In this document: positions 1 through 64,000 of the stretch, piece after piece | Position numbering within the stretch: the first letter of the stretch is position 1 | Layout: each line of letters starts with the position of its first letter | Assembly: GCA_903900025.1 (NCBI GenBank) | Contig: CAIULN010000020.1 | Location: 25,304-89,303 of the forward strand | Source of the DNA: an uncultured Methanomicrobiales archaeon | Lineage (GTDB): Archaea > Halobacteriota > Methanomicrobia > Methanomicrobiales > Methanospirillaceae | DNA length: 64,000 nt | Reading direction: 5' to 3' | The notes under the pieces: generated by a model | The model's database searches: none | Told to the model about the DNA's origin: nothing | Seen by the model: only the letters and a program-made list of their open reading frames with translations | Position numbers and translations under genes: made by a program

Positions 1-324
1 TACACCGGCACACTCGGATATGGTTTTGAGTACTCGTACTCTGCAATCGAACGCATCCGGTTCTCCGCTCTCAAAGGTGATGCCGACCTTGCGATGCCCA
101 TGATCTCTTCTGCAACCGACACACTTACAGTAAAGGAGGTCAGGGAAGCAGATCCAAAATGGCAGGATGAGATAGCTGTACAGTGGGAATTCTATACCGG
201 CATCGCAGCGGCAGTCGCCGGCGCTGAGATCATCTGTGTACGTCATCCAAGGACCATCCCCATGTTGCGGAAGGCTTTCCTGGACCTCAAAACCGGTACT
301 GCAGGTCCCGCGGGGTTGACGTGA
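1..324 (+). CDS. cdhD: Corrinoid iron-sulfur protein small subunit (ACS/CODH delta), 3' part
   Basis: Reading frame 1 is open from the first base of the window to the stop at 322-324, so the gene begins upstream and only about the last 107 residues are seen. They contain the segment GYGFEYSYSAIERIRFSALK, which matches my memory of the C-terminal part of CdhD/AcsD, the TIM-barrel small subunit of the corrinoid iron-sulfur protein (CFeSP). The subunit pairs with CdhE and helps hold the cobamide that carries a methyl group. The stop is one base before the cdhE start, so the two are translationally coupled. Whether the catalytic CODH/ACS subunits lie upstream cannot be seen here. Confidence 0.85.
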   Translation, partial: YTGTLGYGFEYSYSAIERIRFSALKGDADLAMPMISSATDTLTVKEVREADPKWQDEIAVQWEFYTGIAAAVAGAEIICVRHPRTIPMLRKAFLDLKTGTAGPAGLT

Positions 325-325
325 G

Positions 326-1696
326 ATGGCACTCAAGGCACTCGACATTTACAAACTCCTGCCAAAGAAAAACTGCAAGGAGTGTGGCGATCCCACCTGT
401 CTTACCTTTGCCATGAAGCTTGCCGGAGGAAAAGCGGATATTGATCTCTGTCCCTATCTTGACGAACAGGCGAAATCAGTGCTCGGTGCAACGACCCGCC
501 CGCCAATCCGGCTGGTAAGGATGGGGGTTGGAGAACGTTCGTTTGCAGTTGGTGAGGAATTTGTGCTCTACCGTCACGAGAAAACGTTTTACCACCCGCC
601 CGGTATTTTTTTCAAAGTGTCCGATACCCAGTCCGCAGAAGAGATCGCTGCAGTGACAAACCGGGTCAGGGATGAATCGTTTGTCCGTGTCGGTGCAGAT
701 CTCCAGGTCAATGGTATTGCTGTTGAAAACGTCAGCAATTCGAGGGAGACCTATGCAAACGCTGTTGCAACGGTTGAGAAAACGGCCGATCTCCCGCTTG
801 TGCTCATGGGAAAAAACGTTGATGTTCTCACCGCTGCCCTCGTCCACTGTGGGACGTACCGTCCCCTAATCCATGCAGCGACATTAGAAAATTTTAGGGA
901 GATGTATGCACTCGCAAAACAGCATGGCTGTCCTCTCGTGATCAAGGCAAAGGGCCTGGATGAACTCGCCGGTCTTGCCAGAACATGCTCAAATGAAGGG
1001 ATCCGGGATATCATCTTGGACCCTGCACCGCAGTCCCTCCGTGACTTTATCACAACATCAACGTCTGTCCGCCAGCTCGCGATAACTAGAACAGTGCCGG
1101 ATCTCGGGTATCCGGTATTTCTCGATGCCACATTGTCTGCCATGCAGGATGCCGCCGTGGCGCTGGGCATCGTAAAATATGCATCCGTGATCGTTGCTGC
1201 CCCGCTTTCACCGGCGTCCACCAGGGCAGCACTTACGCTTCGCCAGAATATCTATACCGATCCCCAGAAACCGATCCAGATGAACCCCGGCCTGTACCGC
1301 ATCGGCTCACCCGGTAAAGATGCACCGGTGCTCATGACCGTGAACTTTTCCCTCACATTCTTTACCCTTGAAGGGTACCTCGAGGCAACCCGCATCCCCT
1401 GCTTTATGCTGATTGTCGATACGGAGGGATTATCGGTGCTGACCTCAGTTGCGGCGGGAAAACTCAACGAAACACTGGTCAGGGATTCGATGAAAAAATT
1501 CGCTGTAGAAAACGAAGTTTCCCACCGGAACCTGATCATCCCCGGCTATGCGTCACCGCTTTCCGGCAGGATTGAGGAGGCGACCGGCTGGAAGGTACTC
1601 GTCGGGCCGCGCGATGCTGCCGAGATTGGAGATTTTCTACAAAAAGGAGTGGAAAAAGTAGATGCCGACTGTCACGTTCTTCCCGAGTTACCGTAA
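326..1696 (+). CDS. cdhE: Corrinoid iron-sulfur protein large subunit (ACS/CODH gamma)
   Basis: The 456-residue protein is full length for CdhE/AcsC. The N-terminus carries the [4Fe-4S] motif of CFeSP: Cys17, Cys20, Cys25 and Cys42 (NCKECGDPTC, then LCPYL). The cluster reduces cobalt in the bound corrinoid. The middle is the TIM-barrel domain and the C-terminus the Rossmann-like corrinoid-binding domain, with LIIPGYASPLSGRIEEATG near residues 400-420. The protein accepts a methyl group from methyl-tetrahydromethanopterin and passes it on. Its neighbours are cdhD upstream (1-base gap) and a RACo-like activator whose start lies 35 bases inside this gene, which places all three in one operon. 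Confidence 0.95.
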   Translation: MALKALDIYKLLPKKNCKECGDPTCLTFAMKLAGGKADIDLCPYLDEQAKSVLGATTRPPIRLVRMGVGERSFAVGEEFVLYRHEKTFYHPPGIFFKVSDTQSAEEIAAVTNRVRDESFVRVGADLQVNGIAVENVSNSRETYANAVATVEKTADLPLVLMGKNVDVLTAALVHCGTYRPLIHAATLENFREMYALAKQHGCPLVIKAKGLDELAGLARTCSNEGIRDIILDPAPQSLRDFITTSTSVRQLAITRTVPDLGYPVFLDATLSAMQDAAVALGIVKYASVIVAAPLSPASTRAALTLRQNIYTDPQKPIQMNPGLYRIGSPGKDAPVLMTVNFSLTFFTLEGYLEATRIPCFMLIVDTEGLSVLTSVAAGKLNETLVRDSMKKFAVENEVSHRNLIIPGYASPLSGRIEEATGWKVLVGPRDAAEIGDFLQKGVEKVDADCHVLPELP

Positions 1697-3563
1697 GATC
1701 GAGGTTGAATCCGGATGCACCGTACTTGAAGCATCACAGCGGGCCGGGTTTAATGTAAATGTCGTCTGCGGGGGGCAGGGGAAGTGCGGCAAGTGTGTTG
1801 TCTTCATCGTATCAGGCAAAACAGAATTTGACAGTCAGAAATTTTTACGGTTTTTCACATCTGAGGAACTCTCACGGGGTGCCTGTCTTGCATGCCAGAC
1901 AACAGTACAGGGAAATGTGAAGGTCACTATTCCCGACAGCACCCTGATCCAGGAGCAGAAGATCTTAATCGAAGGAACTGAGATCGGGATAGAGTTCCGG
2001 CCTTCAGTGAAAAAATACTATATCGAGCTTTCTGCCCCCACCCTTGCTGACCCGTCACCTGATCTGTCACGACTTCTCTGGGGGATCCAGAAAAGCGGGG
2101 GTCCGGTGGCGGAAAAGATTTACGCTCCCCTCGAGGTGCTTCGCGACATCCCTGCAATCCTGCGCCATAGTAACTGGAAGGTCACTGGCACCATAGCCCT
2201 TGTACCTGGTGGCTACCGTCTCATCGACCTTCAGGAATTTGACACATCGAAAAAGCTGTACGGTGTGGCGGTCGACCTGGGTACTACAACCATCGTTGTA
2301 TACCTCTGGGACCTTGTCAGCGGAAAGGTGCTGGGTGTTGCCTCGAACTACAACCGGCAGATCAGCTGCGGCGAGGATATCCTTGCAAGGGTGAACTTTG
2401 CCCGGAAAAACGGGCTTACAAAACTGCAGGCATTAGCGGTTGATAGTATCAACACCGCAATTACCATGGTTTCAGACGCAACTTCAATCGACCTCGATGA
2501 CATCTACGAGGTTGTGGTCGCGGGAAATACGGTCATGACCCATATGCTACTGGGAATCGACCCCGAGTACATGATTGCCGAACCGTACGTCCCGGTCGTT
2601 CGCCGGGCACTGTCAGTCGCTTCGAACCGGATCGGGATTGCCTGTAACCCCAACAGTGGACTTTTTGCGTTCCCTGCTGTAAGCGACTTTATCGGGGGGG
2701 ATATTATTGCTGACATCCTTGCCTGCGGCATGGGTGAACGGGACGATATTTCGCTTCTCATCGACATTGGAACGAATTTTGAAGTGGTCCTCGGCAACCG
2801 CGAATGGATGTTTTCCTGTGCCGGGGCTGCCGGTCCCGCACTTGAGGGAGGTGAGGTGCTCTATGGCATGCGTGCAAACCCCGGGGCCATTGAAAAGATC
2901 ACGATCGATCCCGGGACACTCAACCCTGTGTATGCCACCATTAATGACATTCAACCAAAGGGGATCTGTGGTTCGGGGCTGATAGACTTTTTAGCCGGAC
3001 TCCTCACCGCCTGTGTCATTGACCGCACAGGCCGCATCAATATGGAAATTAAAAACCCACGGATCCGGCAGGGACGCTTTGGGCCCGAGTTTGTTGTTGC
3101 ATGGGCATCAGAGACGGATATCGGAAAAGATATCGTTATCACACAAAATGATGTCAAGAGCCTGATTATGAGCAAGGCATCGGTTCATGCAGCATGTATC
3201 ACGCTTATGAAAGCTGCCGGCGTGACATGCGATGATATCGCCACCATCTACTTTTCCGGGGCGTTTGGCAACTATATAAACAAAACAAACGCCATCACAA
3301 TAGGTCTGATTCCGGAAATTTCGATCGACCATATTACAAATATTGGAAATGGGGCTGTTACCGGCGCAAATATCGCGTTAATCGACCGTAAGAAACGCAA
3401 GATTCTTGACAATATTGCTACAAAGATCGCCTATATTGAACTGAACGCTGAACCATCATTCATGGATGAATACACGTCCAGCACATTCCTCCCGCATACA
3501 GACCTTTCGCTGTTCCCCCGTGTGCAGAAGATGCTTGACGAATGCCGGCTCCGCAGGAACTGA
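1662..3563 (+). CDS. RACo-like reductive activator of corrinoid protein (2Fe-2S ferredoxin + ASKHA)
   Basis: The 633-residue protein starts with a plant-type [2Fe-2S] ferredoxin domain, with Cys36, Cys42 and Cys45 in VCGGQGKCGKC and the fourth ligand in ACLACQT (75-78). A linker region follows, then a large actin-like ATPase domain from about residue 200, with phosphate-binding loops VAVDLGTTTIVVYLWD, LLIDIGTNFEV and YFSGAFGN. This is the architecture of RACo (AcsV, DUF4445 family), which uses ATP hydrolysis to reduce inactive Co(II) in the corrinoid protein back to Co(I). The start overlaps cdhE and has an AAGGAGTGG-type ribosome site about 10 bases upstream. The gene lies directly between CFeSP and the methionine synthase, so CdhDE is the likely client. 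Confidence 0.9.
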   Translation: MPTVTFFPSYRKIEVESGCTVLEASQRAGFNVNVVCGGQGKCGKCVVFIVSGKTEFDSQKFLRFFTSEELSRGACLACQTTVQGNVKVTIPDSTLIQEQKILIEGTEIGIEFRPSVKKYYIELSAPTLADPSPDLSRLLWGIQKSGGPVAEKIYAPLEVLRDIPAILRHSNWKVTGTIALVPGGYRLIDLQEFDTSKKLYGVAVDLGTTTIVVYLWDLVSGKVLGVASNYNRQISCGEDILARVNFARKNGLTKLQALAVDSINTAITMVSDATSIDLDDIYEVVVAGNTVMTHMLLGIDPEYMIAEPYVPVVRRALSVASNRIGIACNPNSGLFAFPAVSDFIGGDIIADILACGMGERDDISLLIDIGTNFEVVLGNREWMFSCAGAAGPALEGGEVLYGMRANPGAIEKITIDPGTLNPVYATINDIQPKGICGSGLIDFLAGLLTACVIDRTGRINMEIKNPRIRQGRFGPEFVVAWASETDIGKDIVITQNDVKSLIMSKASVHAACITLMKAAGVTCDDIATIYFSGAFGNYINKTNAITIGLIPEISIDHITNIGNGAVTGANIALIDRKKRKILDNIATKIAYIELNAEPSFMDEYTSSTFLPHTDLSLFPRVQKMLDECRLRRN

Positions 3564-3567
3564 TTTT

Positions 3568-4602
3568 ATGGCAAAAATGATCTCATCGCCCCACTCCAGA
3601 GCAACCGGAGTTGGTGCACTCCCCCACACAGATCCGGTGCAGGCATGCTCCGATGTTCTCTCGATTTTTGGTGACTTCCCCTACGTCCCAACGCTCCCGG
3701 ACCATGGACAACTGGAAAGCATCGTCTACAACGATTCGGAACAGCTGCCCGGGAGGATCATGCGTGACGACCGGCTTGTCTTTGACAGCAGTGCTGATAC
3801 CACTGTAGCGATGGAAAAGATCTACGCTGATTACATGGAGGGAAATTTCTCCCCCTATGCACTCCATAAAAAATACGGGTCCGGTTTTATCGAGATGATG
3901 AAGCAGGATCTCTCGATAGCTCCCATCCTCAAATGTCAGGTAACGGGTCCGGTCACATTTGGCATGCAGGTGGTCGATGCCGGCAAACGGCCGATGTATT
4001 ATGACACTCAGCTTGCCGACATGCTCTCCAAGCTGCTTGCACTGCGTGCCCGCTGGTGTGAGATAGAGATGCAGACAAGAACCGGTGTGAAAGAGACGCT
4101 GGTTGTCCTGAATGAACCCTACCTTGCATCATTGGGTTCTTCAGTCGTCCCAATCGACCGCGATTCCGTCAGGTCAGGCTGGCAGGATATCGCTGCCTTC
4201 GTTGACGGGGGACTGGGGATCCATTGCTGCTCGAACACAGACTGGGAATTTGTCATTGGCCTGAACCCCTCCGTTATCTCGATTGATGCCTACACAACAG
4301 CAAAGGAATTTTTGCTGTACAGTGATTCCATCTGCGGGTATCTTGAAGCGGGCGGGGCAGTTGCCTGGGGCATTGTACCTGCTGACTTCCGGGTATTCTC
4401 CCAGGAAACCATCGGTTCACTCTACCGAAGGTATGGTGCAATCCGGGAAGAGATCTGCACCTTGATTCCTGAGTCACTTTTCGACCGGCAGTCCCTGATT
4501 ACCCCGAGCTGCGGGATTAGGTTTGCCGACCGCAACGGGGCAATTGCGATCATGCAGGCAGCTGCAGAAATTTCCTTGCGCATCAGGAAACAGGCGGGGT
4601 GA
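3568..4602 (+). CDS. mesB: MesB/core-MetE-type methionine synthase (folate-independent)
   Basis: The 344-residue protein corresponds to the C-terminal catalytic barrel of cobalamin-independent methionine synthase without the folate-binding half. The zinc/homocysteine site is visible as His219-Cys-Cys221 and Cys315 (TPSCGI). Asp240 in VISIDAYTT sits where MetE has its Glu ligand, and Glu260 is another candidate. The family is known to methylate homocysteine from a methylcorrinoid; in MesB/core-MetE the donor is the corrinoid iron-sulfur protein, and such genes are often beside acsC/acsD, as here. I chose ATG 3568, four bases after the previous stop; a longer reading back to 3466 would sit inside the RACo gene. 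Assignment to MesB rather than MesA/MesC rests mainly on context. Confidence 0.8.
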   Translation: MAKMISSPHSRATGVGALPHTDPVQACSDVLSIFGDFPYVPTLPDHGQLESIVYNDSEQLPGRIMRDDRLVFDSSADTTVAMEKIYADYMEGNFSPYALHKKYGSGFIEMMKQDLSIAPILKCQVTGPVTFGMQVVDAGKRPMYYDTQLADMLSKLLALRARWCEIEMQTRTGVKETLVVLNEPYLASLGSSVVPIDRDSVRSGWQDIAAFVDGGLGIHCCSNTDWEFVIGLNPSVISIDAYTTAKEFLLYSDSICGYLEAGGAVAWGIVPADFRVFSQETIGSLYRRYGAIREEICTLIPESLFDRQSLITPSCGIRFADRNGAIAIMQAAAEISLRIRKQAG

Positions 4603-5371
4603 AACCATCGCAAAACCGTCATTCACGATAGCAATTTCCGGCAAAGGCGGCACGGGAAAGACCACGTTAAGTTCCCTGCTCATCCGCTCCCTGATCGAAG
4701 AGGGGGAAAGACCAATCCTCGCTGTCGATGCAGACCCGAATGCCAACCTCCACGAGGCACTCGGTGTGGAGGTACGTGAAACGCTTGGCAGCATGCGGGA
4801 GGAGGCATTCACAAAAAATATCCCTCCGGGCATGTCCCGCCACGATTATATCAGGTACAGGTTCCGGCAGGCCATCGTTGAATCGGACGGGTTTGATCTC
4901 CTTGCGATGGGACGCCCTGAGGGGAGCGGGTGCTACTGTTTTGCAAACGATCTTCTCTCTGAATCCATGCAGCAGCTCGGGCGTGAGTACCGGTTCATCG
5001 TCATCGATACCGAGGCAGGCATGGAACACATCAGCCGTGGGACAATCGGGAGACCGGATGTCCTGCTCATCGTCAGCGACCCGGGTGCACGGGGGTTGCG
5101 CACCGTCATTCGGATCCGGGCAATCGCCATTTCGCTCGGACTCGGTGAAGAGAAGATCCACGTGGTCTTCAATCGCTTTAAAACCGGCGCGGCACAGGTG
5201 GACATCGGCAAGCAGGTCCCGTTTGCCATAATTCCTGAAGACCCTGCAGTTGAAGCAGCAGACCTTGCTGCGATACCGGTCGCACAGATCCCACCTGACA
5301 GTCCGGCGCGGGTTGCAGTGCGGGAACTTGCAGTGAAGCTGGCGGGCATGGCAGAACGCAGGGAGACCTGA
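4523..5371 (+). CDS. cooC: CooC/AcsF-like nickel-maturation ATPase
   Basis: This is a MinD/CooC-type P-loop ATPase with the deviant Walker A ISGKGGTGKTT, a DADPNANLHEALG switch, and a paired cysteine motif in EGSGCYCFAND that CooC proteins use at the dimer interface for metal binding. CooC/AcsF proteins insert nickel into CODH or ACS. Recognisable homology begins near base 4616; the only ATG in frame upstream is 4523, which would overlap mesB by 80 bases. A TTG at 4544 is the other standard start, so the true start is uncertain. Being last in a CFeSP operon suggests either that CODH/ACS genes lie upstream or that the ATPase now serves another metalloprotein. Confidence 0.85.
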   Translation: MPTATGQLRSCRQLQKFPCASGNRRGETIAKPSFTIAISGKGGTGKTTLSSLLIRSLIEEGERPILAVDADPNANLHEALGVEVRETLGSMREEAFTKNIPPGMSRHDYIRYRFRQAIVESDGFDLLAMGRPEGSGCYCFANDLLSESMQQLGREYRFIVIDTEAGMEHISRGTIGRPDVLLIVSDPGARGLRTVIRIRAIAISLGLGEEKIHVVFNRFKTGAAQVDIGKQVPFAIIPEDPAVEAADLAAIPVAQIPPDSPARVAVRELAVKLAGMAERRET

Positions 5372-5405
5372 AATTAAAAGGGGAGAAGGTACGCGCCATG
5401 GAAAG

Positions 5406-5438
5406 CCCGGCCTCGACACGTCGATGTGCCGGGTTTTT
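5406..5438 (+). terminator. Hairpin with T-run after cooC
   Basis: CCCGGC at 5406-5411 pairs with GCCGGG at 5428-5433, and inside it CGAC (5414-5417) pairs with GTCG (5420-5423). Five T follow immediately (5434-5438). This sits 35 bases after the cooC stop and probably ends transcription of the cdhDE-RACo-mesB-cooC cluster. Confidence 0.6.
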
Positions 5439-5820
5439 CCTTCCTGATTTTCCACATTGCCAGACCATGCCATAACGAGGATGATGTGGGTCTGCCTGTC
5501 AAAGTTCCCTCCAAAGAGATCTTTTTTTTGTCACCTGCCTTTTGTCATGAATGCTGTCCCTGATGTACCGAAGTGATCGGGGCAAAGGCGCCATGCGTCC
5601 GACCTCATATCGTCCTGGCATGAGCGGGTCTGCCACAAGGACGGGAGCAAAGGCTTTGAAGGAGGTCGTATTTTACCCGGGTGCCGTATAATTTTGAGAT
5701 GATCCGATGAAAAACAAAATAAGCAGATGTCATGGGAGAATCACCATATTTTTTTTTAATAATAGATATCGTCGAGAAAAACGGAGAGTTACCCTGTTTT
5801 TAAGAGGATTATAAAGAAAT
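5439..5820. other. Intergenic stretch between cooC and arginine decarboxylase
   Basis: About 380 bases without a convincing gene. Several short frames open but none has a good ribosome site and start together. The right-hand end (5745-5820) is strongly A/T-rich, with a T10 run on the + strand that may terminate the leftward decarboxylase transcript or merely be spacer. Confidence 0.5.
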
Positions 5821-6363
5821 TTATAAAAATACCGCAACAGCAATAACCGTCGTCCAGAGCCCGCTCTTGTCGCCTTCCGCGGACTGGCACACGTGTTTTG
5901 TCTTGATGATCTTTCCACTCGCCTTGTAGATCTGCTCACGGTCTGACCAGGCCGCGTTCAGGTCGAATTCAATTCCTAGCGTTGTGGCAAGCATCGTTGC
6001 CGCAAGGTCTTCTGCATATTCACCAGTCTTCTCTTTTGTTTCACCGTAGGCATGATGTTCGGAGAGGTACCCGTACTCCTCCGCTTCCTTGGGAAGGGCC
6101 AGGCCGATTGCCGCGGATACCAGCCGGTTGGGTTCGTTCGTCTCGTTGCGTGCCATGACGCAGTACGTGATCCCGCCAGATTTCAGAGACTCCAATCCCT
6201 GTGCAGTGGATATCTCTTTGCAGTTGGGTGGAAAGATGCTGGACACATACACAAGATTACAACGCTCGATTCCGGCTTTGCGTAACGCAAGTTCAAAAGA
6301 GGCAAGACGGTCTTTGTGGATTCCCACACCTTTGGTGAAGAAGATCCTTGTTGGAACGAACAT
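5821..6363 (-). CDS. pdaD: Pyruvoyl-dependent arginine decarboxylase
   Basis: The 180-residue proenzyme belongs to the archaeal PvlArgDC family. The self-cleavage site is visible as Ser41-Ser42 in YVSSIFPP; cleavage between the serines yields beta and alpha chains and turns Ser42 into the pyruvoyl cofactor. [19 protein letters not shown] and [12 protein letters not shown] are family blocks. The product, agmatine, feeds polyamine synthesis and the agmatidine modification of tRNA-Ile2 in archaea. I chose ATG 6363 because homology starts at [12 protein letters not shown]; the frame stays open a further 34 codons upstream into A/T-rich DNA without similarity. The gene is apparently monocistronic. 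Confidence 0.93.
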
Positions 6364-6692
6364 GATCTTTAATGTATCCTCTTTTTTTATTAAGGTTCTT
6401 TTGATAGGTGGTAAATCGCAAATTTTCCAAATTTTTTTTAAGCAACATGGAAAAAAACGTGACATGTAATTCCGATTGAGAAATGAGGAGATTTATTGTA
6501 TTTTTTGTCATTTATCGCTTTAATAATTGTGAATTAAACCCCTTATCATGACCTTCGATGGATGTGATCCTTTCCCATTTGGCGTGTGCATTTCAATCAC
6601 CACCGTCGCAGAAATATATGCCAACGCAGCAGGAGAAGCAATTATGTGGGAAGATTTAACCATGTTCGGACAAAAAAATACATCACTGGACG
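6364..6692. other. Divergent intergenic region, A/T-rich
   Basis: About 330 bases between two divergent genes. The left part (6370-6540) is A/T-rich and holds TATA-like stretches, for example TTAATAAAAA read leftwards about 28 bases before the decarboxylase start. The right part probably holds the leader of the phosphoesterase gene. Open frames in 6548-6690 run into the next gene in other phases and look like chance. No RNA gene was recognised. Confidence 0.45.
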
Positions 6693-8018
6693 GTGGTCAT
6701 GGCAGACACATTTCCGGAGGATATGTTCCTTGTCGAGATTCGACTGGGAAGGACAAAATGGAGGATCAAAAAGACCACTGCCGAAATCGTCCGGATGTTC
6801 CAGATTGAAGAATTTGTTGAACAACACCCCCACATTACACTTTTTGGACCTTTTACAATAAAAAACGGGGTTTCCACTCAGCACCTGTTGAAATCCGTAA
6901 AAGATGCGGCACACCCATTCGGAGCCATCCCGTTCCTTCTCTATGGATATGATATGAATCAGGGACTGAACGGTTCAGTGATCGCTTACCGGGTCATCCC
7001 CACCCATCAGCTCGTTGACCTGACAGAAGCAATTGCCACAGCGGTTGGCAGACTTACAGAAACCTTTACCACATGGGACAGGGACCCTGACCAGAAATGG
7101 TTCCATGTGACCATCGCAAACAGGCTTGAACAAGGGAGGGCTGCCTGGATCTACCGTCACCTGGAGGATCAGTCACCGTTTGCGTCCCAAATTTTGGAAA
7201 AAAAGAACGGATTTCTCGGCATTATGCAAAATCCGTTCAGTACCACTAAACCGGAAGTTCATGAAGTCCCGCCGCGACCACCGCTGTACGATGAAGACGG
7301 TCTGCGGATTACGGTTATCAGGGGTGGAAATATCCTTGCCGAATATGATTTAGAACAGCACTGCTGGTTTTCACCTGACAGCACCACTGCCGCTCTTGAC
7401 TGGCAACATTCACTGCAACAATATCGCAAAAAAAGTGAAATAGAACTGTTCCATCCGCTGTATAAAAACGACCATGATATTTTTGTCATCAGCGACCTTC
7501 ATCTCGGCCATGCAAATATCATACGATACTGCTCACGCCCGTTCCCCCATGACGCCACTGACGAGATGGATCAGGTACTGATCAAAAACTGGAATTACAC
7601 AGTAAAACCCGGTGACAGGATCTACCATATAGGAGATCTCTGCTATGGGCCGTATGCAAAAACTCCGTATGAATACCTCCGGCAATTAAACGGGGCTATT
7701 TCGCTGATCCGGGGAAACCATGATGAAGGTTCAAAAACTGCCAGCCAAAAGGAAACATTGGTACACAAGGGCATCCCCTTTGCCCTCATCCATAATCCGA
7801 ATGATATTCCGGAAACATTTTCTGGGTGGGTAATCCACGGGCATCACCACAACAATAATCTGGCAGATTTCCCCTTCATCAATTTTGAAAAACGCCGGAT
7901 CAATGTCAGTGCTGAAGTTGTCAGATACCAGCCGGTGAGCCTTTCCGATCTCTGTAATATCATCAAAGACCACCAGTTGAAACCGAAAATAAAAACCATC
8001 CTGTTACGTGGTGAATAG
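6693..8018 (+). CDS. Fusion of 2H phosphoesterase and calcineurin-like phosphoesterase
   Basis: The 441-residue protein has two phosphoesterase modules. Residues 10-185 show the two HxT motifs of 2H enzymes (His47-Ile-Thr49 in PHITLFGPF and His138-Val-Thr140 in WFHVTIANR), the family of 2'-5' RNA ligases and cyclic phosphodiesterases. Residues 262-430 are a metallophosphoesterase with ISDLHLGHANI (Asp268, His270), IGDLCYG, RGNHDE (341-345) and IHGHHHN. A linker of about 75 residues separates them. Both active sites look intact. I infer two-step processing of cyclic or 2'-phosphates on RNA or a nucleotide, but the substrate is unknown. GTG 6693 and ATG 6699 are both possible starts. No operon partner is seen. 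Confidence 0.8.
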   Translation: MVMADTFPEDMFLVEIRLGRTKWRIKKTTAEIVRMFQIEEFVEQHPHITLFGPFTIKNGVSTQHLLKSVKDAAHPFGAIPFLLYGYDMNQGLNGSVIAYRVIPTHQLVDLTEAIATAVGRLTETFTTWDRDPDQKWFHVTIANRLEQGRAAWIYRHLEDQSPFASQILEKKNGFLGIMQNPFSTTKPEVHEVPPRPPLYDEDGLRITVIRGGNILAEYDLEQHCWFSPDSTTAALDWQHSLQQYRKKSEIELFHPLYKNDHDIFVISDLHLGHANIIRYCSRPFPHDATDEMDQVLIKNWNYTVKPGDRIYHIGDLCYGPYAKTPYEYLRQLNGAISLIRGNHDEGSKTASQKETLVHKGIPFALIHNPNDIPETFSGWVIHGHHHNNNLADFPFINFEKRRINVSAEVVRYQPVSLSDLCNIIKDHQLKPKIKTILLRGE

Positions 8019-8082
8019 GGCATCACCCCATTCATAACATATATAACGCCATAGTGTTCAATCCCCGGTAAGTGTTAGGAAA

Positions 8083-9456
8083 ATGCTGTTTGAAATGGTC
8101 GTTTCAGAGGGTATCGCTCACAACTCGTATATCATAGGTTCCGGAGGGAATGCAGCGGTCATCGATCCCCGCCGCGATTGTGATGCGTTCCTGAAAATTG
8201 CGGATAAAGCAGAGGTGGTGATTAGTCATATCTTTGAGACTCACCGGAACGAGGACTATGTAATTGGGTCACTAGAGCTATCTGCACAGTGCGGTGCCGA
8301 AATTTTTCACGGTGCGAATTTGCCATTTTCTTATGGCACCACGGCAAGAGAGGGGGATGTATTCAGGTTCGGTTCAATAGAACTATCAGTACTTGAGACC
8401 CCCGGCCATACGGAAGAGAGTATATCACTTGTCCTACGGGATCTGGATATTTCACCGGACCAGTACATGATCTTTTCCGGGGACACACTCTTTTCCGGGG
8501 ATATCGCCCGTACCGATTTTTACGGCGCTGACCGCAGGGCTGAAATGGCGGCAAAGATCCATGATTCCATCACAAAAAAGATCCTGCCGCTGGGTGATGG
8601 AGTTATTATCTGTCCGGCGCATGGTGCCGGTTCGGTCTGCGGCGGGGAGATTGCGGATCACCCCTTCACAACGATTGGATATGAGCGGAAAACGAACCGC
8701 ATGCTTCTGATGGGAAGGGAAGTATTCATCGAACAGCGCATCCACGAATCCCCCTATGTCCCGCCATATTTCCGTCAGATGGAGCAGTATAACACAACCG
8801 GGGCGCCTGTTCTCGGGCGACTCCCACGTTTACATCCTCTGGGCATCGCACAGGTTCGTCAGCTTATCAAGGCAGGTGCGCAGGTGATTGACATCAGGTC
8901 ACCGACTGCTTTTGGAGCGGGTCATATTCCGGGAAGCCTTTCGATCTGGCGGGATGGCATCCCTGCATTTGCCGGCTGGTTCCTTACCTATGAGCACCCA
9001 ATTCTTCTCATCGATGACTTTAATCTCAGTCTCGAAGTGGTCGTGCAGCGTCTTATCCGGCTCGGGTATGACAACATCGCCGGTTACCTTGCCGGGGGTT
9101 TTCCCGCATGGTTCAAGGGCGCGCAGGAGGTCGAAACAATTGGCACCTGTTCGGTACAGCAGCTTCAGGAACGTTTGCGGACAGAAGTACCGTTCATACT
9201 CGATGTGCGCGATATCAGGAATTACCGCGCGATCGGGCACATCAGGGGAGCGCACCACACGTATGTCGGTGAGGTACCCCAATTCCTTCCAAAAATTCCA
9301 CGCGGTGACCCCATTGTCGTATACTGTGATGCGGGGTGGAAGGGCAGCCTTGCTGCAAGCTATCTGAAAAAAAACAGGTTCCGTGACGTCACAAACGTGC
9401 TGGGCGGGATGCAGGCATGGAAGAATGCCGGGTTCCGCATTGAAAAATCCCTTTAA
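8083..9456 (+). CDS. ETHE1-like metallo-beta-lactamase-fold hydrolase with two rhodanese domains
   Basis: The 457-residue protein has an MBL-fold domain (1-235) followed by two rhodanese domains (about 255-350 and 365-455). The usual HxHxDH reads His54-Arg-Asn56-Glu-Asp58-Tyr59, so the second-site ligands are lost, but the mononuclear iron ligands expected from ETHE1 remain: His54, His109 (GHTEES) and Asp134 (SGDTLF). The first rhodanese domain has no cysteine in its active loop; the second has VYCDAGWKGS. Persulfide dioxygenase or a related sulfane-sulfur role is likely, although oxygen-dependent chemistry in a strict anaerobe is unclear. The gene stands alone on the + strand, 65 bases after the phosphoesterase gene. 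Confidence 0.8.
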   Translation: MLFEMVVSEGIAHNSYIIGSGGNAAVIDPRRDCDAFLKIADKAEVVISHIFETHRNEDYVIGSLELSAQCGAEIFHGANLPFSYGTTAREGDVFRFGSIELSVLETPGHTEESISLVLRDLDISPDQYMIFSGDTLFSGDIARTDFYGADRRAEMAAKIHDSITKKILPLGDGVIICPAHGAGSVCGGEIADHPFTTIGYERKTNRMLLMGREVFIEQRIHESPYVPPYFRQMEQYNTTGAPVLGRLPRLHPLGIAQVRQLIKAGAQVIDIRSPTAFGAGHIPGSLSIWRDGIPAFAGWFLTYEHPILLIDDFNLSLEVVVQRLIRLGYDNIAGYLAGGFPAWFKGAQEVETIGTCSVQQLQERLRTEVPFILDVRDIRNYRAIGHIRGAHHTYVGEVPQFLPKIPRGDPIVVYCDAGWKGSLAASYLKKNRFRDVTNVLGGMQAWKNAGFRIEKSL

Positions 9457-9547
9457 TTTTTTTTTCGCTCCTTAATGTATCAGCGTCTGACCGGCGGCAA
9501 TTTAATAAAGTTTATCATGTCCTGTTCAAATCAGATGGTGAGCATCC

Positions 9548-10024
9548 ATGGACATTGTGAAAATCCCTCGCATGGAAAAAAAGGAATACGACAAACTGAT
9601 CGACAAAGGTTATATCTGCCGTATCGCATTTCAGGGAGAGAAATACCCGTACATCGCACCGTTCCTTTATGTCTTCGACGGTTCATTCCTGTATTTCCTT
9701 TCAACAAAATATGGAAAGAAACTGGAATATTTCAGGAAAAGCCCGTATGTCTCGGTTGAGATCGAACGGTACTCAAAGGATCTCTCCTCATTCATGTTTG
9801 TCACGCTGCAGGGATACCTGGAAGAGGTGCATGACTCGATTGAGAAGAAGATGATACGTGAAAAATTCGTCGATCTGATCGTCGACCGTGATCTTTCCTG
9901 CAACATCCTTGCGGCGCTGGGACATTCACCCGAGGACCCTCCCGCGGCAATCGCAAAAGAAGAGCGCTCGCTGGTATGGAAGCTGGTCGGCGTAAAAGAC
10001 CTCGTTGCGTTAAAAAACCTGTAA
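9548..10024 (+). CDS. Pyridoxamine 5'-phosphate oxidase-like FMN-binding protein
   Basis: This 158-residue protein resembles the split-barrel flavin-binding family related to pyridoxamine 5'-phosphate oxidase and the NimA group. The block GYICRIAFQGEKYPYIAP followed by LYFLSTKYGKKLEYF is typical of the flavin-binding sheet. The C-terminal 60 residues carry no motif I know. Such proteins in methanogens bind FMN, F420 or heme, and the substrate cannot be read from sequence. A second, shorter member of the same broad fold is at 62978-63382. Convergent with the DUF255 gene. Confidence 0.7.
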   Translation: MDIVKIPRMEKKEYDKLIDKGYICRIAFQGEKYPYIAPFLYVFDGSFLYFLSTKYGKKLEYFRKSPYVSVEIERYSKDLSSFMFVTLQGYLEEVHDSIEKKMIREKFVDLIVDRDLSCNILAALGHSPEDPPAAIAKEERSLVWKLVGVKDLVALKNL

Positions 10025-10083
10025 ATTCCCCGCACTTTTTTTTATGTAATCTTTTCCATCTTTTTCGATACGTTTTTTTGGGT

Positions 10084-12237
10084 TCACAGCACAGGATGGT
10101 CTTCCGATTGCCTGACACCCAGCACACCAGGCAGGTCGACCGGGTTCGTGACAGGTGATATGCAGGCATGCCGGGAACAGACATATGCAGTCGCTTTTCC
10201 ATCAACAGTAGGGTACACTGTGGATCCAACCGGCATGGAAGGGGTTGTAATGGGATCCCCTGAAGGTTGGAAAAGGATCATAACTGATGGCAGGAAATGC
10301 GTATGGCATACATGAATCAGCGCCCGGGTATCAGGTTGCTGCAGGTCTCCTGCGATGATAACTTCATGGGAAGGACCAAACGCGTAATCAAGGGCACAGA
10401 GAAAGAACGTATATCCTGAAGGGGCATGGTTCACCGTTGCTGAAAAGGACCTGGAAAGTGCCGCTGCGGTTTTTTCCAGATGGTACTCACCAGGTACCCC
10501 TGCCAGTCTTAAAAGGTTCAACAGCGCGACTGAATTGCATGACGGGATTGCACCATCATAGACCTCCTTCTTGCGAACCGGAAGCTGCTCTGAGGTGTCT
10601 GCGATTGTAAAAAAACCGCCGTTCTCAGTATCGTGAAAATGGGTCATGAAATACCGGTTCAGTTCAAGTGCAGCGGTGAGGTAATTATCTTTAAATGTCG
10701 TTTCATACAGCTCAACAAGGCCCCAGACCATGCTGGTATAATCATCTGCAAACGCTGGTATTGCTGCCTCACCATCACGGAAACGGTGGAACAGCCCCCC
10801 ATCCGGATTACGCATGAATTTAAGGATGAAACTGGCTGCACGCTGACCTGCATCAGCGTACTTTTGCTCATCAAATGCCTGCGCTGCTTTCGCTAGTGCG
10901 ACAATGGCAAACCCGTTCCAGTCAGCAAGGACTTTATCATCCCGCTGTGGACGGGGTCGTTTTTGCCGTGCTGAGAACAGGGTGCTGCGGATTTCCTCAA
11001 TCTTTGCTGTTAATTCGTCGCCCGTCATTCGGTGCTTCAGCGCAATCTCATCCGGCGCCCCTGTGCACCGCAGGATAGTGCTGGCGGTGCGACTCATGGG
11101 ATCGGAATAATTTCCTGTGCCAGTGACACCCAACACTGAACCGGCAAGCGCTGCACCCTCACTCCCCAGTACGTTCTCCAGGTCTGCAGCGTTCCAGAGG
11201 TAGAACGCCCCCTCCCGTCCCTCACTGTCAGCGTCCTCTGCCGAATAAAATGCACCCTGCGGGGATGCCATGTCGCGGAGTATATAGGCAAGGATCTCTT
11301 CGGCGGTCCTGCGATACTCCGGATTTTTTGTTGCCTGATAGGCCTCGGTATATACGATCGCAAGGAGCGCCTGATCGTACAGCATCTTCTCAAAATGCGG
11401 CACCCGCCATTGGGAGTCTGTAGAATACCGGTGAACCCCGAACCCGATCTGGTCGTAGATCCCCCCCATCCTGATCTCATCAAGTGTCTTTGTTACCATG
11501 GCAAGGGCACGCGAATTTCCCGTCCGATTCCAGTAACGGAGGAGAAACATCAAGACATGGGCAGACGGGAACTTCGGGGCGTTACCGAATCCCCCGTACT
11601 CATTATCAAACCGGATCAACAGATCTTCATATGCTGAAGCAAGCACCCGTTCATCCAAAACAGGTACCCCATCTGATGGTGATGGGGAGATAAGCGCGTT
11701 GTGGATCTCCTCTGCAGACCCGACAAGGTCACTTTTGCGCTCCCTCCAGATTCGCGAGATATCCATTAGCAGACTGAGCAGCCCTGTAATTCCGAACCGC
11801 CCATCCCGTGGTAAATATGTCCCGGCAAAAAACGGCTTTTTATCCGGTGTCATAATGATGGTAAGCGGCCAGCCACCGGTACCTGTCATCATCTGGCAGA
11901 CACTCATATACATACTGTCAATATCGGGACGCTCCTCCCGGTCGACCTTGATGCATACAAAAGAATCATTCAGGATACATGCAACGGCTTCATCTTCAAA
12001 CGATTCGTGCGCCATCACATGACACCAGTGACAGGTCGCATATCCTATTGAAAGAAATACAGGTTTATCCTCCTGGATTGCCCGCTCAAATGCCTCATCA
12101 CTCCAGGGGTACCAGTCAACTGGATTATGGGCGTGCTGAATCAGATACGGGCTCTTTTCAAAAATAAGGTGGTTTGCCTGCCGTTGCCTGGCAGAAGATG
12201 CGTCTTGTGCCCGGTCTGATTTATCGCCGCGAACCAT
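10084..12237 (-). CDS. YyaL/DUF255 thioredoxin-domain protein
   Basis: The 717-residue protein begins with a thioredoxin-like domain containing [14 protein letters not shown] (Cys-His-Trp-Cys) after the signature [17 protein letters not shown]. The remainder is an alpha/alpha-barrel resembling N-acylglucosamine 2-epimerase folds. This is the full architecture of the YyaL/spermatogenesis-associated protein 20 family. Its function is not established; a redox or sugar-related role is often suggested from the domains. It stands alone and is transcribed leftwards, divergent from the membrane protein gene at 12364. Confidence 0.88.
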
Positions 12238-12363
12238 GAGTGCTCATTGGCGCCATGGCATTATGTGTGTTTCACCAATGACAATGCAGGTTCACATTTG
12301 ATGATTCATGTTTAAACACCAGGGTTTTTGCTATTTAGAACAAACCATAATCAGAAAAGTATC

Positions 12364-13095
12364 ATGATGGATATTTCAGGATTTTTCAGCTTTGTGATTC
12401 TTGCCGTCATTGTCGTGTTGATCTCTGGGGGACTCGCCCGCCTCTTTGCCAAAGTCGCACCATTCCGGCTCTTTTATTATGCAATCCGGTTGCCTGGTAT
12501 CGTCCTTCATGAGATCGCCCACGTGGCGGGTTGTGTAATCTCGGGTGCAGAAATTAAAAGGGTAGTGCTCTTTTCCAAAACCGGGGGATCGGTTACGTAC
12601 ACCAAACCAAAAATTCCACTCTTTGGAACTGTGATCATCAGCACTGCCCCGCTTTTCGTTCTGCCGCTTGTCCTTGCAGGACTGACATGGGTATTCGGAA
12701 CGTATTTCGGGTGTTATGTTCCCCCTGTTTTCCCGTCAGGATGGGGCACGGTTGCGGGATTTTATGAGATGCTGCATGAGGTTATCAGCATATTTTTAAT
12801 CAACCTTGTCTCCCGTTTCAATGGGTGGTTTCTTGTGTATCTCTATCTGGCGGGAAGCATCATCCTCTCCCTTTCCCCCAGCGGACAGGATCTTAAAAAT
12901 GCGGCAGTCGGGATTGTTGTCATTTTTCCCCTCTGTCTGCTTGTCATATGGGGCGGTTTTCAAGGCGCCATGACAGTGATGAGCCTGATTGTCACACCCA
13001 TGAACACCGCTTTTTCCATAGGACTTATATATGAGATGATCGCGGCTTTGATGTCCGTTCCATTTATCCTTATTCACGGGATGATGAGAGTATAA
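12364..13095 (+). CDS. Polytopic membrane protein with HEXXH motif (M50-like)
   Basis: The 243-residue protein has a hydrophobic N-terminal segment, a GIVLHEIAHVAGC motif (His49-Glu50-Ile-Ala-His53), and about four further membrane segments. HEIAH inside a membrane helix is typical of site-2-protease-like (M50) enzymes, but the second NPxxDG-type motif is not evident, so proteolysis is unproven. I chose ATG 12364 over a TTG 36 bases upstream because the hydrophobic N-terminus starts there. No partner gene is seen; it lies 129 bases before mutS. Confidence 0.6.
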   Translation: MMDISGFFSFVILAVIVVLISGGLARLFAKVAPFRLFYYAIRLPGIVLHEIAHVAGCVISGAEIKRVVLFSKTGGSVTYTKPKIPLFGTVIISTAPLFVLPLVLAGLTWVFGTYFGCYVPPVFPSGWGTVAGFYEMLHEVISIFLINLVSRFNGWFLVYLYLAGSIILSLSPSGQDLKNAAVGIVVIFPLCLLVIWGGFQGAMTVMSLIVTPMNTAFSIGLIYEMIAALMSVPFILIHGMMRV

Positions 13096-13223
13096 GAAAA
13101 ATTGAAGGATAAGAAACACCTCTCACCTGATGATAATTTTTTTTCCCGTCCCTAGGGATCAACGATACATGGTATCAGATTAGATCGGTATTAATTCTGC
13201 AAAATTAATACATTTCTGCAGTC

Positions 13224-15902
13224 ATGCATGATGAATCCGCAATCGGGCAGCCGGGCGGGGATGCAAATGAAAAGGTTTCCCCCGGCATGCGCCAGTACCT
13301 CTCTATTAAAGCGCGTTATCCTGATGCGATCCTCTTTTTCCATATCGGTGATTTCTACGAGACATTTGGTGCCGACGCTGAGCTGGTGTCAAAAGAGTTA
13401 GACATCGTCCTCACCTCGCGATCCCGTGGCTCAGAAAACCGTGTGCCACTGGCCGGGGTCCCCTATCATGCGGCAGAAGGGTACATTGCAAAGCTTGTGA
13501 ATAAGGGATATAAGGTGGCAGTCTGCGACCAGCTGGAGGATGCAAAAGACGCAAAAGGTATTGTAAAAAGGGATGTCGTGCGCGTCATCACCCCGGGCAC
13601 TGTCATCGATCCCTCCATGATCCCTTCGCCAGATCCACGGTACCTGATGGCACTCTGTCCGGCTCCTGACAACGGAGAATGGGGAATTGCATTTCTTGAT
13701 ATCTCGACAGGGGAGTTTTTTGTCACCTGCTGTTCTCCAGATACCGTAGTCCAGGAAATCATTTCTGAGATCGCCCGTTATCGTCCGGCAGAATGCGTCA
13801 TCCCGTCAGCCATCTCACCTGATGTCGCCAGTACTCTTAAGAACCGCGGGGTAATTGTCAACCCGTACCGTGATGATGCATTCGATCCGGAGCGCGCGAG
13901 AAGATCACTTCTTGATCATTTCCACGTTACATCCCTCGCAGGGTTTGGGTGCGAAAGTATTCCAGCAGCAGCAGGAGCTGCAGCCGCTGCACTCCAGTAC
14001 GCAAAAGAGAACCAGAACTCGCTGCTCACCCACATCAGCGGGCTTGCAACCCGTACAACCGCGCAGTGCATGATGCTAGACGCAACGACCCTGCGTAATC
14101 TCGAGATAACCGAAAGCATCCGTACATCGGCACACGGTGCAACACTGCTCTCCTGCCTTGACCTTACAAAAACGCCAATGGGGCGACGGCTTCTCCACCG
14201 CAGGGTTATCAGGCCGCTCATCGATGTTGATGAAATCAACCATCGGCTCGATTCGGTGGAATTTTTTGTCAGGAGACCCACGGTCCGTCTTGCATTGCGT
14301 TCGCTCCTTTCCCGCATGGCTGATATGGAACGTATCGCAGGACGGATCGCGTATGGAAACGCTAACCCGCGCGATCTCATAGCGCTTGCGTCATCCCTTG
14401 TCATCATCCCGCAGATAAAAATACTGGTCGCCGAATCCGGAGGGGATGGAGCACCCTGTTTTGTAACAGATGCGGTCGCTGACATCCGTGAATTACCGGA
14501 TACAGCACAGCTCATCAACACAGCTATGATTGAGGATCCGCCGCCTACTGCAAGGAACGGCGGAGTCATTAAAAAAGGATACTCTTCTGAACTGGATGAA
14601 CTCAGGACCCTCCTCACGTCCGGAAAAGACTGGATCGCAAACCTGCAGGAAAAGGAGCGCGAGCGCACCGGTATCAAATCGTTGAAGATCGGGTACAACA
14701 AAATTTTCGGTTATTATATCGATGTTACGCGTGCCAACCTTGCTCTTGTCCCCCCTCACTACGAACGCAGACAGACCACGGCAGGCGGGGAACGGTATAC
14801 CCTGCCGGAATTGCGGGAAAAGGAAGCCATCATCACGAATGCGGATGAACGTGTGCTCTCCTGTGAACGGGAGCTCTATGGAGCCCTGATTGATATTCTG
14901 AAGGAACGGATTCCGGACCTGCAGGCCACTGCACGGGGCATCGCATCACTCGATGTATATTCTGCCATTGCTGAGGTGGCGCAGGCCAACAACTATCTCA
15001 GGCCAGTGCTTAACGGAGGTGACCGGATTGTTATCCGTGACGGAAGGCACCCTGTGGTTGAACGGAGTGTGCACGGGGGTTTTGTGCCGAATGATACCGA
15101 TCTTTCCGGGTCAGGCACCCAGATCATGATCATCACCGGTGCAAACATGGCAGGAAAATCCACCTATATGCGGGCTGTGGCACTCACCTGCATCATGGCA
15201 CAGACCGGATGCTTTGTTCCGGCCACCCATGCAACCATCGGGATTCTGGACCGTATCTTTACCCGCGTCGGCGCCTTTGATGACCTTGCGAGCGGGCAGA
15301 GCACATTCATGGTCGAGATGCTCGAACTGGCAAATATCCTGAACAATGTGACCGAAAAAAGCCTGGTGATCCTGGATGAGATCGGCAGGGGAACGAGTAC
15401 CATCGATGGATATGCGATCGCCCAGTCGGTTCTGGAATTCCTGCACGGGAGATCCGAGTCAGGACCAAAGACACTCTTTGCAACACACTTCCATGACCTT
15501 GTCGCCATAGAGTCCCACCTCAAGCGGGTGCGGAATTTTCATTTTGCCGTCAGGGAAACAAAACATGATGTGATCTTTTTGCGAAAACTGATCCCCGGGG
15601 CAACAGACAAAAGTTATGGGATCCATGTCGCGCAGCTTGCAGGCATTCCAAAAAAAGTCACAGACCGCGCGGAAGCCGTTCTTACAAATACACTGAACCG
15701 GACGTCGGCACCTGCACAAAAAGTCCAGCGATACACGCAGCTGCTCCTTGCTGATGACAGCATATCCGCACCGGTTCTGCTGACACATCCCGTCCTTGAT
15801 GAGATCAGGGGGCTCAATCCTGATGGTATGACCCCCCTTCAGGCGCTCCAAAAACTCCATGAACTTAAGGATCGCTTAAAAGAGGGAGAGAAACCTGAAT
15901 GA
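13224..15902 (+). CDS. mutS: DNA mismatch recognition protein MutS
   Basis: The 892-residue protein is full-length MutS of the bacterial MutS1 type. The N-terminal mismatch-reading motif FYE is present in HIGDFYETFGADA. The C-terminal ABC ATPase has Walker A GANMAGKSTYMRA, the segment DDLASGQSTFMVEMLE, Walker B VILDEIGRGTST and the switch histidine in FATHFHD. MutS binds mispaired bases and recruits MutL. The stop overlaps the start of mutL in an ATGA, so the two are co-translated. Most archaea lack MutS/MutL; some methanogens and haloarchaea have them, usually explained by transfer from bacteria. Confidence 0.97.
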   Translation: MHDESAIGQPGGDANEKVSPGMRQYLSIKARYPDAILFFHIGDFYETFGADAELVSKELDIVLTSRSRGSENRVPLAGVPYHAAEGYIAKLVNKGYKVAVCDQLEDAKDAKGIVKRDVVRVITPGTVIDPSMIPSPDPRYLMALCPAPDNGEWGIAFLDISTGEFFVTCCSPDTVVQEIISEIARYRPAECVIPSAISPDVASTLKNRGVIVNPYRDDAFDPERARRSLLDHFHVTSLAGFGCESIPAAAGAAAAALQYAKENQNSLLTHISGLATRTTAQCMMLDATTLRNLEITESIRTSAHGATLLSCLDLTKTPMGRRLLHRRVIRPLIDVDEINHRLDSVEFFVRRPTVRLALRSLLSRMADMERIAGRIAYGNANPRDLIALASSLVIIPQIKILVAESGGDGAPCFVTDAVADIRELPDTAQLINTAMIEDPPPTARNGGVIKKGYSSELDELRTLLTSGKDWIANLQEKERERTGIKSLKIGYNKIFGYYIDVTRANLALVPPHYERRQTTAGGERYTLPELREKEAIITNADERVLSCERELYGALIDILKERIPDLQATARGIASLDVYSAIAEVAQANNYLRPVLNGGDRIVIRDGRHPVVERSVHGGFVPNDTDLSGSGTQIMIITGANMAGKSTYMRAVALTCIMAQTGCFVPATHATIGILDRIFTRVGAFDDLASGQSTFMVEMLELANILNNVTEKSLVILDEIGRGTSTIDGYAIAQSVLEFLHGRSESGPKTLFATHFHDLVAIESHLKRVRNFHFAVRETKHDVIFLRKLIPGATDKSYGIHVAQLAGIPKKVTDRAEAVLTNTLNRTSAPAQKVQRYTQLLLADDSISAPVLLTHPVLDEIRGLNPDGMTPLQALQKLHELKDRLKEGEKPE

Positions 15903-17692
15903 CAGATCCTCCTGACAACCGGACGATCCGCATTCTCGATCCGATGACTGTCAACAAGATCGCTGCCGGTGAAGTTGTGGAGCGCCCCGCTTCCGTTGTC
16001 AAAGAGCTCGTTGAAAATGCGATCGATGCAGGTGCACGGACAATACGGGTTGAAGTTTCATCTTCCGGAGGCAGGATCACAGCCATTGGCGCCACCGACA
16101 ATGGGATCGGAATGACGGCTGATGACGCTATCCTGGCATTTGCTCCCCATGCGACCAGTAAAATTTCGAGTATCGCAGACCTGGACTCCCTTATGACCCT
16201 CGGATTTCGCGGTGAAGCGCTCGCGAGCATTGCTGCCATCTCAAAAGTCACGCTCTGTACAAAACCAAGAGGAGGCAGGGCTGATGAAGGCACGCGGGTA
16301 GTGATCGAAGGGGGGACAATCATGGAGCATTCGGAAACCGGTACCCCTGAGGGCACATATATTCTTGTAACGGATCTCTTCTTCAACACCCCCGCACGGA
16401 AAAAGTTCCAGAAAAGTCTCGCCGCAGAAATCGCTCATATTACCGGAATAATTGAAGGTCTTGCACTCGCCCATCCGGAAATCTCAGTGCACCTGATCCA
16501 CAATGCAAAAGAGCTGGTGATGACAGAACAGTCCCCCCGGCTCCTTGACACCATTGCACGCCTGTTTGGAAATCAAGTTTCTGCTGACCTGATACCTGTT
16601 GATCGCACCATGCTGTACGTCTCTGTAAGCGGCTATATCTCCCGTCCTTCACTATTCAGGAAAAACCAACGCCGCATGTTTATCTCCATCAACAGCCGCT
16701 ATGTCTCGTCAGCACCAATTACTTCGGCTATTATCGAAGGGTATGGGACACTCCTTTCAAAAGAGCGGTTCCCGGTCGTATTTCTGTCCCTGACAATCAA
16801 TCCCACGCTCATTGATGTGAATGTCCACCCGGCAAAAAAACTGGTGAAGCTGAGCCATGAACGCGAGATATGCACTGCGGTGTGGGAGGCAGTAAAAAAC
16901 GCGCTACTGATAACAGACCTGATCCCTGCCGGAACTGTGAAAGGATCCAAAATTAGTACCGGACGATCGCCTGGTGCACCCTCCTCTACCACGTACGGTC
17001 ATGCACCGATCCAATCATCGGTCGTCAGCGAACCAACACATGCGGGCATCATCACTACCGACCGCCAGCTCCGCCAGACAGAACTCCCTACCGGAATCCA
17101 GCCTGATACAAGCGTCGTCCCTGAAATGGAGGTGATCGGTCAGGTCGGCGGGATTTACATCCTTGCCACAACAGATTCCGGGGACCTCATTCTTGTAGAC
17201 CAGCACGCTGTCCATGAACGGATTATGTATGAACTGGTCAGCAGGAAGTCAGACAGCGCGGACCAATCACAGGAGTTGATTGTCCCTGTAATCCTGCACC
17301 GTTCTGCAGGGGATGCTGCCCTCATACGTGAACTCCTCCCGGTACTGGAAGAAGAAGGATTTGTAATCGAGGACTTTGGTAAAAACTCGTTTCTGGTTCG
17401 TGCCGTACCTGTTGTGCTTGGTAAGCTCGAACAGACTGATCTGGTTGATGAAATCCTTGCTGACCTCACCAGGGAAGAGCCGGAGCGTTTTGTGAGCAGC
17501 CGCGAACGGCTCGCGCGGATCATCGCATGCAGAAGTGCGATTAAAGCCGGCACGGTCTGCACACATGAACAATCCAAGCGCCTGCTCCAGCAGCTCAGGA
17601 ACGTGAAAAATCCGTTTTCCTGCCCCCATGGGAGACCGACAATGGTGAGATTTTCCCGTGATCAGATGGATGGAATGTTCAGGCGGACGTGA
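15899..17692 (+). CDS. mutL: DNA mismatch repair protein MutL, endonuclease type
   Basis: The 597-residue MutL has the N-terminal GHKL ATPase (ELVENAIDAGA, DNGIGM, FRGEALASI) and a C-terminal domain with the nicking motif DQHAVHERIMYE near residue 433, fitting DQHA(X)2E(X)4E. ACRSAIKAG and SCPHGRP, the other metal-site blocks of endonuclease MutL, are also present. This predicts strand nicking by MutL itself, as expected where MutH and Dam are absent. The start lies in the mutS stop (ATGA). The 3' end overlaps the convergent uvsE gene by 14 bases. Confidence 0.97.
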   Translation: MTDPPDNRTIRILDPMTVNKIAAGEVVERPASVVKELVENAIDAGARTIRVEVSSSGGRITAIGATDNGIGMTADDAILAFAPHATSKISSIADLDSLMTLGFRGEALASIAAISKVTLCTKPRGGRADEGTRVVIEGGTIMEHSETGTPEGTYILVTDLFFNTPARKKFQKSLAAEIAHITGIIEGLALAHPEISVHLIHNAKELVMTEQSPRLLDTIARLFGNQVSADLIPVDRTMLYVSVSGYISRPSLFRKNQRRMFISINSRYVSSAPITSAIIEGYGTLLSKERFPVVFLSLTINPTLIDVNVHPAKKLVKLSHEREICTAVWEAVKNALLITDLIPAGTVKGSKISTGRSPGAPSSTTYGHAPIQSSVVSEPTHAGIITTDRQLRQTELPTGIQPDTSVVPEMEVIGQVGGIYILATTDSGDLILVDQHAVHERIMYELVSRKSDSADQSQELIVPVILHRSAGDAALIRELLPVLEEEGFVIEDFGKNSFLVRAVPVVLGKLEQTDLVDEILADLTREEPERFVSSRERLARIIACRSAIKAGTVCTHEQSKRLLQQLRNVKNPFSCPHGRPTMVRFSRDQMDGMFRRT

Positions 17693-18623
17693 TGTGCCTG
17701 GAACCTGAGATTTCTTGAAGATTAATCAAAAAAATCCTTTCATCATTGCGCCCGATCTCAAGTGCCCTGTTCGCAGCCCGCTCCTTCTCCTTGATCTCAA
17801 ATATAACGTCAAAATCAAACGGTCTGCTCCTGTCAAGAAATGCCTTGAAATGGTTCGGGTCGAGCCGCGCTGCATGATTACCCCTCCGCCCACCGGGTTC
17901 CTGCGAGCTGTAATCAACCATTGGGATACCATCATTTTTTTTCCAGCTCAGTGCAACCGTGGACAAAACCTCATCGATGAGTTCACCGGCGCCGTTGAGC
18001 TCGTGATGAAATATATCGAAGAGCACCGGGATACCGGTCTGGTCAGAAACCGGAATGCAATCCTTCACCGTGAAATTCCGGTCATCGTTTTCGATGACAA
18101 GCCTTCTCTGCACAGAAGGAGGCAGGTTGCCATATTGTTTGATAAACCGTCCGACACTTCCCGAACGGTTCCCGTACACACCTCCGATATGGATCTGGAT
18201 CTTTGCGGAATTATCCAGCCCCATCAGGTCGAGTACTGAAGCGTGGTACTCGAGCTCGTGTACGCTCCGTTGAACGATATCCGGGTCAAGCGCACTGATA
18301 AGGACGAACTGGTCAGGGTGCATGGAGATCCTCATCTCATGCATCCGGATGAGCTCACCAATTGCCTTGAATTCAGGTAAAAAGTATTCCTTCCAGTCAA
18401 ATACGCAAACCGAATGGGATGCGAATGGTACAAGGTCGGAAGTGATCCGGAAAAAAAGGATACCGTGCGCTGCATTATATTCAAGTATCATGCGAAGACA
18501 TGCGAGATTTCTCCCCACAGTACTGATGATATTTGCTTCAGAATAGGAGGCGAGCCAAAATGTCCTGTTTCCCCGGCAGGGGACGGAAAGGTTGATGCAC
18601 GGATACCCGATCCTCACAGGCAT
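17679..18623 (-). CDS. uvsE: UV damage endonuclease (UVDE/UvsE)
   Basis: The 314-residue protein is a TIM-barrel nuclease of the UVDE family. Family blocks seen are RIGYPCINLSV at the N-terminus, FRITSDLVPFASH, MRISMHPDQFVLIS, QIHIGGVYGNR, LVIENDD and VLFDIFHHELN. These supply the His/Glu/Asp ligands for the metal cluster that nicks DNA 5' of UV photoproducts. The enzyme gives repair independent of UvrABC and photolyase. It converges on mutL and is followed upstream, on the other strand, by a MutY-like gene, giving a block of four repair genes. Confidence 0.92.
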   Translation of the reverse strand: MPVRIGYPCINLSVPCRGNRTFWLASYSEANIISTVGRNLACLRMILEYNAAHGILFFRITSDLVPFASHSVCVFDWKEYFLPEFKAIGELIRMHEMRISMHPDQFVLISALDPDIVQRSVHELEYHASVLDLMGLDNSAKIQIHIGGVYGNRSGSVGRFIKQYGNLPPSVQRRLVIENDDRNFTVKDCIPVSDQTGIPVLFDIFHHELNGAGELIDEVLSTVALSWKKNDGIPMVDYSSQEPGGRRGNHAARLDPNHFKAFLDRSRPFDFDVIFEIKEKERAANRALEIGRNDERIFLINLQEISGSRHITSA

Positions 18624-18770
18624 ACTTCGGTCGGATGTATAAAAAAGGTGTGTGGTGCGGCGCGATTACCGATAAATATGGTGATGGGACCAATGAATCG
18701 TCGCCCCGATCAGAACCTGTCTTGTTCTTCTGGACAGGAAAGGAAACGAATTGCAGGGATCTGAACGCTT

Positions 18771-19718
18771 ATGGCGATGAGCGGACAATCAAGAGAAAAG
18801 GATATCCCCGCTCCAGGAATGATCAAGAAACGCACTATCAAAAAAAATCCCGATCTGCTGATTGTTGAAAAGTTCAAGGAAGTGCTTGCAGACTGGAAAC
18901 TGGAACCAGACCTGTTTGTCCTGTTCCGGAAGATCGTTCTTACCTACTATGAACATGCAGGAAGGGATCTTGCATGGCGCCACACAAACGATCCCTACCA
19001 TATCCTCGTATCGGAGATCATGCTCCAGCAGACGCAGGTCGGTCGGGTCAATGGGAAATATCCGGAATTTATTGATGCATTCCCCACCTTTGCTGCCCTC
19101 GCCGCGGCTCCATTTCACGAGGTTTTGGCGAAATGGCAGGGTTTGGGTTACAACCGGCGCGCACTCGCCATTCATCAATGTGCCAAAGAGGTGATGACTG
19201 CCTTTGGCGGCGAGCTCCCGCAGGACGTTGAAATACTGGCGACGTTACCCGGCATCGGGCATGCGACTGCCCGTTCGATCGCCGCATTTGCGTTCAATAT
19301 GCCCGTCGCCTTTATCGAGACCAATATCCGTCGCGTCTTTATCCATCTCTTTTTTGGGGACAGTCTATCTGTTACGGATCGGGAGATCCTTCCTCTTGTA
19401 GAGCAGTCGCTCGATACCACAAACCCCCGCGTGTGGTACTGGGCACTCATGGATTATGGGTCCGCACTGAAAAATGCAATCCCTAACCTCAACAGGAAGA
19501 GCGCCCATTATATGAAACAATCAAAATTTGTTGGATCTGACCGTGAGATCCGGGGTATTATCCTCAAATCGTTCGTGCAGAATCCCCGACAGAATCTGTA
19601 TACCCTGGTCACGAATATACCCGTTGAGCCCCAACGGATCAAACGGATTATTGATAATTTGGTAAAAGAGGGGTTCCTTTTCATGGATCGAGAAACACTG
19701 GCGATCCGGGACAGATGA
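18771..19718 (+). CDS. mutY: MutY-like HhH-GPD DNA glycosylase lacking the iron-sulfur cluster
   Basis: The 315-residue protein has the MutY signature WRHTNDPYHILVSEIMLQQT, the helix-hairpin-helix LPGIGHATARSIAAFAF, and IETNIRRVF where MutY has the catalytic LDGNVKR; here Glu replaces the catalytic Asp. Where MutY has the C-X6-C-X2-C-X5-C cluster loop, the sequence DYGSALKNAIPNLNRKSAHY contains no cysteine at all. The NUDIX-like C-terminal domain for 8-oxoG recognition is absent; instead the last 70 residues resemble a winged helix (PRQNLYTLVTN onwards). The substrate may therefore differ from A:8-oxoG. ATG 18771 is used; ATG 18819 is an alternative start. Confidence 0.8.
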   Translation: MAMSGQSREKDIPAPGMIKKRTIKKNPDLLIVEKFKEVLADWKLEPDLFVLFRKIVLTYYEHAGRDLAWRHTNDPYHILVSEIMLQQTQVGRVNGKYPEFIDAFPTFAALAAAPFHEVLAKWQGLGYNRRALAIHQCAKEVMTAFGGELPQDVEILATLPGIGHATARSIAAFAFNMPVAFIETNIRRVFIHLFFGDSLSVTDREILPLVEQSLDTTNPRVWYWALMDYGSALKNAIPNLNRKSAHYMKQSKFVGSDREIRGIILKSFVQNPRQNLYTLVTNIPVEPQRIKRIIDNLVKEGFLFMDRETLAIRDR

Positions 19719-19798
19719 ATGGGAAGGGGGTTATTCCCCGACCCATGGATTGATATTCCTCCCGCAACCATACAGACGATCAGCAAGGGAGAGCAGCA

Positions 19799-20332
19799 AT
19801 GCCCGATATTAGATCCATTCATGATGATGTGAAATGGAAGCTTGCCGCTCAGTGCGCTGCCAGACTGCCTGCAATGTATGAACTTGTCTTCTCCCCAGCC
19901 GTCGGGGAGAAGTATGATGAACTGGAGCAGCAGATCTGGGTCGAACTTTCACACTATGCGTTCAATATCGCGCGTTCACTCCAGCTACCAGTGAACAATG
20001 CACGGCATCTTGCAGACAGCATGAGATTGGTACTGCAGATCCTGTTCGGGCCTGACTATAAGGGCGAAGTAATGGATGTCGGTGAGGATGGCGCGGTGAT
20101 AATGGTAAAACATTGCCCGTTTGTGACTGAGGCAACCGCGATTGGAGCGTCGCCTGACCGTGCATTCAAACGCTGTCTTGCATTCAATCTGAGCACCCAA
20201 AAGAACCTCAACCCACATTACAAATTCCGGTACGTAAGGGCGCTGTGCATGGGCGACCGGCAGTGCGAGATCAAGGTTGATCGTGAGCCGGAACATGGAA
20301 AAAAAACGGATTCAAAAAATAAACCTGAATAA
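19799..20332 (+). CDS. Conserved protein of unknown function, 177 aa
   Basis: I do not recognise this family with confidence. The protein is soluble, with three cysteines in the C-terminal half (KHCPF, KRCLAF, ALCMGDRQCEIKV) in a pattern recalling small sensory domains such as V4R or thiazoline-carboxylate hydrolase-like folds. The last 15 residues are Lys/Glu-rich and probably disordered. A GGGAG site precedes ATG 19799. It follows the glycosylase gene by 80 bases in the same direction, so co-transcription is possible. Confidence 0.6.
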   Translation: MPDIRSIHDDVKWKLAAQCAARLPAMYELVFSPAVGEKYDELEQQIWVELSHYAFNIARSLQLPVNNARHLADSMRLVLQILFGPDYKGEVMDVGEDGAVIMVKHCPFVTEATAIGASPDRAFKRCLAFNLSTQKNLNPHYKFRYVRALCMGDRQCEIKVDREPEHGKKTDSKNKPE

Positions 20333-20618
20333 AAAACCATTTCTTTCACCCCTTATTTTACACCATGAGTAACATCAATCTGAATTCCGACATATTTGTG
20401 GTTCCTGCGGGATCTGCTTTTTTCCGGGTTTATCTGCGGGGTAAAACCAGGACATCATTTACAATCGATTACATTGTTGGAATCACATTTTTAAAAAATT
20501 GAAATTCAAATTTTTTTAAATTTCTGGAGAGAAATTCCTATCATTATCAAACCATTTATGACACTTTTCGTTGTATTCGGACTGTTTCTCAGGGGATCTG
20601 ACGAGCGGATTTGATCTT
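20333..20618. other. Intergenic spacer after the 177-aa gene
   Basis: About 285 bases with falling G+C. A 45-codon frame at 20365-20502 (+) lacks a ribosome site and any recognisable feature. The notable structure is the A/T palindrome listed separately at 20490-20520, which lies between the ends of two converging genes. Confidence 0.4.
20490..20520. repeat. A/T-rich inverted repeat between convergent genes
   Basis: The sequence is centred on GAAATTC at 20501-20507. GAA pairs with TTC, and the arms TTTAAAAAATT and AATTTTTTTAAA continue the pairing with single bulges at 20510 and 20517. As RNA this would be a weak A/U hairpin in either direction. It may mark transcription ends for the + strand gene and the - strand small membrane gene. 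Confidence 0.4.
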
Positions 20619-20795
20619 TTATTTGAGGTAATATCCTATTATTATAAATATCAATCCGAGGTAGAAAAAAATATAAAAATATTGAGAGATCCCGACAAGT
20701 ATTGTTTCAAGACCTTTTAAATATTGAATAATCAAGCAAATAAGACCAATCACGAATAAACCAATACTCATCTGAGTTTTTGTTACCTTGTCCAT
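20619..20795 (-). CDS. Small membrane protein, 58 aa
   Basis: A 58-codon frame, start CAT complement at 20793-20795, stop at 20619-20621. It encodes a polar N-terminus (MDKVTKTQ), a first hydrophobic helix (IGLFVIGLICLIIQYL), a short loop (KGLETILVG) and a second hydrophobic helix ending in Lys. A GGAG ribosome site lies nine bases upstream of the start. Two clean membrane spans plus the ribosome site make chance unlikely. I know no family for it. It is preceded by 87 bases after the cbiE end, in the same direction, so it could be read as the tail of the cobalamin operon or from its own promoter. Confidence 0.65.
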   Translation of the reverse strand: MDKVTKTQMSIGLFVIGLICLIIQYLKGLETILVGISQYFYIFFYLGLIFIIIGYYLK

Positions 20796-20882
20796 GTTTC
20801 ACTGCTCCATTATACACTGTTAACCCGCGAAAAAAAAGACTTTTGGTTTCCGGTTCTTTTAAAAAGAATGTCAGGGGCGAAT

Positions 20883-21464
20883 TCAGAAGTCTCCAATTAT
20901 CAGCGAATACATACCGGATGTGACCTGAGGGGGTGACTCAACAGCACCTACTTCAATCCGCTCGGCAGGATATCCGAGATTCTCGCAGACTGCCACCTTC
21001 AACGGGATTTCAAGTGCCAGAAGTTTTTTGAAGAGTTCCCCGGTATTGAATTTCGGATCGGTGAGAAGAAATACAATCTTTCTGCGCCGCACTTCGTCAA
21101 CAGTGTCGTTCATTCCCTTGTTGTGACCTGTACCATGGGCCACGACCGGCACGATCCGCGCAAGCGGAATGTGCAGGCGCGCTGCCGCAATTTGCAAGGA
21201 TGAGATGCCCGGCACAACCTCACCTTTGAGGTATCCCAGCCCGGCAAGCATCGGGTCCCCTGTGGAGAGGATCACTGCTTTCTGCGGGAGCTTATTTAAA
21301 GCTTTGAAATCATCGATAGTCCTTACGGTGCATCCTTGCGGGATGTGCGAACGGGCGATCTCAATTGCCCGGTCTGATCCATAGATGAGTATTGCCGATC
21401 CAATCACACGGATTGCCTCCTCAGTCAGCATCCCCGGACCACATCCAACACCAACGATCTTCAT
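20883..21464 (-). CDS. cbiE: Cobalt-precorrin-7 C5-methyltransferase CbiE
   Basis: The 193-residue SAM-dependent tetrapyrrole methyltransferase has the N-terminal VGVGCGPGMLTEEAIRVI loop and the LSTGDPMLAGLGY motif of the CbiE class. In the anaerobic cobalamin pathway it methylates C5 of cobalt-precorrin-7; the companion C15 methylation/decarboxylation is done by CbiT, encoded separately at the other end of this operon. It is the last recognised cbi gene in the operon and overlaps cbiD by 4 bases. Confidence 0.92.
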   Translation of the reverse strand: MKIVGVGCGPGMLTEEAIRVIGSAILIYGSDRAIEIARSHIPQGCTVRTIDDFKALNKLPQKAVILSTGDPMLAGLGYLKGEVVPGISSLQIAAARLHIPLARIVPVVAHGTGHNKGMNDTVDEVRRRKIVFLLTDPKFNTGELFKKLLALEIPLKVAVCENLGYPAERIEVGAVESPPQVTSGMYSLIIGDF

Positions 21465-22465
21465 GGAGTCTCCCCGATAACACTGCCGTCCCTGTTCACG
21501 ATTACAACAACAATGGACGGATGTTCTCGTTTGAACGATAAAAGAGCATTTTTGACCCTGTCAGCAAAACCTGGTGAAATGCTCATTTCCTCAATGGTCA
21601 AATAGCCGGTCCCATCAAGAAAATCCGGCCTGATATATTTGAGGATCAGGGCAGGCAGTCCGAACAGGATCACTTCACCCCGCGCGGCATTCAGTGCCTT
21701 GTCAATCCCTGATCCGACCAGAACAACATCATATTCAGGATATCGAAGCTGTGCATACCGGAGCCCGATCCTGCCTGTCGTCACGACTACGTGGTGTGAT
21801 GCGGAGATCCGGTCAATCACCGATTCTGTCATGTGCTCATCCCACGGTTCAACAAGCCCGGTCGTGCCGAGCACTGAAATGCCCGCGTCAATCCCCACGC
21901 GTGGGTTGAGTGTGGTCTTTGCCACCTCGGCACCACGCGGGATGCTGAGTGTCACCCTGACTCCCGTCAAAGAAGTTGTTTCAAGCGCTTCCTCCATAGA
22001 CCGGAGTATGCAGGCAAGCGGGGCCGGATTGATCGCGGGTGTACCCTTGGCAAAACGCGGCGTATCCCGCGTAAAAATCCCGATCCCGGTTCCAGGCACG
22101 AGAGTGATCCCGCTGTTTTCCGGTGATGCCCGGGCAACAAACTCAAGATCCGCAGTCACATCGGAAATGTAATCGCCTGAGAATTTTTTGCAGCGGGCGG
22201 TTCCATCCCGTCCCGTAACAGGTACATCGATTTCGAGCCCGCAGGGGATTGTAATTCGAACCGATGACACACCGGAATCCAAAGAGAGGATCGCCGCCTT
22301 GCATGCGGCAGCTGCGGTCGTGCCAGTCGTAAATCCGCGGCGCAGGACAGTACCTGACGCGGTGAGCACACACAACCCGCGTGCGACATCCCCAAGGGAC
22401 TCCGGCGACCTGCACTTCTCCTGCCAGGTTTTCGGGTACTCAAACCCGGTGACCGGATCCCTCAT
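21461..22465 (-). CDS. cbiD: Cobalt-precorrin-5B C1-methyltransferase CbiD
   Basis: The 334-residue CbiD has the signature RRGFTTGTTAAAACKAA near residue 42 and TTLNPRVGIDAGISVLGT in the middle, with VLVGSGIDKALNAA towards the end. CbiD methylates C1 after the C20-derived two-carbon fragment is lost. The first 30 residues precede family homology and may include a slightly early start. It overlaps cbiC by 26 bases and cbiE by 4, fitting one operon. Confidence 0.93.
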   Translation of the reverse strand: MRDPVTGFEYPKTWQEKCRSPESLGDVARGLCVLTASGTVLRRGFTTGTTAAAACKAAILSLDSGVSSVRITIPCGLEIDVPVTGRDGTARCKKFSGDYISDVTADLEFVARASPENSGITLVPGTGIGIFTRDTPRFAKGTPAINPAPLACILRSMEEALETTSLTGVRVTLSIPRGAEVAKTTLNPRVGIDAGISVLGTTGLVEPWDEHMTESVIDRISASHHVVVTTGRIGLRYAQLRYPEYDVVLVGSGIDKALNAARGEVILFGLPALILKYIRPDFLDGTGYLTIEEMSISPGFADRVKNALLSFKREHPSIVVVIVNRDGSVIGETP

Positions 22466-23084
22466 GAAAAGATTCCTCGGAATAGATGGTGATACACTCG
22501 TTTATTGCTGCGACGGCAACCGGTGTTCCCCCCCGCGTCCCCTCATTGGATATGGAAGGGATGGAAAGTGTCCGAAGGAGTTCCTTGGATTCCGCTGCAT
22601 TGACAAAACCCACGGGGGTGCCAACGATAACTGCAGGTCTGATACCGCGGCTGACCATATCACATACCGCAAGGAGCGCTGAGGGGGCATTGCCGATAAC
22701 AACAACCGAACCCCTGATGCGATCCTCCAGCGCAATGATACCTGCCGATGTCCGGGTGATCCCCCGGTTATGCGCAAGGTCACTGCCGGAATCAAGCGCA
22801 CATATCACCTCGCACTCATGTCCTTTCTTCTGGATGCCCACCTGTACCATCCGGATATCGGTGATGATCGGTGATGTGCGGGAGAGGGCATTGAGGGTTG
22901 CAGAGACCGGGTCATGACAGAACCGCATAAGCGGTGCCATCGAAAAATCCCCAACCGCGACCGAGCACCGCTGCCGGATCCGGTCTTCGGGTGATACATT
23001 GCCGATTACCGATCGGGCAAGCATCCGTGACTTCCTGGAGATGGTGTAGGCGTCCTTTGTTTCTGCGCCCAGGTCAGTATACAT
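22440..23084 (-). CDS. cbiC: Cobalt-precorrin-8 methylmutase CbiC
   Basis: The 214-residue protein matches the archaeal CbiC class by MRFCHDPVSATLNAL, TDIRMVQVGIQKKG and VIGNAPSALLAVCDM with IVGTPVGFVNAAESKE. It moves the C11 methyl to C12, giving cobyrinate. His in FCHDP replaces the IHAT-type context of bacterial CbiC, so this is the methanogen variant. I chose ATG 23084 (MYTDLGAETKD), inside the end of cbiH with an 11-base overlap; the longer frame to 23258 has no homology upstream. Confidence 0.9.
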   Translation of the reverse strand: MYTDLGAETKDAYTISRKSRMLARSVIGNVSPEDRIRQRCSVAVGDFSMAPLMRFCHDPVSATLNALSRTSPIITDIRMVQVGIQKKGHECEVICALDSGSDLAHNRGITRTSAGIIALEDRIRGSVVVIGNAPSALLAVCDMVSRGIRPAVIVGTPVGFVNAAESKELLRTLSIPSISNEGTRGGTPVAVAAINECITIYSEESFHEGSGHRV

Positions 23085-23856
23085 ATTTCCGGTGGTATCC
23101 CCGTTGCGTGATGATTCCCTTGACATCCTGTCCCATCCTCCAGATCCTGCTCTCAAAACCCCCGATGATAACCGTGGTGTGCATGTCCACCTTCCCGTAA
23201 TACTCTTCAACATCACACAGCGTGGTGATAATGATTTCCTCACCCTCACGGTATGCATTCTTTACCAGCGCCAATGGCGTGTTTTCACCCAGATATTTTC
23301 GTGCGATTGAGATCGCACCCGAAAAATTATGAGGTCTTCCGCGGCTTTTAGGATTGTAGAGCACAACCGGAATCCCAATGGAAAATACTGCTTCAAGCCT
23401 CTTTTCGATGACATCGAGAGGGGTTAAGAGATCCGAGAGGCTTATGACTGCAAAATCACCCGAGAGGGGGGAACCGACGCGGGATGCCGCAGCATTTGCC
23501 GCAGTCACACCCGGTACGATCTCTACTTTAATTTCTGCTTTTTCATGCTCTAACACCTCGAGCACAATCCCTGCCATGCCATACACTCCTGCGTCCCCAC
23601 CGGATACCATCGCCACATGACGTTTCTGCGCAAGTCTGATCGCAGTTTTTGCACGCTCCACTTCCTTACCCATTGAGCTCCGGATAACATTTTTTCCGAC
23701 CAGCAGCGGTTCGAGCTGGTCCAGGTAGGTGTTATTTCCGATCACGATCTCGGCACCCGCGATCACTTTCAGTGCGCGGGCGGTCATCTGGTCGCGGCTG
23801 CCCGGGCCAATGCCGACGATAACAAGTGACCCGGTATATTCAGCGGGCGATGGCAA
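23074..23856 (-). CDS. cbiH: Cobalt-precorrin-3B C17-methyltransferase CbiH
   Basis: The 260-residue enzyme has the tetrapyrrole methyltransferase fold with VIVGIGPGSRDQMTARA, NTYLDQLEPLL, VSGGDAGVYGMAG and IVPGVTAANAAASRVGSPL, all in order for CbiH/CobJ. It methylates C17 with ring contraction, the central step of the anaerobic pathway. The N-terminus overlaps the end of cbiG by 17 bases. Confidence 0.94.
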   Translation of the reverse strand: MPSPAEYTGSLVIVGIGPGSRDQMTARALKVIAGAEIVIGNNTYLDQLEPLLVGKNVIRSSMGKEVERAKTAIRLAQKRHVAMVSGGDAGVYGMAGIVLEVLEHEKAEIKVEIVPGVTAANAAASRVGSPLSGDFAVISLSDLLTPLDVIEKRLEAVFSIGIPVVLYNPKSRGRPHNFSGAISIARKYLGENTPLALVKNAYREGEEIIITTLCDVEEYYGKVDMHTTVIIGGFESRIWRMGQDVKGIITQRGYHRKYVY

Positions 23857-24712
23857 TGGTCACCCTCCCGTAAACGGTCTTTTTCATGACAAGTTCCCTC
23901 TGTTTTGATATGGCAAGGGCACTGGGTTCGGCAACGCCCAAAAGCCCGATGCGCCCGGCCTTCGATGGCGAGCGCAAAGGTTGTGCATTAATTGTTTCAT
24001 CATCGAGAAATATCAACCCGGCAGAGAGTGACACAATTGCATCAGTGAGCCCGGATTCCCCGATTTTTTTTGCGGTGGTCGCAAAGGCAAAGACATCCCC
24101 CCCCGAAATCCGACACGCATGAAGCGCCTGTTGGATCGCATCGAGGACTTCTTCCTTGCGCACCCCTTTCCGGCACCCGATGCCGACTATATAGATTCCT
24201 TTCTTCAGAAGGACTGATACATCGGGTCCTGCAACCACGATTGCCGGACCGTTGATTGCATGGACTTGCACTTCGCCGTCAAGAATTGCGGCATTCACAC
24301 GGCGGGTGGAATCGCGGTTCAGGACATCGCACCCGTGCCGCTGCGCAACCACTTCCACTGATTTTTTGCCTGCTACTTCAGTAGCTGTCGTGACTACCGG
24401 CTGGATACCAAGGGGAGCGAGCTGAAGGGCGAGCTCGTTGGCGCCATGGTGCCCCCCGATAAGAGGGATGGCATAGGACAGATCCGGGCTTACCACTACC
24501 ACCGCAGGATCGATCCACTTATCCACAAGGAGCGGTGCGACCGATCGCACGACAATGCCGGTCGACATCAATGCAACAATCCGACGGGCTGATCCAAAAA
24601 CGCGGGCAAACACCTCAGCATCGTACGGGAGCAGGGTTGCATCAAGGTGCTCTGCGATCCTCTGCGCCTGGGGAAACGACCTCGGGAACGCGATGACAAC
24701 GGTCTCGTTCAT
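23840..24712 (-). CDS. cbiG: Cobalt-precorrin-5A hydrolase CbiG
   Basis: The 290-residue CbiG shows VRSVAPLLVDKWIDPAVVVV, IPLIGGHHGANELA and the C-terminal GIGCRKGVRKEEVLDAI segment. It opens the delta-lactone of cobalt-precorrin-5A and releases acetaldehyde. I chose ATG 24712 (MNETVVIAFPRSF), overlapping the cbiF stop by four bases, rather than a longer reading without homology. Confidence 0.93.
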   Translation of the reverse strand: MNETVVIAFPRSFPQAQRIAEHLDATLLPYDAEVFARVFGSARRIVALMSTGIVVRSVAPLLVDKWIDPAVVVVSPDLSYAIPLIGGHHGANELALQLAPLGIQPVVTTATEVAGKKSVEVVAQRHGCDVLNRDSTRRVNAAILDGEVQVHAINGPAIVVAGPDVSVLLKKGIYIVGIGCRKGVRKEEVLDAIQQALHACRISGGDVFAFATTAKKIGESGLTDAIVSLSAGLIFLDDETINAQPLRSPSKAGRIGLLGVAEPSALAISKQRELVMKKTVYGRVTIAIAR

Positions 24713-25437
24713 GAATAGAGGTGCGACCTCCTGTACGGTTCCTGCGGGTCGAGCACATGCCCCACAATCAACAGGGCTGTCTTTTCGATACCTGCATCGC
24801 GTGCTTTTTGTGCAATATCTGCTACCGTACCACGGATTACTTTCTGGTCGTCCCACGAAGCATGGAAGACAACTGCTGCAGGGGTGTCCGGAGGGCAGGT
24901 GAGTTTTCCTGTCACTTCTGAAAACCGGTCAGTGCCAAGGAATACTGCCATCGTTGCACCGAGTCCTGAAAGTTCCGGTATGTGGTCTTGTGCAAGCGTC
25001 TTTCCCGCGGGTCGCGTAATGATCAGCGAATCAGTAATACCGTTAAGGACCAGCTCGATCTGGAGTTCTGCTGCTGCGGCAAACAGGGATGACACCCCGG
25101 GTACGATGTGCACCGCAACACCCCGCTTTTTGAGTTCTGTGATCTGCTCCACGATCGCACCGAACAGGGATGGATCACCGGAGTGGAGCCGGACGACGGT
25201 TTTCCCTTCTTTTGCATGCAGATCCATTGCAGCGACGATCTTCTCAAGATTCATCCCCCAGCTGTCAAACCTGACGGGTGCCGGTGATTGTGCGACAAGT
25301 GCAGGGTTGACAAGTGAACCGGCGTATATCAGGACATCGGCACGTTCGAGCAGTCTACGTCCTTTGACCGTGATCAGGTCGGGATCCCCGGGCCCTGCAC
25401 CAACAAAATAGACATGTGGCTGTGTTGGGTTCTGCAT
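24709..25437 (-). CDS. cbiF: Cobalt-precorrin-4 C11-methyltransferase CbiF
   Basis: The 242-residue enzyme has VYFVGAGPGDPDLITVKGRR, YAGSLVNPALV, RLHSGDPSLFGAI and HIVPGVSSLFAAAA, the ordered motifs of CbiF/CobM. It adds the C11 methyl group. ATG 25437 (MQNPTQPH) leaves one base after cbiL; the ATGs at 25452 and 25473 would place the start inside cbiL. Confidence 0.94.
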   Translation of the reverse strand: MQNPTQPHVYFVGAGPGDPDLITVKGRRLLERADVLIYAGSLVNPALVAQSPAPVRFDSWGMNLEKIVAAMDLHAKEGKTVVRLHSGDPSLFGAIVEQITELKKRGVAVHIVPGVSSLFAAAAELQIELVLNGITDSLIITRPAGKTLAQDHIPELSGLGATMAVFLGTDRFSEVTGKLTCPPDTPAAVVFHASWDDQKVIRGTVADIAQKARDAGIEKTALLIVGHVLDPQEPYRRSHLYS

Positions 25438-25438
25438 C

Positions 25439-26044
25439 TTACCGCCTCGCATACATGACGCTGAGGTAATCACTCTTGTCCGGGAGTTCCCCGTTCCTGT
25501 ATACCTTCATATCGGGAAAGTACATCCTTTCCACAAGCACGAATTCATGATACCCCTCTTTCCTGAGAGCCTCCGCACGCTCTTTCGGGTGCCTCACCTT
25601 AAGCAGGATCCGAACATCAGGCATCCCGCCATCAGAGACAATGAACCCGTTTGCGAGCGAGAGGTTTGCGGCTGCGGCAAAGGCGGTGATGGCACTGATA
25701 CCGGGCTCGGTCCGGCACTCAATATCGGGATACTCTTCTGCCATCACCGCACAGAGCCGTGAGAATGTGGAAAAAAAATTCGGGTCACCGAGAATACCGA
25801 AGACCGCGACCCCCGTGTGTGCAGCAGCTGCAATCACACCCGCGTTCTCCTTCATGCTCGCCATGATCCGCGATTCGTCATCAATCATGGGAAACTCGAG
25901 CATCACGGGTTCGCGGTACGGTGTGACAAGGTTGTATGCAATCCTACCAGGTACAAAAACTGCATCCGCTTCCTGTAACAACCGGACTGCCCGCAGTGTG
26001 AGCAGCTCAGGGTTTCCCGGCCCAAGACCAAGGCCGATCAGCAT
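25439..26044 (-). CDS. cbiL: Cobalt-precorrin-2 C20-methyltransferase CbiL
   Basis: The 201-residue protein carries IGLGLGPGNPELLTLRAVRL, VFGILGDPNFFSTFSRLC and TEPGISAITAFAAAANL, typical of CbiL/CobI. It methylates C20 of cobalt-precorrin-2, the first methylation after the branch from siroheme. The start overlaps the end of cbiT by 7 bases. Confidence 0.93.
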   Translation of the reverse strand: MLIGLGLGPGNPELLTLRAVRLLQEADAVFVPGRIAYNLVTPYREPVMLEFPMIDDESRIMASMKENAGVIAAAAHTGVAVFGILGDPNFFSTFSRLCAVMAEEYPDIECRTEPGISAITAFAAAANLSLANGFIVSDGGMPDVRILLKVRHPKERAEALRKEGYHEFVLVERMYFPDMKVYRNGELPDKSDYLSVMYARR

Positions 26045-26580
26045 GCTGCACCGTTCCCGACAATCACATACACCGGGTCGATCGGCTTGAACATGATGCT
26101 CTTCCCGATCTCCTGCGAGCGCGCGATCTGGACATGCACGACCTCGCAGAAGATCCCGATCTCCTGCATGGTCGCAACGGCAGTCTGCAGGGTGGTAACA
26201 AGCACTGCATTCACAACGATGCGTCGCCTCACACCCTTCGCGAGCAATGGAAGCACCTCGTTAAGCTGGTGGGATCCGCCAACAAATGCACAATCAAAAA
26301 TACGGCTATCGGTTTTGAGAAATTCTGTTGCTTCAGCACAGAAAAAATCAATGTTTCCCACGCCCTTATGTGCCGCCTCTTTTTTTGCGTACCGGATCGC
26401 CTCATTTCTCCGGTCAATCGCACAGACGTGTGTCGCAGTCTGTGCTGCTGCGATCGAAACCTTTCCCGTCCCACAACCGATATCGAGCATCAGATCTCCG
26501 GCACGCAGGCCGAGTTTGGAGAGGGCTATGGCCATGACCTCGTCCTGTGTAGGACCACCGGGAAGCTTCGAGGGGGGCAT
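26038..26580 (-). CDS. cbiT: Cobalt-precorrin-6B C15-methyltransferase (decarboxylating) CbiT
   Basis: The 180-residue class I SAM methyltransferase has GGPTQDEVMAIALSKL, then LMLDIGCGTGKVSIAAA and FVGGSHQLNEVL, which define CbiT. It methylates C15 and removes the acetate carboxyl on ring C. It is the first gene of the eight-gene cbi operon; a TTTAAAAC element about 40 bases upstream could be its TATA box. A GGAG abuts the ATG directly, which is too close to work as a normal ribosome site. Confidence 0.92.
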   Translation of the reverse strand: MPPSKLPGGPTQDEVMAIALSKLGLRAGDLMLDIGCGTGKVSIAAAQTATHVCAIDRRNEAIRYAKKEAAHKGVGNIDFFCAEATEFLKTDSRIFDCAFVGGSHQLNEVLPLLAKGVRRRIVVNAVLVTTLQTAVATMQEIGIFCEVVHVQIARSQEIGKSIMFKPIDPVYVIVGNGAAC

Positions 26581-26714
26581 CTCCTAAACTTTAGTTGTGT
26601 TAACGTATTAAGACTTGTTTTAAAGGCGAATTTGTAGTATGGTTAAGGTCTGGTGACCAATCATATACAATTCTGATCATTAGTCAATACTGGAAAAAAA
26701 TGTCTATATCTTTT

Positions 26715-27164
26715 CTACACATTGCCTTCTTCATGATCCCCAATTACAATTCCCCCGGCCTTCTTGATCAGGAAATATGCGCCGGCAAGCCCGAGTATGA
26801 CCACGCCTATACCAACCAATTCAAATCCAATGAATTCCGGTTTTGGTGCTGATGACGGATCGAGAAGTATTACCTTACGGGAGATGGCGACAATCGCAAG
26901 TAAGATGACGATCTCGAAATGGATGGCATTTTCCTTGAAATACGCCTTGATCGTGTCAAGGAGTTCGACGCCGATCAGGATTAACAAAAAGACACCCAGC
27001 ACATTCGTGAGTTCGTGGTTTTCAAGAAGCATGGGAGGGGAGTTGGTCAGGTTTATCACAAGAAGCCAGCAAAGCTCTACAATCGAAAAACCCAGTACGA
27101 TCATGAGCAGGAGCATCAGTGCTGCATAAACGATTCGTTCGAACTTATTTACAAGTTCCAGCAT
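26715..27164 (-). CDS. PsiE-like membrane protein
   Basis: The 149-residue protein has four predicted membrane spans (about 12-35, 52-68, 83-96 and 111-130), with KAYFKENAIHFEIVILLAIVAISRKVI between spans 2 and 3, the recognisable block of the PsiE (phosphate-starvation-inducible) family. The family's function is unknown. It lies between cobA, six bases upstream, and cbiT, 134 bases downstream, all on the - strand. No PHO-like signal is visible. Confidence 0.75.
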   Translation of the reverse strand: MLELVNKFERIVYAALMLLLMIVLGFSIVELCWLLVINLTNSPPMLLENHELTNVLGVFLLILIGVELLDTIKAYFKENAIHFEIVILLAIVAISRKVILLDPSSAPKPEFIGFELVGIGVVILGLAGAYFLIKKAGGIVIGDHEEGNV

Positions 27165-27170
27165 CGTAGA

Positions 27171-27932
27171 TCATCCCTCATCTACCGGTATTAAATCCGG
27201 CGCATCCGGATTATATAACTTCACCACATCTCCGATGACAATAACGGCAGGTGGGATGACGCCGGCATTTTTTGCTTTTCGTGCGATGGTTGCGAGCGTG
27301 CCGGCAGTCACCCTGCGATCTTTTCGCAACCCCCGCTCGATGATTGCCACCGGTGTCTTTTTGCTCTTGCCGTTTGCGATCAGTGCATCGGCAATTTTTG
27401 GCAGATTGGCCACCCCCATCAGGATCACGATCGTGCCCCGGCTCTGCGCCAAGAGCTTCCAGTCCAGTGCCGGAGCCGGTTTGGCCGGGTCTTCATGCCC
27501 GGTCAGGATTGTCACCTGTGAGGCATACTTCCTGTGAGTGAGCGGAATACCAACCGATGCCGGGACAGCGAGCGCGCTGGAGATTCCCGGTACCATTTCG
27601 ACTTTTATACCGGCTGCCCTCACGGCTTCCAGCTCCTCACCGCCCCTGCCAAACAGGAACGGATCCCCCCCTTTCAGGCGGACAACGATCTTTCCCTGTT
27701 TCGCGTGGTCGACCATCATCTGCTCGATCTCGTCCTGTTCGAGAGTATGTCTGCCGCCAAACTTCCCACAGTCAACCAGCTCTGCATGCGAAGGCAGGGA
27801 GGAAAGGATTTCGTATCCGGGCAGCTGGTCAAACAGTATAACATCTGCACCGTCAATCACTTCCCGGGCCCGCTGTGCAACGAGCCCGATGCCCCCGGGA
27901 CCTGAACCCACAAGATACACTTTACCATTCAT
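27171..27932 (-). CDS. cobA: Uroporphyrinogen-III C-methyltransferase
   Basis: The 253-residue SUMT has VYLVGSGPGGIGLVAQRARE, DVILFDQLPG, VVRLKGGDPFLFGRGGEE, VPGISSALAVPASVGIPLTHR and VILMGVANL, all diagnostic. It converts uroporphyrinogen III to precorrin-2, the branch point for siroheme, cobalamin, F430 and the alternative heme route. It is the short form with no fused HemD or CysG domain. It overlaps hemC by four bases. Confidence 0.95.
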   Translation of the reverse strand: MNGKVYLVGSGPGGIGLVAQRAREVIDGADVILFDQLPGYEILSSLPSHAELVDCGKFGGRHTLEQDEIEQMMVDHAKQGKIVVRLKGGDPFLFGRGGEELEAVRAAGIKVEMVPGISSALAVPASVGIPLTHRKYASQVTILTGHEDPAKPAPALDWKLLAQSRGTIVILMGVANLPKIADALIANGKSKKTPVAIIERGLRKDRRVTAGTLATIARKAKNAGVIPPAVIVIGDVVKLYNPDAPDLIPVDEG

Positions 27933-28813
27933 GGAGTAATCCTCAGCGCCGCATATGCGTCATTGATCAGGTCCTGCGCACGCCCCCGCAGAATCCGCCC
28001 CTGTTCACGTGCCTTTTCGATGCTGTGCACATCGGTCTCGATGCGTTCGGTCCGTCTGCCATCAAGCGAGAGCACTTCGGCGATCAGATGACCCGCCCGG
28101 CAGTAAATGCCCAGCGGTGTGAAGCAGCCTCCACCCAGCTGTTCCATGACCCCCCGTTCAATCGCGACATCTGTCCGGGTCTGCGGGTGGTCAAGGGCTG
28201 ACAGGCTTTCCATGAGCGGGGGGTCAGCCCGGCTCACAACGGCGATGGTACCCTGGTTGGGTGACGGGACAAATATGTCAGGCGGCAGGCGTTCACCAGG
28301 AATCCGGATCCCGAGGCGAATCAACCCTGCCTCGGCAAGGATAATCGCATCGTACTCCCCCGCATTCAGTTTCCTGATCCGGGTATCTATATTCCCCCTC
28401 AAATCTTTGATGGAGATGTCCGGATCGTGCCGGAGCAGTTGTGCGCGCCGTCTTGTGCTGGAGGTACCGATCACGTTCACGGCAGGAAGTGCTGAAGTAT
28501 ACGCAATATAATCAGCGGGCGGGTCCCGTTTCAGGACAGCAGCGGTGAACAGCCCTGACGGTCGCATGGCGGGGATGTCCTTCATGCTGTGCACCGCACA
28601 ATCGATCTCGCCGCCAAGGATCGCATCATCCAGCGCCCGGACAAAAACCCCCTGACCCCCGATCTCATGGAGCGGCACACCATTATTGGTGTCGCCCTGC
28701 GTCGTGATGACGACTTGCTCCACCCCGATCCCCATCGCCGTAAGCTTCCTGCAGACAGTATCAGCCTGTGCAAGTGCCAGCTTACTGCCCCGGGTGCCAA
28801 CTTTTAACGACAT
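27929..28813 (-). CDS. hemC: Hydroxymethylbilane synthase
   Basis: The 294-residue porphobilinogen deaminase has [14 protein letters not shown] at the N-terminus, the HSMKDIPA segment, [12 protein letters not shown] with its substrate-binding arginines, and [10 protein letters not shown] containing the cysteine that carries the dipyrromethane cofactor. It makes hydroxymethylbilane from four porphobilinogens. It overlaps hemL and cobA, confirming the operon. Confidence 0.96.
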
Positions 28814-30045
28814 GAATTGTACGCCGTAATGATTGTTTCAATATCCTGATCGGTGTGTGCCACTGACAGGAAGTTTGTCTCAAACTGCGAGGGGGGGAGA
28901 AAGATGCCCGCCTCCAGCATACGGATCCAGAACCGCTGGAACGAGAGGGTGTCGCATTCCTTCACCTCACAGTAGTTGCGCGGCGGTGTATTCCGGAAGA
29001 AATACTTGAACATCGAACCGAGCCGTACAAATGAGCCCTTGCCTCTATCTGAGAGGTTTTCTTCAATCGTACGCGTTTTTTCCTCAAGCTTATTGTACAC
29101 ATGCCTGTGATCGTGTAGCCAGCGCACCGTGGCAATGCCGGCAGCAAGTGAGAGGGGGTTTCCCGAAAACGTCCCTGCCTGATACACAGGCCCTGCCGGT
29201 GCCACCAGATCCATGATTTCTCTCCTGCCAAGGAACGCACCGATGGGGAGTCCGCCTCCGATAATTTTACCCAGCGTTGTCAGATCCGGCTTCACTCCGT
29301 ACTTCACCTGTGCCCCGCCGATCCCCAGCCGGTAACCGGTGATCACTTCATCAAAGATAAGCAGCACATCGTACGATTGGGTGATCGAACGGATTTCCTG
29401 CAGATAGTTTTTTTCCGGGAGGACGGGGCCGATATTGCCGAGCACCGGCTCGATAATCATAGCGGCAACATCGGAATTTTTTGAGAGCAGGGATTCGAGC
29501 ACCTCCGGGTCATTATATGGGATCTGCCGCGTATGCGCAACTACATCCGCAAGCACCCCGGCGGAATCCGGAATGCCAAGTGTCGTTGCACCGGAGCCGG
29601 CTTTTACGAGAACCGCATCATGGGCACCGTGAAACCCCCCCTCGATCTTTACGATATCCCTCTTTTGAGTGAACCCCCGGGCGAGCCGGATCGCCGCCAT
29701 TGTTGATTCCGAACCGCTTGAAACGAACCGGACCATGCCCATGCCTGGATGGTCAGCAGTGATTATGTTGGCAAATTCGGGTTCAATGGGAACCGGGGTC
29801 CCGTAGAGCCATCCGCTCTCGAGTTGTGCCTTAATTGCCTTTTTTATTGCCGGGTGGGTGTGACCGAGGATAAGAGGCCCATATGCCAGGCAGCAGTCAA
29901 TCAGATCATATCCATCAACAGTAAAAAGGTGCGAACCGTTTGCATATGAGGTGTAAAAAGGGTAGGGTTCAATTGCACGAACCGGGCTGCTGACACCCCC
30001 GGGCATCAGCTGCCGCGCGTTCGCAAACAGCTCACTGCTTTTCAT
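28804..30045 (-). CDS. hemL: Glutamate-1-semialdehyde 2,1-aminomutase
   Basis: The 413-residue PLP enzyme shows [44 protein letters not shown] and the lysine-bearing [19 protein letters not shown]. It produces 5-aminolevulinate from glutamate semialdehyde in the C5 pathway. I chose ATG 30045, which has GAGGTGG five bases upstream; it starts within the last codons of hemB (14-base overlap). Confidence 0.96.
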
Positions 30046-31015
30046 CCATCCACCTCGCAACGTCCGGTGCGAAATAGGAGATGATCAGGTCGGCACCTGC
30101 CCGTTTGATTGAGATGAGGCTCTCTGTCACCGCTTCCCTCTCTTTAATCCAGCCCCGCTGCGCCGCGGCCTTGATCATCGCGTATTCTCCGCTGACCTGG
30201 TACCCGGCTACCGGCAGCCCGAGTGTTGCGATCTCTGCGAGGATGTCAAGGTAAAACCCCGCCGGTTTGACCATCAGGATATCGGCACCTTCCCCGGCAT
30301 CGAGCTGGGACTCTAAAAAAGCCTCTCTTGCATTTGCCGGATTTATCTGGTAGGTTGAACGGTCACCAAAAGCGTACCCGGATTCCGCTGCTTCGCGGAA
30401 AGGACCATAGAAAGCGGAGTCAAACTTGGTTGAGTACGACATAATCAGCACCTCTTCAAGCCCCTCATCATCGAGCACAGACCGGATTGAACCGACCATT
30501 CCGTCAAGCATGCATGAGGGGGCAACGACATCAGCTCCCGCGAGTGCATGGCTGACTGCTATACGATTCATCAGCTCAAGAGAGGGATCATTCAGCAGAT
30601 CAGTACCGTAGCGCGTCTTTCCCACGATACCGCAGTGCCCGTGATCGGTATATTCGCAGGCACAGACATCGGTGATAACCGCCATCTCGGGAACGACGCT
30701 TTTAATCGTACGCACAGCTCCCTGCACAACCCCATTGGTTTCAAAGGCTCCGGACGCAGAAGCATCCTTTTTCCTCGGGATGCCCAACAGGAGAACAGCC
30801 CGAAGACCGCAATCCCAGAGATCCTCTGCAAGTGTCCCTATTTGGTTAAGAGGATACCGCACCTGCCCGGGCATCGATGCAATTGCCCGTGTTCTCGAAA
30901 GGTTTTCGTCAACAAAAAGTGGGACAACCAAATCGGTCTTTGCAAGCTGGATCTGTTGCAGCATTGGTCGGATCGTGCGTGACCTTGACCTTCTCATCCG
31001 GCGCGCGGGAAACAC
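30032..31015 (-). CDS. hemB: Porphobilinogen synthase
   Basis: The 327-residue enzyme has [15 protein letters not shown] with the cysteines that bind catalytic zinc, and the two active lysines in [15 protein letters not shown] and [12 protein letters not shown]. It condenses two 5-aminolevulinates. The N-terminal [13 protein letters not shown] motif fits the usual RxRRxR start of HemB. It leads the hemB-hemL-hemC-cobA transcript. Confidence 0.96.
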
Positions 31016-31068
31016 ACTCAGTCACCAGCCCAAAAAGAATTCATTCTGTTAGCATTTGAGGAGCAATG

Positions 31069-31818
31069 CTATTTATTGTTTACAATGTGTGACGGGATTT
31101 TTTCGTCGGAACAGGCGTTTTTGAGCTGATATGCCAGCTGCAGTGCACCGGTGATCAAATTGGAGAGGTCTTCCTGCGTGTAGGGGTTCTGATCAATAAG
31201 TCCCCAGTCCTTGGTCGTGTCCTCATCGTTCTCCCCCACCCAAGACGCAATTGCATCCTCGGGAATATGGAACCCGAGCCATGACAAGAAATTGAGAAGG
31301 TTGCCGGCGACGTGCTGGACACCATCCACATGTCCGATGATAATCAGCCCCGCGACCTTGTTCTTGATCATCTCTACACCGTACCATGCGTACTGGTTCT
31401 CGATGGCATTCATCCGCTCCACAAACTTCTGCACCAGCGCCGAGTGGTTGTTCCAGCGGATGGGAGTGGCTAGGATCAGGATGTCGCTTTCGAGGATCGC
31501 ATCGTAGACGACCTGCATCTGGTCATCATCATATTTCAGGGAACTCTGACAGGGATAGGTACAGTATGCAGGATTTTCCGAGTAGTTACCCTCACAGTCA
31601 TGAATGATGAGATCTTTTAACCGGATGAAGTCCGTCCTGCACCCGAATTCCCTGTATTTATCAAGCGCACGCAGGAGAAGCCGTTCCGATTTGCTCATGC
31701 CAGGCTGCTGCCGGCTCGAACCCGAAATCCCGACGACTTTTATGGTTTTGCATTGCTCTTTTGAAAGTGGTAGAATAACATGTATTCCAAATTTCCTTCC
31801 GATCATTGGTGCAGGCAT
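31069..31818 (-). CDS. Flavodoxin-fold NAD(P)H-dependent FMN reductase-like protein
   Basis: The 249-residue protein has the flavodoxin-like VVGISGSSRQQPG FMN loop, ILATPIRWNNHSALVQKFVERM and AGLIIIGHVDGVQHVAGNLLNFL. Cysteines in HDCEGNYSENPAYCTYPCQ occupy the place where iron-sulfur flavoproteins bind a cluster, but the spacing is not the compact one of Isf. The role is unknown; redox chemistry is likely. The N-terminal 25 residues precede family homology, so the start may be later. Divergent from the DUF2769 gene. Confidence 0.75.
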   Translation of the reverse strand: MPAPMIGRKFGIHVILPLSKEQCKTIKVVGISGSSRQQPGMSKSERLLLRALDKYREFGCRTDFIRLKDLIIHDCEGNYSENPAYCTYPCQSSLKYDDDQMQVVYDAILESDILILATPIRWNNHSALVQKFVERMNAIENQYAWYGVEMIKNKVAGLIIIGHVDGVQHVAGNLLNFLSWLGFHIPEDAIASWVGENDEDTTKDWGLIDQNPYTQEDLSNLITGALQLAYQLKNACSDEKIPSHIVNNK

Positions 31819-31876
31819 GCATTAAAATATGCCTTATTTTGGATTATGTACTTATTCCAGAACAAAGGGTGGAAGC

Positions 31877-32188
31877 ATGGATACGTTTGAAGAATTCAGT
31901 CAGAAACTGGCATCGATGGAAGCAAAGGGACGGGGCAGAATGATCGCTGAGCAAAAAGATCACTGTGTATGCAGCGGCTGCCCGACCTATAATGAGTGTA
32001 TGCGTGAGAAAAGCGAACTGTGCTATTGCATCCTTGGTCGCAGCCCAACATGCGCATTTGAAAAGAAAGGGTGTATATGCCCGATATGCCCGCTGAAAAT
32101 GACACTGGGGCTTTCCAGATCCTATTATTGTATTAAAGGTTCAGAACAAGAGCAAAGAGTGCACACCCACTTAAAAAAAGATACCTGA
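31877..32188 (+). CDS. Cysteine-rich DUF2769-type protein
   Basis: The 103-residue protein has eleven cysteines in an ordered array: CVCSGCPTYNEC, then LCYCILGRSPTC and KKGCICPICPL. This spacing is that of the DUF2769 family common in methanogens, likely binding zinc or an iron-sulfur cluster. I chose ATG 31877, preceded by GGGTGGAAG; the frame runs back to 31829 without similarity. Function is unknown. It is divergent from a flavoprotein, a pairing that could be a redox couple. Confidence 0.75.
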   Translation: MDTFEEFSQKLASMEAKGRGRMIAEQKDHCVCSGCPTYNECMREKSELCYCILGRSPTCAFEKKGCICPICPLKMTLGLSRSYYCIKGSEQEQRVHTHLKKDT

Positions 32189-32249
32189 CCTCTGAGGCGG
32201 CGGATCACATTTCTGCAGGCATATAACGGATTATGGAGGCACTAGGCAT

Positions 32250-33539
32250 TCATGCTTTTTTATTTCTCACGGAACTGTCGCAGGGTAACCGTTCACCCTG
32301 CGTGATCGCCTTTAGGAGTGCCTCTGCCGCTCTCAGGTCCCCCGCTTCGGCACTAGCGCGTATGGCAAACGTGGCATCAGTCAGTAGTTTTTTTGAAAGC
32401 ACATGGGTAAGGTCATCGATGACCTCGGCAGTCTTTTCATCGGCGCTTCCCAGCCGTGCAACCGCTTTATCCCGTTCCCGGGTCCGGACCGCCTTTGCCC
32501 ACGTATGCAGCGCCGCAAGGATATCATCCGCGGTTTTACGGTTCAGCTGACGGATGAAGACAACAAGTTCTTCTTCTATGAACTGCCGAGCCCGTTCAGC
32601 TTCTGCTTTCCGGTTGGTCATCGTCTGCTCATTGATTATGCGCAGGTTGTCAATGTTAAAAAGCCGCACGCCGTCAATTTTTTCTGCCCCCTCTTCGACA
32701 TCACGGGGCTGGGCGATATCGATGATGATGAGATGGCGCGGGTGCCCTTCCAGCGGCCAGCAGCGTGCCTTCATTGCTTCTTTTAATTCGTTGCAATGGA
32801 TAATCGGGTGGGGCGCGGAGGTGCAGGAGATGACGACATCTGAAAGCGTGATATAATGGTACAATTCAGAAAGCCGTACTGCCTTGCCGCCAATCTTTTC
32901 GGCAAGCACTTTTGCCCTTAAAAATGTACGGTTCGCCACGTATATTGCAGTCAGGTTTTTTGCCGCCAGCGCCTGTGCAACAAGGAGCCCCATTTCGCCA
33001 CTGCCAATCACGAGGATATGTCTGCCTTCAAGACTTCCAAGCTGCGACTCGGCAAGGAGCACCGCTGCCGATCCGACTGACACCGCCCCGCGGTTGATCT
33101 CGGTGCGCTTCCGGACTTCGATTCCCACATGCACTGCTTTATTGATACAGAGTTCAAGAAAACTGCTGCACGTCTTTGCCACCTGAGCGTCCGCAACCGA
33201 TTTTTTTAGCTGCCCGATAATCTGGTCCTCGCCAACAATCATCGAGTCCACCCCTGACGCAAGCAACAGGAGGTGGCGAAGTGCTTCGATACCTTCCTTG
33301 ACAAAAAACCCGTACCGGTCCTGTTCTTCGAGAAAATCAGAGAGCGCGGCTGCATCGCCCTGCACAATCACTTCCACCCGGTTGCAGGTCTGGAGGAGCA
33401 CCACACCCTTGAACCGCTCCGCGGCACGTGAGAGGAAACTGCCCTCATCGGGAAACCGGAACACCTCGAGTGCAGTTGCATTGGCCGTATGGTGGGTGAT
33501 GCCGGCGATTGCGATCTGAACCGAGCCCGTCTCACTCAT
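32250..33539 (-). CDS. hemA: Glutamyl-tRNA reductase
   Basis: The 429-residue protein has the catalytic cysteine in LLQTCNRVEV, GEDQIIGQLKKS, and the NADPH-binding ILVIGSGEMGLLVAQAL, with VANRTFLRAKVLAEKIGG. It reduces glutamyl-tRNA to glutamate semialdehyde, the substrate of HemL. It overlaps the precorrin-2 dehydrogenase gene by 8 bases. hemA is therefore cotranscribed with the siroheme-branch gene and separated from hemB by two unrelated genes. Confidence 0.95.
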   Translation of the reverse strand: MSETGSVQIAIAGITHHTANATALEVFRFPDEGSFLSRAAERFKGVVLLQTCNRVEVIVQGDAAALSDFLEEQDRYGFFVKEGIEALRHLLLLASGVDSMIVGEDQIIGQLKKSVADAQVAKTCSSFLELCINKAVHVGIEVRKRTEINRGAVSVGSAAVLLAESQLGSLEGRHILVIGSGEMGLLVAQALAAKNLTAIYVANRTFLRAKVLAEKIGGKAVRLSELYHYITLSDVVISCTSAPHPIIHCNELKEAMKARCWPLEGHPRHLIIIDIAQPRDVEEGAEKIDGVRLFNIDNLRIINEQTMTNRKAEAERARQFIEEELVVFIRQLNRKTADDILAALHTWAKAVRTRERDKAVARLGSADEKTAEVIDDLTHVLSKKLLTDATFAIRASAEAGDLRAAEALLKAITQGERLPCDSSVRNKKA

Positions 33540-34158
33540 GCAGATACCTCCGTTTCACGATCCCTTCCGCCTCCTTTCGTGAACGTGAAAGTGCTTCCCA
33601 GACACCCGGATCATGCAACACTTCCCAAAGTATTTGCCTGCGCTTCTTTTGCGATGGTTCGACAGATTTCAGTTGTTGCCGCAGGCGTTCCTGCAGGGCA
33701 ATCATCTTATCCATGCCTGAGAACTTTGTCCCAAGGTGTTCTCTGATAAACCGGGATACAGCAGGGCTTTTCCCACCTGTGCTCACAGCGATCGTGTAAT
33801 ACTTCCCGCATAGAATTGACGGAATGATGAGGTCCCCCCGTTCACCGTCAGCGTTATTGAACAATATCCCCAAGCGCTGGCAGATTATTCCAATCCGGTT
33901 ATTCTGTTTACGATCAGAGAGCGCGGCAATCCCAATGAATGACTCCTGTAATAGATCCTCGAGATCCGTGTCGGATGCACGTGCCACGTCCATTTCCGTC
34001 CGTTTAACGGGGAGTGCGGTTACCCTTTTTGAGAAGGACCGGCTGACCACCCGTACGTCTGCTTTGTGTGCAAAATATGCTGCTTTGCGGGCAGCAACCA
34101 CCCCTCCTCCAAAGATCACAATGCGTTTTGTATTCAGATCAACAAAGAGAGGAATCAT
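33532..34158 (-). CDS. Precorrin-2 dehydrogenase / sirohydrochlorin ferrochelatase-like
   Basis: The 208-residue protein resembles SirC/Met8 and the N-terminal domain of CysG: IPLFVDLNTKRIVIFGGGVVAARKA (Rossmann NAD site), then VRVVSRSFSKRV, and YYTIAVSTGGKSPAVSRFIREHL. It oxidises precorrin-2 to sirohydrochlorin; some members also insert metal. Its position before hemA is a known archaeal arrangement. The start at 34158 coincides with the beginning of homology. Confidence 0.9.
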   Translation of the reverse strand: MIPLFVDLNTKRIVIFGGGVVAARKAAYFAHKADVRVVSRSFSKRVTALPVKRTEMDVARASDTDLEDLLQESFIGIAALSDRKQNNRIGIICQRLGILFNNADGERGDLIIPSILCGKYYTIAVSTGGKSPAVSRFIREHLGTKFSGMDKMIALQERLRQQLKSVEPSQKKRRQILWEVLHDPGVWEALSRSRKEAEGIVKRRYLHE

Positions 34159-34309
34159 CTGTTCTTAGATTCGCAATTGCGTTACATTAAGGTGTTGGAT
34201 TATCCACCTGAGATAAGCAATCAAAAAAACCATCACCCTGATCCGGAGAAATTAAGTCATCTATTTCCCCTTTTAGTTCAGACAATTCGCTCATTGTTTT
34301 CGGATTACG

Positions 34310-34322
34310 ATATACTTTTATT
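34310..34322 (+). promoter_or_regulatory. TATA-like element before tRNA-Gly
   Basis: ATATACTTTTATT at 34310-34322 is an A/T-rich box about 45 bases upstream of the tRNA, in otherwise moderate G+C sequence. It fits a box A with start of transcription roughly 20 bases ahead of the mature tRNA. Inference from position only. Confidence 0.35.
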
Positions 34323-34360
34323 CTTTGAATGCCCACCATTGGAAACGCGAAGCAAACCGT

Positions 34361-34432
34361 GCGCCGATAGTGTAGTGGTTATCACTAGGCGTTGCCAACG
34401 CCTAGACCCGGGTTCGAGTCCCGGTCGGCGCA
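34361..34432 (+). tRNA. tRNA-Gly(GCC)
   Basis: GCGCCGA (34361-34367) pairs with TCGGCGC (34425-34431), and A34432 is the discriminator. The anticodon stem AGGCG/CGCCT encloses loop TTGCCAA with anticodon GCC at 34394-34396. The T arm ACCCGGGTTCGAGTCCCGGT contains the standard TTCGAGT loop. CCA is not encoded. Confidence 0.97.
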
Positions 34433-34527
34433 TTGTAAAAATTTTTCCTTTTTTTGAGAGTGTCCTCAAAAAAAAGGATGTACATTGTAAAATTCAGGAA
34501 ATTTAAAAAAAAGAAGGACAGATTTTT

Positions 34528-34608
34528 TCACTTCTTCTTTGCTGCCTTCTTTGCGGCTGGTTTCTTGGCTGCGGCCTTCTTTGCCGCAGGTTTCTTTGCT
34601 GCTGCCAT
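34528..34608 (-). CDS. 26-residue Lys/Ala/Pro-rich basic peptide
   Basis: A 26-codon frame, start at 34606-34608, stop TGA at 34528-34530. The peptide is MAAAKKPAAKKAAAKK then PAAKKAAKKK: only Met, Ala, Lys and Pro, with 11 Lys. It repeats the AAKK/PAAKK unit seen in histone H1-like tails and bacterial AlgP/Hc1-type proteins. GGAGGTGG lies 6 bases before the ATG, one of the strongest ribosome sites in the window, so it is very probably translated. A nucleic-acid-compacting role is an inference from charge. The same bases read on the + strand give an uninteresting Phe/Ala repeat. Confidence 0.75.
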   Translation of the reverse strand: MAAAKKPAAKKAAAKKPAAKKAAKKK

Positions 34609-34815
34609 TACGAATCCACCTCCTGCCACATTTCGTTATTTAACTGATTAATTTAATTATTTAAAATATTTGTGGTAAATTTATCGTATGAGTGCAATTC
34701 CGGTTCGTTTTATTGATACATTTCCCTGATTTTCCCCATTTAAAAAAGAGGTGAGTCCGGTCTACCGGGTCATAATGATAAATAATTTATGTTGTATCCA
34801 CAAACGAAAGAGTAT

Positions 34816-35151
34816 ATGAAAAAGCCTTTTATTATCGGCGTTGCCGGAGGGATTTTTGGGCTGGTTGCAGCATTCTATATCATTGTTACCGCAACAACAA
34901 ATGAATTTACGCTATCAGGAGTTCAGGCTGCACTCTTTTCGAGTATGGGGCTGATGGGAGCCGCAATTTCATCAGGCGAAACGAAGTTTGCGGGCTGGAT
35001 GCTGATATCCTCATCAGTCTGGATTCTTATCACCGCTCCCCTTGCCGGCACACTCTCCGTCATATATCTCTATGCCCCGTCCATTATCTGCCTTGGTGCT
35101 GCTGGTGTCATTGCCCTTCTTGAACGGGAACCGGAAAATCAAACCCTTTGA
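34816..35151 (+). CDS. Small polytopic membrane protein
   Basis: A 111-residue protein with about four hydrophobic spans covering most of its length (MKKPFIIGVAGGIFG to LGAAGVIALLE) and a short acidic tail. No catalytic motif is seen. ATG 34816 gives a Lys-Lys start typical of inside-positive membrane proteins; ATG 34789 would add nine residues. It may belong to the DUF4064-like group, but I am not certain. Confidence 0.6.
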   Translation: MKKPFIIGVAGGIFGLVAAFYIIVTATTNEFTLSGVQAALFSSMGLMGAAISSGETKFAGWMLISSSVWILITAPLAGTLSVIYLYAPSIICLGAAGVIALLEREPENQTL

Positions 35152-35273
35152 TGCATACTATTTGAAACAACAGCATTTTTTTTATTCAATTTATGGTGGA
35201 TTCTGCAGGGAGAACTGCTTAAAACATGCAATCCCCGGCGTTTTTTATCCTCCCAATGCATATGAATGAAGCA

Positions 35274-35660
35274 ATGGGTCCATCCTATCTTGGCAGGATC
35301 TTGCTGCACTGGTGTGAAAAGTGCCATGTCCCTGTTCTTGCAGAACGGTGCAATTGTGGTACTGCCACCAGAGCAGTGCCAGTGACACCCTCGGGGGATG
35401 CCAGACGCGCATTCAAGGAAGATATTGAATCCATCAATACAATCTACATGAATCATTTTGGTGCCCCGCTCATTCCTTCGGGGCATATTGCTCTCCTGAA
35501 CAAAATTCCAGGTAGAGATCGGATGGAAGAGGTTGTTGTAGGGGTAGGGATTTCAGGTTCGATCCGGTATATCCCAGAAGAGCAAAGGTGGGAACCCTAC
35601 CCACGCCCGGAAGCGATTGCGCAGCTCACCCCAAAAAAAACGCTTTGTGATGGTCGATAA
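35274..35660 (+). CDS. PAPS-reductase-family protein, N-terminal part (frameshifted)
   Basis: This frame encodes a zinc-ribbon start (LLHWCEKCHVPVL with ERCNCG) and about 100 further residues, then stops shortly after an A8 run at 35633-35640. Shifting by one base inside the run (A7 instead of A8) fuses it to the next frame as TPKKRFVMVDKG, which restores a single long protein of the archaeal zinc-ribbon/PUA/PAPS-reductase layout. So this is the first part of one gene interrupted by a frameshift, a sequencing error, or a slippage site. ATG 35274 is used because homology begins at MGPSYLGRILLHW; 35256 is also possible. Confidence 0.75.
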   Translation: MGPSYLGRILLHWCEKCHVPVLAERCNCGTATRAVPVTPSGDARRAFKEDIESINTIYMNHFGAPLIPSGHIALLNKIPGRDRMEEVVVGVGISGSIRYIPEEQRWEPYPRPEAIAQLTPKKTLCDGR

Positions 35661-36684
35661 GGGGGTTGTCGCGCCAGTCCGTGACACGGGGGCACGTGTA
35701 CTTGCACCGGGGCTGGTTTATATTGATGATGCAGTACATTGCGGTGATGAGGTATTCATCCTTTCAAAAGACGGAACGTGTGTCGGTGCCCGGAGATCCC
35801 GAGTCGATGCGGTAACTGCACGCACCATGAAACGCGGTGGTATCATCAGGACGCGCAGGAATGTGCCCTCATCTACAATCCCGGGGCGCGCAACATGGGG
35901 AGATGCTGTCAGGGCAAACGAGGATGTACTGAACCGGGCAGAATCTGCTGCAGTCAAATTCGTACAGGAAGTTGCAGGACCCACAACCCTGCCAAAGAAT
36001 GTCTCGTACTCAGATGGCAAAGACAGTCTTGCCACGCTCCTTGTGGTTTTCAAGGCAGTCGGCACAACCCCCCTGCTCTTTGCAGATACCGGAATGGAAT
36101 TTCCTGAAACCTGTGCCAATGTCGACGCGGTTTCCCAGCACTATAATGCGGAAGTGGTGAGAACCTCCACTCAGAACCAGTTCTGGGAAATGGTTGAACA
36201 CGACGGTCCTCCTGCGGTTAATGCCCGCTGGTGTTGTAAAACCGGCAAACTCGATCCGGACCAGCACCTGATCCTTTCGCGCCGGGGGGAATGCCTTTCG
36301 TTTATCGGTCAGCGCAGGTATGAGTCCATAAGCCGGGCAAAGCGCAAACGAATCTGGAAAAATCCCAATGTCCGGGCGCAGCTCTGTGCTGCACCGATTC
36401 ACAACTGGACGGCGTTGCATGTGTGGCTGTACCTGATGAGGAAACTGGCCCCCAACAACACTTTGTATGAACACCGGCTTGACAGGATCGGTTGTTTCAT
36501 GTGCCCTTCCAGCGATATGGCATTGATCCGGATGATTGAGAAAGACTACCCGTCTCTCTGGAGAGGGTGGTGCCAGCACCCGGAAGTGTGGCAGGAATCC
36601 CATGGCCTCCAAAAGGAGTGGGTATGGGAGGGGCACTGGAGACACTTGGAAGTTCGAAAAAATGAAGAAAATCAAAATTGTTGA
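35650..36684 (+). CDS. PAPS-reductase-family protein, PUA and catalytic part (frameshifted)
   Basis: The second frame carries a PUA-like domain (MVDKGVVAPVRDTGARVLAPG to about residue 65), then the nucleotide-binding adenylyl/PAPS-reductase domain with VSYSDGKDSLATLLV, a P-loop of the SxGKDS type, and LLFADTGMEFPET. Cysteine pairs WCCKTGK and RIGCFMCPSSD follow, suggesting a metal centre. Members in methanogens are thought to act in sulfur transfer rather than sulfate assimilation. The ATG at 35650 is internal to the gene; the natural start is probably in the upstream frame. The 3' end overlaps hisH by 23 bases. Confidence 0.8.
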   Translation: MVDKGVVAPVRDTGARVLAPGLVYIDDAVHCGDEVFILSKDGTCVGARRSRVDAVTARTMKRGGIIRTRRNVPSSTIPGRATWGDAVRANEDVLNRAESAAVKFVQEVAGPTTLPKNVSYSDGKDSLATLLVVFKAVGTTPLLFADTGMEFPETCANVDAVSQHYNAEVVRTSTQNQFWEMVEHDGPPAVNARWCCKTGKLDPDQHLILSRRGECLSFIGQRRYESISRAKRKRIWKNPNVRAQLCAAPIHNWTALHVWLYLMRKLAPNNTLYEHRLDRIGCFMCPSSDMALIRMIEKDYPSLWRGWCQHPEVWQESHGLQKEWVWEGHWRHLEVRKNEENQNC

Positions 36685-37267
36685 CTACGGCCTTGGTAAC
36701 CTCCGCAGTGTCATCAGGGGATTGGAGAACGCAGGTGCGACGGCGGTTATCACCGCAGATGCCGATGAGGTTGCCTCTGCAGAAGCGATTGTGCTGCCCG
36801 GGGTCGGAGCTTTTCATGAAGGGATGGATCAGCTGGGACCGTTAAAAACAACGGTTGTGAATGCAGCAAAGGGAATTCCGTTGCTGGGGATCTGCCTTGG
36901 AATGCAGATGCTCATGGACCTGAGCGAGGAGCATGGTATGCACCAAGGGCTCGGTTTAATCCCGGGTCATGTCAAAAAATTTCCATCGGTTTCTGGCATG
37001 AAAGTGCCCCATATGGGCTGGAATTCCATCTGTCTTGAGAGCCCTGACCACCCTCTCTTTGAGGGTTTTGCTATGGAAGAATACGTATATTTCGTGCACT
37101 CGTATTATGCTGATACCACGTCTGACTATACTCTCACATCCACATCGTACAGCTGCCCATTTGCCTCCACGGTCTGGAACAATAATGCGTACGGGGTTCA
37201 GTTCCATCCAGAAAAAAGCGGTGCGGTGGGTCTGAGACTGCTGAAAAATTTTATTGATATGATTTAG
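36662..37267 (+). CDS. hisH: Imidazole glycerol phosphate synthase glutaminase subunit HisH
   Basis: The 201-residue class I glutamine amidotransferase has the nucleophile Cys78 in LLGICLGMQML, the oxyanion-strand segment IVLPGVGAFHEGMD, and His/Glu of the triad in VQFHPEKSG. It supplies ammonia to HisF in histidine biosynthesis. No hisF or other his genes are in the window. ATG 36662 gives MKKIKIVDYGLGNL, the usual start; the gene overlaps the reductase gene. Confidence 0.95.
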   Translation: MKKIKIVDYGLGNLRSVIRGLENAGATAVITADADEVASAEAIVLPGVGAFHEGMDQLGPLKTTVVNAAKGIPLLGICLGMQMLMDLSEEHGMHQGLGLIPGHVKKFPSVSGMKVPHMGWNSICLESPDHPLFEGFAMEEYVYFVHSYYADTTSDYTLTSTSYSCPFASTVWNNNAYGVQFHPEKSGAVGLRLLKNFIDMI

Positions 37268-37474
37268 TGTTTTTTCACGAATCAGAACGATTGCATAAAT
37301 TTCCATGGTTTTTCCCGATTCAATCGTCGGTTTGGGATCCATAACAATTGATCATATTTAAATCAACGATTAGGGGCAGAAGCAACCTGATGGTTCTCTC
37401 AATAACTCATGGGATCTGGCCCCCGTTTTCACCCACTAACATTTTTTACTTACATGTCGCTTATTATTATTACT

Positions 37475-38314
37475 ATGAAATCATCCGTCTGGCTGGTTAT
37501 ATTCTGCCTTTTATTGATTGCGCCGGTTTCGGCCTACCAACTATTAATGGAGACTCCTGCTGAGATCAATGTAGGGCAGACACTCAAAGTAATCGGAAAC
37601 AGCACTCTTCCGGCTGGTACCAGTTTTGACCTTGTAATGTACTATGCCCAGTATACCGCAACCGAGATTGAACGAAGAACAGTCACACTCCAGGATTATA
37701 ATAACAAGACATTTTTAATACCCTTCTCAACCCGCGGTCTGAAAAGCGGTTTGTACCGAATTGAGGTGCAATCCGATTCCAGGATCGAGGAACGACTGAG
37801 TTCTGACTCGGTCATCCAGAAACTGGTCAAGGTAGTGGACCGTTCCGGTGAAATTACCATCACCTCGGCCATGACTCAGGATATCAAAGGTGCCCTGATG
37901 ATCGAAGGCTCGATAGCAAAATTGGGCAATGATGGTGTCAAACTTGAGGTCAGGGGACCTGAAGGGCCAGTCTTTGGACCGACATGGATTGAGACAAAAA
38001 AGGAGATGAAACAGGGTGCAGGGGAATATACAAAAACGATCAATGTGAACGTGCCGGGTGATTATGATGTTCATTTCACCGATGCAAAAGGATATATTGG
38101 CGTTGTGACATTCCATGTTACTGCCCCGACCCCAAATCCTACTCCTGCACAGACACCCCCCCCGACTCAGATCACAACGCGGGTTCCAACAACATCTGTT
38201 CCCACACCAACCCCTACCCCGACAAAATCGCCACTCTCTCCGGCACACCTCCTGCTCTCACTCTCCATTATCGGGGGGGTCATAATCCTGTCAAAGAAAA
38301 AGAAAAAGGATTAA
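37475..38314 (+). CDS. Secreted cell-surface protein with Thr/Pro stalk and C-terminal anchor
   Basis: The 279-residue protein has an N-terminal signal peptide (MKSSVWLVIFCLLLIAPVSA), about 200 residues of beta-rich extracellular sequence (INVGQTLKVIGNSTLPAGTS, GLYRIEVQSDS), a Pro/Thr-rich stalk near 230-258 (TPNPTPAQTPPPTQ), a hydrophobic helix and a KKKKKD tail. This is the layout of anchored surface proteins of Methanomicrobiales. ATG 37475 is preferred because the signal peptide begins there; ATG 37454 is also possible. No binding partner can be inferred. Confidence 0.75.
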   Translation: MKSSVWLVIFCLLLIAPVSAYQLLMETPAEINVGQTLKVIGNSTLPAGTSFDLVMYYAQYTATEIERRTVTLQDYNNKTFLIPFSTRGLKSGLYRIEVQSDSRIEERLSSDSVIQKLVKVVDRSGEITITSAMTQDIKGALMIEGSIAKLGNDGVKLEVRGPEGPVFGPTWIETKKEMKQGAGEYTKTINVNVPGDYDVHFTDAKGYIGVVTFHVTAPTPNPTPAQTPPPTQITTRVPTTSVPTPTPTPTKSPLSPAHLLLSLSIIGGVIILSKKKKKD

Positions 38315-38346
38315 TCCCACTTTTCTTCCATTAAAATAATATTTCA

Positions 38347-38943
38347 TTATAGTTTTTTCCAGAGATACACTTCATAGCAGACCAGGCACAGGATGACCAG
38401 TGCACCTCCAAAAAAGAATGCAACGGCCGGGTCGAGCACATGGGAAGGGGGGGATGTCATCAGATCTGATGCCACTTTTGCATAGGCAATTCCGGCTTCC
38501 TGGGATGGCGTACGCAGTGCGGCATTTAACCCTTCCGCAAGACCACCCGAGATTCCGATGAACGGTGAAAGAATGGCAAGCACCAGTGTAACAAACGCCA
38601 CAATGCCAAAGAGAGACGTGTATTTTAAGAGCATCGTACGGATATTCGACTGCCTCGGTGCGACAATGAGGAGCTGGTTGGTCAGGGAATAGACCTTCAC
38701 CTCCCTCCCTTTGACACTGTATTTTGTGGCGGAAACATTAATGAGTCCTGCATCGAGCAGGTTGTCGATATGGTATTTTGCAGTGTTCATTGGTAGGGAG
38801 AGGTGTTCGGAGATCTCAGTCGACGTTTTCTGCCCCTCTCCTATGAAACGCAGGATATCACAGGCAGTCCGGCTTGCCATCGCCTTTGCGATTTTCTGTG
38901 CCTTTTCCCCGCCCGGCTCCAGAACTATGACCTGTTCAGCCAT
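38347..38943 (-). CDS. Membrane-anchored ArsR-like winged-helix regulator
   Basis: The 198-residue protein has an N-terminal ArsR-type winged helix (ASRTACDILRFIGEG, TSTEISEHLSLPMNTAKYHI, LLDAGLINV, SVKGREVKVYSLT) followed by two membrane helices (about 115-132 and 172-192). A DNA-binding head on a membrane anchor is common in methanogens; the signal it senses is unknown. The gene starts 8 bases inside the end of alaS and is in the same direction, so the two are cotranscribed, perhaps only for convenience. Confidence 0.8.
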   Translation of the reverse strand: MAEQVIVLEPGGEKAQKIAKAMASRTACDILRFIGEGQKTSTEISEHLSLPMNTAKYHIDNLLDAGLINVSATKYSVKGREVKVYSLTNQLLIVAPRQSNIRTMLLKYTSLFGIVAFVTLVLAILSPFIGISGGLAEGLNAALRTPSQEAGIAYAKVASDLMTSPPSHVLDPAVAFFFGGALVILCLVCYEVYLWKKL

Positions 38944-41677
38944 GAAGTGCCGCTATGATCCGTTCGCGCCCGACTTTTAAAGCAAGGTCGAGTTGTGCGA
39001 TATTCGACCCGCCACCCTGCGCAAGTGAAGGTTTTCCCCCGCCTTTTCCACCAAGAAGTTCGCATACCTGCCCGATAATTTCTCCCGCATTCACGCGGGG
39101 GTCGCCCGAGCCCAGAACAACCCGCGCGCTGTCACCGCCTCCGGCCAGCAGGGCAACACCTCCCTTTGCCGATATGGCACCAGCGAGCGCGGCGAGTTCA
39201 CGTGAAGGCAAGTCCAGACGTTTGACCATGACAGAGACACCCCCGATAGATTCGGCAACCATGCTCTGCATCTCAAGCTCCACAATCTTCTGGCTCAAAC
39301 GTTCGATATCCTTCTTCTGGTCTTTCCACTCGGAAAAAAACCGCGTGACCGTTGCTGGGAGGTTCTCCTGCTGGACAGAGAGCACGTCGGATGACGCCCT
39401 GACAATCTCATCAAGATGCTGCATGTAGTAGAGTGCCGCAATGCCTGCAGTAAATTCGATCCGCTCGATTCCATCCTGAATATGCTCGACGCGGATGATC
39501 TTGATGACCCCGACCTCACCGGTGTTCCGGCAGTGGGTTCCGGCACAGGCCTCAATATCACCCGCGACTTTCACCACACGGATCTCCCGGCCGGGTGGCA
39601 CACCACCCTGATAGAGGATAAAACCATACTTCTGCTCCGCACGGGTCCGATCCTCAATGGCAATGTCGACCGGCTGGCTGGCCATGATCATCCTGTTCGC
39701 CGCGATCTCAATGCGCCTGAGCTCATCAGGAGTAATGTGCTTGAAGTGACGGACGTCGAGCCTCGAACTCTCATGCCCCTTCTGTGCACCTGCCTGATGG
39801 ATATGGGCGCCAAGCACTTCCTTTGCCGCATGGAGCAGGATGTGCGTCGCGGTGTGGTGACGCATCAGCGACCAGCGCCTTTCCTCATCCACCATTCCCT
39901 TGACCCGGTCACCACGTTTCAGGATCCCGCCGCTGATGTGGTGAAGCACGACCTCGCCGATCTTCACAACACCATCAACCCGTACCATGCTATCAGCGGA
40001 TACGAGTGTTCCGGTGTCTGAAGGCTGCCCACCTCCCTCCGGGAAGAAGAGTGTCTGGTCCATGACTGAATGCCCATCAAAGAAATCAATAACAACCGCT
40101 TCAAACTCGAAATCCGCGGGTTGTTCGTAATAGAGTTTTTTTGTTGGCGGGAGCCCCTGAACCCGTTCCAGGTATTTGGCAAAGACATCTCCTGAACCTT
40201 CCGTTCTGGATTCGGAATGCATATCGGCAATCTGTGAGTAGAAATTATCCGGCAGATCGACAACAGCACCCTCCTTTGTCGCGATATCCCTGATCATTTC
40301 AGGAGGAATGCCATGGGAGTCATACATGGTGATGATCTCACTCGTCGGGACACGCTGGCTCTTTGCCTTATATGACTTGGCAATCTTCTCGACGATCCGT
40401 GTGCCGCGTTCGAGCGTTGAACCATATTTTTCAACTTCGCGGTCGACGATCTCGCGGACAACCATGGTATCCTGTTCAAAGGATTTTACACCGACAATAA
40501 CCATCTGCTGTTCGATCAGGTCGGCGAGAGGATCGTTGATCTTCAGCTCATTCATCATCCGCAGTGTCCGACGGAGGACAAGTCGTGCAAGGTAACCCTC
40601 GCGCACATTAGAGGGGACAATACAGTCGCCCAGCATGTATGCAAGGCAGCGTGCGTGATCGACGATAGCATACACCTTTTCTATCGGTGTGATCATCCGG
40701 TCGAGTTTATCAATCGGTACGTCGATTGCAGTCGCCACCTTTTTTCTCAGCTGATAGAGATTGGAACCGGAGATGTCCATAAGCCCTGCGAATTTCGCGT
40801 TCAGCGCAAGAATCTTTGTGAACTCCTTGTTTTCCAGCATATGGGAAAGGCCGGCAGAACTCATTACGCGACTGACCATCTCGGGAAAGACAGCATCGTA
40901 TATCGTTGGTGAACCCTTCGACGCCCAGACAAACCTTTCGAGCCCGTATCCGGTATCGACGATGCGCGTCTTCATGGGATAATAGGTCTGCCCGTTCAGA
41001 TCGATGCCGGGCTGGCCGGTCTTCTGTTTGCCGAGGCTCATAAAGACGAGTGTGGCAACTTCCAGACCCCCAATAAGGACTTCAAGACTCGGACCTGCAT
41101 TACCTCCGCCAATCCACGGGTGTTCCTTGTAGGTGACCCGGTTGAGGTCGGCACCGATAGACTGCAGGAACTGGTCGCAGAGCTCGACGGTCCGGTCCTT
41201 CCAGTAGATCTCCTCCGTCGGGGAATTGAAGGCGTGGTGTGCCATCATCTCAAACATGGTAAGGTGCCGTCCTGATCTCCCGACAGAATCGAGGTCGTTT
41301 AAGCGGATGCAGGGTTGGGAGATTGTCAGCGGGTTTGCTGGCGGGGGGACAACTCCGGCGGTGACGAATGGCTGAAAATCAGCAATCGATGCAATGGTCA
41401 GATAGATGTCATCACGCCACCGAGCAACTACCGGATACCGCCCGATGCGGGTGTGCCCATTCCTCTCAAAAAATGACAGGTACGCTTCACGCATCCCGTC
41501 AAGGGTATTGCATTTAAAAACAGGGTTCCCGATAAAATTATAGGGTTCACAGGGTGCATCACCACAGATCTCGCGGCCAGGGTCCCGTGTCCAGAATGCA
41601 GAACCACAACTTTTGCACACGTTCCGTGCCAATCCCTGTGTTTTAAAATAATCGAGCTGATATTCGCCTTCAAGCAT
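38936..41677 (-). CDS. alaS: Alanyl-tRNA synthetase, archaeal type
   Basis: The 913-residue protein has the archaeal N-terminal zinc-ribbon (CKSCGSAFWT with REICGDAPC), the class II aminoacylation core (FFERNGHTRIGRYPVVARW), the editing domain with RHHTATHILLHAAKEVLG and ACAGTHCRNTGEVG, and the C-Ala domain ending GGGKPSLAQGGG. It charges tRNA-Ala and clears mischarged Ser and Gly. It is the first gene of a two-gene transcript. Confidence 0.97.
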   Translation of the reverse strand: MLEGEYQLDYFKTQGLARNVCKSCGSAFWTRDPGREICGDAPCEPYNFIGNPVFKCNTLDGMREAYLSFFERNGHTRIGRYPVVARWRDDIYLTIASIADFQPFVTAGVVPPPANPLTISQPCIRLNDLDSVGRSGRHLTMFEMMAHHAFNSPTEEIYWKDRTVELCDQFLQSIGADLNRVTYKEHPWIGGGNAGPSLEVLIGGLEVATLVFMSLGKQKTGQPGIDLNGQTYYPMKTRIVDTGYGLERFVWASKGSPTIYDAVFPEMVSRVMSSAGLSHMLENKEFTKILALNAKFAGLMDISGSNLYQLRKKVATAIDVPIDKLDRMITPIEKVYAIVDHARCLAYMLGDCIVPSNVREGYLARLVLRRTLRMMNELKINDPLADLIEQQMVIVGVKSFEQDTMVVREIVDREVEKYGSTLERGTRIVEKIAKSYKAKSQRVPTSEIITMYDSHGIPPEMIRDIATKEGAVVDLPDNFYSQIADMHSESRTEGSGDVFAKYLERVQGLPPTKKLYYEQPADFEFEAVVIDFFDGHSVMDQTLFFPEGGGQPSDTGTLVSADSMVRVDGVVKIGEVVLHHISGGILKRGDRVKGMVDEERRWSLMRHHTATHILLHAAKEVLGAHIHQAGAQKGHESSRLDVRHFKHITPDELRRIEIAANRMIMASQPVDIAIEDRTRAEQKYGFILYQGGVPPGREIRVVKVAGDIEACAGTHCRNTGEVGVIKIIRVEHIQDGIERIEFTAGIAALYYMQHLDEIVRASSDVLSVQQENLPATVTRFFSEWKDQKKDIERLSQKIVELEMQSMVAESIGGVSVMVKRLDLPSRELAALAGAISAKGGVALLAGGGDSARVVLGSGDPRVNAGEIIGQVCELLGGKGGGKPSLAQGGGSNIAQLDLALKVGRERIIAALHG

Positions 41678-42081
41678 GAAAAACCACGTGCTGTTTCAAT
41701 AATTGATTTCAGAGAGTAATTATTGTATTGTTTTTAAAAATATCAATTGTGTTGGCATAGAAAAATGGGGGGGTGGGAAAATTGGTTGTGATATTCCAAT
41801 GCAAAGAAAGGGCGGATTATCATGAATACAGGAAAAATTATTAAAAAATTTTGGAATATTTCGAACGATTCGGAAGGGGTATGCCCCGCACACGTGTGAC
41901 AGACATGAATATAGTGCATCAGGATATCTCTGATATGGGATAAAGGAGCACGAAAAGACTTTCTAGGGGAAAATCTTAGACGGCAGTGCCTGTCCTCTCC
42001 CGCAATATTTCCAACACGGTGATAGAGATCCGTTATCCGAATTCCGGATTCAATTTTCCCTCACCAACAAACAATGAGCAT
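41678..42081. other. Intergenic region upstream of alaS
   Basis: About 400 bases. The part nearest alaS (41690-41760) is very A/T-rich, with TTTTTAAAAAC read leftwards about 60 bases before the alaS start, a possible box A. 41760-42080 holds only short frames (up to 25 codons) without ribosome sites. No RNA gene was recognised. Confidence 0.45.
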
Positions 42082-42399
42082 CTAGGGTTTCCATCGATCC
42101 TGGTACCATGTGTCGACGTTCTCAAAAGAACCCATAGCATGAGCAAGCCGTACTGCAAGCAGGTGCCAGCACTCCCTCCCCCGGAAAAGAAAATCACCGC
42201 ACGTACAGAAATCCTCATCAATAATATATTCTGATGTCGCACCCGCAACCACAAAAAAATCAAGATATTTTTTCACACGCTTCTCATCGATAGCGGCGAG
42301 TGCTTTTATCCCCCGTTGGCCAAATATTTTCCGGATTTCCTCACGGATTGCAGGATCGAGCTCTTTTTTTTTTGAGATGAGATCAAAAATGTCATTCAT
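42082..42399 (-). CDS. SWIM zinc-finger protein
   Basis: The 105-residue protein ends in a SWIM-type motif, FCTCGDFLFRGRECWHLLAV (C-x-C ... C-x-H). The N-terminus is helical and charged. SWIM domains bind DNA or protein partners; the function here is unknown. The start overlaps the end of the upstream Nif3-like gene by 4 bases, so the pair is translationally coupled, implying linked roles. Confidence 0.75.
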   Translation of the reverse strand: MNDIFDLISKKKELDPAIREEIRKIFGQRGIKALAAIDEKRVKKYLDFFVVAGATSEYIIDEDFCTCGDFLFRGRECWHLLAVRLAHAMGSFENVDTWYQDRWKP

Positions 42400-43106
42400 G
42401 GGAGCTGCCTGGTAAGCAGGGGGTCATCGATATATTCCCAGCCCATACGGGCAGCGAGTTCCCGCATTGCAGGCGCTTCTAGCGCGTAATGGGTTGCCTC
42501 GATACAGGCAAGCGGCGCTGCCCTCGCAACTGCGTGTTTCATTTCGGCGGAGAGGAAAGCATCGGCACCACGATCCGCTGCTTCCTGCAGGAGGACAAGT
42601 TCAAACCCGCTGCCCGCAACGACGGCAAGTATGTTTACCTTATTATCAATCTCCCCCCAGACCCGGACACCACCCCCAAGGCGCCGGGAGATATCAGAAA
42701 GTGAGATACTGCACCTTCCGATCCTCCCCAGAGACAGACTAGAGACATTGGTAAGGGAGAGAAGGCGTGCAAGCGCATCATTGACACCATTGTCCGCGCG
42801 ATCGAAGTTGGTATGCATGACGTAGAGATTCATTTCCTCTGCAAGAATCGCACGTATAATTCCTGCGGTGCGTCCCGTGAGCTGGGTGACCGGGGTCCAA
42901 AGCGGTGTGTGGTGTACCACAAGCATATCTGCAGAAACCATGGAGGCCTTTGCGATTACCGCGGGGGTGGAATCCAGGGCACAGCAGACCTTGTTAATTT
43001 CAGGCTTCCCTTCCACAATAAGTCCGATCCTTTCCTGGTCGAAATCATCAGCAAGCTGGGGTGGGGCGAGCCGCTCCATCTCTTCAATAAATGCACCAAT
43101 GTGCAT
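42396..43106 (-). CDS. Nif3-like dinuclear metal-binding protein
   Basis: The 236-residue protein shows Nif3/DUF34 blocks: PPQLADDFDQERIGLIVEG, VCCALDSTPAVIAKA, DMLVVHHTPLWTP (two metal His), VMHTNFDRADNGVNDALA and the C-terminal ADAFLSAEMKHAVARAA. The Nif3 family has a conserved dinuclear site; GTP cyclohydrolase activity was claimed for some members but the role is not settled. I chose ATG 43106 as the conserved start; 43121 is also possible. Divergent from the homocysteine gene. Confidence 0.85.
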   Translation of the reverse strand: MHIGAFIEEMERLAPPQLADDFDQERIGLIVEGKPEINKVCCALDSTPAVIAKASMVSADMLVVHHTPLWTPVTQLTGRTAGIIRAILAEEMNLYVMHTNFDRADNGVNDALARLLSLTNVSSLSLGRIGRCSISLSDISRRLGGGVRVWGEIDNKVNILAVVAGSGFELVLLQEAADRGADAFLSAEMKHAVARAAPLACIEATHYALEAPAMRELAARMGWEYIDDPLLTRQLP

Positions 43107-43208
43107 AAAGAGATATGGCAACGCCCGATTTATGACTGTGCCTGTTGGATAATATTACTATTAGTAATAAAGAATAGTATAAATATTCATGAAACGATAT
43201 TTCAGGGC

Positions 43209-44717
43209 ATGCGCAAGTCTATCGATCAGATCAACCAACGGATTCGCGACGGCAATGCTCATGTTGTTACGGCAGAACAGATGCCCGGTATTGTTGCGGA
43301 ACTCGGTGAGGAGGGCGCACTGAAGGAAGTCGATGTGGTCACGACCGGCACGTTTGGCGCGATGTGTTCATCTGGAGCTTTCTTAAATTTCGGTCACGCC
43401 GAACCCCCCATCCGCATGGAGCGGATCTGGTTGAATGACGTAGAGGCCTACGGAGGACTTGCAGCGGTTGATGCATATATCGGTGCTACCCAGCAATCGA
43501 CCACGCGAGAGGAACAGTACGGTGGTGCCCATGTGATCGAGGACCTGGTCTCAGGTAAAGCGGTGGAATTGAGAGCGATATCCCGCGGTACAGACTGCTA
43601 CCCGAGGCGCACAATCACCACCGAACTTTTACTGGAGAACCTTAACCAGGCAACCATGTGCAACCCCAGAAATGCATATCAGCGGTATAATGCAGCGGTC
43701 AATACAACAGACCGGACCCTCCATACCTACATGGGCACCCTCCTCCCCAGCTGCGGCAATATCACGTATTCCGGTGCGGGTCTCCTCAACCCGGTAACAA
43801 ACGATCCGAAGCTCCGGTTCATTGGCAGCGGCGTGCCAATCTTCCTGTGCGGTTCACAGGGCATGGTTATCGGGGAAGGGACCCAGCACTCTCCGGCGGG
43901 GGGATTCGGGACGCTGATGGTGACCGGAGACTTAAAACAGATGTCACAGGACTTCTTACGGGCAGCGACCATGACAGGATATGGCGTCACGCTTTACGTG
44001 GGATTAGGGGTGCCGTTGCCGGTGATCGATACTGAAGTAGTGCGCGCAACCGCGGTGAGGGATGAAGATATAACGGTTGACCTGATCGATTACGGTGTCC
44101 CGAGCAGGAACCGTCCCGCATTAAAAAAAGTCACATATGCCGAATTGCGCAGCGGCGTCGTCAATCTGAATGGTGATGAGGTGAGAACCTCCTCACTCTC
44201 CAGTTTCCGCCGGGCACGACTGGTGGCAGAGACCCTTAAGAACTGGATCGAGAGGGGTAGTATGGAACTCTGCATTCCAACACGGCCAATCGATCCAAAA
44301 AAACAGGTGCGTCCGATGCACGAGACGGTCAAAGGACCGCGGGTGCTGGACATCATGGACCGCAATGTTGTGAGCATCGGGGAGAACGAGGAGATAAAGA
44401 CCGCTGCGCAGAAACTGCTTAAAGGTGAGACCAATCACCTCCCGGTTATCAACACCAAAGGCAGACTGGTTGGCATTGTCACAACGTTTGATATTTCCAA
44501 AGCGGTGGCAAATCCGCAAAAAGCAAGTCTTGTGCGCGATATCATGAAAAAGAAGGTGGTTACAACAACATCCGATGAAGCGGTGGATATCGCGGTGCGC
44601 AAATTGGAGCAGTACAACATCAGCGCGCTGCCGGTGGTGGATGCACAGAACCATGTGGTTGCGATGCTCACGGCAATGGATCTTGGCAAGCTCTTCGGCG
44701 GGAGGTGGCTCAAATGA
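43209..44717 (+). CDS. L-aspartate semialdehyde sulfurtransferase (DUF39-CBS), homocysteine synthesis
   Basis: The 502-residue protein has a DUF39/COG1900 domain (1-370) and a pair of CBS domains (about 375-500). The two cysteines expected in the active site appear at Cys53 (FGAMCSSGAF) and Cys130 (GTDCYPRRT), matching Cys54 and Cys131 as I recall them from the Methanosarcina acetivorans protein. The family uses sulfur on a persulfide to turn aspartate semialdehyde into homocysteine. I start at ATG 43209 (MRKSIDQINQ); the frame stays open upstream to 42813, but that part overlaps the Nif3-like gene. The NIL-ferredoxin gene overlaps by 4 bases, as in other methanogens. Confidence 0.9.
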   Translation: MRKSIDQINQRIRDGNAHVVTAEQMPGIVAELGEEGALKEVDVVTTGTFGAMCSSGAFLNFGHAEPPIRMERIWLNDVEAYGGLAAVDAYIGATQQSTTREEQYGGAHVIEDLVSGKAVELRAISRGTDCYPRRTITTELLLENLNQATMCNPRNAYQRYNAAVNTTDRTLHTYMGTLLPSCGNITYSGAGLLNPVTNDPKLRFIGSGVPIFLCGSQGMVIGEGTQHSPAGGFGTLMVTGDLKQMSQDFLRAATMTGYGVTLYVGLGVPLPVIDTEVVRATAVRDEDITVDLIDYGVPSRNRPALKKVTYAELRSGVVNLNGDEVRTSSLSSFRRARLVAETLKNWIERGSMELCIPTRPIDPKKQVRPMHETVKGPRVLDIMDRNVVSIGENEEIKTAAQKLLKGETNHLPVINTKGRLVGIVTTFDISKAVANPQKASLVRDIMKKKVVTTTSDEAVDIAVRKLEQYNISALPVVDAQNHVVAMLTAMDLGKLFGGRWLK

Positions 44718-45100
44718 AACTGCTGGTGAACTTTTCACGGGGTAAAGGAAGGAAGCCCATCATCGCCCAGGTTGTGCGCGATACCGGTGTCCTCATCAAC
44801 GTCGAACGTGCCGTGATCGACTCTTCCGAAGGGGAGGCACTTATCGATGTCCCCGATGATGCATGCCGGCTGGTCCGCGACAGGATGGCCGACCTCGGTG
44901 CAACCGTCAGGATCCTTGAGCATGGCGTTTCCTTGGACGAGAGCGAGTGCGTGGACTGCGGCGCCTGTATCAGCATCTGCCCCCGCGAGGTTTTCTCGTT
45001 CGATACTGACTTCAGGCTGCATGTTGTGGAGGAGCGCTGTATCCTGTGCGGCAAGTGCATGGAGGCATGCCCGCACCATGCCCTCACCCTTCCGGTATGA
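44714..45100 (+). CDS. NIL domain/2[4Fe-4S] ferredoxin, partner of homocysteine synthase
   Basis: The 128-residue protein has a NIL domain (1-75; MKLLVNFSRGKGRKPIIAQV) and two [4Fe-4S] motifs (CVDCGACISICP and CILCGKCMEACP). This NIL-ferredoxin is the known genetic partner of the DUF39-CBS sulfurtransferase and supplies electrons for the reductive step that makes homocysteine. Its ATG lies in the ATGA overlap with the upstream gene, and the UPF0280 start overlaps its stop. Confidence 0.92.
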   Translation: MKLLVNFSRGKGRKPIIAQVVRDTGVLINVERAVIDSSEGEALIDVPDDACRLVRDRMADLGATVRILEHGVSLDESECVDCGACISICPREVFSFDTDFRLHVVEERCILCGKCMEACPHHALTLPV

Positions 45101-45810
45101 TCCGAGAGCGTTTCTTTTTCCGCGAAACAATCGCCACAATCCTTGCGCAGGAACCCGCACATGTTGCGGCTGCAAAGAACGGCATGCTTGCAGCACGTCA
45201 GGTGCTGGAGCGTTACATCGCACGGGACCCGTTTTTCTTAGCCACCCTCGAACCCTATGAACCTGATTCAGATGAACCACTGATTGCGAGAATGGTTCGT
45301 GCGGGAAAAAAGGCAGATGTCGGACCGATGGCGGCGGTTGCGGGGGCGATTGCATGGGCGGGTGTAGATGAGATGGTGGAGCACGGCGCCGCGTTCGGTG
45401 TCATCGATAATGGAGGCGATATCGCCCTGATCAGCGACCATAACGTCAGGGTTGGCGTGCATGCAGGGACCGCACCGATCTCGAACAGGGTGGCCTTTGT
45501 TGTACCTCCCCAGGACCGGGTACTGGGCATATGCACCTCATCCGCAACGGTTGGTCCTTCAGTCTCATTCGGTGTTGCCGATGCGGTAACCGTCTTTTCG
45601 CATGATGTGGCTCTTGCTGATGCATGGGCGACATCAGTCTGCAACCAGATCAGGGAACAGGACATTTCAGTGTTGTCAAGGCTTGATCCATCAGAGGTGA
45701 TCGGGGTATATGCAGTGATCGGGGCCCATACCGAACGTTGGGGTACCCTGCCTGCGCTGGCACCGGCAGTGGTTGATGAGCACCTGATCAGCGCCGGTGA
45801 TCGGCTATAG
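45097..45810 (+). CDS. UPF0280 (ApbE-like) protein
   Basis: The 237-residue protein shows ApbE-like UPF0280 blocks: FFRETIATILAQEP, GPMAAVAGAIAWAG, FGVIDNGGDIALIS and GICTSSATVGPSVSFG. UPF0280/COG2122 has been linked to homocysteine and persulfide metabolism in methanogens, and its place here, ATGA-coupled to the NIL-ferredoxin, supports that. The reaction is not known. The 3' end overlaps by 6 bases with a convergent hypothetical gene. Confidence 0.85.
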   Translation: MIRERFFFRETIATILAQEPAHVAAAKNGMLAARQVLERYIARDPFFLATLEPYEPDSDEPLIARMVRAGKKADVGPMAAVAGAIAWAGVDEMVEHGAAFGVIDNGGDIALISDHNVRVGVHAGTAPISNRVAFVVPPQDRVLGICTSSATVGPSVSFGVADAVTVFSHDVALADAWATSVCNQIREQDISVLSRLDPSEVIGVYAVIGAHTERWGTLPALAPAVVDEHLISAGDRL

Positions 45811-46239
45811 GAGGGATTCAATATACATGAGTCCGTCCTTGTAGGCATCTTCCCCGAGGAATGTGGCGACCGCGTGTTCACCGTCGCTGACAACTATCAC
45901 GGGCCTGTAATCGACAATTGCAAATATGATCTCAAGGAGCTCGGTTTCGTCAACAAGCAGGCCATCAAGAAGGGCTGATGCCGGTGAAAGCATCAGCCGT
46001 TCCATCGGGAAGTCCCCGGGTGTATCTTTGAAAAAATAATAAAAGACCTGAAAGGCATTGAGCAGATCTGACACCAGCAGGTCATCACGCACAGGACCAG
46101 AGAGCCCGTCCAGCCTTGTTGATAGCAGGGCAACATCCTCTCCACACTCATCGAGAATCTGATCGGCAATTTCAGCCAGTTCATAATAAGGTGCGGGTTG
46201 TGCGGGCGATTCCATCCTATTCCCGTTGATCCGATACAT
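45805..46239 (-). CDS. Hypothetical acidic protein, 144 aa
   Basis: I recognise no family. The protein is acidic and helical, with LADQ-type repeats absent and no cysteine cluster beyond a single Cys near the N-terminus (DECGED). The C-terminal part DYRPVIVVSDGEHAVATFLG is hydrophobic and well-formed, arguing for a real fold. It starts 71 bases before the divergent wHTH gene. An earlier start at the same frame is not available. Confidence 0.55.
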   Translation of the reverse strand: MYRINGNRMESPAQPAPYYELAEIADQILDECGEDVALLSTRLDGLSGPVRDDLLVSDLLNAFQVFYYFFKDTPGDFPMERLMLSPASALLDGLLVDETELLEIIFAIVDYRPVIVVSDGEHAVATFLGEDAYKDGLMYIESLL

Positions 46240-46310
46240 AAAAAAATCCTTTTGCTGATATAACCGACCATATAAAAAGATATATTCACGCCTGCGGGGA
46301 ATGATTACCA

Positions 46311-46586
46311 GTGAAAGACGAGAACATTGACTGGCTTGTCTACCATCTCCTCATACCGCAGGAGGCGGCATCACCGGAGGATCTTGCAACCAGAAGTGAT
46401 CTTGACCTCATAACGGTGACAAGATCACTTCAGCGCCTTGAAAAATATTTATTGATCGAAATGATTGACGGCAGGGCAAGAGTGCTTTCCTTTGCCAAGT
46501 CATTGATCCGCAGTCAGGTCAGGTATGAAGCAGACTTCCCGTATACGATTGAAAACGGAGTTATCACGCCAAAAAAGAAAGACTGA
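46311..46586 (+). CDS. Small winged-helix protein
   Basis: The 91-residue protein reads as a single winged helix: EDLATRSDLDLITVTRSLQRLEKYLLIEMIDGRARVLSF fits helix-turn-helix plus wing, followed by a short tail. It resembles the wHTH of TrmB/TFE-like archaeal proteins. It is the first gene of a five-gene run, 6 bases before aTrm56, and may regulate that run. Confidence 0.65.
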   Translation: MKDENIDWLVYHLLIPQEAASPEDLATRSDLDLITVTRSLQRLEKYLLIEMIDGRARVLSFAKSLIRSQVRYEADFPYTIENGVITPKKKD

Positions 46587-46592
46587 CCCCCC

Positions 46593-47117
46593 ATGGTACG
46601 TATTGTAATTCTCAGGATCGGTCACCGTCCTGAACGCGACCAGCGGGTGACCACTCATGTCGGACTTGCGGCGCGGGCCCTGGGTGCGGAGGGGATGTAC
46701 CTTGCCGAGGCTGATAATGGGGTTGTGCAAAGCATCACCGATGTCGTGACCCGCTGGGGAGGAACGTTCTTCTGTAAGGACAATATGAAGTGGCGACGGT
46801 GCATCAATGACTGGAAAGAGGGGGGCGGCACGGTTGTGCACCTGACGATGTACGGCCTGAACCTTCCCGAGGTGATCGATGAGATCAGGGGCAAAGACAA
46901 CGTCCTTGTCATTGTTGGAGCGGAGAAAGTGCCCGGAGAGATTTTCGGACTTGCAGATTACAACATCGCGGTTACCAGCCAACCCCATTCGGAAATTTCA
47001 AGCCTTGCTGTCTTTCTCGATCACCTGTTTTCAGGAACGGAACTGGCCGGACGATATGCTGACGCGAAAATCCGGATCATTCCGTCAAAAGCGGGAAAAA
47101 AAACGGAGGAGGTATGA
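46593..47117 (+). CDS. trm56: tRNA (cytidine-56-2'-O)-methyltransferase aTrm56
   Basis: The 174-residue SPOUT enzyme shows [20 protein letters not shown] at the N-terminus, [14 protein letters not shown], and the SAM-binding [22 protein letters not shown] and [16 protein letters not shown]. aTrm56 methylates the 2'-O of C56 in the T-loop of archaeal tRNA. It overlaps the next gene by 4 bases (ATGA), so it is translated together with the ATP-grasp protein. Confidence 0.95.
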
Positions 47118-48187
47118 AGGGGCGTGTGCTGGTCGCTGGGTTTACCACGCGGCATGTTGCGCAGTCAGCATTCCGCGCCGGATATCAGGTATATGCAGTC
47201 GATCATTTCTGTGATCAGGACCTGACCTGGTACACAGAAGACCGCATACGTTTTAATGAACTCGAAGACCTCCCTTCTGCAATCGAGGATATATGCCGCC
47301 AGTACCGGTTTGACCTTGTTGTGATGACCAGCGGCGCAGAAGATCTCGCAACAGGCCTTCCTGTTTGCGGTACTTCAAAAGAAAAGGTGATCCGGTTTCT
47401 CGATAAACTGGATATGCAGCATTTTTTTGAGGAGTTGGGAGTTCCTGTTGCCGGACTTGCAGAGGAGGGCGAGTATCCCGCAATGATCAAACCCCGCCGT
47501 GGTGCCGGAGGATGGCGCAATGCCATCATAAACAGTGCAGGGGAGACTGAAACATGGAGAGAACGGTATCCGGGCGTCAGGTACCTCAGACAGCGGTTGG
47601 TGAACGGTATGCCATCGAGTGTCTGCTGCGTTGCAGATGGTGTCCGTGCCCGGGCGATAGCCACCAACGAACAGTTGCTACGGGGTAAAGGGGAGTCTGC
47701 ATTCGGGTTCTGTGGATCAGTGACGCCCTGTGATCATCCGCAATCATCCCGCATGATTGCCATCGCAGAGACGATTGCAGCGGCAAGCGGCTGTTCCGGT
47801 ACAGTCGGCATTGATTTTGTCGCAGGAAAAGAACCCCATGTCATCGAGATAAATCCCCGGTTCCAGGCGACAGTTGATACGGTCGAAATGGCAATGGCGT
47901 GCAATATGTTCCGGCTCCATGTGGATGCCTGCAAAGGTATGGTTCCCGACAGGCCGCTCGTTCCCGCAATGTATGCCGCGCGACGTATCCTGTTTGCAGA
48001 AAAAGACAAAATTATCCGTACCAATCTCAAACAACTGTCTCCCATAATTGCGGATATTCCATGGCCTGAAACATTTTTTGAAGAAGAGCAGGCCATCACA
48101 AGTGTCTATGGCAGGGGTGAGACAAAAGAAGCGGCGCTCACGATACTGGATAAGAATATTACAACGGTTCAACAATATCTACGGTGA
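47114..48187 (+). CDS. ATP-grasp ligase of COG2232 type
   Basis: The 357-residue protein has a Rossmann-like start ([20 protein letters not shown]), the ATP-grasp lysine and loop in [15 protein letters not shown], and the metal-binding [18 protein letters not shown]. This matches an archaeal ATP-grasp group (COG2232) of unknown substrate. It is coupled to aTrm56 upstream and to TFE downstream (its stop and the TFE start share one base). A translation- or cofactor-related ligation is possible, but not shown. Confidence 0.75.
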
Positions 48188-48717
48188 TGGATTCCGCAAA
48201 AGAAGTATTACATGATCCTGCAATACGTGCCTACCTGCACAGGTTGATTGGTGATGAGGGGCTCGACCTCCTGGAACGGTTTCCCGAAGAGGGGGAGCAC
48301 AGCGATGAAGACCTTGCAGCAAAAACCGGAATAAACTTAAATTCCGTCAGACACTCGCTGTACACCCTATATGAAAAACGGCTGGCGGAATATCATAGGA
48401 TAAAAAATAATGAGACCGGCTGGCTGACCTATCTCTGGCAACTCCGGATCGACAAGATCTACGATGCGGTCAGGGAAGACCTTGAACTGGTGCTTGACAA
48501 ACTGGAACACCGTGCGCAATTCGAAGAAGAGAACGATTTTTACATCTGCAAGGAATGCGGTATCATCTATCCCTTTGCCCGTGCACTGGAAGCCGAGTTC
48601 AAATGTCCCGAATGTGAGAAAGCGATCACTCACTTTGACAACGAAGCGCTTCTTATTGCCCTCAAACAGCGGGTTAATAATATCAAAGAGTCGCTCGGTC
48701 ATGCCCAGTCCTCGTAA
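48187..48717 (+). CDS. tfe: Transcription factor E (TFE alpha)
   Basis: The 176-residue protein has an N-terminal winged helix (GLDLLERFPEEGEHSDEDLAAKTG to TYEKRL), a coiled-coil-like linker and a C-terminal zinc ribbon, with ligands in FYICKECGIIYPF and EFKCPECEKAITHF. This is archaeal TFE, which helps open promoters with TBP, TFB and RNA polymerase. ATG 48187 is used; GTG 48184 is one codon earlier. The next gene starts 17 bases before its stop. Confidence 0.95.
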   Translation: MDSAKEVLHDPAIRAYLHRLIGDEGLDLLERFPEEGEHSDEDLAAKTGINLNSVRHSLYTLYEKRLAEYHRIKNNETGWLTYLWQLRIDKIYDAVREDLELVLDKLEHRAQFEEENDFYICKECGIIYPFARALEAEFKCPECEKAITHFDNEALLIALKQRVNNIKESLGHAQSS

Positions 48718-49201
48718 ACACTACGAGACGATGCTGCGGGATGCAGGTTGTGATCCCCGCGTGATCGCACACTGCCACGCAGTGACGGATTACGCCCTTG
48801 ACCTTGCCGGAAATAATCCCCTCGTCAACCGCGGACTGCTCGAAAAAGGAGCAATGCTCCACGATATCGGGCGCGGCACAACCCATTCCATCTTTCATGC
48901 GCAGGCCGGTGCTGACCGATGCCGCGCCCTTGGACTATCTGAACCGGTCGCCAGAATTATTGAATGCCATACGGGTGCCGGGATCAGTGCTGATGAATGC
49001 ACGCTTCTTGGTCTGTTGCCCCGTGACTGCATCCCCCGCACCATTGAAGAGCGGATTGTCGCCCATGTCGACAATCTGATGAAAGGAACAAGGCCTGTTA
49101 TTATTGACAAGACAATCGGTTCTGCCATCCACCTGAATAAAAAGGCGAGGCGCCGGATATACCATCTTGCACTCGATGTTGAAAATCTCTGTAAAAACTG
49201 A
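48701..49201 (+). CDS. HD-domain phosphohydrolase (TIGR00295 family)
   Basis: The 166-residue protein has HD motifs: HCHAVTDYALDLA, GAMLHDIGRGTTHS (the HD pair) and IECHTGAGIS, then AHVDNLMKG. This archaeal group is uncharacterised, probably a phosphohydrolase on a nucleotide. ATG 48701 is chosen because the protein family begins at MPSPRKHYETMLRDAG; the frame upstream is antisense in content and overlaps TFE. It ends the five-gene run. Confidence 0.82.
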   Translation: MPSPRKHYETMLRDAGCDPRVIAHCHAVTDYALDLAGNNPLVNRGLLEKGAMLHDIGRGTTHSIFHAQAGADRCRALGLSEPVARIIECHTGAGISADECTLLGLLPRDCIPRTIEERIVAHVDNLMKGTRPVIIDKTIGSAIHLNKKARRRIYHLALDVENLCKN

Positions 49202-49218
49202 AATTATTTAAAAAAAAT

Positions 49219-49719
49219 TCAGATGATTACCTGTTTTACCTGCGGAAGTGCACGGATCTTTTCAACAATCCCAGGGGGGAGCGGGTCTTCGACAATGATG
49301 ACCAGTTTGGGCTCTTCAGAGAGGTAAGGGTCGGTGACAAAGATCTGGCGGATAGAGAGACGGTACTCGGAGAGAACCAGTACGGTAGCACCAACAATCC
49401 CGCGCTCGGTTGCATTCTTGGGCAGGACCGTGATGACGGAAAAGCCAAGCGCCTCTGCCACATGGCTCAAATCCGGTGTCGCCCGCATATTGACAAAAAT
49501 CTCGCGGAGCATGGGGCGTTCGAGGATCCGGTGCGCAGTCGAGTCAACAACCCGGCGGTCCGAACCTATTGCCTTGGCAACCGCCGTTGCAGGTACTTCG
49601 ATGCCATTGCAGCTGATCCTGCCGTCATCCGTGACACCGAATCCATTCTGTAAGAGGAACCTCACGACGCGGCTCTGGGAGGGAGAGTCGGCAAATTCAT
49701 GGATGATATCTGACCACAT
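49219..49719 (-). CDS. ACT-domain regulator of amino acid metabolism (COG2150)
   Basis: The 166-residue protein joins an N-terminal helical domain (FLLQNGFGVTDDGRI, DSTAHRILERP) to a C-terminal ACT domain (LGFSVITVLPKNATERGIVG to LPQVKQVII). COG2150 proteins are thought to sense an amino acid. I chose ATG 49719 (MWSDIIHEFADSPSQSRV); the longer frame to 49854 has no similarity. It is convergent with the HD-domain gene, 17 bases apart. Confidence 0.8.
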   Translation of the reverse strand: MWSDIIHEFADSPSQSRVVRFLLQNGFGVTDDGRISCNGIEVPATAVAKAIGSDRRVVDSTAHRILERPMLREIFVNMRATPDLSHVAEALGFSVITVLPKNATERGIVGATVLVLSEYRLSIRQIFVTDPYLSEEPKLVIIVEDPLPPGIVEKIRALPQVKQVII

Positions 49720-49946
49720 ACAAAGCACTGGGCATGACGTATATAAATATACATCTATGTTGGTTGATCGGCATTCTGATGGAGATACTGATGAAAACAA
49801 ATCCGTCGTGAACATAAAAACGGCTTTCTTCGGGAGGTTATTTAATCCATCCATTATGTATCCATTTTTTTAAAGAGACAGTATTCAAAAAAGGATGGTG
49901 TTACATAAATTTCTTTAACATAGACAACCTCTTTGTTATAGCACGG

Positions 49947-50031
49947 GCGAGGGTTGCCAAGCCAGGTCAAAGGCGCTGGCTTGAGGGGCCAGTCGCGCAG
50001 GCGTTCGAGGGTTCAAATCCCTTCCCTCGCA
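49947..50031 (+). tRNA. tRNA-Leu(GAG)
   Basis: GCGAGGG (49947-49953) pairs with CCCTCGC (50024-50030), and A50031 is the discriminator. The anticodon stem CTGGC/GCCAG (49976-49980 with 49988-49992) encloses TTGAGGG with anticodon GAG at 49983-49985. The long variable arm (TCGCGCAGGCGTTC) is typical of class II tRNAs. T-loop TTCAAAT is present. Confidence 0.96.
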
Positions 50032-50570
50032 TTGATTCTGTTTTCAATGGTCACGGTTAGGTGTGAAAATTATACTTTTGTGTTGTTGGAGGGTGTTGGC
50101 CAGGTTCATCCCGATTCCGGTAGGCAACGCTTCACCGTTACTCAAACATAGACCCCGGCTCTTTTCGTGCGTCAACCCCCGCTGTCCAGGACACCTGCCC
50201 GGCACACAGACATGAGAGGGGATACCCCTCCTGCCAGGGAGAGGAGGAGCCCTCTGAGACAATTGGGAGGTAGTCGCTCTTAGGAAGTGAGCAATGGGTC
50301 GGGGGGTCACGCGGGATCATGGTATGACCTCCGCACTCACCTCCCTTTATACAAGGGTGATCCTCCCCATGGCACATGACCCGGATTCTATTCCCACTCC
50401 GCTGTTCGTGCTTTTTGAGATCTCCCTAGTAAGCCCGGTTGAATAGAAATTCGGTGCCTCACATCGCTTGAAAGATTCATCGCGCTTCAGGAGTCAGGTC
50501 AGTTGAACAGGGTTTATACAAAACACGGATACTCAATGACGCCCGCACGTACAATCCGACCAAAAAAGAT
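50032..50570. other. G+C-rich intergenic region, possible structured RNA
   Basis: This 540-base gap lies between tRNA-Leu and a leftward secreted-protein gene. 50130-50420 is unusually G+C-rich for a spacer and can form several hairpins: GAGGGG/CCCCTC at 50216-50230 with a 3-base loop, GGTCAT/ATGATC-like arms near 50304-50329, and CCCTT/AAGGG near 50343-50356. Frames in it have no ribosome sites and no recognisable protein. I tested it by eye against SRP and RNase P RNA landmarks and did not find them, so I leave it unassigned. Confidence 0.35.
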
Positions 50571-51314
50571 TCAGGAGTGGAGTGCCGGGGCATCATAGGA
50601 CCCAATGCCGGTTTCCAGAGAGCCTTTCGCTGCAATCCAGCCATGGTGATCCCCGAACATCAGCACACTGATGGATGCGCGGTACTCATTTTCTGCAGGT
50701 CGGAAGATCTTCCAGGTATTCCTGCCAATTATTTCAGAACTGATCGTTACCCGTGCATCTGGAGGTGCTGAATAATCGGCATAGACAGTACTTAGGTAAC
50801 CATAACAGACACCTTTGCTAGGTGTTTCATTCACTGTGGCGGGGCAATCAACCGTTTGTATATCCTGCATTGGATGAAACACTGCATCATTGCCCTGCGG
50901 ATTTTGTGTATCAACCACCCGGGGGGATGTCGTTTGCAGCGATAGTTCGATTGCATATCCGTGCTTGGTTGTACCGTTCTGAACCGGCGCAATAACCGGG
51001 GTTTTTATCTCCACATATGTGCCTTTGTTTGAGCCGGTAAGCGTCGTTTTCCATTCTGGAGGAATCCCTTCAATTCCTCGCACACTGAACCGTTCGACAA
51101 CCGGTGAGTTGCCGGTTTTATACGATGGTACCGGAATGAACAGGGTTACATTCGAGAGAACTGAATCGGGAGAAATGGTACATGTGTACGAATACGTGCT
51201 CGTCAGCGATTCGCGGTATGCTTTTTCCACAAATGCATGGTAGGATACATTTGAGACAAACAGCACAAAGATGATGATGAACAGACCTGCTGCAGATTTT
51301 ATTACCTTATCCAT
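50571..51314 (-). CDS. Secreted or membrane-anchored hypothetical protein
   Basis: The 247-residue protein starts with a basic N-terminus and a hydrophobic helix (SAAGLFIIIFVLFVSNVSY), a signal peptide or anchor, then beta-rich sequence with N-glycosylation sequons (SNVTLF, QNGTTKH, VNETPS). Two cysteines lie in VDCPATVNETPSKGVCYGYL. I recognise no family. ATG 51314 is preferred to the upstream ATG at 51497, because the hydrophobic signal begins there and GGGGAACCC precedes it. Function unknown. Confidence 0.65.
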   Translation of the reverse strand: MDKVIKSAAGLFIIIFVLFVSNVSYHAFVEKAYRESLTSTYSYTCTISPDSVLSNVTLFIPVPSYKTGNSPVVERFSVRGIEGIPPEWKTTLTGSNKGTYVEIKTPVIAPVQNGTTKHGYAIELSLQTTSPRVVDTQNPQGNDAVFHPMQDIQTVDCPATVNETPSKGVCYGYLSTVYADYSAPPDARVTISSEIIGRNTWKIFRPAENEYRASISVLMFGDHHGWIAAKGSLETGIGSYDAPALHS

Positions 51315-51511
51315 CGGGTTCCCCTTTTCATGGCAATATTGCCCTGTGACGCAGGAAAAACGGTCCTGGTCTATATACTGGTACTCGAATCTTCCGCATG
51401 AAAAACTATCGCATCCGGTTGATCCACGTCTCAAAGCCTGTACTATTACTCCACATTGACCGTATTCGTGTTCAAGCGCCATGCCTTTATTCTGCAATAC
51501 GAAATCATGTT

Positions 51512-52789
51512 ATGATGACTCCCCTCGCATCGCTTGTGCTGAAAAACGTCTGCATTCCGAGTGGGCGAGTGGCAGACATTTCAGTCAGCGGGGGAACCGT
51601 GGCGCATCTCGGTTCCGCCCGTCCATCCAATACCACCATAGATTGCACAGGTTTTCTGGTGCTACCGGGAGCGATCGATATGCATGTACATATGCGTGGC
51701 GGGGTGCAATCGGAAAAAGAGGACTGGCAGAGCGGGAGCAGGAGTGCACTTGCGGGAGGGGTGACTGTCGTCGTTGACCAGCCCAATACCATCCCCCCAA
51801 TCACGACAGAATCGGCATTCCAAAACCGGCTGAAGGAAGCACAGGCGCATTCTTTTTGCCATTTTGCGATCAACAGCGGGGCGGACGTTAATACCCCGGT
51901 TGAATCGATGTGGAAGATCGGTGCTGCCGCCTTCGGGGAGATCTTTTTTGCACCTTCCAGTTATGGTGAAGCGATTGGGGAGGCTACCCTTGGACAGGTA
52001 CTGGAAAGGATCGGGGGGCTCAGGGCACTGGCGACCATCCATGCTGAAAGAATTTCACCTATACCGGACCGGGATCTCCGCTCTCATGATAAGGCACGTT
52101 CATCTGCAGGAGAAGCAGAAGCTGTTCATGCCGTGAACCGATGCAATCAATCCGGGTGCAAGGTGCACTTCTGTCATCTCTCCACGCCCGCTGCACTGGA
52201 TGCAGCGCTCGGTTCGGTGGAGGTGACACCCCATCACCTCTTCCTGTCACGAGAATTTTTCGGGCAGGACGATGCCTTTTTGAAGGTGAACCCACCCCTG
52301 CGGACGGAACGAGAGAGAAAAGCATTATGGGAACGATGGGGCCGCATCGATGTGATCGCATCCGACCACGCCCCCCACTCTATTGAGGAAAAACACGCAC
52401 CTTTCGTCGATGCACCCGCAGGCATCCCTGGTGTCGAGACCATGATGCCCCTTCTTGTCGCAAAGGTACTGGAACGGATCATTTCAGTTCCATCACTGAT
52501 CCAAAAAACAATGACCACCCCGGCAGCTCTCCTCGCAATTCCTGAAGCTGGATTTAATGTCGGCAACCGTGCGGATTTTGCACTGTATCCAAAAACAACG
52601 GTTCGGATAACCGCCGATACCCTCCACAGCAGATGCGGATGGACTCCCTATGAGAATTGCAGGGCCGTGTTCCCGGGAACCGTCGTTATGGACGGCTCAA
52701 TAATTTACCAGGACGGGGAATTTTTAAAAGGTTCACCGCAGTGGTTCCCGGGTCACGGTTATCGTAACGCCGATCGGCAGAGCACCTGA
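51512..52789 (+). CDS. pyrC: Dihydroorotase
   Basis: The 425-residue amidohydrolase has metal-binding VLPGAIDMHVHMRGG, the substrate-strand VVVDQPNTIPP, HFCHLSTPAAL and the catalytic VIASDHAPHS. This is the class I dihydroorotase closing the dihydroorotate ring in pyrimidine synthesis. Two ATGs (51512, 51515) give the same protein plus or minus a residue; the frame is open further upstream but without homology. The nearest pyrimidine gene here is pyrE at 58226. Confidence 0.95.
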   Translation: MMTPLASLVLKNVCIPSGRVADISVSGGTVAHLGSARPSNTTIDCTGFLVLPGAIDMHVHMRGGVQSEKEDWQSGSRSALAGGVTVVVDQPNTIPPITTESAFQNRLKEAQAHSFCHFAINSGADVNTPVESMWKIGAAAFGEIFFAPSSYGEAIGEATLGQVLERIGGLRALATIHAERISPIPDRDLRSHDKARSSAGEAEAVHAVNRCNQSGCKVHFCHLSTPAALDAALGSVEVTPHHLFLSREFFGQDDAFLKVNPPLRTERERKALWERWGRIDVIASDHAPHSIEEKHAPFVDAPAGIPGVETMMPLLVAKVLERIISVPSLIQKTMTTPAALLAIPEAGFNVGNRADFALYPKTTVRITADTLHSRCGWTPYENCRAVFPGTVVMDGSIIYQDGEFLKGSPQWFPGHGYRNADRQST

Positions 52790-52826
52790 GGTACACCACT
52801 CCCCCAAAACATAAATATCGTGGGCA

Positions 52827-52985
52827 CACAGGTGAAATGGTGCCGACATATGCGCTTCCATAGGTCCCCGGGTGATCGATTGGCATTCGCCTGGATATGA
52901 GCCGCGGGACAACCCGGTTGCGCGACAGGCACTGCCCGGCAGAGGGTTAATTCACAGGTGATGAACGGCCGCAAGCCACAGGTGA
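52827..52985. repeat. Three direct copies of CACAGGTGA
   Basis: CACAGGTGA occurs at 52827-52835, 52953-52961 and 52977-52985, all in the + direction, between pyrC and UPF0235. The last two are 24 bases apart. This could be a regulator-binding arrangement upstream of the UPF0235 gene or simply chance in a 240-base spacer. Confidence 0.3.
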
Positions 52986-53033
52986 TCCAGGTGTGTTAAT
53001 GCCGGGCAACAATATTCTCCTTTTAGGGATGGT

Positions 53034-53360
53034 GTGAATGTGCCTTCTTTTGGTGATGCGATGTCCGAGACAAAAAACGGAACAATCATCACAATCGAAG
53101 TGACTGCCGGCGGGAAAGATGATGTATTTCCGGCAGGGTTCAATGGATGGAGAAAATCCATCAGGTGCCGCGTTTCTGCTCCCTCAGTGGAGGGGAGAGC
53201 AAACCGGGCGGTGGTAGCCATCATTGCACAAACACTGGATCTGCCGGATCGTGCGGTGCAGATCCAAAGTGGTATAAAATCTCAGATAAAGCGGATCCTT
53301 ATTCTGGGGATAAATAAACCTGAACTTATTTTCAGATTACAATCCATGATACCATCCTGA
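53034..53360 (+). CDS. UPF0235 (DUF167) family protein
   Basis: The 108-residue protein has the DUF167 block ITIEVTAGGKDDVFPAGFNG and RCRVSAPSVEGRANRAVVAIIA, followed by VQIQSGIKSQIKRILILGI. The structure is a small alpha/beta protein of unknown function, widespread in archaea and bacteria. Translation starts at GTG 53034. It is followed by 126 bases before the TTG start of dnaG. Confidence 0.85.
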   Translation: MNVPSFGDAMSETKNGTIITIEVTAGGKDDVFPAGFNGWRKSIRCRVSAPSVEGRANRAVVAIIAQTLDLPDRAVQIQSGIKSQIKRILILGINKPELIFRLQSMIPS

Positions 53361-53486
53361 GTTGGTTCATGATGAAACCTGCTGGTATGTCCAAGGATAT
53401 CCTTTAAGTAATTTTACACAAAATATATTTTTTATACCTATGATCAGGCATTTCATCCATCGCATGATTCATGGGGGTGCATTTAC

Positions 53487-54719
53487 TTGTATTCACCGGA
53501 TACTACCAAGTACCTTATTCACATCAACCTTGCCGCGGAGGGGGTGGTCGAGAAACCCGATGTAGTGGGTGCCATATTTGGCCAGACTGAAGGGTTGCTC
53601 GGTGAAGACCTTGACCTGCGTGATTTACAACGAACCGGACGCGTCGGGCGGATCGATGTCCAGATAACGAGCAAGAAGGGCGAGACGAAGGGGGAGATCC
53701 TGATCTCCACATCGCTTGACCGGGCAGAGACTGCCATCCTTGCCGCATCGCTTGAGACTATCGATCGGGTCGGGCCCTGCGTTGCCCATGTGACCGTCGG
53801 TTCTATTGAGGACATCCGTGTCAGCAAGCGGAAAAAGATCGTTGATCGTGCAAAGGAGATCCTTATAGAGCGGTTCGATGATGGCACTATTGACACCAAT
53901 GAGCTCCTTGAAGATGTACGGCAGAGCCTGCGGATCGAAAAGATCGGATCCATTGGCGAAGAAAGGATGCCGGCCGGCCCGAACGTGCTGGATTCAGATG
54001 CGATCATTGTGGTCGAGGGAAGAGCGGATGTCCTGAACCTGCTGCGGTTCGGGATTAAGAATGCTGTTGCGGTTGAAGGTACCAATATTCCCAAAACGGT
54101 CATTGATCTCTGTGAAAAGAAGACCGCCACTGCATTTTTTGACGGGGATCGGGGCGGGGAACTGGTTCTTCGCGAACTTTTGCAGGTGGCAGACATTGAT
54201 TTTGTCGCATTCTCCCCCCGCTCAAAAAGTGTGGAGGACATGACACGCAAAGAAGTAATCAAGACGTTGCGGAACAAGGTACCGGTCGAATATATCCGGG
54301 AACACTATTTTGAGGATAGTGCAGAGCTTCCGCAGGTTCTCAACCCACTACGCGGACAGGAAGAGGCGGAATCCTCAGAAAAAAGTGGAAAATTCCTTCA
54401 TGCGGCAAAACGATCCCGGGAAGGTGCACAACGGATACCGCAGACATTGCGGGATCATATGGAGGATGTCCGTGGCCAGCATCTCGCACGCTTTCTTTCC
54501 TCCGATCTCATGATCGTACTGGAAATAAAATCAGATGAAATTGAAAAGACTGTCGAATCCATAGATGGCACTGTCAATGGGCTTGTTGTCGATCGCTCGG
54601 TTGACCAGAAACTCCTTGACCGGCTGGTTATGAAGGGACTGGAGTATGTGGCCGCACGTGATTTTAAGGGTATTATCAAGCGCCCGTTAAACATCAGGCT
54701 GATGAAAATGGGTTCATAA
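53487..54719 (+). CDS. dnaG: Archaeal DnaG-type primase
   Basis: The 410-residue protein begins with the archaeal DnaG N-terminal domain ([22 protein letters not shown]) and has the Toprim motifs [15 protein letters not shown] and [15 protein letters not shown]. In archaea this DnaG associates with the exosome rather than acting as the main replicative primase. The start is TTG 53487, with GGGGGTG six bases before; no ATG gives the full N-terminus. Confidence 0.95.
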
Positions 54720-54780
54720 ATTCCCACCGGGCAAATTATTTAACATCGGGTATGCTACGTTAATCGCAGGATGTGGTGCG

Positions 54781-55062
54781 ATGCACAAAGAAGAACTGAT
54801 CCAGCTTCATCAGATGCTCTATGACGTCAAAACGTACCTCGAGACCTTGAACCCGAACCTCAAATTTTCACAATACACATCATTGAAGATCACACCGTCA
54901 CAGCAGCATAAGAGCAAGATGGAACACAAATATGCCATTTTTGTGCTCGGGACCGAGATTGCCAATGCAATGAAGGATGTGGATTATACCTCATCAAGCC
55001 GGATATCCGCCCGGATGAAGGAGCTTGCTGATAAAGCGTTAAAAGAGATGGAATTTTCATAA
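54781..55062 (+). CDS. UPF0058 family protein
   Basis: The 93-residue helical protein MHKEELIQLHQMLYDVKTYLE is typical of UPF0058, a small archaeal family of unknown role. It has no metal or nucleotide motif. It follows dnaG by 61 bases; the dnaG/UPF0058 pairing may reflect RNA metabolism. Confidence 0.85.
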   Translation: MHKEELIQLHQMLYDVKTYLETLNPNLKFSQYTSLKITPSQQHKSKMEHKYAIFVLGTEIANAMKDVDYTSSSRISARMKELADKALKEMEFS

Positions 55063-55170
55063 AATTTTATTTTATTCACGATCACGCCTGTCACCTTCAT
55101 ACCTTTTTGTTATATTTTGCAGCGGCTGTTCAAGCATATCTTAAAATTGCCAGAGAGGTGATGATCGGAT

Positions 55171-56106
55171 ATGAAATATTACACCGGCACCGAAAAAGGG
55201 CTTAACCTTAAAGAGGTCAACCGTGCGGTGGAACAGGCATTTGCCGATCACGGGAAGGATCTTGTCCAGATGCCCCCCAAGATCTATGTGACCCTGCCTC
55301 AGGGCGATTTCCGGACAATGCCTGCATATCTCCCCTCTCTTGGCATTGCCGGTGTGAAAATCGTCAATGTTCATCCCGACAACCCGGCAAGAGGTCTGCC
55401 TACCGTCATGGCCCTCACCGTAATCCTCGATATTCCTACCGGAAAACCAGAGGCAATCATCAATGCAACCCATCTCACCGATTTGAGGACCGGTGCTGCA
55501 GGGGCAGTTGCATGCAAGTACCTTTCACCCAAAAAAGAGGTCGTTTTGGGACTTGTCGGAACGGGCAGGCAGGCGCAGGCACAGGTCGCTGCAATCGGGC
55601 AGGAGATTACCATCAACGAGATTCTTGTCTGGAGCAGAAACCCGGTCCATGCTGAACGGTTCTCAACAGATATCCAGGGGATCCAATGCCATAGTACATC
55701 CATCGAACGGGTATGCGATTGTGATGTGCTGGTCACAACGACCCCTTCAAAAACACCATTGGTGATGAGTGGCTGGGTTCATGAGGGGACCCACATCAAT
55801 GCAATCGGTGCAGACGCCCCGGGAAAAGAAGAACTGGAACCTGCGCTCCTGTCCCGTGCGAGCGTCTTTGTTGATGATATGGCGCAGGCGGTTCATTCAG
55901 GGGAGATCAATGTGCCGATCCAAAAAGGGTTATTCTCAAAAGAGAAGGTTGCCGGAACCCTCGGAGAAATTATTATTGGGAAAAAGGGGCGGAAACGGCA
56001 GAGTGAGATCACCATCTTTGATTCTACAGGACTTGCCATCCAGGATCTCGCTATCGCAAAGATTGCCATGATGCATGGAACGGCCATCGTGCTGCCTTTC
56101 GCTTGA
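55171..56106 (+). CDS. Ornithine cyclodeaminase/alanine dehydrogenase family protein
   Basis: The 311-residue protein has ARGLPTVMALTVILD, TDLRTGAAGAVACKYLSPK and the NAD loop LGLVGTGRQAQAQVAAI, all of the OCD/mu-crystallin family. Archaeal members include alanine dehydrogenases; ornithine cyclodeaminase (proline from ornithine) is the other known activity. Both fit the substrate-binding Lys/Arg residues here, so I do not choose. Convergent with the tes gene. Confidence 0.85.
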   Translation: MKYYTGTEKGLNLKEVNRAVEQAFADHGKDLVQMPPKIYVTLPQGDFRTMPAYLPSLGIAGVKIVNVHPDNPARGLPTVMALTVILDIPTGKPEAIINATHLTDLRTGAAGAVACKYLSPKKEVVLGLVGTGRQAQAQVAAIGQEITINEILVWSRNPVHAERFSTDIQGIQCHSTSIERVCDCDVLVTTTPSKTPLVMSGWVHEGTHINAIGADAPGKEELEPALLSRASVFVDDMAQAVHSGEINVPIQKGLFSKEKVAGTLGEIIIGKKGRKRQSEITIFDSTGLAIQDLAIAKIAMMHGTAIVLPFA

Positions 56107-56130
56107 AATGGTAAAAAGGAACTAAAAAAT

Positions 56131-57591
56131 TTAAGGTTTTTTGGCAAATTTTTTCCAGACCTGTTCGCGGTATACCGGCCCGCTGTTGTAGGTGCAGAAA
56201 GGAATAAGTCGTCCGTCGGGTGTCGCATAATGGATACAACAGCGCTGTACGCGCTCGAGATCGTAGTTGTAGCGGTCCATAAAGTGCATGGTCCCGATGA
56301 ATAACGCGTTCCAGTGGAATTCACGGAGCGCGTCGAAGTTCTGCCCGATCAGCGTCTTTCCGATCAGCTTCCAGAATTCAGCAGTATTGCTCTGCTCGCC
56401 TTTCTTTACCGATTCATGAAGGTTTTTGACACCCTCGATGAGTGCCTTGTATTTGTTGATCGTACCTCCCTTTTTCAGGGTCTCAGCCATCTTTTCAATT
56501 GATTCAAACAGGCTGTCAACATCAACCATCCGGTTCACCGTGACCATGCCTTCCTTGGTGACGAATACATATGTGGCCGCACCGCAGTGCTGGTGAGCGG
56601 TGAACCTGACCTGGGGTTTACCGGTATATGCTTCAACGAGATCGGAGAACGGCAGGACACAGGGCACCGGATAAAAATCATCCTTTTTTATGACACCTTT
56701 TGTCTGGCTCTCTATCCTGGCTAACACTTCCGGGATGGTGATCCTTGACTTATTGATGTCGTCATCGCTCGCAGCACCGGTAAATGCCACTGGCTGGAAA
56801 TTAACCCCGCGCACGACAGATATATGATCAGCGGCGAACCGGATAATGGCACCGAGTTCCCCATCATTTTTCCCCCGGATTACCGTCGGCACGAGAACGC
56901 ACCCGAGCCCGATATTCTGTAAATTCTCGATTGCCTTTTTGTGCATCTTTAAATGAGGGTTTGTTTTCTGGGAAACGCCATCAAAATGAAGGTATACCGT
57001 GTTGAGCCCTGCGTCCTTGAGTTTTTTTACATACTCAGCATCTTTGGCAAACCTGACACCGTTGGTTGCGATCTGCACCTGCGGAAATCCCATCTCCTTT
57101 GCCTTTTTGATGATCTCCACAAGATCGTTGCGCATGGTGGGTTCTCCGCCGGAAAACTGGACCGCCGGAGTTGGCACCGGTTTTTCGGAGCGGAGGACCT
57201 CCATCATCCTGACAATATCTTCAAACGGAGGTTCATATTCAAACCCGCAGGCACGGGCGTTGGCAAAACAGAAATCACAGTCGAGATTGCAGCGGTTCGT
57301 GAGGTCGATATTTGCGAGCAGGGTCTGGGAATGATGGTTGGGGCACAGGCCGCACGCGGTCGGGCAGCCCTCCGCCGAAGAAGTACTTTGGGGATTGGAA
57401 ATTCCACCCCCAACGGCATCGTACCGTTCAAACCGGTGATACATGAGAGGATCAGCCCAGTAAATATGCCGGAACGCCCCGTGCTCTTTACACGTGCGTT
57501 TCAGCCAGATCTTTCCCTCTTCTTCAACAATATCCGCCGGAATCACTGAATTGCATGTGGGGCAGAGACTTTTTGTTCTTTTGATTAACAT
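56131..57591 (-). CDS. tes: Tetraether lipid synthase homologue (radical SAM, Tes/MJ0619-like)
   Basis: The 486-residue radical SAM protein has N-terminal Cys ligands (CPTCNSVIPADI, EGCPTACGLCPNHH), the SAM-cluster motif Cys101-Cys105-Cys108 (RCNLDCDFCF), FSGGEPTMRNDLVEI, and C-terminal auxiliary cluster cysteines (FTAHQHCG, RCCIHYATPDGRLIPFC). This is the order of Tes, which joins the phytanyl chains of two archaeol lipids into membrane-spanning tetraethers; MJ0619 was earlier described as a pterin methyltransferase. The divergent neighbour is carS (archaeal lipid synthesis), supporting the lipid role. Confidence 0.82.
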   Translation of the reverse strand: MLIKRTKSLCPTCNSVIPADIVEEEGKIWLKRTCKEHGAFRHIYWADPLMYHRFERYDAVGGGISNPQSTSSAEGCPTACGLCPNHHSQTLLANIDLTNRCNLDCDFCFANARACGFEYEPPFEDIVRMMEVLRSEKPVPTPAVQFSGGEPTMRNDLVEIIKKAKEMGFPQVQIATNGVRFAKDAEYVKKLKDAGLNTVYLHFDGVSQKTNPHLKMHKKAIENLQNIGLGCVLVPTVIRGKNDGELGAIIRFAADHISVVRGVNFQPVAFTGAASDDDINKSRITIPEVLARIESQTKGVIKKDDFYPVPCVLPFSDLVEAYTGKPQVRFTAHQHCGAATYVFVTKEGMVTVNRMVDVDSLFESIEKMAETLKKGGTINKYKALIEGVKNLHESVKKGEQSNTAEFWKLIGKTLIGQNFDALREFHWNALFIGTMHFMDRYNYDLERVQRCCIHYATPDGRLIPFCTYNSGPVYREQVWKKFAKKP

Positions 57592-57668
57592 CCATGTCCC
57601 CCGGTTAGCCTATTTAGAAACCCAAATGGAGTAACTTTAATGTTTGTATCTGCTGTTTATTACAGGTA

Positions 57669-58232
57669 TTGGAGTGCTACATTATTAGTATTGAATCCTT
57701 CATAATACCATTGCTCTCGGCCATCTGGATCATGCTGCCAGCGTACGTTCCGAACCCGATCGCTGCACTATTCGGTGGAGGTACACCGATTGACTTTGGC
57801 AAGAATTCTCCTGACAGGCGCAGGATACTGGGGGATGGGAAAACCTACCGGGGCCTTTTTTTCGGCGTTCTTGGAGGTGTCGGCATAGGGCTCTTGCAGA
57901 TCTGGCTTTCGGGCATGTACGGTTTACCCAGTCTCCCGCTTCACACATACCTCTCTGTTGCCCTCCTTGCATCCGGTGCACTCCTTGGAGATATATGCAA
58001 GAGTTACTTCAAAAGGCGACTCGGAAAAAAGAGGGGTGAGAAATGGCCGATTGCCGACCAGTATGATCTTGTTTCCGGCGCATTCATTCTCATGCTCCTG
58101 TTTGATCCGTCATGGATTCTTACCTATGTAACGCTTCCCGTCCTTACCATCATCCTGATTCTCACTCCTGTCCTTCACAGGGCGGTAAACATGTTCGGTT
58201 ATCTCGTTGGTGTCAAGGAGGTACCATGGTGA
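57669..58232 (+). CDS. carS: CDP-archaeol synthase
   Basis: The 187-residue membrane enzyme has MLPAYVPNPIAALFGGGTPIDFG, RRILGDGKTYRGLFFGVLGG and FKRRLGKKRGEKWPIADQYD, the CarS blocks. It activates unsaturated archaeol with CTP, the step before head-group attachment. The start is uncertain: TTG 57669 gives an N-terminal membrane span as expected, while the first ATG (57732) would cut it. Divergent from tes with a 77-base shared promoter region, and coupled to pyrE (7-base overlap). Confidence 0.92.
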   Translation: MECYIISIESFIIPLLSAIWIMLPAYVPNPIAALFGGGTPIDFGKNSPDRRRILGDGKTYRGLFFGVLGGVGIGLLQIWLSGMYGLPSLPLHTYLSVALLASGALLGDICKSYFKRRLGKKRGEKWPIADQYDLVSGAFILMLLFDPSWILTYVTLPVLTIILILTPVLHRAVNMFGYLVGVKEVPW

Positions 58233-58732
58233 ACCAGATTGCAGACCAGTTAATAAAATTCAAGGCAATTGAATTTGGCGAATTCACGCTCGCATCCGGT
58301 GCAAAGAGCCCGTATTACATCGATGTAAAATCTGCAGTAACAAACCCGGAACTCCTCTTTTCAATTGTGCGGACAATCGCCAGGACACATGAGTTCGATG
58401 CCGTAGCCGGCGTTGCAATCGGAGGAGTCCCCCTTGCGGTCGCAACCGCGCTTGTCAGCAGAAAACCCTATGCGATCATCCGGGCTGCGGAAAAGGGGCA
58501 TGGCAAGAAAGATGTGATCATTGGGAGTGTGCGTGATAAAAATGTCCTCCTTATCGAAGATGTCACAACATCGGGAGGTTCCGCCCTCCATGGGGTTGAG
58601 GCGCTGCGGGAGGCGGGAGCACGGATCGATCGCGTGGTTACGGTCGTTGACCGGGAACAGGGTGCAGCTGAAATGCTCAAACAACACGGTGTCCGGCTCA
58701 TTCCACTTGTCAGGGTCAGTGAACTGCTTTAG
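58226..58732 (+). CDS. pyrE: Orotate phosphoribosyltransferase
   Basis: The 168-residue protein has GEFTLASGAKSPYYIDVKSA, the PRPP motif NVLLIEDVTTSGGSALHG and the flexible loop RAAEKGHGKKDVI. It converts orotate to OMP. ATG 58226 has AAGGAGGT five bases upstream and lies inside the end of carS. Confidence 0.95.
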   Translation: MVNQIADQLIKFKAIEFGEFTLASGAKSPYYIDVKSAVTNPELLFSIVRTIARTHEFDAVAGVAIGGVPLAVATALVSRKPYAIIRAAEKGHGKKDVIIGSVRDKNVLLIEDVTTSGGSALHGVEALREAGARIDRVVTVVDREQGAAEMLKQHGVRLIPLVRVSELL

Positions 58733-58763
58733 CATAAGGAATTTTTAGGGTGAACTCGTAGAT

Positions 58764-60056
58764 ATGGATATGAAGATACTCGTGGTAGGCGGTGGCGGGC
58801 GCGAGCATGCCATCGCCCGGGCGCTCTCCCGTTGCAATGGTCTGCAGCTCTTCTCAGTCATGGCAACAAAGAACCCGGGTATCTCACAACTGGCAAAAAA
58901 AACCCTCATCCACAAGGAAACTGATGCATCCGGTGTTGTCGGTTTTGCAAAAGAGGTCGGGGCAGATTATGCCTTCATCGGACCGGAAGCCCCGCTTGAA
59001 GCAGGTATTGTCGATGATCTTGAACGGGCAGGTGTGGCATGTGTCGGTCCGGGTCGTGCAGCAGCGAGGTTGGAAACGGACAAGGGGTTCTGCCGTGAGA
59101 TGATGGCACGGCACGGAATCGCCGGCTGCCCGAATTACCGGATCTGTCATTCCGTGGACGAGGCAGTCTCTTTTATCAGGGATTACGGCGGCGAACTGGC
59201 GATAAAACCCATCGGGCTCACCGGGGGGAAAGGAGTCCGGATTATGGGCGAGCAGGTCGATGCTGCCGGAGCAATCTCCTATGTCAGGCAACTTGGCGGA
59301 AACGTGGTGCTTGAGGAACGTTTGATCGGCGAAGAGTTCACCCTGCAGGCGTTTGTTGACGGCTCGCACCTTGTTTCTATGCCGCTTGTCCAGGACCACA
59401 AACGTGCTTTTGAGGGGGATACCGGCCCGAACACCGGGGGAATGGGGTCGTATTCAATGCCGGACCACATGCTCCCCTTTGTATCCCGAAAAGACCATAA
59501 CACCGCACTTGACATTATGAAATCAATTGTTGCAGTAATGAGTAAGATCCAAGAGCCCTACAAAGGTGTCCTGTACGGCCAGTTCATGAATACGGCCGAT
59601 GGACCAAAAGTGATTGAGTTCAATGCACGGTTTGGCGATCCTGAGGCGATGAATGTGCTCTCTCTCCTGACATCTGATCTTGGCGATACGGTTGCCAGGA
59701 TTACGGAAGGTTCGCTTTCTTCTGCCCGCGTACGCTTCGAAAACGCAGCGACTGTCTGCAAGTATATTGTTCCGGAAGGATATCCCGATGCCCCTCATGC
59801 AGGGGATAAACTGACAATCGGGCATCCCGGTACGGCGTTGCTCTATTATGCCAATGTTGAGGACAGGGACGGTCAGTTGTTCACCCGCAACTCCCGTACA
59901 CTTGCCTTTGTAGGTATCGGTCCGACCCTTGAGGGAGCGGAGAAGAGCGCGGAGGGTGCGGCATCATCCGTCGAGGGACATGTCAGACACCGGAGGGATA
60001 TTGGTACAACCGATCTCGTGAACAAACGCTGCAACCATATGAAGGAGCTTCGATGA
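58764..60056 (+). CDS. purD: Phosphoribosylamine-glycine ligase
   Basis: The 430-residue ATP-grasp enzyme has [52 protein letters not shown], and [18 protein letters not shown]. It makes GAR in purine synthesis. It overlaps argF by 4 bases and follows pyrE by 31. Confidence 0.95.
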
Positions 60057-60979
60057 TGAAGGATTTCATCTCAATTCTTGATATTACAGATGATGAACTC
60101 GGGCACATTCTCTCTGACGCGATTCACCTGAAGAAACTGCGTGCCGCAGGAACGCCCCACGAATTGCTGCGGGGAAAGAGCCTTGCCATGATCTTCGAGA
60201 AGTCCTCTACACGGACACACATCTCATTCGAAGTCGGGATGAATGAACTGGGGGGCCATCCCCTTTTTCTGTCAACCCGTGACCTGCAGATCGGCAGGGG
60301 TGAGGAGATACGGGATACCGCACGCGTTGCTTCCCGTTATGTATCCGCAGTGATGATCCGGGCATACAAGCACAGCACTATCGAAGAATTCGCGCGGTTT
60401 GCAGCGGTACCTGTCATCAACGGGCTCTCTGACCGGGAACACCCATGTCAGCTCCTGGCAGACATCATGACGATCAATGAGCATTTCGGGCACCTCAAAG
60501 GGCTGCGAGTCGCATGGATAGGTGATGGGAACAATGTCTGCAATTCCCTCATCCTGTCATCCGCCTTAACGGGCATGGAAGTTGTTGTGGCAAGTCCGAA
60601 AGGGTATGGGCCCAAAAGAAAAATTCTTAGCCATTCCAAAGGGATCGGCGGCAGGATCCATCTGACTCGTTCGCCAGAGGATGCTGCGAGGGATGCGGAC
60701 GTGATTGTCACCGACACATGGGTATCAATGGGGGACGAGAACGAGCGCGACGAAAGGCTCCGGGCGTTCAAGGGATATACGGTGGATGAACACCTCTTAA
60801 AGCTCGCATCTCCCGATGCCCGGGTGCTCCATTGCCTTCCCGCTCACCGGGGTGAAGAGATCAGCGGTGAAGTTATCGATGGAGACCAGAGTCTTGTCTG
60901 GGAAGAGGCAGAAAACCGGTTACATGCCCAGAAAGCGCTCTTACTATCGCTCCTGAATAGGAGGGAAGAGATCTGCTAA
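60053..60979 (+). CDS. argF: Ornithine carbamoyltransferase
   Basis: The 308-residue enzyme has the carbamoyl-phosphate loop [25 protein letters not shown] and the ornithine site [14 protein letters not shown]. The first motif reads STRTH where STRTR is usual; the last Arg is not strictly conserved, so activity is likely kept. It catalyses citrulline formation for arginine. It ends six bases before the 3' end of a convergent small gene. Confidence 0.95.
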
Positions 60980-60984
60980 AAAAA

Positions 60985-61221
60985 TCAGGATGGTTTGACA
61001 AAATCTTCAAGCCGCTGGAGCATGTATTTTTCAACCTGCTCCACAATCTCCCTTTTGCCGCGGAATGCAAGGAGTTCGCGTTCATCGCCCTCCATGTTTG
61101 CAAACCGGATCCGTTCCTTGCGTTCAACCAGTTTAACATCAAATTTTAGTACCACTTCCCGTATGATCGACCGTGGGACCCCGGGAGGGATAAGCACATC
61201 AAACAGTCCTTCATCTGCCAT
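60985..61221 (-). CDS. Small conserved protein downstream of methanogenesis marker 14
   Basis: The 78-residue protein (LIPPGVPRSIIREVVLKFDVKL, ANMEGDERELLAFRGKREIV) is a compact alpha/beta sequence without cysteine. I do not know the family name; it appears to be a small methanogen protein. It follows the marker 14 gene by 14 bases in the same direction, so it is probably cotranscribed and functionally linked. Confidence 0.65.
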   Translation of the reverse strand: MADEGLFDVLIPPGVPRSIIREVVLKFDVKLVERKERIRFANMEGDERELLAFRGKREIVEQVEKYMLQRLEDFVKPS

Positions 61222-61235
61222 ACAGTTCTCCTTTC

Positions 61236-62735
61236 TTATTTTCCAATCTTAATCCGACGGTTCATGATACAGGGTCCAGCCCGTACTCCCCCGATGGGGT
61301 TTTTGGGCTTGCCCAGTGAGTTCATGCACCTGCCCATGAGAGCAGCCCCACGGGCAAGCCCGTCATCGACAAAGACCACATGATCATTGGGTTCATCAAA
61401 GATATTGCGTTCTATTATCCCATCCAAGATATAATCAGGTTTTCTGCCCGAGATGGCTGCCCGTCCGGTAAACCCGATCGATGCATTCGGTGGTACAAGG
61501 TTCTGTTCAATCGCCACATCAATCAGCCGCAATGCCATCCGGGCACAGACGCGGTCAACAACCTCATTGAGCGTGGCAAGGTTGTATTTTTTATACAGTT
61601 CAGACCCGATAACGACAAGGTCATCAAGTTCACTGCTGTTTGTACCGCAGTCTGACCCGATCATCGCAATACCCGACTCCATTGCGAGTTTTGCATTCAC
61701 CGGTACCCGCCCGAACCTGTTGCGTTCGGGTGGTACAATCCTGATATCGATATGTTTGTGGCAACGCTCAACATACTCGTCAATGACTTTTTTATTGCCG
61801 CCCCGGAACAATCCACCCGTAATGCTGTGTTCACCAAAGACATCAAGAGCCGTCCCAGTCCGTTCGTGGACAAGCCCGGTCCCGCGGACGATTGCATCAG
61901 GGATGGCACCGGCAAGTCCGCAGAAGTTACCAACGGTCTTGGCAAAGGGATTCAGGGCGTCTCTTGCGACATCGCTCGTAATCCTGCCGTCAAGCGTGGT
62001 GCCGAAATCGATGGAAAGGCACGGGTTCCGGAAATCGACCGGCGTCCATTTTGCCCCTTCCTTAATACCTGCCATCGCCAGTTCGCCTTCCATCTCGTTT
62101 GCGACCATCTCGACACCAGTCGAACCTACGGGGGGTATCACGCCGGCAACGGCGCCGACAAAAACCACTTTGTCAGCATAACTGAATGGCTGGAGTTTCA
62201 CAGACTGGTTTTCTTTTGACATCGGTGGTGTCATTTTTCGCGGGGGGACGCCCGCAATCAGGCAGCCGTTGGCCAGTGCAATAACAAAATCCCCGATCTG
62301 ATCCGGGGACTCCATCTCCGCGACAACCCCGGTACTGCGGACAACAAAATCAAGATCGGTGTTTACATCAAGATGGGCTTCTTCGTGGCACTTAAGGAGG
62401 GTGTCACGCACGAGTTCGGTCACCGATTCCCGTGTCAGCTCGGTGCCGTCCAGTGTCGCACCAAATATGGTTTCTCCGGGTTTGGGCGGGCGGATATCCC
62501 GGGACATGCTCACGTGCTTATTGATCACGTACGACATGCCAGTCTCGAGGTTAACACCGGTAAGGATGCATTTGGTGGTTGTGTTTCCCATCTCAACGGA
62601 CGCCACAATAAAATAGGGCTTGTTTTTATATTCGGGAAACATCATCCCGGCACCGTGGATTATTGAAGGGGGAGGAGGACTCTGGACGATATGGGGTTTT
62701 GGTTTTAATAAGCGACTAAAAAAATTGGCGCACAT
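61236..62735 (-). CDS. Methanogenesis marker 14 protein (ASKHA-like)
   Basis: The 499-residue protein has FIVASVEMGNTTTKCILTG, an actin-like phosphate loop, LSIDFGTTLDGRITSDVA, GAIPDAIVRGTGLVHE, IGSDCGTNSSELDDLVVIGSE and GFTGRAAISGRKPD. I assign it as methanogenesis marker 14 from memory of that family: present in methanogens, absent elsewhere, ASKHA-type ATPase fold, like corrinoid-reactivating proteins. Its role is unknown, but the fold suggests ATP-driven activation of a methanogenic cofactor enzyme. A TATA-like box sits about 29 bases before ATG 62735, supporting that start and a leaderless message; ATG 62645 is the alternative. Confidence 0.8.
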   Translation of the reverse strand: MCANFFSRLLKPKPHIVQSPPPPSIIHGAGMMFPEYKNKPYFIVASVEMGNTTTKCILTGVNLETGMSYVINKHVSMSRDIRPPKPGETIFGATLDGTELTRESVTELVRDTLLKCHEEAHLDVNTDLDFVVRSTGVVAEMESPDQIGDFVIALANGCLIAGVPPRKMTPPMSKENQSVKLQPFSYADKVVFVGAVAGVIPPVGSTGVEMVANEMEGELAMAGIKEGAKWTPVDFRNPCLSIDFGTTLDGRITSDVARDALNPFAKTVGNFCGLAGAIPDAIVRGTGLVHERTGTALDVFGEHSITGGLFRGGNKKVIDEYVERCHKHIDIRIVPPERNRFGRVPVNAKLAMESGIAMIGSDCGTNSSELDDLVVIGSELYKKYNLATLNEVVDRVCARMALRLIDVAIEQNLVPPNASIGFTGRAAISGRKPDYILDGIIERNIFDEPNDHVVFVDDGLARGAALMGRCMNSLGKPKNPIGGVRAGPCIMNRRIKIGK

Positions 62736-62759
62736 AGTATTTCGATTTTGATTGTATCT

Positions 62760-62768
62760 CTTTATAAT
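62760..62768 (-). promoter_or_regulatory. TATA box of the marker 14 gene
   Basis: Read on the - strand, ATTATAAAG at 62760-62768 is a good archaeal box A centred about 29 bases before the start codon at 62735. Transcription would then start at or next to the ATG, giving a leaderless message. Confidence 0.55.
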
Positions 62769-62977
62769 TTTCTATTCGGTTCGACGGTACAGGTCACAGA
62801 CCAAGGATAGTGCATCTGGTTTCATTGTGGATCCAGTTCCTTTGACCGATACGCTGGAATGAGACATCTAAAGAATGATGGTTCAATTATACACAAATCA
62901 TAAGTAAAACATAAACCCTTGAACACACCATGAAAAGGTAACGGCATTCAATGTCCGTAGGAGAGGAGGTAAGAGAG

Positions 62978-63382
62978 ATGGTCACATTAACCGCGGAAAT
63001 GAAGGAAGTCTTTGCAAAGAATAAGATCTTTGCCATTGCCACCGCATCGAAAACTGGTATGCCGAATGTCGCACCAATGGCAACCGTGCAGATTGTTGCT
63101 GACGATACCATCTGGATCGGGGACAACTATATGGTAAAGACTCTTGCCAATGTGAAGGAAAATCCCCGCATGGCCCTCTACGTCTGGGACCCGGAAAAGA
63201 AGCGCTGTTTCCAGTTCAAGGGGGATGTAACAGTAAAGACGAGCGGCCCGGATTATGAAAAGATCAAGGCGCAGATTAAGGCAAAAGGCCCGCATTATCC
63301 GGCAAAGGGATTACTTATCGTAAAAATCACGGAAGTATTTGATTGTACTCCGGGATCAAATGCCGGAAAAAAGATAGGATGA
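62978..63382 (+). CDS. Pyridoxamine 5'-phosphate oxidase-fold FMN-binding protein
   Basis: The 134-residue split-barrel flavoprotein has IFAIATASKTGMPNVAPMAT, DTIWIGDNYMVKTLANVKENP and VYVWDPEKKR-type context typical of the small PNPOx-like family. It probably binds FMN or F420; the substrate is unknown. ATG 62978 has a perfect GAGGAGGT site 7-8 bases upstream; ATG 62951 is not preceded by one. It is divergent from marker 14. Confidence 0.82.
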   Translation: MVTLTAEMKEVFAKNKIFAIATASKTGMPNVAPMATVQIVADDTIWIGDNYMVKTLANVKENPRMALYVWDPEKKRCFQFKGDVTVKTSGPDYEKIKAQIKAKGPHYPAKGLLIVKITEVFDCTPGSNAGKKIG

Positions 63383-63871
63383 TGAGGCAGATATCGACTC
63401 TTTTTTTAATCAACATTGAAAGTGCGAGGGATATATCCCCAATTCATCTCCCAGATAGATATTTTCTTAACAAATTGGCTCTGTAAAAAACATCCTTTTT
63501 TACTAACGTTCCTGTGGGAATTAATTGTCGCTGGAAAGAGGGGATTGATGAGCGAAGATTTTTAAAAATCCTCAACTTTTCTGCCGTCCCATCAAGAAGG
63601 GCAGAATTGAAAAACTATTCCCAAAGGAATAGTTTTGAGCCGTTTGCCCCCGCATACCAGACGCCGGAGATCGGTTATCTCAAACCCCCGCTCAACGCGA
63701 GCGAGCACCGGAAACAGGAGTTTATCCGGCACTGCCACACCTGTCATCATTTCAATGGGTGATGTGCTCTCCTCACGAAGCCTTCACCAGCACTCTGGAG
63801 AGCGCTGCACATCTTTTTGTGCTACATGTAAATAGTTTGAATTCAAAAAAACTTCCGGTTAGGAAAATACC
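63383..63871. other. Intergenic region with hairpin
   Basis: About 490 bases without a gene I can support. An open frame at 63514-63762 has no ribosome site and ends in a Cys/His cluster (RHCHTCHHF) that could be chance. It contains the perfect hairpin listed at 63611-63636. The last 40 bases lead into the zinc-ribbon gene. Confidence 0.4.
63611..63636. repeat. Perfect 11-bp inverted repeat
   Basis: AAAACTATTCC (63611-63621) is the exact reverse complement of GGAATAGTTTT (63626-63636), with a 4-base CAAA loop. The right arm ends in T4, so it could act as a terminator for rightward transcription, though it is 230 bases past the previous stop. Confidence 0.5.
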
Positions 63872-64000
63872 ATGTATTGCGGGCATTGCGGCGGAAAAAT
63901 AGCAGAGGACTCGCAGTTTTGTGAACAGTGCGGACGACCCGTCGAGGCATTCCCCGGTCCGGCGGTTGCCGGGCCACCGGTATCGCGCCGCATGGACAAA
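63872..64000 (+). CDS. Zinc-ribbon protein, 5' part
   Basis: From ATG 63872 the frame stays open to the window end (43 codons). It encodes MYCGHCGGKI and DSQFCEQCGRPVEAF, a zinc ribbon of two CxxC pairs found at the start of many archaeal and bacterial membrane proteins, followed by a Pro/Ala linker. The rest lies outside the window, so the function cannot be given. Confidence 0.7.
   Translation, partial: MYCGHCGGKIAEDSQFCEQCGRPVEAFPGPAVAGPPVSRRMDK

What the first reader, a model, noticed from the sequence alone, without database searches (positions are those of the whole stretch)
1..5371. Methionine synthesis from a corrinoid iron-sulfur protein: cdhD-cdhE-RACo-mesB-cooC
Five adjacent + strand genes join CFeSP, its reductive activator, a folate-free methionine synthase core and a metal ATPase, with overlaps or gaps of a few bases. 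The sequence shows the CFeSP cluster cysteines, the RACo [2Fe-2S]/ASKHA layout and a MetE-type HxC...C zinc site. Known families: MesB/core-MetE takes methyl from methyl-CFeSP. Inference: methionine here is made by moving the methyl of methyl-tetrahydromethanopterin through CdhDE, with RACo repairing oxidised cobalt. Few archaeal examples are described. It is open whether CODH/ACS genes lie upstream.
Basis: partly seen in the sequence, partly recalled or inferred. Interest (0 to 1): 0.75.

Follow-up and report, generated by a model that had tools for sequence, protein, structure and literature searches.

The report
Methanogen operon making methionine from acetyl-CoA
In methane-producing archaea related to Methanoregula, six adjacent genes encode an acetyl-CoA synthase, its corrinoid methyl carrier, two helper proteins and a MetE-like methyltransferase but no carbon monoxide dehydrogenase, and together they are predicted to put a methyl group, likely taken from acetyl-CoA, onto homocysteine to make methionine.

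Summary
The genes are real and in the stated order. The contig continues upstream and adds a sixth: acsB-cdhD-cdhE-RACo-mesB-cooC/acsF. AcsB is a full-length, bacterial-style ACS with an intact A-cluster. No CODH gene lies in the operon, and none was found in this 90%-complete genome. The block is complete in 48 of 49 related loci with at least 6.0 kb upstream. In 107 Methanomicrobiales genomes MesB occurs in 50, and full-length ACS in the same 50 only. A complete Methanoregula genome carries, besides this block, a separate canonical cdhABCDE-RACo operon. Five of the 50 MesB genomes, this one included, have no CODH-family match at all; AcsB stays under purifying selection in three close CODH-free genomes. 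So this is an ACS/CFeSP/MesB unit separable from CODH, an archaeal counterpart of the incomplete pathway of Dehalococcoides, probably moving methyl groups from acetyl-CoA to homocysteine. MesB-CFeSP operons in methanogens were already reported (Price 2021); a CODH-free ACS unit I did not find in a few searches. A second methionine synthase (MesA type) is present. Methyl source and acceptor are untested.

The parts
1..324 (+). cdhD (3' part; whole gene 319 aa at L005:9669-10628), short AcsD-like small CFeSP subunit. The gene before it, acsB (676 aa, L005:7629-9659), lies outside the window
326..1696 (+). cdhE, large CFeSP subunit with [4Fe-4S] site
   Evidence: NF003195 559 bits; best solved match bacterial CFeSP 2h9a; four cysteines in 52 of 52 aligned segments
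1662..3563 (+). RACo-type reductive activator of corrinoid protein
   Evidence: four RACo/Fer2 Pfam domains; 3zyy 497 bits
3568..4602 (+). mesB, core-MetE-type methyltransferase, zinc site H219, C221, D240, C315
4607..5371 (+). cooC/acsF-like nickel-type ATPase with CxC; likely ATC start codon
   Evidence: 3kje CooC 70 bits; CxC in 59 of 59 segments; start codon

Best explanation
This is a six-gene block (acsB-cdhD-cdhE-RACo-mesB-acsF) that encodes an acetyl-CoA synthase without carbon monoxide dehydrogenase and is predicted to make methionine with a methyl group likely taken from acetyl-CoA. Proposed steps, all inferred: the AcsF/CooC-like ATPase loads nickel into the ACS A-cluster; ACS splits acetyl-CoA into CoA, CO and a methyl group; CdhDE takes the methyl on Co(I); MesB moves it to zinc-bound homocysteine; RACo reduces cobalt that has slipped to Co(II). 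Shown by sequence: gene content and order, intact metal ligands, conservation of the block, its coupling with MesB across the order, and its occurrence in assemblies where no CODH gene was found.
For: acsB directly upstream, NF040764 919 bits; A-cluster cysteines in 50 of 50 aligned segments. All five genes acsB to mesB in 44 of 44 loci with at least 6.5 kb upstream, 48 of 49 with at least 6.0 kb (exception L021); ATPase next in 57 of 57 with at least 0.8 kb downstream. MesB in 50 of 107 genomes and full-length ACS in the same 50, 49 on one contig 5.2-6.1 kb away; six genomes with only short CdhC have no MesB. No PF03063 match in 5 of those 50 and in 8 of 50 named genomes, hybrid-cluster protein only in 3 more. 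AcsB dN/dS 0.055-0.081 among three CODH-free relatives. Separate canonical operon in a complete Methanoregula genome. No AcsE found in this genome. Precedent: D. mccartyi has AcsB, CFeSP and core-MetE, and its methionine methyl comes from acetate (PMC7005905 passages; PMC7857596 section 8). Acetate is required by Methanospirillum purgamenti (PMC11346949 passages).
Against: A MesA-type methionine synthase is present here (NF002119), and a Meth_synt_2 match in 49 of 50 genomes, so MesB is not the only candidate. PMC7005905 (passage) states that the methionine methyl of methanogens comes from methyl-tetrahydromethanopterin. Acetyl-CoA is a costly methyl donor for a cell that makes methyl-H4MPT for methanogenesis (own reasoning). 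37 of 50 named genomes do have a CdhA or CooS match elsewhere. Two residues at the positions I equate with homocysteine-binding S433 and D599 are A17 and N182. The genome is 90.4% complete and MtrA was missed too. No closed CODH-free genome with the block was shown.
Confidence: 0.45

Rival explanations
1. One reading: CdhDE takes its methyl from methyl-tetrahydromethanopterin and MesB makes methionine; ACS in the same block has a separate job, such as capturing CO into acetyl-CoA.
For: Methanogens make methyl-H4MPT; archaeal CdhDE is said to accept it without a separate methyltransferase (recalled). PMC7005905 (passage) names methyl-H4MPT as source in methanogens. CFeSP and MesB are always together here.
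Against: Leaves the constant presence and purifying selection of ACS without CODH unexplained; CdhD lacks the 80-residue N-terminal part of the canonical archaeal CdhD; no AcsE found in this genome.
Confidence: 0.3
2. The block is an ordinary acetyl-CoA synthesis operon whose CODH is encoded elsewhere; MesB is a side branch.
For: 37 of 50 named genomes with the block have a CdhA and/or CooS match elsewhere.
Against: All 22 genomes with a CdhA match also have a second ACS match, and in the one I read CdhA sits with its own CdhC, CdhD, CdhE and RACo. CODH-family genes are absent from this genome, L007 and L008 and from four genomes at least 95% complete that carry the block.
Confidence: 0.13
3. 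MesB here passes the methyl of CFeSP to a thiol other than homocysteine, for example coenzyme M.
For: A17 and N182 stand where I place MetE S433 and D599 (A in 44 of 65, N in 52 of 67 aligned archaeal segments); MesA already offers a methionine synthase.
Confidence: 0.1

Closest known systems
Incomplete Wood-Ljungdahl pathway of Dehalococcoides mccartyi with core-MetE/MesB (PMC7005905, PMC7857596)
   Same: ACS, CFeSP and MesB without CODH and without a detected AcsE; zinc ligands with the same pattern (H215, C217, D236, C312 there; H219, C221, D240, C315 here)
   Different: Archaeal host with a MesA-type enzyme as well; all parts in one block with RACo and the ATPase; methanogens have methyl-H4MPT, D. 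mccartyi lacks methyl-THF synthesis
MesB next to acsC/acsD in methanogens (Price 2021, PMC7857596)
   Same: Very probably the same kind of locus; MesA plus MesB in some Methanomicrobiales is already stated there
   Different: The text I read names acsC and acsD only and predicts CFeSP as donor; its Fig 3B drawings were not visible to me. It does not discuss ACS without CODH in methanogens in the sections read
Canonical archaeal ACDS operon cdhABCDE (example L094, Methanoregula sp. SKADARSKE-2)
   Same: Homologous ACS core, CFeSP, RACo and CooC-like proteins
   Different: Has CdhA and CdhB, short CdhC (464 aa), long CdhD (409 aa), no mesB; 29-46% identity to the parts here
MesD (3rpd) and MetE
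   Same: Fold and zinc-site type of the methyltransferase
   Different: 13-16% identity in most alignments; MetE has an extra folate domain; MesD is from aerobes and works with MesX

Membership tests
MesB (core methionine synthase) | MetE catalytic domain alone, without the folate-binding N-terminal domain | tested here: met
   344 aa; model over its whole length aligns with MesD and the C-terminal half of MetE
MesB (core methionine synthase) | Zinc ligands H-x-C, D, C | tested here: met
   H219 66 of 66, C221 66 of 66, D240 65 of 65, C315 64 of 64 aligned segments
MesB (core methionine synthase) | Homocysteine-binding S433 and D599 (mostly conserved in MesB) | tested here: inconclusive
   A17 and N182 here, variable among relatives; positions equated by motif, not by superposition
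MesB (core methionine synthase) | At least 130 bits (about 29% identity) to the characterised D. mccartyi protein | not tested
   That sequence was not held; bacterial relatives are 30-34% identical but were not shown to be MesB
MesB (core methionine synthase) | Genome encodes CFeSP | tested here: met
   cdhD and cdhE in the same block
MesB (core methionine synthase) | Methylates homocysteine from a methylcorrinoid | not testable with these tools
   needs enzyme assay
Canonical CODH/ACS (ACDS) | CODH catalytic subunit (CdhA or CooS) | tested here: not met
   0 PF03063 matches in this 90.4% complete genome
Canonical CODH/ACS (ACDS) | CdhB subunit | not tested
   PF02552 was not searched; none noticed among the ORFs read upstream
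Canonical CODH/ACS (ACDS) | ACS with intact A-cluster ligands | tested here: met
   six cysteines
D. mccartyi-type incomplete pathway | ACS, CFeSP and MesB without CODH | tested here: met
   within the limits of the assembly
D. mccartyi-type incomplete pathway | No AcsE | tested here: met
   one PF00809 match, a dihydropteroate synthase; 90.4% complete genome
D. mccartyi-type incomplete pathway | No methyl-pterin synthesis (no MetF) | not tested
   Mer and MetF were not searched; as a methanogen it should have Mer
D. mccartyi-type incomplete pathway | Methionine methyl comes from acetate | not testable with these tools
   needs labelling
CooC/AcsF ATPases | P-loop and CxC metal motif | tested here: met
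CooC/AcsF ATPases | Loads nickel into ACS rather than CODH | not testable with these tools
   inferred from the lack of CODH here

The most novel reading that the evidence does not exclude
Many hydrogenotrophic methanogens of the order Methanomicrobiales carry a second, CODH-free acetyl-CoA synthase that runs backwards: it splits acetyl-CoA, releases CO and delivers the methyl to MesB for methionine. ACS and CFeSP would then be kept in archaea for biosynthesis alone, apart from carbon fixation and methanogenesis.
Probability: 0.4. Interest if true: 0.75.

Novelty: new variant of a known kind. Interest (0 to 1): 0.55.

Why it matters
It separates ACS from CODH in archaea: the ACS/CFeSP/RACo set is retained, and ACS is under selection, in methanogen assemblies where no CODH was found, and always with MesB in the genomes examined. 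A 2024 study of Methanospirillum (PMC11346949, passages read) calls the function of CODH/ACS unclear in strains that need acetate; a biosynthetic ACS that consumes acetyl-CoA would be one answer, if their genes belong to this block (not checked). Reading 'ACS and CFeSP present' as autotrophy by the Wood-Ljungdahl pathway would mislead for such genomes. One labelling experiment would decide the methyl source.

Tried and rejected
MtrA was not found in this genome, which briefly suggested a methanogen without Mtr and a CFeSP-to-CoM bypass. Set aside: PF04208 matches in 42 of 50 genomes, often as tandem pairs or cut at contig ends, also in the close relative G001, so the miss is probably an assembly break.

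AcsE as methyl loader: the one PF00809 match of this genome is a dihydropteroate synthase beside folD and a glyA-like frame. L103 shows a similar stretch (not scanned). 11 of 12 genomes searched have a match; the remaining matches were not typed one by one.

A first MesB model from 15 close sequences was poor (pLDDT 60); 47 sequences gave 94. A sequence-profile search of solved structures with MesB gave only two chance-level matches. No Rfam match at gathering threshold in L005:6000-16001. Labelling literature for Methanospirillum methionine: nine papers listed, none opened for this except PMC9012536, which had no passage on the terms sought. Searches for a CODH-free ACS/MesB unit in print: (open-licence library only). 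PMC2686161 (passages) says that acetyl-CoA decarbonylase/synthase is absent from two of three Methanomicrobiales; PMC11264602 (passages) only notes Wood-Ljungdahl genes.

Errors corrected: the ATPase query was translated in a wrong frame (redone). AcsB was first taken 24 residues too long, which gave false stops and meaningless L008 values (redone). My 6.5 kb cut leaves out L021 (6.2 kb upstream), the one locus that has RACo, mesB and ATPase but no cdhE in the 4.3 kb before RACo; the 48 of 49 count includes it. L004 was fetched but not examined. Genome G033 (about 1.0 Mb, no PF03063 match) was dropped.
Full report
What is there. The window is G000:C20:25304-89303 of a 1.75 Mb assembly, 90.4% complete. 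Its closest named MesB relatives are Methanoregula MAGs. The five genes of the finding are confirmed. The contig goes on for 25 kb upstream; I read the ORFs of C20:15000-25800. Directly before cdhD lies acsB (L005:7629-9659, 676 aa from its likely start), a full-length ACS (NF040764, 919 bits) that scores higher against bacterial ACS structures (653 bits) than against an archaeal CdhC (385 bits). No cdhA or cdhB was seen there. The block reads acsB-cdhD-cdhE-RACo-mesB-cooC/acsF.

Conservation. A scan of GTDB genome contigs found 117 relatives and kept the best 80: 67 Methanomicrobiales-type loci (L007-L073, 50% identity or more) and 13 distant ones at 30-34% (L074-L086, twelve bacterial and one labelled Euryarchaeota). 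Of the 67, 44 have at least 6.5 kb upstream of mesB and all 44 carry acsB, cdhD, cdhE, RACo and mesB on one strand. At 6.0 kb it is 48 of 49; the exception, L021, has RACo-mesB-ATPase without cdhE in the 4.3 kb before RACo. 57 have at least 0.8 kb downstream and all 57 carry the ATPase next. Some have extra DNA between cdhE and RACo (3.1 kb in L072, 1.3 kb in L032). In 107 Methanomicrobiales genomes (106 at least 95% complete, plus G000) MesB is found in 50. Full-length ACS is found in the same 50 (in G099 only as fragments, one at a contig end), within 5.2-6.1 kb on one contig in 49 and on separate contigs in G131. Six genomes have only a short CdhC (458-491 aa open frame), and none of these has MesB. 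Relatedness inflates such counts and I did not correct for it.

Two separate ACS systems. In the complete genome of Methanoregula sp. SKADARSKE-2 a second region holds cooC-cooC-cdhA-cdhB-cdhC-cdhD-cdhE-RACo (L094); its CdhA is TIGR00314 at 1146 bits, and the other names rest on position and on similarity to the mesB-linked proteins, cdhB on position and length alone. Identity between the two sets is 34-46%, for the ATPases 29-33%. 24 of the 50 MesB genomes in the order set have a second, short CdhC (the script printed 25 because it counted the fragments of G099). Among the named genomes, all 22 with a CdhA match have a second ACS match.

CODH. PF03063 (CODH and hybrid-cluster protein) has no match in G000. 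In 50 named genomes with the block, typing matches by alignment span gave: none 8, hybrid-cluster protein only 3, CdhA 17, CdhA plus CooS 5, CooS only 15, fragments only 2. The typing was checked on four hybrid-cluster, two CooS and one CdhA representative. Completeness of these genomes was not given. The close relatives L007 and L008 have none. In the order set 15 of 107 have no match, and five of these carry MesB and ACS: G000 and four at least 95% complete, G139, G154, G084, G101. No closed genome with the block and without CODH was shown. Between this genome, L007 and L008 AcsB has dN/dS 0.055-0.081 (dS 0.9-1.5), and the A-cluster cysteines are present in 50 of 50 aligned segments.

Mechanism. 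Shown: content, order, conservation, intact sites, no CODH found in some hosts. Inferred: ACS cleaves acetyl-CoA, CdhDE carries the methyl, MesB methylates homocysteine, RACo repairs cobalt, the ATPase loads nickel into ACS (AcsF role recalled from bacterial work). The choice of acetyl-CoA over methyl-H4MPT rests on the constant presence of ACS, the short CdhD, the lack of a detected AcsE and the Dehalococcoides precedent. Against it stand the cost, the MesA-type enzyme, the ready methyl-H4MPT pool, and the statement in PMC7005905 that methanogens take the methionine methyl from methyl-H4MPT.

Known or new. Price et al. 2021 (PMC7857596; sections 4, 8, 11 and passages read) already report mesB with acsC and acsD in methanogens, CFeSP as predicted donor, and MesA plus MesB in some Methanomicrobiales. 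What I did not find in print (one open-licence library) is the CODH-free, ACS-containing unit beside a separate canonical operon. I file it as a new variant of a known kind.

Noticed in passing
window 4595-4612; L007, L008, L024: The ATPase gene after mesB has ATC where relatives have ATG (also in close relatives L007 and L008; ATA in L024), with a GGGTGAAACC stretch before it in this genome, L007 and L008; L008 has no ATG, GTG or TTG in that frame. A non-standard start codon kept in several species.
   Followed up: partly
G000:C53, L003:1246-2400 (+): HgcA, the mercury-methylation corrinoid protein (NF040863, 445 bits), next to a gene that looks by eye like an arsenite permease.
   Followed up: partly
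G005:C1:364674-366118, G042:C22:3454-4905, others: mtrA occurs as a tandem pair in many of these genomes, and assemblies break there, which probably explains missing MtrA in this genome.
   Followed up: no
G000:C38, L104:584-2256 (+): Folate-type genes in a methanogen: folD (NF010775) beside a dihydropteroate synthase (TIGR01496), with a glyA-like frame before them; a similar stretch in L103.
   Followed up: partly
G000:C42, L006:1480-2382 (-): MesA-type methionine synthase candidate, 300 aa (NF002119, 392 bits), the second methionine synthase of this genome.
   Followed up: yes
window 5821-6465 (-): Next gene downstream, on the other strand, looks by eye like a pyruvoyl-dependent arginine decarboxylase; not scanned.
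   Followed up: no
L072:3036-6093, L032:4749-6093: 3.1 kb and 1.3 kb of extra DNA between cdhE and RACo in two otherwise intact blocks.
   Followed up: no
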